Shown here: positions 1 to 36,604 of the stretch, in pieces | How the letters are laid out: the number at the start of each line of letters is the position of its first letter | How positions within the stretch are numbered: position 1 is the first letter of the stretch | DNA from: Chloroflexota bacterium | GTDB lineage: Bacteria; Chloroflexota; Dormibacteria; CF-121 | Reading direction: 5' to 3' | Assembly: GCA_005880615.1 (NCBI GenBank) | Contig: VBID01000130.1 | Coordinates: 1-36,604, forward strand | DNA length: 36,604 nt | Translations under genes and position numbers: made by a program | The notes under the pieces: model-generated | The model's input: only the letters and a program-made list of their open reading frames with translations | Database searches by the model: none | Told to the model about the DNA's origin: nothing

Positions 1-2
1 AC

Positions 3-158
3 CCCGAGGCGCACCTGCATGTCGAGTTCTATCCCATCCTGCGCGATGCCGGGAAGCAGAAGTACCTCGCTGGTTCCGAAGCGGCGGCGGGGGTCTTTGT
101 TAACGACACGCTTCCGGAACAGAAGGCTGCCGAGCTTCGCGAGGCTATCCCCGGTTAG
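3..158 (+). CDS. galT: Galactose-1-phosphate uridylyltransferase, C-terminal fragment (truncated by window start)
   Basis: Frame 3 translates to PEAHLHVEFYPILRDAGKQKYLAGSEAAAGVFVNDTLPEQKAAELREAIPG*, matching the conserved GalT C-terminus (HxHxEFYP...LAGSE...FxNDTLPE). Confidence 0.85.
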   Translation, partial: PEAHLHVEFYPILRDAGKQKYLAGSEAAAGVFVNDTLPEQKAAELREAIPG

Positions 159-167
159 CGGAACGAC

Positions 168-290
168 ACCCCCACCCCGACCCTGCCCACGCGGGAAATC
201 CCGCGACCCTGACGTCAGTGGCTCCCCGCAAGGGGGAGGGAGAATCCTAAGCGTCCCCGCAGGGGGAGGGAGAGTTCATGGAAAACACCC
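168..290. repeat. Palindromic GC-rich intergenic repeats (ccccgcaagggggaggg type) plus a CGCGGG-AAAT-CCCGCG hairpin
   Basis: ctccccgcaagggggagggaga and ccccgcagggggagggaga in tandem; perfect 6-bp hairpin at 190-205. Related copies near 2960-2996 and 31390-31535. Confidence 0.6.
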
Positions 291-361
291 CCGCGACACT
301 GCGAACCAAGTTGTAACAGGCGGCCGCGGCGGGCTGGCGAATCGCTGGCGTTCTGGCTTGC

Positions 362-739
362 GTGGGGCCACGGATCGCGCTGGCGGTGTTTGCCCTGCTC
401 AACAGCGTGTTCTGGGGATTCCTGGCTGGCTGCTGGCGCTGGCGCCCGGAGCTGGTCGAACGCCTGGCCATCAGGCTGGGCACGCGTCGCGGCCATGAGC
501 GCTATCTGAAGAGTGCACCTGCCTGGGGCCGGCTGGCCGCCGTCCTCACCGGCTTCTGGATCACGGCCGCGGCCCTCTACCTGGTCGGCGACCGGACCAA
601 GAGTCCGTTCGCCGTCATCGTGCTATTTACTATCGCCGCCTGCTTCCTGATCATGGCCATCGTCGCCGGGGGCATTCTGGTTCGGACGGTCGGCTTCGGC
701 GACAGCTCAGCGACGGATTCTGGCCAGCAACCGGTCTAG
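362..739 (+). CDS. Hypothetical small membrane protein
   Basis: 125-aa ORF with several hydrophobic segments; no family recognised; the start is uncertain. Confidence 0.45.
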   Translation: MGPRIALAVFALLNSVFWGFLAGCWRWRPELVERLAIRLGTRRGHERYLKSAPAWGRLAAVLTGFWITAAALYLVGDRTKSPFAVIVLFTIAACFLIMAIVAGGILVRTVGFGDSSATDSGQQPV

Positions 740-895
740 CTCTTGCGCCGTCTCCGCCAAGGCAGAGGCTGACTCCTGGAGCGCGCGAGCGTCGTCGGGT
801 GGAAACTCGCCGGCCAGCAGGCGGAGCCGGTTGGATGCGCCCATGACGGTGTTCTTTAGGCGGCGGAGCTGTTCCAACGTCTCCTCGTCGCTCAC
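707..895 (-). CDS. Hypothetical 62-aa helical protein translationally coupled to psuG
   Basis: MSDEETLEQLRRLKNTVMGASNRL...; ATG overlaps the psuG stop by 4 nt; its 3' end overlaps the convergent ORF 362-739. Confidence 0.6.
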   Translation of the reverse strand: MSDEETLEQLRRLKNTVMGASNRLRLLAGEFPPDDARALQESASALAETAQELDRLLARIRR

Positions 896-1776
896 TGGGT
901 GAGCTCCACCGCGAGTCTCGCGGCCAGCGATGCGTTGCGTCCAAGGAGCGCCAGGTTGGCGTCGATGACCGCAGGTCCAAGCCGGTCGCGCAGGACGGCC
1001 AGCTGCGTCGGGGTAACCTGCCAGCCCGTGGCGGCGTCGGACTCGAGCGCGGCCAGGGCCGCTGCCAGCTCGTCCTCCGGAAGAGCCAGCTCTTCAGGCA
1101 GTGGTTGGCTGATCAGCACACCCGCGCCGCCGAACGACCAGTGGTCACGCAGGATGGCGGCCAGGTCGTGCAGCGTTTCCGCGCGGGCGGTTACCGGAAG
1201 GTCGGTGAGGGAACGGTAGAACCCGGCCAGCCGGTCCGATCGCCAGCCGATCACAGGCACCCCCAGCGTCTCCAGTCGCTCCAGCGTACGGCGCACGTCC
1301 AGGACCGATTTTGGCCCGGCGCAGACCACGCCCACTCGTCGCCGCGAGAGTTCGAGCAAATCGGCCGAGACGTCCTCGACTTCGCCGGGATGGACACCGC
1401 CGACGCCCCCCGTGCTCATTACCGTGATACCGGCTCGGGCGCAGGCCATCAGGGTGCCGGCGACGGTGACGCCCCCATAGCCGGGGCTGTGCAAGGCGGC
1501 GGCCAGGTTCCAGGGCGACACCTTGGCGGCCCCGTCGCGGCGCATCAATGCGTCGGTCTGCCCGGGCGTCAGCCCGACCCACAGCCGACCCTCGTGGACG
1601 GCCACCACCGCCGGCACCACGCCGTGCTCCTGGCATGCCTGTCGCTGGCGCCGGAGCGCCTCGCGCCCGGCATCGGGGGGTAGTCCATGGGTAAAGACGG
1701 CCGACTCCAGGGCCACGACCGGGCGCCCAGCTCGCAGCGCTTCGGCAACCTCGGGGGCGATCTCGAGCTGGCTCAC
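892..1776 (-). CDS. psuG: Pseudouridine-5'-phosphate glycosidase
   Basis: 294 aa; VALESAVFTHGLP, GGVTVAGTLMACARAGITVMSTGGVGGVH, VCAGPKSVLDV and NLALLGRNASLAARLAVEL are typical of PsuG/IndA. Confidence 0.93.
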   Translation of the reverse strand: MSQLEIAPEVAEALRAGRPVVALESAVFTHGLPPDAGREALRRQRQACQEHGVVPAVVAVHEGRLWVGLTPGQTDALMRRDGAAKVSPWNLAAALHSPGYGGVTVAGTLMACARAGITVMSTGGVGGVHPGEVEDVSADLLELSRRRVGVVCAGPKSVLDVRRTLERLETLGVPVIGWRSDRLAGFYRSLTDLPVTARAETLHDLAAILRDHWSFGGAGVLISQPLPEELALPEDELAAALAALESDAATGWQVTPTQLAVLRDRLGPAVIDANLALLGRNASLAARLAVELTQ

Positions 1777-1811
1777 TCTAACTTGACTGCTTGACTATAG
1801 TCATGGGCGTT

Positions 1812-1893
1812 GCGGGCGTAGCCGAATTGGTACAGGCGCATGCTTTAGGAGCATGTGGGGCAACCCGTGGAGGTTCGAGTCCTCTCGCCCGCA
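1812..1893 (+). tRNA. tRNA-Leu (anticodon TAG)
   Basis: gcgggcg/cgcccgc acceptor stem, D-arm, gcatgctttaggagcatg anticodon arm with TAG, variable arm, ggttcgagtcc T-arm. Confidence 0.93.
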
Positions 1894-1986
1894 CTTCCGG
1901 CTTGTCGAATTGCACATCGGCGTTCCTTCGGGCGGTCCTCCGATAATGGAGGCCCGTCGCCGCAGTCCTTCACGAGGAGAACCCGA

Positions 1987-2955
1987 ATGAAATTGCTTGG
2001 CCTGCAGATCCCCAACTTCACCTTTCCCGGAGTGCCGGACGATCGGCTCTTCGAGCGGGTGGTCACCCTCGCCACCGCGGCCGAAAAGGCGGGGTTCGAC
2101 TCCGTCTTCCTGATGGACCATCTGTATCAAATCCAGGGCGTCGGGCCGCGCACCGACCCGATGCTGGAAGGCTACACGGCGCTGGCCGGGATCGCGGCGC
2201 GGACGAGAAAGGTCCGGCTCGGCACGCTTGTAACCGGAGTGACCTATCGCAACCCCGCCTTCCTGGCCAAGGTGGTGACCACCCTCGACCTTGTGTCGGC
2301 CGGTCGCGCCATCCTCGGGATCGGCGCCGCCTGGAACGAGGAGGAGCATCGAGGCTACGGGTATCAGTTTCCGCCCGTCCGCGAACGGCTCGATCGGCTG
2401 GAAGAGGCGCTCCAGATTTGCCGGGCCATGTTCACCCAGGAAGCGCCCAGCTTCGAAGGCCGCTACTACCAGATCCACGAAGCGCTCAATTTCCCCCGCC
2501 CCATTCAGCCCGGCGGCCCATCGATCATGATCGGCGGCGGCGGCGAGCGGCGGACCTTGAAGCTGGTGGCCCAGTACGCGGACATGTGCAACTTCTTCGG
2601 CGATCCGAAGACGGTCCGCCACAAGGTCGACGTCCTGGAGCAGCATTGCCAGGCGGTTGGCCGCGACCCCAATACCATCGTCAAGACGCGACTCGGGTCG
2701 CTGATCATTCGCGATACGCAGGCGGAAGCGGAGCGCGCGCTGCAGCGACGGCTCCAGGTCCCGGGCGCCAATCCCGAGTGGGTCAGAAACTACCTGGTGG
2801 GTTCGCCGGACCGGGTGGCCGAGGGGGCCCAGACGCTTCTCGATGCCGGACTCGACGGCCTGATTTTCAACATGCCCTACGTGGAGGACGAGCACGCGAT
2901 CGAGCTCGCCGGCAAGACGCTGCGCCAACTCTCGCCGGCGACGGCGGTGCATTAG
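1987..2955 (+). CDS. LLM-class (luciferase-like, probably F420-dependent) oxidoreductase
   Basis: MKLLGLQIPNFTFPGVPDDRLFERVVTLATAAEKAGFDSVFLMDHLYQ..., LGTLVTGVTYRNPAFLAKVVTTLDLVSAGRAILGIGAAWNEEEHRGYG are LLM-family signatures. Confidence 0.9.
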   Translation: MKLLGLQIPNFTFPGVPDDRLFERVVTLATAAEKAGFDSVFLMDHLYQIQGVGPRTDPMLEGYTALAGIAARTRKVRLGTLVTGVTYRNPAFLAKVVTTLDLVSAGRAILGIGAAWNEEEHRGYGYQFPPVRERLDRLEEALQICRAMFTQEAPSFEGRYYQIHEALNFPRPIQPGGPSIMIGGGGERRTLKLVAQYADMCNFFGDPKTVRHKVDVLEQHCQAVGRDPNTIVKTRLGSLIIRDTQAEAERALQRRLQVPGANPEWVRNYLVGSPDRVAEGAQTLLDAGLDGLIFNMPYVEDEHAIELAGKTLRQLSPATAVH

Positions 2956-3025
2956 CCTCACCCCCACCCTGCCGTTCCGCTGAGGGGGAGGGCCATCGAG
3001 GCATGGTGTTAGCGTTATAGCCAGC

Positions 3026-4426
3026 ATGGCGGTCAAAGTCGAAACGGAGAAGAAGCCGGGCTCCCAGGTAATCGTCAGCGTGGAGGTGCCGGCCGACCAG
3101 GTGGGGAGCTCCATCGAGCGCGCCTACCAGCGGCTCGCCTCCCGGGTCCAGATTCCGGGCTTCCGTCCGGGGAAGGCGCCCCGCCCCATGGTCGAGCGGG
3201 AAATCGGCTGGCCTGCTCTCCGGCGGGAGGCCATCGATCTGCTGCTGCCGGAGGCCTACAACGCGGCCCTGGACGAAGTGGGCCTGGACCCGATCGACCT
3301 ACCGTCGGTTGAGGTCCAGCAGTTCGATCGCGGCCAGCCATTCAAGTTCACGGCCACCGTCAGCGTCCAGCCCGAGATCACGCTCGGGGATTACCGCGAT
3401 ATCCGCGTCGCCCGCCCCAAAACCGACATCGGCGAGGACGACGTCGACCAGGCCCTGGAGCGCCTCCGGCTGCGCTTTGCCGAGCTGCACGACATGGACC
3501 GGCCGGTGCAGCAGGGTGACTTCCTGGTGGTCGACACCCACATCATGAAGTCGGGCGCCATCCTGATCGGGGAAAGCCAGACCAACGCCCAGATGGAAGT
3601 CGACAAGGAACGGCTGGTGCCCGGGCTGGCCGAAGGCCTGATCGGCCAGCGGCTGAATGAGACCCGCGACATCCGGGTCAGCCTGCCGGAAGACTATCCG
3701 CGCAAATCGCTGGCCGGACAGGACGTCGTCTTCCGGGTCACCCTGAAGTCCAGCAAGGAGCGACGGCTGCCAGCCCTCGACGACGACTTCGCCAAACAGG
3801 TCGGCCGCGGCCAGACCCTGGCCGAGCTGCGCCAGGAGGTCCAGGATGACCTGCAGGAGGCCGCCGCCCACTCCGACCAGCAGCGGTTCGAGAACGACGT
3901 GTTGAAGGCGCTGGAGGAGCGGGTGCAGGTCGAGGTGCCCGAGGCCATGATCGATCGCGAGGTCAGTCGGCAGGTGCGCGACCTGGAGCTCCGGCTGCAG
4001 ACGCAGGGCATCCGCCTCGACCGCTACCTGGAGTACACCAACACCAGCGTGGACGTGCTCCGGGCTGAGCGCCGGCCCCAGGCCGCCCAGAAGGTCCGTC
4101 TCGAGCTGGCCCTGGAAAAGGTGGCTGAACGGGAAGGGATCACTGTGTCCGATACGGAGGTCCAGGAGGCGGTCCAGAAGGCCGTCCAGGAGGATCCCCA
4201 CCCCGAGCACCAGCGGGAGGACTTTCAGACCGCGGACCCGGTGAAGGCCTACTTTGGGCACCAGTTGCTGATGCAAAAGACCGTTGACTATCTCAGTTCC
4301 ATTGCCGCGCAAGAATCTTCCGATACAATGGGATCACCCGCCGCACCCGTCTCCGACACCGCGGCGAGCCGGTCTAAGCGCGAGGGGAAGCGAAAGGTTG
4401 ACCGACCTGGAACTCGGAAAACGTGA
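3026..4426 (+). CDS. tig: Trigger factor (peptidyl-prolyl isomerase / ribosome-associated chaperone)
   Basis: 466 aa; RVQIPGFRPGKAPRPMVE ribosome-binding motif region; synteny with clpP-clpX. Confidence 0.93.
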   Translation: MAVKVETEKKPGSQVIVSVEVPADQVGSSIERAYQRLASRVQIPGFRPGKAPRPMVEREIGWPALRREAIDLLLPEAYNAALDEVGLDPIDLPSVEVQQFDRGQPFKFTATVSVQPEITLGDYRDIRVARPKTDIGEDDVDQALERLRLRFAELHDMDRPVQQGDFLVVDTHIMKSGAILIGESQTNAQMEVDKERLVPGLAEGLIGQRLNETRDIRVSLPEDYPRKSLAGQDVVFRVTLKSSKERRLPALDDDFAKQVGRGQTLAELRQEVQDDLQEAAAHSDQQRFENDVLKALEERVQVEVPEAMIDREVSRQVRDLELRLQTQGIRLDRYLEYTNTSVDVLRAERRPQAAQKVRLELALEKVAEREGITVSDTEVQEAVQKAVQEDPHPEHQREDFQTADPVKAYFGHQLLMQKTVDYLSSIAAQESSDTMGSPAAPVSDTAASRSKREGKRKVDRPGTRKT

Positions 4427-4488
4427 GTACCAGGGGGACTGGTTCGTAAGGTAAGCGGCATATAATGGCCAGCAAGCAGGAGACTTCG

Positions 4489-5210
4489 ATGAACATCGAT
4501 CGCCGTCCCCGGCGTCCGGAAGCTCTCATCCCGATGGTCATCGAGACCACCAACCGGGGTGAGCGCGCGTTCGACATTTACTCCCGCCTGCTGAAGGACC
4601 GGATCATCTTCATTGGCACGCCCATCGACGACCAGGTCGCCAATGTGGTCATGGCTCAACTCCTGTTCCTGGACAGCGAGGATCCGGACAAGGACATCAG
4701 TCTCTACATCAACAGCCCTGGTGGCATGGTCACCGCCGGGCTGGCCATCTACGACACCATGCAATACGTCAAGCCCCGCATCGTGACGGTGTGCATGGGC
4801 CTGGCCGCCAGCATGGCGACCGTCCTGCTCGCCGGTGGCAGCAAGGGGATGCGGTTCTCGCTCCCCAACACCCGGATCCTGATCCATCAGCCCTCGGGGG
4901 GCTTCCAGGGGCAGGCGACCGACATCCAGATCCAGGCCAAGGAGATCCTGCGTCTTCGGCAGACGCTCAACGACATCCTGGCCAAGCACACCGGGCAGCC
5001 GGTGGAGAAGATCGAACGCGACACTGAGCGCGACTTCTTCATGAGCGCGGCCGAGGCGAAGGACTACGGCATCGTGGACGACATCATCAGCAGCCAGGTC
5101 AAGGACGGCCCGGGCGTCAGCAGGGACGGCAAGCTGGAGATCGCGGCCGGCGCCGGCATCCGGCCCAACGTCCAGCCCGAGCCAGAGCGAGAAGGACCCA
5201 AGACCTCGCG

Positions 5211-5214
<4 letters not shown>
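4489..5214 (+). CDS. clpP: ATP-dependent Clp protease proteolytic subunit
   Basis: [51 protein letters not shown] catalytic motifs. Start chosen at 4489 because the upstream ATG at 4465 lies inside a TATAAT-like -10 hexamer (4461-4466). Confidence 0.92.
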
Positions 5215-6482
<1,268 letters not shown>

Positions 6483-6536
6483 CCCCACGCTGAGCTAGTA
6501 GCTGCCGGTCCAAATCCGGAGTGCCGGATTCGGGCT

Positions 6537-6719
6537 GAGCCCGAATCCACCGAGTCGAACTTGCATCTCGGGCGCGGATGCGGCCGATCCGGGCGTCGTC
6601 TCCTGCGCGCGTTCAGTCACGCATCGACGGATGCGCTCCTTCACGTGCTCGTCGCCTCCTTCGGCTCGGCGCGCCCCGCATCCCGATCTGCGTCGTCCGA
6701 TCGGTGGATCCGGGCTCAT
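6537..6719. repeat. Dispersed intergenic repeat, copy A (full-length-like)
   Basis: gagcccgaatccaccgagtcgaacttgcatctcgggcgcggatgcggccgatccgggcgtcgtctcctgcgcgcgttcagtcacgcatcgacggatgcgctccttcacgtgctcgtcgcctccttcggctcgg...; closely matches sequence at 36070-36604. Confidence 0.85.
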
Positions 6720-6736
6720 TTAGACTGGTGCCCACC

Positions 6737-9316
6737 ATGGAGATGGCCAGTCGGTACGATCCCAAGAGCGTCGAAAGCCGCTGGTACCAGACATGGGACG
6801 AGCGCGGCTACTTCAAGCCGCGGCCCAGCCGGACCGGCAAGACCTTCGCCGTCTCCATGCCGCCGCCCAACATCACGGGCGAGCTGCACATGGGGCATGC
6901 CATGTACACGCTGCAGGACCTGGTCATCCGCTGGCACCGCATGCTGGGTGACGAGTCGCTATGGGTGCCGGGCACCGATCATGCCGCCATCGCCACCCAG
7001 AACGTGATCGAAAAACAACTGGCCCGGGAGGGGACGTCCAAGGAACAGATCGGACGAGAGGCGTTTGACCGGCGCGTCCAGGAGTGGTACGCGAAGACCG
7101 GCGACACCATCCTGCGGCAAATGCGCCACCTGGGCTTCTCCGCCGACTGGAGCCGCATCCGGTTCACCATGGACCCGGACTACGTGGCGGCCATCCGGCG
7201 GGTCTTCGTCAACCTCTGGAAGGAGGGGCTCATCTACCGGGGGCCGCGGATCGTCAACTGGTGCCCCCGAGACTTGAGCTCGATTTCTGACCTGGAAGTC
7301 GAGTACGAGGAAGCCGATGATTTCCTCTACTTTCTGCGCTACCCGATCGAGGGCGGCGGGTCGATCTCCGTGGCGACCGCCCGGCCCGAAACGATGGTGG
7401 GGGACACCGGCGTCGCGGTCCATCCCGATGATCCGCGCTACCGCTCGCTGGTGGGCCGGACCGTGGTGCTCCCCATCGTGCACCGGCGGGTGCCCATCGT
7501 GGCCGATGCCGCGGTGGAGCGGGAGTTCGGGACCGGGGCGGTGAAGGTCACGCCCGGCCACGACGCCACCGACTTCGAGATCGGGGAACGGCAGCGCCTG
7601 GAGATCCGCAACATCCTGCATCCCGATGGCCGGATGAAGATCCCGGAAGTGCCGGCCCTCGATGGGTTGCCGCTGACCGAGGCGCGGGCGCGGATCGTGG
7701 AGATGCTGCGGGCCGAGGGGGCGCTGGAGAAGATCGATCCGTACCATCACTCGGTCGGGCATTGCGATCGCTGTGGGGCGGTCATCGAGCCGCTGGTGTC
7801 CGACCAGTGGTGGGTGAAGATGAAGCCGCTGGCCGGCCCGGCCATCGCGGTGGCGGACGGGGGCGAGATCGGCTTCCATCCCGAGCGCTGGAAAGAGCAG
7901 TACCTGCGCTGGATGCGCAACATCCGCGACTGGAACATTTCTCGCCAGATCTGGCTCGGTCACCGGATCCCGGTGTGGACTTGTGCCAACGGACATCAGC
8001 TCGCCTACCTCACCGATCCCACGGCGTGCAGCCAGTGCGGGGATCGCCAGCTCACCCAGGACCCCGACGTACTCGATACCTGGTTCTCCTCGGCCCTGTG
8101 GCCATTCGTGACCCTCGGCTGGCCGAAAGGCACCGACGACCTGCGCCGCTACTACCCGACCCAGGTGCTCGACACCGGTCGGGACATCCTCTACCTGTGG
8201 GTGGCGCGGATGATCTTCATGAGCCTGCACTTCACCAGCAAGATCCCCTTCTCGGAGGTCCTGATCCACGGCAACGTGCTCGACGGCGAGGGGCGGCGGA
8301 TGAGCAAGTCCCTGGGCAACGGGGTCGACCCGCTGGTGATGATCGACCGCTACGGGGCCGATGCCACCCGTGCCTGGTGCGTCTACAACGGGACCACCGG
8401 CCAAGATATCCGGTTCTTCGAAGACAAGATCAAGGGGTACCAGTTCTTCGCCAACAAGCTCTGGAACGCCGCCCGACTCGTGCTCCTAAAGCTTCCCCCC
8501 GCGCCGCTACCCGCGCTGGAGGTCGCCCGGCTGGAGCCGGCGGACCGATGGATCCTGGGCCGGCTGTCCCAGCTCACCGCACAGGTGACGCGCGCCTTTC
8601 AGCAGTTCGAATTCGGCCCGGCCGTGCAGGGGATCTATGACTTCATCTGGCACGAGTTCGCAGACGATTACCTGGAGTTGATCAAGGCCCGGTCCGACGC
8701 CATGGTGCTGTCGGTCGCGGTGCGGGTGCTGGAGCAGACGCTCAGGCTGCTGCACCCCATCATGCCGTTCATTACCGAAGAGCTGTGGCAGCGGCTGCCG
8801 CACCAGGGGGAGACCATCATGTACGGGCCCTGGCCGGAACCCGAGCCCGCGCTCGAGGACGAGGGGGTGTTGGCGGAGATGGCGCACCTGCTCGACGTGG
8901 TGCAGAAAATCCGCAACCTGCGCCAGGAGTCGGCCGCCGGCGTGGGCCGCGCCCGGGCCAGCCTGACGTCAACGCATCCCCTGCTGGGCCAGCCGGTCGG
9001 CCAGCGCTACGTTGCGACTCTGGCGCAGCTCGACCTGGATGGCACCGGGACCCTCAAGGCGGATCGGCGGATCGTGGTGGGCGAGACCGAGGTGGTGATT
9101 GAACTGCCCCACGCGACCGGGCCGCAGGAACGCGCGCGGCTCAGCCGCGAGCTGGAGGTCAAGGAACGAGAGATCGACGCGCTCCGGCAGAAGCTACAAA
9201 ACCCCGGCTTCACCAGCAAGGCGCCCAAGGACGTCATCGAGAAAGAGCGGGCCCGCCTGGCGCGAGCCGAAGCGGCCGCCGAGCGGCTCCGCCGACTCCT
9301 GGATGAGTTAAGGTAA
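6737..9316 (+). CDS. valS: Valyl-tRNA synthetase
   Basis: PPPNITGELHMGHAM (HIGH), MSKSLGNG (KMSKS), DWNISRQIWLGHRIPVW, C-terminal coiled coil. Start taken at MEMASRYDPKSVE. Confidence 0.95.
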   Translation: MEMASRYDPKSVESRWYQTWDERGYFKPRPSRTGKTFAVSMPPPNITGELHMGHAMYTLQDLVIRWHRMLGDESLWVPGTDHAAIATQNVIEKQLAREGTSKEQIGREAFDRRVQEWYAKTGDTILRQMRHLGFSADWSRIRFTMDPDYVAAIRRVFVNLWKEGLIYRGPRIVNWCPRDLSSISDLEVEYEEADDFLYFLRYPIEGGGSISVATARPETMVGDTGVAVHPDDPRYRSLVGRTVVLPIVHRRVPIVADAAVEREFGTGAVKVTPGHDATDFEIGERQRLEIRNILHPDGRMKIPEVPALDGLPLTEARARIVEMLRAEGALEKIDPYHHSVGHCDRCGAVIEPLVSDQWWVKMKPLAGPAIAVADGGEIGFHPERWKEQYLRWMRNIRDWNISRQIWLGHRIPVWTCANGHQLAYLTDPTACSQCGDRQLTQDPDVLDTWFSSALWPFVTLGWPKGTDDLRRYYPTQVLDTGRDILYLWVARMIFMSLHFTSKIPFSEVLIHGNVLDGEGRRMSKSLGNGVDPLVMIDRYGADATRAWCVYNGTTGQDIRFFEDKIKGYQFFANKLWNAARLVLLKLPPAPLPALEVARLEPADRWILGRLSQLTAQVTRAFQQFEFGPAVQGIYDFIWHEFADDYLELIKARSDAMVLSVAVRVLEQTLRLLHPIMPFITEELWQRLPHQGETIMYGPWPEPEPALEDEGVLAEMAHLLDVVQKIRNLRQESAAGVGRARASLTSTHPLLGQPVGQRYVATLAQLDLDGTGTLKADRRIVVGETEVVIELPHATGPQERARLSRELEVKEREIDALRQKLQNPGFTSKAPKDVIEKERARLARAEAAAERLRRLLDELR

Positions 9317-9345
9317 ATGGAAATCGTGCCTGCAAGGAGGCCTCG

Positions 9346-9837
9346 GTGCCCGACCTGAGATCCATTCGTCCGTTTCTGGTCATCGGCGGCATCTACGTCG
9401 TGGTGTTCTGGCTGGCGCTGTCGTACTGGGCCTTTCGCGACGCCCGCGAGCGCTCGCCCAACCTGGTGTTTCACATCTTCGCCACCGGCATCTCGCTGAT
9501 GCTGCCCATCTTCGGATTGTTCATCTACATGATCGTTCGGCCGCCGCTGACCATGGCCGAGCGGCGCGCGCTGGAGCTGGAGACGCAGGCGCTGTCCGAG
9601 CCGGGCGGTCCGATCCGGGAGCTGCGCCCATGTCCGAGCTGTGGCGAACCAATCGATTCCCAGTACGTGCTGTGCCCGCACTGCAAGACGCAGTTCAGCA
9701 AGCTGTGCCCGCGCTGCAACAAACAGCTCAAGCTGGGCTGGAGTGTGTGCCCGTACTGCGCGGAAGAGGTGGGCCTCGACGCGGGACGGCGAAAGGAGAC
9801 CGTGCAGGTCTCGACCTTCCGTAGCAGCGGCGGTTAG
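9346..9837 (+). CDS. Membrane protein with C-terminal double zinc ribbon
   Basis: GTG start after an aaggagg SD; two N-terminal hydrophobic segments, then CPSCGEPID...CPHCKTQF...CPRCNKQLKLGWSVCPYC. Confidence 0.85.
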   Translation: MPDLRSIRPFLVIGGIYVVVFWLALSYWAFRDARERSPNLVFHIFATGISLMLPIFGLFIYMIVRPPLTMAERRALELETQALSEPGGPIRELRPCPSCGEPIDSQYVLCPHCKTQFSKLCPRCNKQLKLGWSVCPYCAEEVGLDAGRRKETVQVSTFRSSGG

Positions 9838-9871
9838 CCCGGCACCGATCCGCCACACAATGGGCTGAGCC

Positions 9872-11419
9872 ATGCCCCTGGTTTACCAGGCGCTGCTCCC
9901 ATTCGCCATCCTGCTGGGCGCTGCTGGCCTGGCCTCGCTGCCCGATCTGCGGCAGCGGGTGGGGGCGATCGCGCCGGCGGCGACCGGGCTCGCCGGGGTG
10001 GCCGCCCTGGTGGTGCTCCTGGAGCTGAAGCCCAGCGAGCGAGTGGACCTGGTGTACCTGCGGGCCTTCCCGGGCGCCGATCTCGCCGTCCGTCTTGACG
10101 GGCTGTCGCTGGCCTTCGGGGCCGTCCTGCTGGCCTCCGCCACCGGGCTGATGCTGGCCCGGCTCCGAGCCACGGGTGACCGCCGGAATCCCTGGCGCCG
10201 TTGGTTGCTGACCGCCGCCGCGGCCCTGGGGGTCGTGCTGGCCGGCAACTTGCTCCTGACCTACATCGCCCTCCAGGTGCTGACCCTCGCCTGGAGCGGG
10301 GCGCTCGACGAGACGGCACCTCGCACTCGAACGCTCCGCCTGGTCCAGCAGGCCGGCGACCTGGCGCTGCTGATCGCGGCCGGGTCGGCCATTCGGTCCG
10401 CTGGCACCAGCGCCTTCGCTGGGATGCCCGCAGATGCCATCGGGCCACTGGTCCTGCTCCTGCTCCTGGTGCCGGTGGCCACCCGGGTGGCGACCGTGGT
10501 CCTGGCACCGCCCCCGCCCAGGGGAACGGTCGCGTTCGTCCCGGCCGTGGCGTGGGTAGCACCCGGGGCTGCATTGTTCTTGCGTGTCCTCTCCCTGGCC
10601 GCCGGCCGCCCCTTCAACCGGCCCGTCCAGGTCGTCGTGTTCGGCGCCGCCCTGCTGGCGGCAGCAGGCCTGAGCCTGTGGGCGGTGTCAGCTCACAGTT
10701 GGCCGCGCTTTGCCGCCGCCATGGTGGGGGCACAGGCCGCGATGGTCGTGGCCATCGGGGTGCTGCAGAATCCGCTGGCCACGGTGGGGTGCGCCTGGCT
10801 GGCTCTGCAACTGGTGTTGGTGGCCGGTCTCGCCTCGATTCAGCCCTCGGAGGAGTCAGCCGCTCGCGGCATCGCCACCCTGAGCCTGGGCCTGATTCCA
10901 CCGGCGACGGCCTTCACCGGCGTCTGGCTGGCCGTCGCCAGTTTCTCCGGAGGCCGGTTGCTGGCGGTCGGAATCCCCCTCGCGCTGGTCGCCGGGTTGG
11001 CCACCCTGGCAGTCGGGCGCCACCTATCGCTGCCGCGTCTGAGCTTCCGGTGGCCGGACGATCTGTGGGCGGCGATCATCCTCGTGCTGGCGCTGCTGCC
11101 GGCGCCCTTTGCCTGGGGGTTGGTCCTGCCGACTGCGCGTACGGTGCGCTCTATCCCGGCGAGCACTCTTGGGATCGACTGGCTCGGACTGGTCGCGGGC
11201 AGCCTGCGCTGGCCCACCCTGCTAGTGGGGCTCACAGCCCTGGCGGTGTGGGCCGGGCTGGCCAGACTGCGGCTACCCGCCTTCAGCGGTTTACGACTCA
11301 GCCTGGCGCTGCCCGCCCTGCCGCGGCTGACGAGGCCGGTGCCTTCCGCGGGCATTTCCTGGCTGACCGTGACCTGGGTGGCCTACGCGATCCTGCTGGT
11401 GATCATGGTGCAGCGATGA
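9872..11419 (+). CDS. Polytopic membrane protein, degenerate NuoL/M/N-like (Mrp/complex I antiporter-type)
   Basis: 515 aa, many hydrophobic segments; VRLDGLSLAFGAVLLASATGLMLARL and GNLLLTYIALQVLTLAWSG resemble the N-terminal part of NuoL/N-type subunits. Confidence 0.55.
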   Translation: MPLVYQALLPFAILLGAAGLASLPDLRQRVGAIAPAATGLAGVAALVVLLELKPSERVDLVYLRAFPGADLAVRLDGLSLAFGAVLLASATGLMLARLRATGDRRNPWRRWLLTAAAALGVVLAGNLLLTYIALQVLTLAWSGALDETAPRTRTLRLVQQAGDLALLIAAGSAIRSAGTSAFAGMPADAIGPLVLLLLLVPVATRVATVVLAPPPPRGTVAFVPAVAWVAPGAALFLRVLSLAAGRPFNRPVQVVVFGAALLAAAGLSLWAVSAHSWPRFAAAMVGAQAAMVVAIGVLQNPLATVGCAWLALQLVLVAGLASIQPSEESAARGIATLSLGLIPPATAFTGVWLAVASFSGGRLLAVGIPLALVAGLATLAVGRHLSLPRLSFRWPDDLWAAIILVLALLPAPFAWGLVLPTARTVRSIPASTLGIDWLGLVAGSLRWPTLLVGLTALAVWAGLARLRLPAFSGLRLSLALPALPRLTRPVPSAGISWLTVTWVAYAILLVIMVQR

Positions 11420-12936
11420 GCACGCTCATCGCCTGGGGGTTGCTGGCGCTGTTCGCGGCGGGCTTCGCCGCGTCGATTCTCAGGGATCGATGGGTCCGGC
11501 TGATCGGCATGCTGGCCATGTTGGGGGCGGCCACCGGGGCCTTGTGGACGGCCATCGGTCCAGTCGCCGGTCTCTGGGTGGTCGCCCCCGGGCTGGCCAC
11601 GGCGGTGCCGGGCCCCGGCCCGGCCCGGCGGCGACTCGTCTTCGACCCACTCGTGCGGCGGGCGGCGGTCATCGGATTCCTGGCGGCGGCGGCCACCCTG
11701 GCCGCCCTCAAGTTCCCGATCGGCGATCTTCCCCGGCCACTGGCCGTCGTTCTCTGGAACCTGGGCGCGCTGGGAGTGAGCTGGATTGTGGTGGCCGAGG
11801 ACGCCCGGGAATCTTTGTCGGGCACGGTGCTGGCCATCGCCGGGGGGGCTGCCCTCCTGTTCCTCGGGTCGGGTCCAGGGGGCCTGACCGTCCTGATGGT
11901 GGGGGCACTGGCGGCGGTCCCGGCGCTCACGGTCCTCCCGGTGCCAGGGAGGGTACGCGGGCAGGAGTCGGCGCTGTTGGCGGCCGCCGGGCTGACCGTG
12001 CTCCTGCTCCTTTGGGGTACTCCGTCTGCTGCCGGCGTCGGTGACCTCACCTTCAGCCTGCGCCCGCCGGCGCTGCTGGCCGTAGCCATCCTCTTTCTCA
12101 GTGCCTGGGCACTCCAGCCCGGCGCCCGGGGCTTGGCCGTCCTTCCGGCCGCGCTCATGGTGCTAACCACGTCCCCGGCCCTAAGATGGGCCGCCTTGGC
12201 CGCCACCGTGGCTCTCCTGCAGGAGCCCGAGGGGCGCGACCGGCAGCTGGCCTGGGCTGGCCTGACGCTGCTGGCCACCAGTGTCGTGCTGGGCGACGCC
12301 CTCGATTCGGCGCCGCGGCTGCGCCTGGTCCTGGTCGGGCTCGCGGGTGGTTGGCTGTTGCTGACAGCCGGCCGTCGGACCAGCGTGCTCCAGGCCACCG
12401 TGGCCACGCTGTTCTTGCTCATACAGACGTCGTCGGTCGCCTCCGGCGCCGCCGAACGCTTTCAGCTGCTGGCGGTCGCCACCGGGGCGCTCCTGTGTGT
12501 CCTCCTGCTGATTGAGCCAGGGGACCGCCGCCGGCGAGGGTCGGCGGGCCTGACCATTGTGGCCCTGGCGACCCTGACGCCGACCGGCACGCTGGCCACC
12601 ATCTTGCTCGTCCTGGACACGATCTTGATGGAGGCGACGGCCGACGCGGGCGGCGCAGGCGCCTGGCGCCATCTTCGAACACTGTCTCGCTCGGGATGGC
12701 CACCGACCATCGCGTTTGCCGGTCGCACTCTGGCCGTGCTGGCCGCCATTGAGACCAGCACCCTGCTGGCGGTGGTTTCCCTGGTGCTGCTGCTGGCCTT
12801 GCTAGTCGTGCCGCTGTTGGAGCCTCAGCCCGCCCAAGCGACGGCACCGGCGCCACGGCGTGGCATCGTCATGGCAGCCGCTTCGCTGGCCATTGGACTG
12901 GTCCCCGGCTGGCTGGGACGGCTAGGCCACCTATAG
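11416..12936 (+). CDS. Polytopic membrane protein, partner of the preceding gene
   Basis: Starts at an ATGA overlap with the preceding ORF (11416-11419); 506 aa, extremely Leu/Ala/Val rich. Start trimmed from the ORF track to the overlapping ATG. Confidence 0.55.
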   Translation: MSTLIAWGLLALFAAGFAASILRDRWVRLIGMLAMLGAATGALWTAIGPVAGLWVVAPGLATAVPGPGPARRRLVFDPLVRRAAVIGFLAAAATLAALKFPIGDLPRPLAVVLWNLGALGVSWIVVAEDARESLSGTVLAIAGGAALLFLGSGPGGLTVLMVGALAAVPALTVLPVPGRVRGQESALLAAAGLTVLLLLWGTPSAAGVGDLTFSLRPPALLAVAILFLSAWALQPGARGLAVLPAALMVLTTSPALRWAALAATVALLQEPEGRDRQLAWAGLTLLATSVVLGDALDSAPRLRLVLVGLAGGWLLLTAGRRTSVLQATVATLFLLIQTSSVASGAAERFQLLAVATGALLCVLLLIEPGDRRRRGSAGLTIVALATLTPTGTLATILLVLDTILMEATADAGGAGAWRHLRTLSRSGWPPTIAFAGRTLAVLAAIETSTLLAVVSLVLLLALLVVPLLEPQPAQATAPAPRRGIVMAAASLAIGLVPGWLGRLGHL

Positions 12937-13023
12937 CGTGGTAAGGCAGTACAATGGGCGCGCCCTCGCGGCCGACGTCCGCCCATCAACGCCGTCGTCC
13001 TGAAATGACTGTGAGGTAGCCCA

Positions 13024-13272
13024 ATGGTCGCACGCGGACAGCAGACGTTCCTCCTGGTGTTCTTCCTGCTGGGTGGCGCGCTGGTCGGCAGTATCCTCTC
13101 CGAGGCGCTGGCCCGGTCCTTATGGATCTTCGCCAGGTCTGCCGAAGCGGGGCTTCGTCCCTCGACGTTGAACCTACTCTTCCTCAACGTGACCTTCGGC
13201 TTTCAGCTGCGGCTCAGTCTGGGTACCGTGCTCGGCATGCTGTTGGGGCTGCTGCTGTTCCGCAGGCTGTAA
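13024..13272 (+). CDS. DUF4321-like small membrane protein
   Basis: 82 aa with two hydrophobic segments, FGFQLRLSLGTVLGMLLGLLLFRRL tail; located next to maf, as DUF4321 proteins often are. Confidence 0.7.
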   Translation: MVARGQQTFLLVFFLLGGALVGSILSEALARSLWIFARSAEAGLRPSTLNLLFLNVTFGFQLRLSLGTVLGMLLGLLLFRRL

Positions 13273-13284
13273 GGGCCGGGAACC

Positions 13285-13848
13285 ATCAAGCTGGTCCTGG
13301 CCTCGTCGTCACCGCGGCGGTTGGACCTGTTCAGCAGCCTGGGCCTGCCCTTTGTGGCCATCGATCCGGCGGTCGACGAGCGGCCGCCCCGACCACTCTC
13401 ACCGCTGCAACTCGCCCGTTGGGCGGCGGCAACCAAGGCCGAGGCCGTCAGCCGGCGGCACCCCGAGGCCACCGTGGTGGCCGCGGATACCACCGTCGCC
13501 CTGGACGGCCGAGCGTTCGGCAAGCCCACCGGCCCGGCGGAGGCGGCGGAGACCCTACGCGCTTTGCGCGGCCGCACCCACCGCGTGTACACGGCGGTCG
13601 CCGTGATCAATGGCCCGGCGCGACGGCGGGCCAGCGGCTATTCGCGGAGCCAGGTCACCATGCGGAAATTCTCGATGCAGGAACTCGAGGCCTATGCCCG
13701 TTCTGCAGAGGTGCGAGACAAGGCCGGGGCGTACGCCATCCAGGGTGATGGGGGCCGCCTGGTCGCCCGGGTGGACGGGCCGGTCGATACGGTCATCGGT
13801 CTGCCACTGCACCTGGTCCGCCGGTTGCTGCGCGAGGTCTTGGCGTGA
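13285..13848 (+). CDS. maf: Maf-family nucleotide pyrophosphatase
   Basis: IKLVLASSSPRRLDLFSSLGLPF, VVAADTTVALDGRAFGKP, RTHRVYTAVAV, YAIQGDGGRLVARVDGPVDTVIGLPL. Conserved N-terminus requires a non-ATG/GTG/TTG start (ATC 13285 or CTG 13291). Confidence 0.85.
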   Translation: MKLVLASSSPRRLDLFSSLGLPFVAIDPAVDERPPRPLSPLQLARWAAATKAEAVSRRHPEATVVAADTTVALDGRAFGKPTGPAEAAETLRALRGRTHRVYTAVAVINGPARRRASGYSRSQVTMRKFSMQELEAYARSAEVRDKAGAYAIQGDGGRLVARVDGPVDTVIGLPLHLVRRLLREVLA

Positions 13849-15173
13849 TGCGGACGCTCCCTCGGCTGGCGCTGGCCGGCATCCTGCTGGCCGCGCCGCT
13901 CGGCGGCTGCGGCGCGACCGGGACCGCCCATCTGGTGGTCACCCAGTCGACCGACGCGGCTCTCAACTCGGCCGACCACCTGGGGCACATGGCGCCCGCG
14001 ACCTTTGCCGGGATCACGATCTCCATCAAGAACATCGGGACGGGCCCGATCCGCGGCTTGACCGTCACCGACCTGCTGCCGGCGGGCTTCCATTTCTACC
14101 AGGTGACGACCGTGACCGGGAACGCCATCCGAACCGGCACGCAGGATCCAAGCGGGCCGGCGAACCCGACCTGGGGACTGTGGACGCTGCCGGCGCCGAC
14201 CAGCGGGAAGGACAGTGAGCTGGTGCTGAGCTTCAAGGTCCAGGTGGCGACCAAGCCGGGCTCCTACGACAACACACTCCGGATCAGCGGGGTCAACAGT
14301 GGCGCGATCGATCAGAGCCCGCTGACGCTGATCGTCGAACCCCGGCCCTCACTGACCGTGGCCACCGCGGCGGCCACCGGCCAGGTGGTCACCGGCGGGA
14401 CGGCGACCTATGTCATCACCGTGGCCAACGTGGGGTCGGCGGTGGCCAAGGGCGTAGCCGCGTCGGTCAGCCTGCCTGGTGGATTCCTCTACCTGTCGAC
14501 CACCGGCTTCGAGGGCAACAGCGCGCGGGTCGAGTACGTCGACCCCACTGGCAGCAGCCTGTTGCCCGTGTGGGGCACCTGGAACGTGCCCGGGGCGGTC
14601 AACGGCGCGCCCGGGGTCCTGCGGATCACCTTCCAGGTGCGCATCCTGCCCGGGGTGCAACCCGGCATCTACGACATGACGACCGCGATCACCGCCAGTG
14701 CCGACGTGCCGGTCCAGGTGCTGGGCGGCCAGGCGCCGCTGGCCGTGGGGAAGGGCACCTCCGTCCCCATCAGCATGCAGGTGGGCGCCACCAGCCTGTA
14801 CGCCGCCCGGGGCGGGCCGGTGATGTATGTCATCACGGTCGAGAACGACAGCATCGATGCTGCGCAGAGTGTGGCTGTGACCGACTCGCTGCCGTCGGAT
14901 CTCACCTTCGCCAACACCAACAGCATCACCATCAACGGCGCCCCGGTCGGCTCTAACCTGGTCCCTGCGCCGGGCAGTGCCACCCCCCAGTGGGGGCCGT
15001 TCACCATCCCGGCGGGGGGGTTCAGCGGCTCGATCCTGGTCATCACGTTTACCGCGCGGGTGTCGGGGTCGGCCGCCCTCGGTCCGCATCCCAACGTGGT
15101 CTCGGGCAGCAGCAGCAACGCCCAGATCACCGGCGGTTCGGACGCGACCCCGGTAACGATTACCGCGGGCTAG
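13848..15173 (+). CDS. Secreted lipoprotein with three DUF11-type repeats
   Basis: Signal peptide with lipobox (LLAAPLGGCGATG); repeats like ITISIKNIGTGPIRGLTVTDLLPAGFHF, YVITVANVGSAVAKGVAASVSLPGGF, YVITVENDSIDAAQSVAVTDSLPSDLTF. Confidence 0.8.
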   Translation: MRTLPRLALAGILLAAPLGGCGATGTAHLVVTQSTDAALNSADHLGHMAPATFAGITISIKNIGTGPIRGLTVTDLLPAGFHFYQVTTVTGNAIRTGTQDPSGPANPTWGLWTLPAPTSGKDSELVLSFKVQVATKPGSYDNTLRISGVNSGAIDQSPLTLIVEPRPSLTVATAAATGQVVTGGTATYVITVANVGSAVAKGVAASVSLPGGFLYLSTTGFEGNSARVEYVDPTGSSLLPVWGTWNVPGAVNGAPGVLRITFQVRILPGVQPGIYDMTTAITASADVPVQVLGGQAPLAVGKGTSVPISMQVGATSLYAARGGPVMYVITVENDSIDAAQSVAVTDSLPSDLTFANTNSITINGAPVGSNLVPAPGSATPQWGPFTIPAGGFSGSILVITFTARVSGSAALGPHPNVVSGSSSNAQITGGSDATPVTITAG

Positions 15174-15187
15174 CGCCTGGAGACGCA

Positions 15188-15324
15188 CTGGGGGGCAGAT
15201 CCCCCCAGCTGGCCGATGTTGCGGGCGGTCAAAAGCCGCCACGGCTACTTCTTTTGACCTCCCGCACCGGCGCTGCGTGGATCGCAGCGCCTACCGGCCG
15301 CTCCCCCCTCGGCCTAAAGGCCGA
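15188..15324. other. Cluster of four consecutive inverted repeats in one intergenic region
   Basis: CTGGGGGG-CAGAT-CCCCCCAG (15188-15208); gcgggcggtcaaaag...cttttgacctcccgc (15221-15265, one mismatch); GGCGCTGCG-TGGAT-CGCAGCGCC (15269-15291); TCGGCC-TAAA-GGCCGA (15309-15324). Confidence 0.75.
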
Positions 15325-15377
15325 CCCAGCTCCGCTGAGACTTGGCGTGTGGATCGTTTGCGTAACATGAACGGGTA

Positions 15378-16025
15378 ATGTCGAAGCCGGAGCGAGAACT
15401 CAAGGCGATGCGGCAGGCCCAGCGGGCAGAGGCTGCCCGCCGTCAGAAGGCCGCCGAACGGCGCAGCCTGCTGATCATCGTTGGGGTGCTGGCGGCAGCC
15501 GCCCTGGCGATCTCCATCACCGCCCTCTACCTGTACAACTCCACGCCCCGCCATCTGAAGTTTCAGCCGGTTGCCCAGGACGTCGGGCAGGTCGTGCCCG
15601 ACGAGGGGCGGCAGCACGTCCAGGCCGGAACCCAGGTCACCTACCAGCATCAGCCGCCCACTTCCGGCTCGCACTATTCGCAGACCGGCGTCGCCCCTGT
15701 GGCATGGCAGACCATCGGCACCATCCAGCCCGAAGTTTGGATCCACAGCCTGGAGCACGGCGGGATCGTCGTGCTCTACAACTGTCCGAGCGGGTGCGAC
15801 GACCTGCAGAAGCAGCTCACCACCTACGTCAACAGCATCGTGCCGGCCGAACCCCAGTACGGCGAGTACAAGATCATCATGAGCCCGTACAGCGAGGGCA
15901 TCGGCACCCACAAGGTCGCGCTGCTGGCCTGGGACCGGATCGAGTTTCTGGATGGGTATGACCAGGCCAGGATCACGCAGTTCTACGAAGCGCACGTGGA
16001 CCAGGGACCCGAAAGGATCCCGTGA
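15378..16025 (+). CDS. DUF3105-family membrane-anchored protein
   Basis: N-terminal TM; VTYQHQPPTSGSHYSQ, WIHSLEHGGIVVLYNCPSGCDDL, YGEYKIIMSPY are characteristic of DUF3105. Confidence 0.85.
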   Translation: MSKPERELKAMRQAQRAEAARRQKAAERRSLLIIVGVLAAAALAISITALYLYNSTPRHLKFQPVAQDVGQVVPDEGRQHVQAGTQVTYQHQPPTSGSHYSQTGVAPVAWQTIGTIQPEVWIHSLEHGGIVVLYNCPSGCDDLQKQLTTYVNSIVPAEPQYGEYKIIMSPYSEGIGTHKVALLAWDRIEFLDGYDQARITQFYEAHVDQGPERIP

Positions 16026-16061
16026 TAGACTTCCAAGTCGCGCCCGCGGGCGCCTAAAGCC

Positions 16062-16481
16062 ATGTTTGCCATTGTCGAGACCAGCGGACGGCAGTTCCGA
16101 GTGACGGAAGGCGACCGGATCGTGGTTGACCGCGTCGCCGCCAAGGTGGGCGAAACGGTGCGCCTGGATTCGGTGCTGATGGTTGCCGGTGGGGCGGACC
16201 CCGCCATCGGCACGCCGTTCATCGCCGGCGCCGCAGTGGAGGCCACCGTGGTCGCGCATCGGTCCGGCGACAAGGTGATCGTGTTCAAGTACCGACCGAA
16301 GAAGCGGGAGCGGCGAAAAGTGGGCCATCGTCGGCTGCTCTCCGAGATCCGGATCGGCGTCATCCGCCGGCCCGGGCAGGCCGAGTCGACCCGCGAAGAA
16401 CCAACCCAGAACGCACCGGCGCCGGCAGCTCGGAAGCGGACGACCTCGCGCAAAGAAAAAGGAGAGACTCATGGCGCATAA
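16062..16481 (+). CDS. rplU: 50S ribosomal protein L21 with C-terminal extension
   Basis: [25 protein letters not shown]..., [19 protein letters not shown]; followed by about 37 aa low-complexity tail; overlaps rpmA by 11 nt. Confidence 0.95.
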
Positions 16482-16764
16482 GAAGGGAGCCGGCAGCTCC
16501 CGCAACGGCCGTGACAGTGCCGGCCAGCGGCTGGGCATCAAGACCGGCGCCGGCCAGACCGTCCGGGCTGGGACCATCATCATGCGGCAGCACGGGACCG
16601 TCATCCGGCCGGGCGTCAACGTCGGGATCGGTCGCGACCACACCCTGTTCGCCCTGGTCGACGGCGTGGTTCGGTTCGAGCGAACCGGCCACGACCGCAA
16701 GCGCGTCTCCGTGCTGGCCGAGGCGAGCAGCGAGAAGGCGACCGCGGCCAGCGGCGTCGGCTAG
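16471..16764 (+). CDS. rpmA: 50S ribosomal protein L27
   Basis: [67 protein letters not shown]. Confidence 0.97.
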
Positions 16765-16807
16765 CCCAACGGGGCGACACGCGGAGGCATCCGCGTAATC
16801 TCTTCTC

Positions 16808-18088
16808 GTGTTCACGGATCGGGCGAAGATCTTCGTCAAGGGGGGCGACGGCGGGGCTGGCGCGCTGACCTTTCGCCGGGAGAAACACGTCCCCCGCGGT
16901 GGTCCTGACGGCGGCAGCGGCGGCAAGGGTGGCGATGTCGTGATCGAGGTGGCCGGCCATCACAACACCCTGCAGGACTATCGCCACCGCCACCACTTTT
17001 CGGCGGAGAGCGGGGGCCGGGGTGCCAAAAACCGCCGGCATGGCCGGCAGGGCGCCGACCTGGTCCTGCGCGTGCCGCTCGGCACCGTGGTGGTGGATGA
17101 AGCCGGCGCCGTGCTGGGCGATCTGGTGGTCCCCAAGCAGCGCCTGGTGGTGGCGCCGGGCGGGCGCGGAGGGCGCGGCAACGCCACCTTCAAGACCTCG
17201 ACGCACCAGGCGCCCCGGTTTGCGGAACTGGGTGCGCCCGGCGAGAGCCGGTGGCTCACGCTGGAACTCAAGCTGGTCGCCGACGTCGGCCTGGTCGGCC
17301 TGCCCAACGCCGGGAAGTCCACGGTGCTGGCAGCGGCCAGTGCCGCGCGACCAAAGATCGCCGACTATCCATTCACCACCCTGGAACCGGTGCTGGGGGT
17401 GGTCGAGATCGATCCCGAGACCAGCTTCGTAATGGCGGATGTCCCGGGTTTGATCGAAGGGGCGCACCAGGGCGCGGGATTGGGACTGCAGTTCTTGCGG
17501 CACCTGGAGCGGACGCGCCTCCTGATCCACGTGCTCGATGTCAGCCAGGGGTCCGCCGAAAAGCTGTGGGACGACTACCAGCAGGTGCGCGCCGAGCTGC
17601 GCAAGTACAGCGCCCAGCTAGCCCGCCGCCCTCACCTGCTGGCCCTGAACAAGATGGACGCGGTCCAGGATCAGGCGGCCGTAACGGCGCTGAGGCAGCG
17701 GCTGATGCGCGCCCGCCGGCGGACCTTCACCCTCTCGGCCGCCACCGGAGAGGGGGTCCGGGAGCTAACGCAGGGTGCCGCCGCGGCCCTGCACCGCGCC
17801 CGGACTCAACCGGCGGAGAAGCCAGTGCCCGCGCTCAAGGTCTATCGCGGGCCAGCGACCGCCGAGCCCTTTAAGATCGAGCCGATCGAGGGAGGATTCA
17901 CGGTCTCGGGCAGCCAGCTGGAACGGCTGATTGCGATGACCGATCTAAGTAACCCCGAGGCGCTGGCCCGATTCCAGCGGACCCTCGATCGCTGGGGATT
18001 GACCGAGGCCCTGGAGAAGCACGGCGCCCGCGGTGGCGAGACTGTGCGGATTCGCGACGCGGAGTTCATCTACGACCCCCGCCGCTGA
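16808..18088 (+). CDS. obg: GTPase Obg/CgtA
   Basis: GTG start, MFTDRAKIFVKGGDGGAGALTFRREKHVPRGGPDGGSGGKGG, G1 LPNAGKST, C-terminal OCT domain. Confidence 0.96.
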   Translation: MFTDRAKIFVKGGDGGAGALTFRREKHVPRGGPDGGSGGKGGDVVIEVAGHHNTLQDYRHRHHFSAESGGRGAKNRRHGRQGADLVLRVPLGTVVVDEAGAVLGDLVVPKQRLVVAPGGRGGRGNATFKTSTHQAPRFAELGAPGESRWLTLELKLVADVGLVGLPNAGKSTVLAAASAARPKIADYPFTTLEPVLGVVEIDPETSFVMADVPGLIEGAHQGAGLGLQFLRHLERTRLLIHVLDVSQGSAEKLWDDYQQVRAELRKYSAQLARRPHLLALNKMDAVQDQAAVTALRQRLMRARRRTFTLSAATGEGVRELTQGAAAALHRARTQPAEKPVPALKVYRGPATAEPFKIEPIEGGFTVSGSQLERLIAMTDLSNPEALARFQRTLDRWGLTEALEKHGARGGETVRIRDAEFIYDPRR

Positions 18089-18092
18089 GCCG

Positions 18093-18677
18093 GTGACCGG
18101 CATCCTGGGGGGGACGTTCGATCCCATTCACGCCGGCCACCTGGCCGCGGCCGACGCGTTGCGCGAGGTGGCGCGGCTGGATGCCGTCTGGCTGATGCCC
18201 AATGCCCAGCCGCCGAACCGGCCTGCCCCAACCGCCTCCCCGAGCGATCGCCTGGAGATGGTCCAGCGCGCCATCGCGGGCCACCCGGGCCTGCTGGCCT
18301 CGGACCTCGAGATCCGCCGGGGCGGCACCTCGTACACCGTGGACACGGCGCAGGAGCTGGCCCGCCGCTTCCCTAAGACGCGGTTCGCCTGGCTGATCGG
18401 CTCCGACCAGGCGCGGGCCATCCGGAGCTGGCGAGACCCCGACCGGCTGCTGGACGCCATCGACTTCGTGGTCTTCAATCGCCCCGGCGTCAGCGTGACG
18501 GCGGACCAGCTGGCGGCGCTGGGGTTCAAGGATTCGCGGGTGCGGCTGGTGACCATTCGTACCCCACCGATCGCCGCCCAGGACATCCGGGACGCGCTGC
18601 GCAACCGGCGCGCCGTGGATGGGCTGCTGCCCCCCCCGGTGCTGGCATATGTCGACGAGCGCGGCCTTTACCGGTGA
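18093..18677 (+). CDS. nadD: Nicotinate-nucleotide adenylyltransferase
   Basis: GILGGTFDPIHAGHL, SYTVDTAQEL, TPPIAAQDIRDALRNRRAVDGLLPPPVLAYVDERGLY; GTG start just after the obg stop. Confidence 0.92.
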   Translation: MTGILGGTFDPIHAGHLAAADALREVARLDAVWLMPNAQPPNRPAPTASPSDRLEMVQRAIAGHPGLLASDLEIRRGGTSYTVDTAQELARRFPKTRFAWLIGSDQARAIRSWRDPDRLLDAIDFVVFNRPGVSVTADQLAALGFKDSRVRLVTIRTPPIAAQDIRDALRNRRAVDGLLPPPVLAYVDERGLYR

Positions 18678-18705
18678 AAAATGCGCATGCGATAATAGCG
18701 TCTGA

Positions 18706-19113
18706 ATGACGCCCCTTCAGCTCAGCCGGCTGGTTGCGGACGCCGCGGCTGAGAAGAAGGCGCGGGACATCGAGCGGATCGACATCCGCGAGCGCACCAC
18801 CATGGCCGACTACTTCGTCATCTGTGAAGGTGACACGGACCGGCAGGTGCGGGCCATCTCGGATGCGATCACCGCGGCCGCCGAGGCGAAGGGGATCCGA
18901 CCCTTCCATGTGGCGGGGTATGCCGATGGGTCGTGGGTGGTGCTGGATTACTCGTCGGTGATCGTCCACGTGTTCTTGCCCGGCGAGCGCGCCTACTACG
19001 ACCTCGAGACCCTGTGGCGATCGCCCGCCATGCGCGAAGTCCGCTCGCGGCGTTCGGCCAAAGAACGGGTGCCAGCCACCACCAGTTCCAGGCGACGCGC
19101 GGCCGGCCGGTAA
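18706..19113 (+). CDS. rsfS: Ribosome silencing factor RsfS
   Basis: AAEKKARDIERIDIRERTTMADYFVICEGDTDRQVRAISDAI...DGSWVVLDYSSVIVHVFLPGERAYYDLETLW. Confidence 0.94.
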   Translation: MTPLQLSRLVADAAAEKKARDIERIDIRERTTMADYFVICEGDTDRQVRAISDAITAAAEAKGIRPFHVAGYADGSWVVLDYSSVIVHVFLPGERAYYDLETLWRSPAMREVRSRRSAKERVPATTSSRRRAAGR

Positions 19114-19125
19114 TCGGTCTCCTCA

Positions 19126-19240
19126 CCTGAGCCCGAGGCCGCCGGCACAAACTCGACTCTTGGGCGCGGATGCGGCCTGAGCCCGAGGCCGCCGGCACAG
19201 ACTCGCATCTTGGGCGCGGATGCGGCCTGAGCCCGAGTGC
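19126..19240. repeat. 50-bp tandem repeat (two full units plus partial third), related to the dispersed intergenic repeat
   Basis: cctgagcccgaggccgccggcaca[a/g]actcg[ac/ca]tcttgggcgcggatgcgg at 19126-19175 and 19176-19225, then cctgagcccgag at 19226. The same module occurs near 36122-36172. Confidence 0.85.
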
Positions 19241-19277
19241 TAGCATTCGCGCACAAACTTGGCTCAAGGAGGGCGCG

Positions 19278-19346
19278 ATGCCAGATAAGGGGAAAAGCAA
19301 GAGCGGCGGCAGCGTCAAGAAAAAGAAGGCCGCCAAGAAGAAATAG
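19278..19346 (+). CDS. Lysine-rich 22-aa micropeptide (MPDKGKSKSGGSVKKKKAAKKK)
   Basis: ATG preceded by SD AAGGAGGG (19266-19273), -10-like TAGCAT (19241-19246), and followed by an intrinsic terminator. Confidence 0.65.
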   Translation: MPDKGKSKSGGSVKKKKAAKKK

Positions 19347-19364
19347 TCGGGTCATCGTGACCTA

Positions 19365-19392
19365 GGGCCTGCCTGAGGCGGGCCCCTTTTTT
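19365..19392 (+). terminator. Rho-independent terminator
   Basis: GGGCCTGCC-TGA-GGCGGGCCC followed by cTTTTTT. Confidence 0.88.
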
Positions 19393-19488
19393 GAAGCCTT
19401 CCCGAGTTAGGCATTTCGCCTAAGTCGACCGGGTCGCTGTGCGATAATGCCTTTATCCGGCCGGGCTTTCGGTCTGCCGGCACAAGGA

Positions 19489-21186
19489 ATGGCGACAGCA
19501 CCCCCCAGAACCTCCGGATTGCCCCACCTGAGCGTGGAAGATGTCTGGCGGGGCGCCCTACCGGAGGGCACCGAGCTGGTCGCCGGCAGCGCGGGGGTGC
19601 AGCGCGAGGCCGTCTGGTGCAGCTCCCTCAAGGCTCGGGCTCCCGCCTTCGAGCCCTTGCGAGGCGGGGAGCTGGTGCTGGTCGACACCAGCCTGCTCAC
19701 GCTGGTCGATCCGCGATTGACCCTGGTCCGGTTGCTGGACGCCCTGGCAGCCCAGGGCGTGGCGGGCCTGGGCCTGTCTGGCGTCGCGACCAGCGAGGCC
19801 CGGCAGCGGGCCGACGCCCTCGGGCTTCCTTTGTTGGTGCTGCCCCCGGGACATGTGGTCGAGGAGGTCGCCGACCGGGTCCTGCGCTTTATGGTCGAGC
19901 GACGGTCGGAGCTGCACGAACGGGCGCAGGACTTGCACCGGCAGCTCAGCGAGCTGGCCTTTGCCGGCCGGGGGCTGGCGGCGGTGCTGCGCCGCCTCAC
20001 CGAGCTGATCGAGGCTCCAGTCGTCCTGGAGCACGGCGGAACTATCGAGTACGTGGCCGCCGGCCGGGACCGCACCCTGCCGGAGGCCATCCGGCAGGCC
20101 ATTGCCGCGGAGCGGCCGGACCTGGAAGCCCAGCTCCGGGAGGTGCCGCTGAGTGCCTTCGACCCGCCCGTGACCGCCCGCCCCCTTCCCGGAGGGACGA
20201 GCCGCCTGGTTGCTCCCATCCTGGTGCAGGGGACAATCGCCGGCTTTCTCTCGATCCTGGGGCAGGACGGCGAGCTGTCCGAGCTACACCGGCTGGCCGT
20301 GGGGCGAGCGGCCAGCGCCTGCGCCATCGAGCTGGTGCGAACGCACGCCGCCCGCGATGCCCGCGACGAGCTGGAAGAGGAGGTGCTCGATGTGCTGGCC
20401 GGCGGACGGCCCGGGTCCATGGCGGCGGCCACCGAGCGCGCGCGGCGCAAGGGGGTCGACCTGAACAGTCCCTACGTCGTGTACGCGGCGGGGTCAGCGG
20501 CGCCCGGACAGGCGGCGGCCATCCGGGGGGCGTGGGATCGAAGCCTGGCCAGCCGGCGGTTGGCCGCGCTGGTTCGGGAACGGGGCAGCGTGGTGATTGC
20601 CCTGGTTGCCCTGGGCCGCCGGGCCGCCGACCCCAGCGGGCTGGCCCATGATCTGCAGCGGGCCGCGCAGGGCGGGAGCGCCGCCGAGATTGCGGTGGGG
20701 CACGGGCGCGTCCGCCAGAGCCCGGCCGACGTCAGTGCCGCCGTGCGGGAAGCCGAGCAAGCCCTCAGCCTTGGCCGCCGGCTCTTCGGTGCGGGCGCCG
20801 TGGTGCCGTTTCGTAACCTCGGCCTCTATCGGCTGCTGGCCGGACTCGAGCCGTCGGCACCGCTGCGCGAGTACCACGACGAGATGCTGAGCGAGCTGAC
20901 CCGGCGGGATCGGGGCGGCGTGCTCCTGCTCACCCTACGGGCTTACCTGGCCTGCAACGGCAGCCCGACCGACGCGGCGGAACGCTTGCATCTCCACCGA
21001 AACACGGTCCTCTACCGGCTGGGGAGGATTGAGGAGATCGCGGGCCTGGATCTGCGCGACCCCGAAGTGCGTCTCAGCCTGCACCTGGCCCTCAAGATCG
21101 AGGACGTCCTGACGACGGGATCAGCCGCTATTCCAGCCGAGCGCGCAGCGACGCCGGAAGCTCCGGGAGGTAAGGCCCGACCCTGA
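19489..21186 (+). CDS. PucR/CdaR-family transcriptional regulator
   Basis: N-terminal PucR-type domain; C-terminal LLLTLRAYLACNGSPTDAAERLHLHRNTVLYRLGRIEEIAGLDLRDPEVRLSLHLALKI HTH. The ORF-track ATG at 19447 overlaps a GATAAT -10-like element, so 19489 is proposed; 19447 remains possible. Confidence 0.85.
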   Translation: MATAPPRTSGLPHLSVEDVWRGALPEGTELVAGSAGVQREAVWCSSLKARAPAFEPLRGGELVLVDTSLLTLVDPRLTLVRLLDALAAQGVAGLGLSGVATSEARQRADALGLPLLVLPPGHVVEEVADRVLRFMVERRSELHERAQDLHRQLSELAFAGRGLAAVLRRLTELIEAPVVLEHGGTIEYVAAGRDRTLPEAIRQAIAAERPDLEAQLREVPLSAFDPPVTARPLPGGTSRLVAPILVQGTIAGFLSILGQDGELSELHRLAVGRAASACAIELVRTHAARDARDELEEEVLDVLAGGRPGSMAAATERARRKGVDLNSPYVVYAAGSAAPGQAAAIRGAWDRSLASRRLAALVRERGSVVIALVALGRRAADPSGLAHDLQRAAQGGSAAEIAVGHGRVRQSPADVSAAVREAEQALSLGRRLFGAGAVVPFRNLGLYRLLAGLEPSAPLREYHDEMLSELTRRDRGGVLLLTLRAYLACNGSPTDAAERLHLHRNTVLYRLGRIEEIAGLDLRDPEVRLSLHLALKIEDVLTTGSAAIPAERAATPEAPGGKARP

Positions 21187-21883
21187 CGCTGGGCTGGTCC
21201 GCGACCCCCAGGGCTGCCAGCACGGCCTGGGCAATGGCGGCGTGACCGGCCGCGCTGGGATGGAACCAGTCGGCCCGGTTGGGCCCACGGACGCTGGGGC
21301 CGCCGTCCTGCGCGTGAAAATCGGCGGTGGCATAGAAGCCGTCCAGGCTGACGAAGGTGCCGCCATGGCGCAGACAGCTGTCCTGGATGATGGCTCGGAT
21401 GGCCGGGCTGGGGAGCCAGCTATCGATGCAGACCACGCGGGTGGACTGGCTGGTCACACCGATCATGATGGCCTCGTACTGTTGGGCGACGGTATCCAGC
21501 GGCGTGGAGAACCCGACGTCGTTGGTTCCCAGCTCGATGGTGACCAGGCGGGGATGGGCCGCCAGCACGTCGGGCACCTGCGCCGCCCCCCATGCCACGC
21601 GGGTTCCGCTGTGCGCCACCAGGGTCAGATTCATGGCCAGGGTGCGCGCGATGACAGCGGGGAAGATTTGGCCGAGGGCCGGCGCGTCGTAACCCACGCT
21701 GATGCTGTCACCCAGCGCGACATACGTCTGACCGCGCAGGTCTTCGGCTAGCGACAGCTGGGTCGCCTCCAGCGAGCCCGTGACCGCGGTCAGCTGCGCC
21801 GAGCTGGCTGCCTCGGTCTGCGTCACCGCCATCAGGGCCGCCACCAGCCCCGGTACGACCCGGATCGCTGCGGGAAATCGAAT
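21128..21883 (-). CDS. Secreted SGNH/GDSL-family hydrolase
   Basis: VALGDSISVGYDAP (block I), ELGTNDVGF (block III), ADWFHPSAAGHAAIAQAV (block V). Start proposed at ATT 21883 with SD AAGGAGG, giving the signal peptide (I/M)RFPAAIRVVPGLVAALMAV. Confidence 0.82.
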   Translation of the reverse strand: MRFPAAIRVVPGLVAALMAVTQTEAASSAQLTAVTGSLEATQLSLAEDLRGQTYVALGDSISVGYDAPALGQIFPAVIARTLAMNLTLVAHSGTRVAWGAAQVPDVLAAHPRLVTIELGTNDVGFSTPLDTVAQQYEAIMIGVTSQSTRVVCIDSWLPSPAIRAIIQDSCLRHGGTFVSLDGFYATADFHAQDGGPSVRGPNRADWFHPSAAGHAAIAQAVLAALGVADQPSVRVGPYLPELPASLRARLE

Positions 21884-21943
21884 CGTGTCCCTCCTTTACC
21901 TGCGAGTGTACCGGAGGCGGGTGACTCGACCCGGAAAAATGCC

Positions 21944-23029
21944 CTACGCCAGGCCGGCTTCGAAGGTGGTCGCCATGTCCCCCAGCGCGCGCACGGCCCA
22001 GTTGGGTCGTTCGGTCATCGCGAACAGGCTGAGGCGGGCTTCGGCCAGGTGCTCGGAAGCCTGCCGGCGGCAGTAGGCGTGGGCGTTGGCCTGCGCCAGC
22101 ACAGTGCGCGCCACCTCCATCTCGGAGGGCGTGAAGCTGGCCCGCGTCAGCAGTCCGCGCAGCTGGCGCCGACCGGCGGCGGGGCCGGCCTTCAGAGCCA
22201 CCAGCGTGGGCAACGTCTTCTTGCCATTGCGCAGGTCGCTGCCCTCGGGCTTTCCGGTCTGGGCCGATGAGCCCCAGATGCCCTGGATGTCATCGATGAT
22301 TTGAAAGGCCATCCCCAGGTGGCGGCCGAAGTCGGCGGCGCGCTCGGAGGCCGCTTCGCCGGCACCCGCCGCCAGTGCCCCCAGGCGGGTGGCACAGGCG
22401 AACAGGCCGGCGGTCTTTAGCTCGATCATCTGCAGATACTCGTCCACCGAGACATCGACCCGCTGCTCGAACTCCAGGTCCATGACCTGGCCCCGGCACA
22501 GCCGCAGTGTGGCTTCCGACACCACCCGCAGGGCGGGCGCCAGCCGCTCCAGGTGGCGGGGCGGCATCAGCTCGGCGATGGCTTTGGGGACCAGGGCCTG
22601 CAGGGCCGCTCCGGCGTTGATCGCCTGGGGAGCGCCCCAAACTCTCCACACGGCGGCCCGCCCCCGCCGCAGCTCGTCGCCGTCCTGGATGTCGTCGAAG
22701 ACCAGGGAGAAGTTGTGGGCCAGCTCGACAGCGACCGCCGCCCAGATGGCGTCGGCGTAGCGGCGGCCGAAGGCCTCGCAGGTGAGGAGCGCCAGGTTGG
22801 CCCGCACCCGTTTCCCCGGACGCGCCCCCGCCCCGCGCAGCCCGAGGTGGTACTGCACCATCTCGGTGAGCAACGAGGACTCGGTGGACCCGACGATTTG
22901 GGAAAAGCGGGTGAGCTCCCGGTCGAGGGCGCCATTCATGGCCTCCAACCGGGCGGAACGGCTGGCAAAGGGTTTGCCCGTGTCGCCCGACGAGCCGGCG
23001 AGCCGTCTGCTGGGCGGCCGGGCCCTCAT
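21944..23029 (-). CDS. Polyprenyl (probably geranylgeranyl) diphosphate synthase
   Basis: First aspartate-rich motif LVFDDIQDGDELRRG; second FQIIDDIQGIWG; GKRVRANLALLTCEAFG. Phe at -5 from the first motif is compatible with archaeal-type GGPP synthases. Confidence 0.9.
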   Translation of the reverse strand: MRARPPSRRLAGSSGDTGKPFASRSARLEAMNGALDRELTRFSQIVGSTESSLLTEMVQYHLGLRGAGARPGKRVRANLALLTCEAFGRRYADAIWAAVAVELAHNFSLVFDDIQDGDELRRGRAAVWRVWGAPQAINAGAALQALVPKAIAELMPPRHLERLAPALRVVSEATLRLCRGQVMDLEFEQRVDVSVDEYLQMIELKTAGLFACATRLGALAAGAGEAASERAADFGRHLGMAFQIIDDIQGIWGSSAQTGKPEGSDLRNGKKTLPTLVALKAGPAAGRRQLRGLLTRASFTPSEMEVARTVLAQANAHAYCRRQASEHLAEARLSLFAMTERPNWAVRALGDMATTFEAGLA

Positions 23030-24075
23030 CGCGACTCGATCAGCCGGTCCAGCGTCAGGGCGTCGAGAGACCCCGCGCCCGAACAGAACATGGCGACTCG
23101 CAGCTGCCAGCCAAAGCCATCCAGCAGGCGGCGCGCCGGTTCCTCACCCTGGGCCGCGGCCGCCAGCACGGCGTGGGCAAACCCCACCAGGCGAGCGCCC
23201 ATGGCGAGCGCCTTGGCAGCGTCCAGGCCGTTCTTGATGCCGCCGCTGGCGATGATGGGGGTTGCCGGCGCGGCTGCCTTCGCCTGCAGGACCGCCTCGG
23301 CGGTGGGAATGCCCCACTCGGAGAACGCCAGGGCCAGCTCGACCTCGTCGGCGCTGTCCCGGCGGAACGCCTCCACTCGGGCAAAGCTGGTCCCCCCGGC
23401 GCCCGCCACATCAATGGCGGCCACCCCGGCCTCGGCCAGCTGCCGGGCGATGGGGCCAGAGATGCCGCTGCCGACCTCCTTCACAATGACGGGTACCGGC
23501 AGGGCGCGGGCGATCAGGCCGATCTTCTCCAGGAGCCCCCGAAAGTTGTGATCACCTTCCTGCTGCAATGCCTCCTGGAGCGGGTTCAAGTGCAGGACCA
23601 GGGCGTCGGCGCCGATCATCTCCACCGCCTCCAGGCACTGGTCGATCCCGACGCCGTAGTTGAGCTGCACGGCGCCCAGGTTGGCCAGCAGCAGGATGTC
23701 GGGGGCGACGCTGCGCACCTGGTAGGTGGACCGCAGGTCCTTGTGGGTCAGCCCCGCCCGTTGGGACCCGACCCCGAAAGCCAGGCCCATGGTCTGAGCG
23801 ACCAGCGCCAGCCGGCGGTTGATGTCCCCAGCGGCGTGAGCCCCGCCGGTCATGCTGGAGAGCAGGAAGGGCAGTCGCAGGCGGCGGCCCAGGAAGGTGG
23901 TGCTGGTATCGATCGTGTCCAGATCGAGCTCCGGCAGGGCCTGGTGGACAAAGCTCCACCGCTCGAAGCCGGCGCTGCGGGTGGATTGCACCGACTCCTC
24001 CAGCGACAGGCGCAGGTGTTGCAGCTTGCGCTCGGAAATGCGCGAGACGGGCTTGCCGGTGGCGTCCTGCATCAT
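23026..24075 (-). CDS. fni: Type 2 isopentenyl-diphosphate delta-isomerase (FMN-dependent)
   Basis: [89 protein letters not shown]. Confidence 0.95.
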
Positions 24076-26462
24076 GCGGCGCCTTGCTCCGCAGTCACGG
24101 CATGGTCGTGCTGCTCGTCTTCCGGCGGCCGCTTGCGCATCATCTGGATGAAGTAATCAACGATGATCGGGTCGAATTGTGTGCCCTTGCCCGCTTCCAG
24201 CTGGGCCAGGGCGAACTCCTGGGTGCGCTTCTGGCGGTAGGGCCGAGTGGAGGTCATGGCGTGATAGGCGTCGCACACGGACACGATGCGGGCGTGCAGG
24301 GGGATGTTCTGCCCGGCCAGCCCATCGGGGTAGCCGCTCCCGTCGTACCACTCGTGGTGGTGGAGGACGACGTTCAGGATCTGGCGGAACGCCTTGATGG
24401 GCTGCAGGATGCGCGCTCCCAGCACCGGGTGCATGCGCATGACGAGCTTTTCGTCCTCGTCCAGCTTGCCCTCCTTGAGCAGCACCTTGTCCACCACGCC
24501 GATCTTGCCCACGTCGTGCAGGATGGCCGCCAGGCGGAGCTGGTTGCGGTGCGCCGGGGACAGCTGCAGCATCTCGGCCAGATCCTCCGCCAGCTGGGCG
24601 ACATACTGGGAGTGACCGCTGGTGTAGGGGTCCTTGGCGTCGATGCTGGCGGCCAGCGCGTTGAGCGCCTCCAGCGCCCCTTCGCTGTTGGGCGAGAGGG
24701 TACCCTCGGCCAGTTCTTCCAGGTGCTTGGAGTTGGCGATCTGTCCCAACCGCTTCTCGAGGGTGGCGACCATGCCGGGTCCCACCGTGTCCGCGGTGCT
24801 GAGCTGGGCGACGACCTCGGACAGCACCGAGTCCAGGGCGGCGACGCTTTCCAGCTCGCTGGCGCCGCAGATGCAGTTGCGGCCACGCTTCTTGGCCATG
24901 TACATCGCCAGGTCGGCCCGGTTCAGCAGCTCGTCCCGGGTCCGGGCATCCACCGGGTAGGTGGCCCAGCCGACGCTGGCCGTCAGCGGCGCAAAGATGG
25001 TCTTGGGGTTGTACATGAACACTTTGGAGAGCGTGTCGCAGATCTCCTGCGCCCGGATGGGCGCGGTCTGCAGGTCGACACCTGGGAGGATGGCCACGAA
25101 CTCTTCACCGCCGTATCGGGTGACGACATCCTCCCGCCGCATGGTGGAGGAGATCGTTCGAGCAGCGGCCTTCAGCGCGACGTCGCCGGCCGCGTGGCCG
25201 AAGCTGTCGTTGTAGACCTTGAACCGATCCAGGTCGACCATCATCACGGTGATCGACCCACCTTTCTCCTTAACCTTCTCCATCTCCTCATCGAGACGGG
25301 TGTGGAAGTAGCGGTGGTTGGGCAACCCGGTGACGGAGTCCGTCACCGACAGCCGCTGGGCCTGATCCAACGTGTGGGCGTTGCGCATGGCGATGCCGGC
25401 CCGCTCGGCGAACGTGAGCAGGAGTTCCTGCTCGGTGTCCCGGAGCGGTAGCTCTCGTCCGGCGAAGCCCATCACCAGGTCCGCGATGGCACGCGCGCCA
25501 TGGAACACCGGGACTCGCACCCAGATGCCCGCCGGCAGCGCCTTGTGCTCCACGGTCATGAACACATTCGGGTCCGCGACCGGGATCACCTGCTCACCCG
25601 AGACGGGGTTCAGGCTGAGCCGGGCGGCTGAGAGGTCGGTGCCGGCGTGGGCCTGGGCCAGCTCGGGGCTCCAATCGATGAAGAGCTTGGGCGCCACGGT
25701 GTCGCCCTCGGTCCCCAACAGGGACGGCATCTGCACCTGGAGCAGCACCACGTCTGCCTGCAGCAGGGCTCGCCCCTTCTCGGCCGCCAGCTGGCAGGTC
25801 TGTTCGAACTCGAGGTCGCGGTTCAGCTCCACGGTGACCTGCGAAAGGGCGGCATGGGCGCGCTCCAGCTCTTCTTGCAGGGCGTGCTCGGCCTTGCGGG
25901 CGCGGTCGCCCAGGAAGGCACTGAAGAATCCGGTGAGCCCCACGAAGCCCATCTGGATGACCACGTTGGTAAACCCCGCCACCGGGTCGGCCAGTCCGCC
26001 CGAACGGAAGTTGACGTAGTAGACGACCGCCAGGTAGCTGACAGTGGTCGTGGTCACGGCCATGATGGTCGCCAGGCCGCCGAACCGCACGGCGACCATG
26101 GCCACCACCAGGAAGTAGGCCAGCGAGAAGGGGGAGGTGATGCCCCCGCTGATGGCCACCCCGGCGGTGCAGATCAAGACGTCGCCGACCGATGAGATAT
26201 AGCCGGCGTTCAACCAGCGGGGCCCGCGGGGCACCAGCAGCTGCAGCGCCAGGTTGTAGGCCGCGGTGAACACGACCAGCGCCATCAGCGGGATGGTCTC
26301 GTTCCCCAGCCGGAGGAAGGGCAGCGCCCCCGTGGCGACGATGATGGCCAGCCAGCGGATGAAGACGACGCGACGCTCCATCTCGACGGCGGCCTGGGCA
26401 GCCGTGGAGGACTTGGCCGGGGCCCCGCGCTTGGAGAACGTCAGCTTGAGGGCGCCGCTCAT
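24072..26462 (-). CDS. Membrane GGDEF + HD-GYP bifunctional c-di-GMP turnover protein
   Basis: N-terminal TM helices, GAF-like region, I-site RRED then GGEEF (RREDVVTRYGGEEF), HD-GYP motifs HDVGKIGVVDKVLLKEG, HHHEWYDGSGYPDGL. Confidence 0.92.
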   Translation of the reverse strand: MSGALKLTFSKRGAPAKSSTAAQAAVEMERRVVFIRWLAIIVATGALPFLRLGNETIPLMALVVFTAAYNLALQLLVPRGPRWLNAGYISSVGDVLICTAGVAISGGITSPFSLAYFLVVAMVAVRFGGLATIMAVTTTTVSYLAVVYYVNFRSGGLADPVAGFTNVVIQMGFVGLTGFFSAFLGDRARKAEHALQEELERAHAALSQVTVELNRDLEFEQTCQLAAEKGRALLQADVVLLQVQMPSLLGTEGDTVAPKLFIDWSPELAQAHAGTDLSAARLSLNPVSGEQVIPVADPNVFMTVEHKALPAGIWVRVPVFHGARAIADLVMGFAGRELPLRDTEQELLLTFAERAGIAMRNAHTLDQAQRLSVTDSVTGLPNHRYFHTRLDEEMEKVKEKGGSITVMMVDLDRFKVYNDSFGHAAGDVALKAAARTISSTMRREDVVTRYGGEEFVAILPGVDLQTAPIRAQEICDTLSKVFMYNPKTIFAPLTASVGWATYPVDARTRDELLNRADLAMYMAKKRGRNCICGASELESVAALDSVLSEVVAQLSTADTVGPGMVATLEKRLGQIANSKHLEELAEGTLSPNSEGALEALNALAASIDAKDPYTSGHSQYVAQLAEDLAEMLQLSPAHRNQLRLAAILHDVGKIGVVDKVLLKEGKLDEDEKLVMRMHPVLGARILQPIKAFRQILNVVLHHHEWYDGSGYPDGLAGQNIPLHARIVSVCDAYHAMTSTRPYRQKRTQEFALAQLEAGKGTQFDPIIVDYFIQMMRKRPPEDEQHDHAVTAEQGAA

Positions 26463-26471
26463 TGCGACTCC

Positions 26472-27401
26472 TTAACCCGCCTTCTCCTGGAGCATCCAGG
26501 TCTGGTCGCGCAGGGCCGAACCCGAGCCGTGGGTGGCGAGGGAGTCATAGAAGTCGATGGCGGCGTGAGTGCTGGCCACCAGGCGGCGGAGGAAGTCCTG
26601 CGTCGGGCCGGTGCGGCGCTCGCGGGACACGCCGCGTTCCAGGATCTCCAGCTCCCGCTCCATCACCAGCCGGGCGTCCTTCCGAGGGTTGGCCTGGGAG
26701 GCGCCGTTCAAGGCCTCGGCGGCCAGGTCCAAGGAATTGAACCGGCCGTGGGCGTGCTCGTGCTCGTAGCTGTGCAGGTCGTTGGCGATGCGGACCACCC
26801 GCGAGGCCTGGCAGATGTGCCCGAAGAGCCGGTTCTTGAGCTCCTGCGGCACGTCCTGGTAGGCGAAGGCGAGGATGCTCACCTGGACGATGGGGAGGGC
26901 GATGGTATAGAGGCCGTTGGCCAGATAGGCATCCAGGCTGACCTGCTCCTGGTGCTTCACCCAGTGGTTTTCCTGCAGGAGGGTGAAGATGAACTTCTCC
27001 CAGACCAGGCGGCGCATCGGGGTCCACTCTTCGGACACTTCGTCCTCCGCGAACTGTTCCTCCATCTTTCGGGCGACATTGGCATGGGCCACCGGCATCT
27101 GGCTGAGATCGCGGTTGTGCCAGATGAGGAAGAGCTGGCCGACGCGGCGGTAGTCGACCATGTCCAGCTCGGGGTGCTCTTCCTCGATGTAGTCGTCGAT
27201 GTACTGGGCGTAGGCAATCGTTCGGACCAGCGCCAGCGCCTGGTCAAAGCTGGCCGATGGATGCAGCACCAGGGAGAGCGCGCAAGCCTCGGCCAGGCGC
27301 CAGCCCCGCCGCTCATCCTCCTCGAGGTGCTGGATGATCTTGGTTTCGTCGGTAAAGCGGAGCAGTGCGTCCTTCAGCTTGGTGATACGGCGGTCAAACA
27401 T
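26472..27401 (-). CDS. Class I terpene synthase (terpene cyclase)
   Basis: Aspartate-rich AQYIDDYIEEEHPELD; NSE triad IANDLHSYEHE; length 309 aa; next to a class II cyclase. Confidence 0.87.
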   Translation of the reverse strand: MFDRRITKLKDALLRFTDETKIIQHLEEDERRGWRLAEACALSLVLHPSASFDQALALVRTIAYAQYIDDYIEEEHPELDMVDYRRVGQLFLIWHNRDLSQMPVAHANVARKMEEQFAEDEVSEEWTPMRRLVWEKFIFTLLQENHWVKHQEQVSLDAYLANGLYTIALPIVQVSILAFAYQDVPQELKNRLFGHICQASRVVRIANDLHSYEHEHAHGRFNSLDLAAEALNGASQANPRKDARLVMERELEILERGVSRERRTGPTQDFLRRLVASTHAAIDFYDSLATHGSGSALRDQTWMLQEKAG

Positions 27402-28968
27402 GCGGGTTCGCCCCCTTCAGGAGAGTCCGAGCGGACAAGATGGCCGATTCAACGATGTGGACGGGGGTGTACAGGCCCTTGCCCACCCAGAGCGGGATGC
27501 GTGGCTCGCCGGCCGCCTCCGCCAGGAAGGTCTCCGCCGCGCCCAAGTTCACGCGCAGCCCTTGGCGCTGCGCCGGTGGCACCGCCAGCCACCCCTGCAC
27601 GGCGTAGGCGGTCTCTTCCGCCGTGCCCTGCTCAAACCAACCCCATGACCCGTCCGAGCGTTGGGTTTCGGCGAGCCACTTGAGCGCGGGGAGGCAGAGA
27701 TCGGGTGCCGACGCGGTAAGCGCGAAGACGACGCGGGCGGTGGCATAGAAGGGGGAACTATGCCACTTGTCAACCCAGTGTGCGCCGTCTACGCGCTGAT
27801 CGCGCAGGAACCGAACGACCTTTTGCTCCATGCTGGCGCGGGTGGGGAACGGTTGGCAGGCGGCGAGCGCCTCCAGCACGTGTGCGTTCACGGTTGGCGA
27901 TGGCTCGCGCTCCAGGGGGAAGGTGTGGAAATACTCGATGCCTTCGAACGACCGCAGCGGCCCGGCCACCGGGGACTGACCGTAGCGCTGGAGCACGGTG
28001 AGCGTCATGGCCGTGTCGTCGGCGTCCGGACGCAGTCCTGTCCGGGAGCACCCCACCCCGTCGTCGGTGAGGGTGGAGGCCAGGTAGCGGATGTGCCGGT
28101 CGGCGTCGGGAACGACGATCCCGGCACGAGCCAGGTTGTAGAGCACCCAGGCCCGCTCGAACACCTCAAATGGCGCCACGTCGGGGACGCCGCCCTCGGC
28201 GTCGACGACGCTATCCAGGTAAGCCCAGGCGGCCGGGGCGGCGCCCCCCCGCTCCAGGAAGTACGCGGTCGCGGACGGGGAGTTCCCGAATGATCCGTTC
28301 TCGGAGAGCTGGGCGGCGGCCGCGCCGACGTCCAGCCGGCTCCCCAGGTACTCCAGCGAATGGAGCAGGAGGGTGGGCATCTTGTAGATCAGGGTGGGCG
28401 GGATGTGGCCGAGCTTGGCTTCCCGCTGGGCTGTCACCCCGGCGAACCGGTCGAAGGGCAGCGGCAGTTGGCGGACGCGGCCATCGTCCATCAGGGTGGG
28501 GAGGATTTGCTCAAACCCGACCGGGGTCAGCCCCGTCTGCCAGTCGGCCGTTTTCTCCCAGAGATAGGTAAGCGCCGCCAGCCGAGCGCGGTGCGCGATC
28601 TCCTCGTGCTCGCCGGGCGGCAGCGCGGCCAGGGCCAGCACCGCACTGACCGTGGAGAGCACGCGCTCTTTGGGGATTGGGAGGGTGGTGCCAAAGCTGC
28701 CGTCGGCGTTTTGCGCCCGCAGCAGCCAGCGGAGCGTTGCGGGATAGGCCAGGGCGTCCGGGGCGCCAGGCTTGCGCAGCCGGGCCAGGAAGGCCGTGTC
28801 GTAGGCCACCGCGGACATGGTCCCGGTGCCCAGCACGCGGAGGAGATTGGCGGCCTCCGCCTGAGGCGACGGCGCCGTCTCGGGCGCCGCCGAAGGGTAG
28901 CCAGTCTGCCGAATCGCGTTCAGGTCCGTGTGTGACCCCCTTGTGGCGGGCACATTCCGGGTGCCCAA
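27394..28968 (-). CDS. Class II diterpene cyclase (copalyl/halimadienyl diphosphate synthase-like)
   Basis: DxDD motif RPDADDTAMTLTVLQ; VAYDTAFLARL near the N-terminus; QW-like repeats QNADGSFG and QRSDGSWGWFEQGTAEETAYAVQGW; 524 aa; 8-nt overlap with the class I gene. Confidence 0.9.
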   Translation of the reverse strand: MGTRNVPATRGSHTDLNAIRQTGYPSAAPETAPSPQAEAANLLRVLGTGTMSAVAYDTAFLARLRKPGAPDALAYPATLRWLLRAQNADGSFGTTLPIPKERVLSTVSAVLALAALPPGEHEEIAHRARLAALTYLWEKTADWQTGLTPVGFEQILPTLMDDGRVRQLPLPFDRFAGVTAQREAKLGHIPPTLIYKMPTLLLHSLEYLGSRLDVGAAAAQLSENGSFGNSPSATAYFLERGGAAPAAWAYLDSVVDAEGGVPDVAPFEVFERAWVLYNLARAGIVVPDADRHIRYLASTLTDDGVGCSRTGLRPDADDTAMTLTVLQRYGQSPVAGPLRSFEGIEYFHTFPLEREPSPTVNAHVLEALAACQPFPTRASMEQKVVRFLRDQRVDGAHWVDKWHSSPFYATARVVFALTASAPDLCLPALKWLAETQRSDGSWGWFEQGTAEETAYAVQGWLAVPPAQRQGLRVNLGAAETFLAEAAGEPRIPLWVGKGLYTPVHIVESAILSARTLLKGANPHV

Positions 28969-29158
28969 GCGGAGCCTAGTGGCGGGCCATTGCGACGGAC
29001 GTTGCGGGATCCGGCGTCGGGTGACGGAACCTTACGCGAGGTCACGCTTCCGTCACAACCTGCGGGCCCGTCCGGTGCGCGGCAAGGGGCCCATGGTACC
29101 GGCCGTTTGCTCTTGTGCGACGTCTGCGCGTTTTCATTGGGGGACCAGTCCAAACTTG

Positions 29159-30418
29159 GTGCTGCGACCGCCGGCGCTGATCCGATTTCACTACCAGCTC
29201 GAGCGGCAGGCGTGGCGCATGCTGTCGGTCCATTCCGCCTACACCGCCGCCAACCTGTTCGCCGCCACCTTCCTGTCCATCTTCATCTGGCGAGCGCACC
29301 ACGACCTGGGCCAGGTCTGCCTGTTCAATGCCGTGTACGCGCTCGGCGTCCCGATCGCGTTCCTGGCCAACGGCTGGCTATTCCGGCGCGGCGACGCCGG
29401 AACCTCGATCCGCCGCGGTCTCCTGACGCTGAGCTTCCTCTATGTGCTGGTGCTCTTCCTGGGCAACGCCAGCGCCGGCGCGCTGCTCCTGTTGGGATTG
29501 ATGCGCGGCCTGGGTGAGGGCTGGTACTGGGCCGGCTATCACCTGGTCACCTACGACGCCATCGCCCGCGGAAACCGAGACCGGTACTTCGGTGCCACGG
29601 GCGCCTCAGGCGCCTTCCTGGGTGTGGCCGTGCCGCCGCTGGCCGGGACCATCATCGTCCTGGGTACCCATGGGGGCGGCAGCTACGGCGGCTACCAGGT
29701 CACGTTTGGGGTGGCGGCCGCCACGCTGCTGGCTGCCGCCCTGCTGGCCGGCGGCCTCCAGGCGGGCCGGCGCCAGGGCTTCTCCCTCCGCGGGATGCTA
29801 CAGTTGCCGCACCGAAATCCGGCCTGGTCCTACGTCACCTGGGCCCGGCTGGCCGATGGCTCGACGGGATTCGTGCTGGGGATGGTGGTCAGCATCCTGA
29901 CCTTCGTGACCCTGCGCAACGAGCAGAACGTGGGCGGCTTCAACGCCCTGGTGGGCCTGCTGACCATGGGGCTCAGCCTCGGGTTGGGCATGTGGCTTCC
30001 CGCCCGACACCGAATGCGGTGCGCCCTGCTGGGCGGGAGCCTGCTGGTGGCCTCGACGCTCGTGTATCCCCTCTATCTCTCGGTCGGCGCGCTGGTGCTG
30101 TTCGGGCTGCTCCGGGCGCTGGGTGGTCCGCTGCACGGCAATGCGCTGGCCCCCCTGTGGCTGCAGGTGATCGACCGGGATCCCCAGGCGCAGGAGCTAC
30201 GCTACGAGTACATCGTGTCCCAGGAGCTGACGTTAGGGATCGGCCGGGTGCTCAGTGTGCTGGCCGTTATGGCGCTGGCGGCCCCCATCGACCAGCTCAC
30301 CCTGGCCCGAGTGGCCCTGGTGGTGGCCGGCGCGGCGCCCATTCTGATCTGGGCGGCTTTTGCTAGGATCGGGGCGCCGGTGGCGGTTGCGTCACGCCCC
30401 CTCCAGGTGGCCGCCTGA
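29159..30418 (+). CDS. Major facilitator superfamily-type transporter
   Basis: About 12 hydrophobic segments; LMRGLGEGWYWAGYHLVTYDAIARGNRDRYFGATGASGAFLGVAVPPLAGTIIV. Start trimmed to GTG 29159 (TTG 29156 also possible). Confidence 0.75.
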   Translation: MLRPPALIRFHYQLERQAWRMLSVHSAYTAANLFAATFLSIFIWRAHHDLGQVCLFNAVYALGVPIAFLANGWLFRRGDAGTSIRRGLLTLSFLYVLVLFLGNASAGALLLLGLMRGLGEGWYWAGYHLVTYDAIARGNRDRYFGATGASGAFLGVAVPPLAGTIIVLGTHGGGSYGGYQVTFGVAAATLLAAALLAGGLQAGRRQGFSLRGMLQLPHRNPAWSYVTWARLADGSTGFVLGMVVSILTFVTLRNEQNVGGFNALVGLLTMGLSLGLGMWLPARHRMRCALLGGSLLVASTLVYPLYLSVGALVLFGLLRALGGPLHGNALAPLWLQVIDRDPQAQELRYEYIVSQELTLGIGRVLSVLAVMALAAPIDQLTLARVALVVAGAAPILIWAAFARIGAPVAVASRPLQVAA

Positions 30419-30837
30419 TGCTGACCGCTGAGCTGGCGGGCATGCTGCCGGTTCTGGCGGTCCGCACTGCCAGAGCCACCTGGCTAATCGTGGTTCTTCC
30501 GTTTGCGCTGGCAGTGTTGTTCGTGATTCCGTTTGCCATCCTGTTCCAGGTTTGGATCGCTGCGGTCCAGATCCGCCGCTTCTCCCACTGGTTCGCCGGG
30601 CGCCCGGAAGCCGAGGAGGCGCTCAACCGAGTGTTTGACGTCTATGGGTGGCGGGCGCGGCTGGCGGTCAGGCTGTTTCGGATTCCGCTTCCGCCGGAGT
30701 TCCAGGAACGAGCTCGGCAAGAACCCAGCCCGGTGTCGGGCATTGCCGAAGTCTTTGGCGTGACCCTGATCTCGCTGGCCTTTCTGGCTGGGATGTGGTT
30801 GGTCGTCTACGCGGTCATCCGGGCGACGACGGGATAG
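30418..30837 (+). CDS. Hypothetical membrane protein, coupled to the MFS gene
   Basis: tgATG overlap at the MFS stop; two predicted hydrophobic helices, 139 aa. Confidence 0.65.
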   Translation: MLTAELAGMLPVLAVRTARATWLIVVLPFALAVLFVIPFAILFQVWIAAVQIRRFSHWFAGRPEAEEALNRVFDVYGWRARLAVRLFRIPLPPEFQERARQEPSPVSGIAEVFGVTLISLAFLAGMWLVVYAVIRATTG

Positions 30838-30893
30838 ATCGCCCCGCCCAACCACTTGCCGGTCCATCCCGACTAGGCGAGGCCCGAATCCGG

Positions 30894-31223
30894 CTAACGC
30901 GGCTTTGAGTTTCGAGAGGCCCCCGCTTCCCACCAATCCCGGTCCGCCCGCTCCGCGCTCGCCGACTGGATTGCGCGGGCGGCTATTTCGACGCCCGAGC
31001 CACTTCCCAGGCCGACGCAAAACTTCCATAGCTCGATGGTGGCGCGCTGGTAATGATGGATGATCTCGTCAAGTTCGAAGGCATCGATGTGGCCGGCGTC
31101 GTATGCCGCAAACCCACCTCGGACGTGCTCCAAGAGTTCGCCCAGTTTCTCGCGGTGGTAGTCCCCAACCAGTGCCCGATCGGCGCGGCGTTTCGACTTT
31201 GTGGGAGGCCCCTGCTCAGCCAT
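30894..31223 (-). CDS. Conserved hypothetical 109-aa protein
   Basis: MAEQGPPTKSKRRADRALVGDYHREKLGELLEHVRGGFAAYDAGHIDAFELDEIIHHYQRATIELWKFC...DWWEAGA; resembles a small uncharacterised family I associate with Actinobacteria (from memory). Confidence 0.65.
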   Translation of the reverse strand: MAEQGPPTKSKRRADRALVGDYHREKLGELLEHVRGGFAAYDAGHIDAFELDEIIHHYQRATIELWKFCVGLGSGSGVEIAARAIQSASAERADRDWWEAGASRNSKPR

Positions 31224-31236
31224 TCGAAGAACCTTG

Positions 31237-31309
31237 TGGAGCGAAAGAGACTCGAACTCTCGACCTCCGCGATGCGAACGCGGCGCTCTGCCAGCTGAGC
31301 TATCGCCCC
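31237..31309 (-). tRNA. tRNA-Ala (anticodon CGC)
   Basis: Reverse complement GGGGCGATAGCTCAGCTGGCAGAGCGCCGCGTTCGCATCGCGGAGGTCGAGAGTTCGAGTCTCTTTCGCTCCA; anticodon loop TTCGCAT. Confidence 0.93.
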
Positions 31310-31380
31310 GCTGACGATTATACGGAGGGGTCTCCGCACCGACTGTCTTCGGGTTCCGGATCAGAAATTCGTTGGAAGGA

Positions 31381-31535
31381 GTAGACGAGACCCCCTCCCC
31401 GACCCTCCCCGCAAGGGGGAGGGAGAACTCGATAGGTAGACGAGACCCCGTCCCGGCCTCTCCTGGCAGGGGCAGGAGATAAAGAGGGAAGACGAGACGC
31501 CTCCCTGCCCGCAAGGGGAGGGGAGAGCGAGGGAA
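31381..31535. repeat. Three degenerate tandem units (about 53-55 bp) with palindromic cores
   Basis: gtagacgagacccc... at 31381, gtagacgagacccc... at 31436, aagacgagacgcc... at 31489; units contain C-rich/G-rich inverted halves (ccctccccgcaagggggaggg). Confidence 0.7.
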
Positions 31536-31586
31536 ATGTGTACGGATTTCAGGTTTGGGGAAGAGTCGACGGTAGACTGAGACGAC

Positions 31587-33566
31587 ATGGCACAGCTCCG
31601 CCCCGGCAACGAGCCTAACCTTCCCCAGCGCCCCGAGGCGCCCAAACCGAGTAACTCGCGCCTGCGCCTGGCTCTCCTGATCGGGGCCCAGGTCCTGTTC
31701 GTCGCCATCTTCCTGGTCCCCCTGCTCCGCAATCTCAGCGGGCAGCCCGCCCTGGACGTCCCGTACTCGTTCTTCAAGGCCCAGCTGGCCGACGGCAACG
31801 TGGACAGCATCACGCTGCAAGGCCATGACGTGACCGGCGAGTTCAGGATCGCCGAGAGCTACGGAAGCCAGCCCTCGAACAAGCAATTCGCGACGCGGGT
31901 GCCCGATATCGGCGATGCTCAGCTCCAGCAGCAGATAACCGACCAGCACGTCACCGAGAACGTCAAGGCCGCTAGCAGCGGTCTCCTGAGCGGCATCCTG
32001 CTCAACGTGCTGCCGCTGGTCGCCTTCGCCGCCGTCTGGTTGTGGATCCTGCGCCGCAGCGGGCGCGCCACGCAGGGTATCTTCGACTTCGGCCGCAGCC
32101 GGGCCCGGCTGCAGCTGCCCACCGCCCCCAAGACCACCTTCAACGACGTGGCCGGGGTCGAGCAAGCAGTCTTCGAGCTGCAGGAAATCGTCGAATTCCT
32201 GCGGGACCCCAATAAGTTCCAGCGGCTGGGTGGCCGGATGCCAAAGGGGGTGCTCCTGATCGGCCCGCCGGGGACGGGCAAGACGCTCCTGGCCCGAGCC
32301 GTGGCCGGCGAAGCCGGCGTGCCCTTCTTCAGTATCTCGGCCTCCGAGTTCGTAGAGATGTTCGTCGGGGTCGGCGCCTCCCGAGTTCGCAGCCTGTTCG
32401 AGGAAGCCAAGAAGCACAGCCCCTCCGTGATGTTCGTGGACGAACTGGATGCCGTCGGCCGCCAGCGCGGCGCCGGCCTGGGCGGCGGCCACGACGAGCG
32501 GGAGCAGACACTGAACCAGCTGCTAGTGGAGATGGACGGCTTCGACCAGCGGGAAGCGGTGGTGGTGCTGGCGGCCTCCAACCGGGCCGACGTCCTCGAC
32601 CCGGCCCTGCTCCGCCCCGGGCGGTTCGATCGCCGGGTAGTCGTCGAGCGGCCCGACCGTCGCGGCCGGCTCGGCATCCTGAAGGTGCACACCCGCAACG
32701 TGCCGCTGGCGGCGGACGTCGACCTGGACGTGCTGGCCCGCTCGACGCCCGGCCTGGTGGGCGCCGATCTCGCCAACCTGGTCAATGAGGCCGCCCTTCA
32801 TGCGGCCAGGACCAACCGCTCGTCCGTGGTGATGGACGATTTCGAGCAGGCCTTTGACCGGGTCATCCTGGGGGCCGAGCGGAAGATCGTCCTGAGCGAA
32901 TCCGAGCGCCGGGTGATCGCCTACCACGAGGCCGGCCACGCCCTGGCTGCCTGGTACCAGCCCCAGTCGGACCCCGTCCACAAGATCTCGATCGTCCCCC
33001 GCGGCCAGGCGCTGGGCGTGACCCAGTCGATGCCCACCGATGACCGCCACAATCTCTCCGCGGAATACCTGGAGGCCCGCATCGCCATGGCGCTAGGGGG
33101 CCGGGCCGCCGAAGAGCTCGGTCTGGGCAGCATCACCACCGGGGCCCAGAACGACCTGGAAACGGCGACGGAGCTGGCCCGCCGGATGGTGGTCAGCTGG
33201 GGCATGAGCCCCCGGATGGGTCTGTTCTCCTACGACGATTCGCCCCAGGCTGTCTTCCTGGGGCGGGAGCTGGCCGGCAATCCGCACATCAGCCAGCGGA
33301 CGGCGGCCATCGTCGACGAGGAAGTGACCCGTATCCTGAACGAGGGATTCGAAAAGGCCAAGAGCATCCTGCAGGCCAACCGGTCGAAGCTGGACGTGCT
33401 GGCCGAGGCGTTGCTCAAGGACGAGGTGCTGGACGAGGACCAGATCGCGCGGCTGATCGGCCCGCGAGCCCTGGAGGGCGGGGCGGTGGCGCCGCCGCGT
33501 CCCTTCCGGCGAGCGGTCGGGACCGCGACCCTGGCTTCCGAGCCGGATCCAACGGGTGACGTTTAG
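31587..33566 (+). CDS. ftsH: ATP-dependent zinc metalloprotease FtsH
   Basis: Walker [47 protein letters not shown] region, [10 protein letters not shown] zinc site. Confidence 0.97.
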
Positions 33567-33653
33567 GCCTGCCCCAAGCGGGGAACCGCATCTGTAGGCA
33601 GTCCGGCGGCTTGACGCCGCTCGGGTTGCGCAGTAGCTTCCCAAGGATACCTT

Positions 33654-36077
33654 ATGGTTGAACTCAAACCCGAATCCACAGCACCGGCGCCACGCAGGAT
33701 GCCGCTGGTCCCCCTGCGCGACGATGTGGCGGTTTTCCCCAAGCTGATCGTGCCGCTGTCGGTGGGCCGGCGCACCTCGATCGCCGCTATCAGCACGGCC
33801 ATGGAGGGCGACAAGCAAGTCCTGCTGGTGGCCCAGAAGGACCCGCAGGTGGACGACACTGCCGAAAACGACCTGTACAGCACCGGCGTGATCGCCGAGA
33901 TTAACGGCATGCGCCAGACCCCGGCCGGGATCCAGATGCTGGTAGCGGGGGTGCAGCGGGCGCGCATCGTCGGATTCGTCCAGTTCAAGCCCTACATCGC
34001 GGTGGAGATCGAGCCGATCCAGGATCACGTCACGCCGGGGCTCGAGCTGGAAGCCCACATGCGGTCTGTCAAGAGCCTGTACGAACGCTACGTCGAGGCC
34101 GGGGCGGCCATCGCCCCCGAAGTGGCGGCCACGGTGGCCAAGACCGATGACCCGGTTTACCTGGCGGACCTGGTGGCGGCGGCGCCCGATCACACGCTGG
34201 AGCAAAAGCAGCACATGCTGGAGACGCCCAACGTGGTCGAGCGGCTCAAGCTGCTCGCCGTGTTCCTGGGCAAGCAGATCGAGATCCTGGAGCTCAAGTC
34301 AAAGATCCAGAACGAAGTGCAGAGCACGATCGGCAAGCTGCAGCGCGAGCAGATCCTGCGCGAGCAACTGAAAGCCATCCGCAAGGAGCTGGGCGAGGAT
34401 GAGGAAGGCGCCGACCTCAATCAGCTGCGCGAGAAGATCGAGAAGTCGGGCATGCCCGAGGCCGTCAGGGAACGCGCGCTGAAGGAGGTCGACCGGATGC
34501 AATCCATCCCGGCGGCCTCGCCCGAAGTGGGGATCATCCGCACCTATGTCGACTGGCTGGTGGCCCTCCCCTGGGGCCCGCCCGAAGCCGAGACCTGGGA
34601 TATCAAGACGGCCGCCCAGGTCCTGGACGAAGACCATTACGGCGTCGAGAAAATCAAGGAACGGATCCTCGAGTACATGGCGGTGCGGCAGCGCTCCCAA
34701 ACCCTCCGGTCGCCCATCCTCTGTTTCGTGGGGCCACCCGGCGTGGGGAAGACCAGCCTGGGTAAATCCATTGCCCGGGCGCTGGGCCGCAAGTTCGTAC
34801 GGCTGTCGCTGGGCGGGATCCACGACGAGGCCGAGATTCGCGGCCACCGGCGCACCTACATCGGCGCGCTGCCGGGACGGATTCTGCAGCAGATGAAGAA
34901 TGCCGGCACCCGCAATCCGGTCTTCATGCTCGACGAGATCGATAAGGTCGGCGCCGACTGGCGGGGTGACCCGTCCTCCGCCCTGCTCGAAGTGCTCGAC
35001 CCGGAGCAGAACAGCACCTTCAGCGACCACTACCTGGAGGTCCCCTACGACCTGTCCCAGGTGCTGTTCATCACCACCGCCAACGTGGTGGACACCATCA
35101 TCCCGCCGCTGCGCGATCGGATGGAGATCATCCGGCTGCCCGGCTACACCGAAGAGGAGAAGCTCCACATCGCCCAGAAGTACCTTCTTCCCAGACAGCT
35201 GCGGGAACATGGGCTGACGCCGGACAATCTGGACCTGCCGGCCGAGACCCTGCGCGCCCTGATCCGTGAGTACACGCACGAGGCCGGAGTCCGGAGCCTG
35301 GAGCGGGAGATCGCCAACATCTGCCGGAAGATTCCGCGTCGGATCGTGGAAGGGCAGACGGAAAAGGTGGTGGTGGCGCCCGCCGACCTGGGGAGCTACC
35401 TGGGGCCCACCCGGTTTGAATTCGGGATCGCCGAAGAAGTGGACCAGGTGGGCGCGGCCACCGGCGTCGCGGTGAATGAGTACGGTGGCGACGTGATGAC
35501 GGTGGAGGCCATCGTGATGGAAGGCAAGGGGGACTTCGTCCTGACCGGCCAGATCGGCAAGGTCATGGAGGAGTCGGCGCGGGCGGCCCTCAGCTACGCC
35601 CGGGCCCAGGCGTCCGAGATCGGGGTGCGGCCGGGCTTCTTCGATCACCACTTCCTGCACATCCACGTGCCGGCCGGGGCCATCCCCAAGGACGGGCCGT
35701 CGGCCGGGATCACCATGGCCACCGCCATCGTCTCCGCCCTAACCGAACGCCCGGTACGCCGCGACGTCGCAATGACCGGGGAGATCACCCTGCGCGGCAA
35801 GGTGCTGCCCATTGGCGGCTTGAAGGAAAAGATGCTGGCCGCCCACCGCGCCGGCATCAAGACGTTCATCCTGCCGGAACAAAACCGCAAGGACCTGCCC
35901 GAGGTACCGGACGAGGTCAAGCAGGCGATGGAGCTGGTGATGGTCAGGCACGTCGACCAGGTGCTGGAGCGGGCTCTCCTCCAAGCTTCGCCCAAGGCAG
36001 CCACCCAGGCCATCGGCTACCGGACGCCGCCGGCCGTCCCGCCGCCGGCTCCAGGCACCGTCAATCGCCTGGGCTAG
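33654..36077 (+). CDS. lon: ATP-dependent protease Lon
   Basis: [94 protein letters not shown] catalytic Ser-Lys domain. Confidence 0.97.
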
Positions 36078-36604
36078 CCCAGATCCACCGAGTCGAACTT
36101 GCATCTTGGGCGCGGGGCGAGCTGAGCCCGAGGCCGCCGGAACAAACTCGCATCTTGGGCGCGGCTGCGGCCGATCCGGGCGTCGTCTCCTGCGCGCGCT
36201 CGGTCACGCATCGACGGATGCGCTCCCTCGCGTGCTCGTCGCCTCCTGCGGCTCGGCACGCCCCGCATCCCAATCTGCTTCGTTCGTCCGACGGCCCCGG
36301 GCTCCGGGTGTCGTCTCCTGCGCGCGCTCAGTTACGCACCGACGGGTGCGCGCCTGCGCGTGCTCGTCGCCTCCTGAAGCCCGAATCCACCGGCTCGAGC
36401 TAGGATCTCGGGTGCGGATGCGGCCGATCCGGGCGTCGTCTCCTGCGCGCGTTCAATCACGCATCGACGGATGCGCTCCTTCACGTGCTCGTCGCCTCCT
36501 TCGGCTCGGCACGCCCCTCATCCCGATCTGCGGCGCCCGACAGGTAGATCCGGGCGCCGCTCATCTCGCCGCGCGTCCCAATCTGCGTCGCCCGATCGGT
36601 GGAT
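36070..36604. repeat. Dispersed intergenic repeat, three or more tandem/mosaic copies (B, C, D), running off the window end
   Basis: gtcgtctcctgcgcgcg[t/c]tc[a/g][g/a]t[c/t]acgca[t/c]cgacgg[a/g]tgcgc... present at about 36182, 36309 and 36436; matches copy A at 6537-6719. Confidence 0.85.

Follow-up and report, generated by a model that had tools for sequence, protein, structure and literature searches.

A conserved candidate diterpene operon with a membrane GGDEF/HD-GYP gene in a family of uncultured soil Chloroflexi

Most diterpenoids known from bacteria are secondary metabolites of patchy distribution, or factors in virulence or plant symbiosis. What role might be served by a compact set of terpene genes that encloses a gene for a membrane signalling protein? 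This question is raised by a locus in the window (the whole stretch of 36,604 nucleotides that was analysed), which derives from one uncultured soil Chloroflexi family represented here by 18 genomes and hereafter called the window family. Its named relatives are Chloroflexi MAGs with depth labels of 20 to 40 cm, whose source we take to be Californian grassland soil.

Gene content and enzyme identities

The locus consists of five co-directional ORFs on the minus strand, encoding a class II cyclase, a class I terpene synthase, a GGDEF/HD-GYP protein, a type 2 IPP isomerase and a prenyl diphosphate synthase. These genes, their relevant parts and two neighbours are as follows.

28936..28942, minus strand: Shine-Dalgarno-like AAGGGGG, 6 nt before the ACG
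28927..28929, minus strand: probable start codon (ACG) of the class II gene; ACG in 18/18 loci
27394..28929, minus strand: class II diterpene cyclase, 511 amino acids if read from the ACG; DADDT at residues 302-306
26472..27401, minus strand: class I (alpha-domain) terpene synthase, 309 amino acids, with DDYIEE and NDLHSYEHE
24072..26462, minus strand: membrane GGDEF/HD-GYP protein (multi-TM N-terminal input domain, GGDEF, HD-GYP; Pfam)
25818..26390, minus strand: conserved membrane input domain of the GGDEF/HD-GYP protein, about residues 25-215
23026..24075, minus strand: type 2 isopentenyl-diphosphate isomerase (fni/idi-2), TIGR02151
21944..23029, minus strand: trans-prenyl diphosphate synthase, PF00348, with a GGPPS-like first Asp-rich motif
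21128..21844, minus strand: GDSL hydrolase, PF13472 at 75 bits, 99 nt downstream of the operon
28928..30418, plus strand: divergent MFS transporter ORF, PF07690 at 32.3 bits, slightly below the cut-off

The class II and class I genes overlap by 8 nt (27394-27401), a 9-nt gap (26463-26471) separates the class I gene from the GGDEF/HD-GYP gene, and 4-nt overlaps join the latter to the isomerase gene (24072-24075) and the isomerase gene to the prenyl synthase gene (23026-23029). Re-checking the ORF coordinates thus returned the same five ORFs, order, strand and overlaps as an earlier sequence-only reading of this DNA. Two neighbours that are co-conserved with the operon were missing from that reading, namely the GDSL hydrolase and the divergent MFS transporter. 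The hydrolase gene keeps its place in the window family wherever the contig extends that far, and is a possible operon member. The MFS gene, whose true start is probably near 29219, is syntenic in those relatives with contigs of sufficient length, and its product is a candidate exporter. As had been remarked before, no P450, methyltransferase or SDR gene is seen at the locus, whether among the ORFs, in the domain search or in the synteny of relatives.

Among solved class II cyclases, the class II protein matches 6vpt, which we take to be Rv3377c, at 5e-61 over residues 45-520, nearly its full length, and 5bp8 (ent-copalyl diphosphate synthase) at 1e-40. A class II cyclase that the PDB names by domain alone, 7xkx (presumably drimenyl diphosphate synthase), is also a significant match, and similarity to squalene-hopene cyclase (SHC) is confined to a short C-terminal stretch. 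Because the matches to 6vpt and 5bp8 are nearly full length, the protein sides with genuine cyclases and not with the non-cyclase prenyltransferases that had been raised as the counter-case for its 524-residue version. The DxDD motif is invariant across nine aligned window-family members, in the variants DADD, DSDD and DGDD. A tree built from 29 class II cyclases and one SHC (30 proteins) places the window family as sister to family f9 (support 86/86; 38 to 41% identity between their class II proteins), and the Herpetosiphon-type and rhizobial enzymes are more distant than f9, with modest deep supports.

The class I protein scores 60.7 bits against PF19086 (cut-off 23.7), and both metal-binding motifs, DDxxE and NSE, are kept in 13 aligned window-family members. 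Single-sequence matches in the PDB are weak, and a window-family profile reaches alpha-domain terpene synthases with a best value of 7e-9. AlphaFold models made from thin alignments were poor (pLDDT 55 and 53); that of the class I protein is all-helical, but at pLDDT 55. A PHROGs search returned no match for either the class I protein or the sensor input domain.

The isomerase scores 397.9 bits against TIGR02151 (cut-off 281.3), and the prenyl synthase 220 bits against PF00348 (polyprenyl_synt). The latter has DDIQD as its first Asp-rich motif with F at position -5, a GGPPS-like pattern, and GGPP synthase models outscore FPP synthase models on it; the NCBIfam GGPPS models match below their cut-off, and no chain-length model scores above. 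In synthases encoded in the hopanoid loci of sister family f2, this pattern likewise precedes the first Asp-rich motif, and therefore it does not settle chain length. Trees of the prenyl synthases and the IPP isomerases, built without outgroups, would fit a connection with the copies in the f2 hopanoid loci. Most window-family genomes encode only two PF00348 proteins, of which the operon's synthase is one, which makes its exclusive use for a diterpene unlikely. Thus, the synthase described earlier as dedicated does belong to the operon, but its dedication is doubtful, and it probably also feeds housekeeping isoprenoids.

Taken as a prediction from sequence, a two-step class II/class I terpene pathway with its own IPP isomerase and prenyl synthase has good support, which comes from homology, from intact motifs and from synteny throughout the window family. 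The core claim of a diterpene pathway is right in this sense, with C20 specificity and the product standing as predictions.

The start of the class II gene

The class II gene had been read from a TTG at 28968, yielding 524 amino acids, but this TTG is not conserved in relatives. Comparison of 18 loci (the window and 17 relatives) shows that the frame opens with ACG GA(A/C) in every case, and that A(1-4)GGGGG precedes the ACG in 18 of 18 with a spacer of 5-8 nt. Among the closest 15 loci, spacer length is unequal in 78 of 105 pairs, 72 of which differ by a number not divisible by three. After the ACG, all indels within the first 46 codons preserve the frame (36/36), and substitutions by codon position number 566/807/1833, the third position being the most variable. 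No conserved ATG, GTG or TTG lies between the ACG and the catalytic part in the 18 loci. On the simplest reading, the gene appears to start at the ACG (28927-28929) and to encode 511 amino acids. A literature search of partial coverage, judged by titles and hence weak evidence, returned no case of a natural bacterial ACG start. If confirmed, this conserved start would be a rare natural bacterial example.

Conservation, signalling linkage and proposed function

All 18 window-family genomes carry the class II gene, at 56-61% identity; this count does not amount to 18 independent events because the family shares its ancestry. A class I gene adjoins it in 16 genomes, and in the other two the contig ends inside the class II gene; each genome has exactly one PF19086 protein. 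Where contigs suffice, the gene order is kept as PucR regulator, GDSL hydrolase, prenyl synthase, isomerase, GGDEF/HD-GYP, class I, class II, MFS, FtsH and penicillin-binding protein. None of the 110 genomes from elsewhere in the class has the class II/class I pair; they yield just short SHC-like matches. Across the phylum, 41 of 399 sampled genomes have a class II cyclase, eight of these 41 being window-family members. The universal presence of the operon in the window family suggests a core lipid or signal molecule, not an optional secondary metabolite. Three window-family MAGs, G007 (locus L036), G008 (L037) and G012 (L035), have a broken class II frame, which may reflect either assembly error or real decay.

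Neither squalene/phytoene synthases (SQS_PSY, 0/18) nor an SHC above the cut-off (0/18) were found in window-family genomes, and no squalene, hopanoid or carotenoid synthesis genes were detected in the family. The diterpene operon therefore appears to be its only cyclic-terpenoid pathway found. Sister families have both SQS_PSY and SHC in at least 25 genomes of f2 and 17 of f4. Like the window operon, the f2 hopanoid locus encodes a type 2 IPP isomerase, together with a prenyl synthase related to that of the window, but there these lie beside two SQS_PSY genes and SHC, none of which occurs in the window family; HpnE and HpnH were recognised at the f2 locus by eye only. In-place replacement of hopanoid genes was considered and rejected: the flanks of the f2 hopanoid loci are unlike those of the window locus and so provide no positional evidence for it.

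The GGDEF/HD-GYP protein scores 150.5 bits for GGDEF and 131.4 bits for HD_5, and the RxxD-GGEEF, HDVGK and HHEWYDGSGYP signatures are intact in the window-family proteins. Hydropathy predicts an N-terminal multi-TM domain, and this input domain matched no Pfam family. Linkage to signalling genes was surveyed at 20 class II loci from 11 other Chloroflexota families (12 counting the window family). At 17 of these 20 loci, the cyclase has a signalling gene at most three genes away within a co-directional run; two of the remaining loci have one barely beyond that range, and one lies at a contig end. For comparison, the ORFs outside such runs include 5 signalling genes among 155. The outputs near class II cyclases differ, and include histidine kinase plus receiver, receiver-GAF-HD-GYP, PAS-GGDEF-EAL and STAS proteins.

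An input-domain model was built from the window family alone, as a model including linked members was rejected as circular. Its best match adjoins the class II gene in 6 of 6 genomes searched that bear class I and class II genes (G132, G143, G237, G244, G272 and G314), where the outputs identified are histidine kinases, not GGDEF/HD-GYP. These genomes belong to four other families, and the result thus represents about four independent cases. Paralogues of the domain distant from the cyclase occur in f55, and remote relatives are widespread. A single input domain common to all families was rejected, because at least two types without detectable similarity exist: one in f1, f5, f9, f41 and f55, the other shared by f8 and f14 and matched weakly in f23 (25.8 and 18.7 bits). 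The partner enzyme in f8 and f23 is Rv3378c-like. An input that stays constant while the output changes, beside synthesis genes, would be expected of a ligand receptor. On a plasmid of Micromonospora zamorensis (NZ_CP107937.1; L237:5004-11500), class I and class II genes are followed by a conservon-like set of genes (sensor kinase, roadblock, DUF742 and GTPase), and signalling linkage is thus found beyond Chloroflexota too.

We consider it reasonably probable that this is a core operon making a labdane-related (or halimane- or clerodane-type) diterpene in every known window-family member, tied to c-di-GMP via the sensor. The observations behind this proposal are the gene identities, motifs, synteny, family-wide conservation, cross-family sensor linkage and the absence of squalene and hopanoid genes. 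In the proposed sequence of events, the type 2 isomerase would balance IPP and DMAPP, and the prenyl diphosphate synthase would condense them, with GGPP as the most likely product. By protonating GGPP, the class II cyclase would form a bicyclic diphosphate, which the class I enzyme would ionise, presumably yielding a simple alcohol or a hydrocarbon. The membrane GGDEF/HD-GYP protein could then couple the diterpenoid, or a membrane state set by it, to cyclic-di-GMP; we infer both the diterpenoid as ligand and the c-di-GMP output.

Other explanations bear on different parts of this proposal. The GGDEF/HD-GYP gene might be a passenger unrelated in function to the terpene genes, as the sequence-only reading had treated it, given that signalling genes are frequent in Chloroflexota and that many related input domains occur elsewhere. 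However, the input-domain model picks the cyclase's neighbour in all six genomes, the linkage at 17 of 20 loci compares with 5 of 155 background ORFs and is general for the phylum's class II cyclases, and the gene's position inside the operon is held across the window family, and we find a passenger unlikely. A change of chain length would leave the linkage intact: the prenyl synthase could supply FPP, from which the class II enzyme would make a drimane-type sesquiterpene. The 7xkx match is in keeping with this C15 route, as is the related f2 hopanoid-locus synthase, from which FPP is required and whose first Asp-rich motif follows an identical pattern. Yet the class II protein scores better against 6vpt and 5bp8, and the GGPP synthase models beat the FPP synthase models on the operon's synthase, such that we regard this route as improbable.

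As for the purpose of the product, it might be a structural membrane lipid that took over ordering after squalene and hopanoid loss, with the sensor monitoring membrane state. This reading draws on the absence of SQS_PSY and SHC from a family whose sisters f2 and f4 have both, on the isomerase and related prenyl synthase that form part of the f2 hopanoid locus, and on universal conservation in the absence of tailoring enzymes. But the correlation has n = 1, because loss and gain form one evolutionary event; f3 mostly lacks SHC and yet has no diterpene pair; and a C20 hydrocarbon or alcohol would be a short molecule to act in place of a hopanoid. A substitute for hopanoids, although a main rival to our reading, therefore seems to us rather doubtful. 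We are similarly sceptical that an ordinary secondary-metabolite operon makes a secreted compound for defence or communication, with the divergent MFS protein as its exporter. In other organisms, class II/class I pairs do yield secondary metabolites (PMC11469919; PMC5704754), no cluster type is more frequent in comparable grassland soils than terpene clusters (PMC7298704), and the MFS gene is syntenic. Set against this, the operon occupies one fixed locus in 18 of 18 genomes, unlike patchy secondary metabolism, and the locus has no P450, methyltransferase or SDR.

Our preferred reading is a conserved diterpenoid that is probably signal-linked. A broader and only tentative proposal, which we hold to be somewhat unlikely as a whole, is that Chloroflexota class II cyclases form the synthesis arm of diterpenoid signalling systems, in which the receptor input would track the type of partner synthase and the output would be swapped among histidine kinase, STAS and GGDEF/HD-GYP; in the window family such a system would be core, control c-di-GMP and provide the sole route to cyclic terpenoids. 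To our knowledge no diterpenoid receptor has been described, and searches of the literature returned none; the phylum-wide linkage offers a concrete candidate. With a whole family that keeps a diterpene operon at a fixed locus, and in which no squalene, hopanoid or carotenoid genes were detected, the question of why bacteria make cyclic terpenoids becomes testable.

Comparison with known systems

Within the phylum, the O-methylkolavelool locus of Herpetosiphon aurantiacus (Haur_2145-2147) likewise has a class II cyclase in an operon. However, this cyclase is only 28.7% identical to the window protein, its partner is Rv3378c-like and not an alpha-domain class I enzyme, and neither an IPP isomerase nor a prenyl synthase, both present in the window operon, was recognised there. 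In genome G207, which we take to be H. aurantiacus, histidine kinase and receiver genes lie immediately upstream of the class II cyclase.

The earlier parallel with the Rv3377c/Rv3378c tuberculosinyl system holds for one half of the pair. The closest solved relative of the class II protein is 6vpt, but Rv3378c is another protein type from the window's PF19086 partner, whose PDB matches are alpha-domain terpene synthases; moreover, no sensor gene has been described in that system, whereas the window operon has one. A pair like Rv3377c/Rv3378c does occur in Chloroflexota at f8 loci L219, L221-L225 and L228, followed by a histidine kinase gene and, in most, by a receiver gene. The L219 pair (6767-9166) matches Rv3378c structures at 4e-77 (3wqk/3wqm) and 6vpt at 6.5e-148. 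At L231 (2950-3627), a HAD hydrolase gene adjoins genes for a class II cyclase and a STAS protein, which recalls Rv3376 beside Rv3377c/Rv3378c. An orthologue search outside Mycobacteria was reported as unsuccessful (PMC11476799), and the f8 pair may bear on the origin of the Rv3377c/Rv3378c locus.

The rhizobial gibberellin operon (e.g. pNGR234a) shares with the window operon neighbouring class II (CPS) and class I (KS) genes and a prenyl synthase, and its CPS is 33% identical to the window class II protein. It differs in having P450, ferredoxin and SDR genes, whereas the neighbours in the window are signalling, isomerase, hydrolase and MFS genes. Finally, bacterial fused or paired diterpene cyclases and synthases (PMC11469919) have the same class II DxDD and class I DDxxD/NSE chemistry; the window genes differ in being separate and in being accompanied by an IPP isomerase and a sensor.

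Follow-up and report, generated by a model that had tools for sequence, protein, structure and literature searches.

A putative bifunctional c-di-GMP enzyme with a membrane sensor half is encoded within a conserved diterpene operon of Chloroflexota

Class II diterpene cyclases are recurrently linked to membrane sensors across Chloroflexota, a linkage that is new here, and in the family of the genome analysed (f1) the gene of a c-di-GMP enzyme is embedded in the diterpene operon itself. We are confident that this operon is a real co-expressed functional module. More tentatively, we favour the explanation that it unites diterpene synthesis with a membrane-sensor module whose output is c-di-GMP, the sensor half of the protein reading a diterpenoid or the state of the membrane. 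Coordinates follow the forward strand of the window, i.e., the whole stretch of 36,604 nt that was analysed (contig VBID01000130.1 of Chloroflexota bacterium, GCA_005880615.1), which contains the following features:

28928..30418, plus strand: divergent MFS-like transporter (weak PF07690 match; synteny; true start probably about 29159)
27394..28968, minus strand: class II diterpene cyclase, first gene of the operon (DADD motif at about 28015-28026; present in 18/18 family genomes)
26472..27401, minus strand: class I terpene synthase (PF19086, 60.7 bits; metal motifs IDDYIEEE and NDLHSYEHE)
24072..26462, minus strand: c-di-GMP membrane enzyme, 6TM-GAF-GGDEF-HD-GYP (ORF of 796 aa, ATG start; Pfam, motifs, AlphaFold model, Foldseek)
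25893..26390, minus strand: its six-helix membrane sensor part (aa 25-190; hydropathy, hhalign, AlphaFold model)
25368..25835, minus strand: its GAF-like domain (about aa 210-365; AlphaFold model and Foldseek matches to GAF domains)
24858..25367, minus strand: its GGDEF domain (PF00990; GGEEF at 25098-25112, I-site RRED at 25128-25139)
24123..24677, minus strand: its HD-GYP phosphodiesterase domain (PF13487; full set of canonical motifs; aligned to PDB 4mcw and 5z7c)
23026..24075, minus strand: fni, type 2 IPP isomerase (TIGR02151, 397.9 bits)
21944..23029, minus strand: prenyl diphosphate synthase, probable GGPPS (PF00348, 220 bits)

The operon runs in the order class II cyclase, class I synthase, c-di-GMP gene, fni and GGPPS gene, and a GDSL-type lipase/acylhydrolase gene comes after it. 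The class I gene overlaps the cyclase gene by 8 nt and is separated from the c-di-GMP gene by a 9-nt gap (26463-26471); the c-di-GMP gene and fni share 4 nt (ATGA, 24072-24075), and the overlap between fni and the GGPPS gene in the window is also 4 nt. The original prediction had placed the c-di-GMP gene between the class I synthase and fni with this gap and this ATGA overlap, as the sequence confirms, and had described the surroundings as a terpene operon, which is borne out by profile and PDB matches for the class I, class II, fni and polyprenyl synthase neighbours. The cyclase matched PDB entries 6vpt (E = 5e-61) and 5bp8, an ent-copalyl-PP synthase (E = 1e-40), and its D-x-DDTA motif is kept in every row of the class II cyclase alignment; its true start, the TTG at 28968 or a codon further in, is uncertain. 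The locus thus combines the hallmarks of a class II/class I operon, namely DxDD, the class I Asp-rich and NSE motifs, a prenyl diphosphate supply and short overlaps. No internal promoter-like or terminator-like sites were seen on the coding strand of the operon, although this is a weak test. The window's genome has fni as its sole TIGR02151-type match and encodes another polyprenyl synthase elsewhere, the latter suggesting that the GGPPS copy of the operon is dedicated. This GGPPS was rejected as a family 2 encapsulin cargo, its best NCBIfam match (277.7 bits) being below the cut-off of 450 and no convincing shell gene being found in the genome. The MFS-like gene adjoins the cyclase gene in relatives wherever the contig reaches, and its product is a possible exporter. 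A small G+C-rich inverted repeat of the CCCTCCCCCGC-TGCGGGGGAGGG type takes up the fni-GGPPS gap of some relatives (L072, L076, and L077) and is absent from the window.

Judged by its motifs, the c-di-GMP protein is a putative bifunctional enzyme equipped for both synthesis and breakdown of c-di-GMP. Pfam recovered a GGDEF domain (PF00990, 150.5 bits, aa 373-529), as well as HD_5 (131.4 bits, aa 604-765) and HD (78.1 bits) matches. The GGDEF domain has a GG(D/E)EF active site (GGEEF, 451-455) with the metal and substrate residues (DLDxFKxxND, GHxxGD), and direct reading located the RxxD of the allosteric I-site (RRED, R442-D445) five residues upstream of it. The HD-GYP metal-ligand set (H, HD, H, HHExxDGxGYP and D) is complete, with GHS (H617), HDVGKIG (H649/D650), HP (H678), HHEWYDGSGYP (702-712) and D731. 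In an alignment of eight species, the stretch RRED-VVTRY-GGEEF was invariant save for the first V, and Y706 was the lone variable residue among the GGDEF, I-site and HD-GYP motif residues. Pfam and motif reading therefore uphold the earlier claim that GGEEF, the I-site and the HD-GYP motifs are intact, and the membrane anchoring claimed with it agrees with the predicted hydrophobic helices at the N-terminus, five by a simple hydropathy scan and six in the AlphaFold model. The GAF-like region had no Pfam match. No solved fold was found for the six-helix part among the Foldseek matches listed, which cover the GAF part.

The class I synthase was recovered in 18/18 family genomes, which represent 4 genera, and in 0/92 genomes from the rest of the class, and full-strength matches to the c-di-GMP enzyme were likewise confined to the family, with none in these 92 genomes. 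In all 18 species the c-di-GMP gene comes directly after that of the synthase, in the same orientation and on one contig, so that the objection that had been foreseen for the original prediction, absence of this gene from the cluster in relatives, fails. Where measured, the gap between them is -1 to 9 nt (40 in one genome), and the spacing from the c-di-GMP gene to fni is -1 to 6 nt in the cleanly readable cases, an apparent 365-nt overlap in one relative being most likely a frameshift. The continuation to fni is visible in 17 genomes, and in G064 the contig stops inside the c-di-GMP gene. Assemblies of f1 are fragmented, and those relatives that bear a name are MAGs listed as "Chloroflexi bacterium", whose sample codes seem to belong to the series that Diamond et al. 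2019 obtained from grassland soil in California; contig ends or seeming frameshifts interrupt the locus in several relatives, L076 and L089 among them. Genes of the synthase, fni, the lipase or the c-di-GMP enzyme look split or frameshifted in L067/L081, L076, and L089, probably through assembly errors.

Since the order is the same in every family genome, the arrangement is not due to chance, and the conserved couplings make co-expression of the c-di-GMP gene with the terpene genes very likely. Synteny across the family extends to the whole neighbourhood of about 30 kb, which includes the FtsH, Lon, MFS and PucR genes, so that the family-wide order does not amount to many independent events and the linkage within the family is weaker as independent evidence. 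We rejected the idea that a pairing of fni with the c-di-GMP gene is older than the synthases, no c-di-GMP gene being present beside fni at nine loci of other families; only L153 among them has a GGDEF-EAL gene, several kb off and on the opposite strand.

Between the window's genus and the others, identity of the c-di-GMP protein rises from 52-56% in the transmembrane part and 69-72% in the GAF domain to 91-94% in GGDEF and 92-94% in HD-GYP, the corresponding values for its operon neighbours being 57-62% (synthases), about 75% (fni) and 71-73% (GGPPS). Four-fold degenerate sites are about 40-54% identical, alike in all parts, and synonymous sites are saturated. This equal divergence shows that the catalytic half is kept by purifying selection at the protein level and not by recent spread; recent transfer or recombination as the source of the extreme conservation was ruled out, the four-fold sites being as diverged as those of the neighbouring genes.

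Outside the family, a class II profile search over 400 Chloroflexota genomes recovered cyclases in 42. Nine of the 11 other cyclase families (f5, f55, f41, f9, f14, f8, f38, f12, and f23) have a histidine kinase and/or response regulator gene at most 3 kb away on the same strand, and f15 and f53 have no signalling neighbour within 3 kb on the cyclase strand; at L164 (f55) the contig stops inside the sensor gene. Signalling neighbours were sought with a small set of tblastn queries, identical for targets and controls, and the background rate in twenty control regions of 20 kb each, drawn from these genomes or their sisters, was 3.2% (kinases) and 3.7% (signalling genes of any kind). The binomial p for the linkage is about 2e-12 at the family level and 7e-7 by cyclase lineage, any remaining shared ancestry being ignored in these values. 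Ordinary isoprenoid loci, a less clean control, had a kinase beside GGPPS in 2/9 cases, from one genus. L149 and L151 (f2, genus g18) offer a further neighbourhood of isoprenoid and signalling genes: an ordinary fni/GGPPS locus has a histidine kinase gene adjoining that of GGPPS and, a few kb off, a gene of the squalene-hopene-cyclase type.

The gene order varies between families: cyclase, synthase, 6TM-GAF membrane kinase and receiver-GAF-HD-GYP protein in f9; synthase, cyclase, receiver, 6TM-GAF membrane kinase and GGDEF-EAL protein in f5, f41, and f55; ICMT-like methyltransferase, Rv3378c-like diterpene synthase (256 bits to PDB 3wqk), cyclase, kinase and receiver in f8; receiver, kinase and cyclase in f12, likewise in f38 with a class I synthase in between; and kinase, receiver and cyclase in f23. 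These differences argue for several separate associations of cyclases with sensors. Four of the families (f9, f5, f41, and f55) thus also encode a c-di-GMP-type enzyme, GGDEF-EAL or HD-GYP. In the cyclase tree, a signalling neighbour is present in every family outside the f15/f23/f53 clade. The sister group of the window's family is f9 (bootstrap 81), where cyclase, synthase and sensor come in the same order. We found no report of a linkage between such cyclases and membrane sensors or c-di-GMP enzymes in the open-access literature searched, whose coverage is incomplete.

The N-terminus of the c-di-GMP protein is homologous to those of the f5/f41/f55 kinases (hhalign 99.6%, E 1.4e-23) and of the f9 kinase (98.7%, E 2e-16, 315 columns including GAF). 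Homology of the sensor half to the f8, f14, f12, f38, and f23 kinases, which have other multi-helix membrane N-termini, was not detected. In our scan of the phylum the six-helix domain is common, and it forms the N-terminus of kinases, GGDEF, GGDEF-EAL and HD-GYP proteins whose genes lie apart from terpene genes as well. A single co-evolved diterpene-receptor domain was rejected, the terpene-linked sensors not forming one clade (AU p = 0.0003); a clade of the f1 and f9 sensors alone was not rejected (AU p = 0.14). Given the lack of a single sensor clade and the wide occurrence of the domain, the data do not support a co-inherited diterpene receptor, and repeated recruitment of sensors is the better reading. 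No support was found for the f1 output domains being derived from those of the f4 6TM-GGDEF-HD-GYP proteins or from the f9 HD-GYP protein. The window's family encodes a second six-helix HD-GYP protein (L293:7153-8046; G000:C232:18364-19269) with a distantly related form of the sensor domain.

In the explanation that we favour, the operon would be expressed as one transcript, fni and GGPPS would supply GGPP, the class II and class I enzymes would convert it to a diterpene, and the co-translated 6TM-GAF-GGDEF-HD-GYP protein would be the dedicated membrane signalling enzyme of the module. Its 6TM-GAF half would sense the diterpenoid, or the membrane state that the diterpenoid creates, and this would flip the protein between c-di-GMP synthesis and breakdown, c-di-GMP being the output. 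The constant presence of the c-di-GMP gene in the family operon, and of a membrane sensor in most related clusters, suggests that diterpene and signalling work together. We hold a little more cautiously that the product, or its membrane effect, may be sensed rather than its synthesis controlled; the phylum-wide pattern would fit sensing with c-di-GMP output at least as well as control of the diterpene by c-di-GMP. Several points count against the favoured explanation: the six-helix domain does not appear to be a diterpene-specific receptor family, f15 and f53 are without a signalling neighbour, and two of the nine ordinary isoprenoid loci have a kinase. A broader proposal, which we consider somewhat unlikely, is that diterpenoids are self-made lipophilic signals in Chloroflexota, made by class II/class I or Rv3377c/Rv3378c-like pairs and read by co-encoded six-helix receptors (kinases, or GGDEF-HD-GYP proteins with direct c-di-GMP output).

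The alternative that survives best, although we find it doubtful, is co-regulation without direct sensing, the diterpene altering the membrane or having a protective role and the c-di-GMP enzyme being merely switched on in the same growth phase. The tight operon with its conserved couplings and the general nature of the sensor domain would agree with this, whereas the linkage of cyclases to sensors, repeated in different gene orders and apparently independent, calls for a more specific connection. We rate as rather unlikely that the c-di-GMP enzyme controls diterpene output, through transcription or enzyme activity, within a biofilm or dormancy switch. The c-di-GMP gene does share the operon of the diterpene genes, and c-di-GMP controls development in antibiotic-producing Streptomyces via BldD (PMC6205966). 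However, domain searches recognised no c-di-GMP effector, whether PilZ, BldD-like or another, in the operon, and related clusters frequently have a kinase and a free-standing receiver as signalling partner, so that control of the enzymes by c-di-GMP is not the common theme. Such control is possible, with no specific support, and a link of c-di-GMP to biofilm, desiccation or dormancy via diterpene production is purely inferential. Hitchhiking of a c-di-GMP gene that entered the operon once and was kept by vertical inheritance is very improbable, since, despite the synteny of the entire block, no family species has lost or relocated the gene, purifying selection is very strong with synonymous sites saturated, and analogous cyclase-signalling linkages exist in other families.

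Sensing of a diterpenoid would have a parallel in the DSF systems, RpfF-RpfR (PAS-GGDEF-EAL) and RpfF-RpfC/RpfG (HD-GYP), in whose gene layout a lipophilic-signal synthase gene lies beside that of a receptor and the output is c-di-GMP turnover. The same adjacency of a synthase gene and a protein with c-di-GMP output domains is seen in the operon, where the receptor role is putative, and the f9 clusters repeat the RpfC/RpfG layout with a membrane kinase followed by a receiver-HD-GYP protein. The RpfR gene lies beside that of RpfF in several species (PMC6361424), and both RpfF/RpfR and RpfC/RpfG served as layout comparison (PMC6361424, PMC8895600). Unlike these systems, the operon has diterpene synthases in place of the crotonase RpfF, and its protein joins 6TM-GAF sensor, GGDEF and HD-GYP in one chain. 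Domain searches found no crotonase domain of the RpfF type among the operon proteins; the operon is therefore not a DSF (Rpf) member and resembles one in layout only. The c-di-GMP protein shares domain composition and motifs with GGDEF-HD-GYP hybrids, some of which, in f4 of the same class, have a related six-helix N-terminus, but the f4 proteins are encoded away from terpene genes, and neither in sensor nor in output domains do they group with the c-di-GMP protein.

A 2022 census of c-di-GMP inputs stated that no lipid sensor domain was yet identified in such networks (PMC8846402). The c-di-GMP enzyme, fixed in the diterpene operon of every known species of the family, is a concrete and testable candidate for lipid sensing, and the operon gives a possible reason for diterpene making by soil Chloroflexota.

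Bacterial class II/class I diterpene operons, such as the rhizobial ent-kaurene operon, Rv3377c/Rv3378c and Herpetosiphon Haur_2145, resemble that of the window in their overlapping class II and class I genes and their GGPP supply. In the portion of the literature source consulted, CPS and KS genes of such operons overlap by four nucleotides and, unlike in the window, no embedded c-di-GMP enzyme is mentioned (PMC11469919). In f8 (L199-L210; detail from L200:6956-11986), a Rv3378c-like synthase/class II pair of the M. tuberculosis type directly precedes a membrane histidine kinase and a receiver. At the f23 locus of G207, presumably Herpetosiphon aurantiacus, the cyclase gene has kinase and receiver genes as neighbours in our analysis; the same-strand cluster (L223:5208-11862) comprises a hybrid kinase, receivers and a methyltransferase besides the cyclase.
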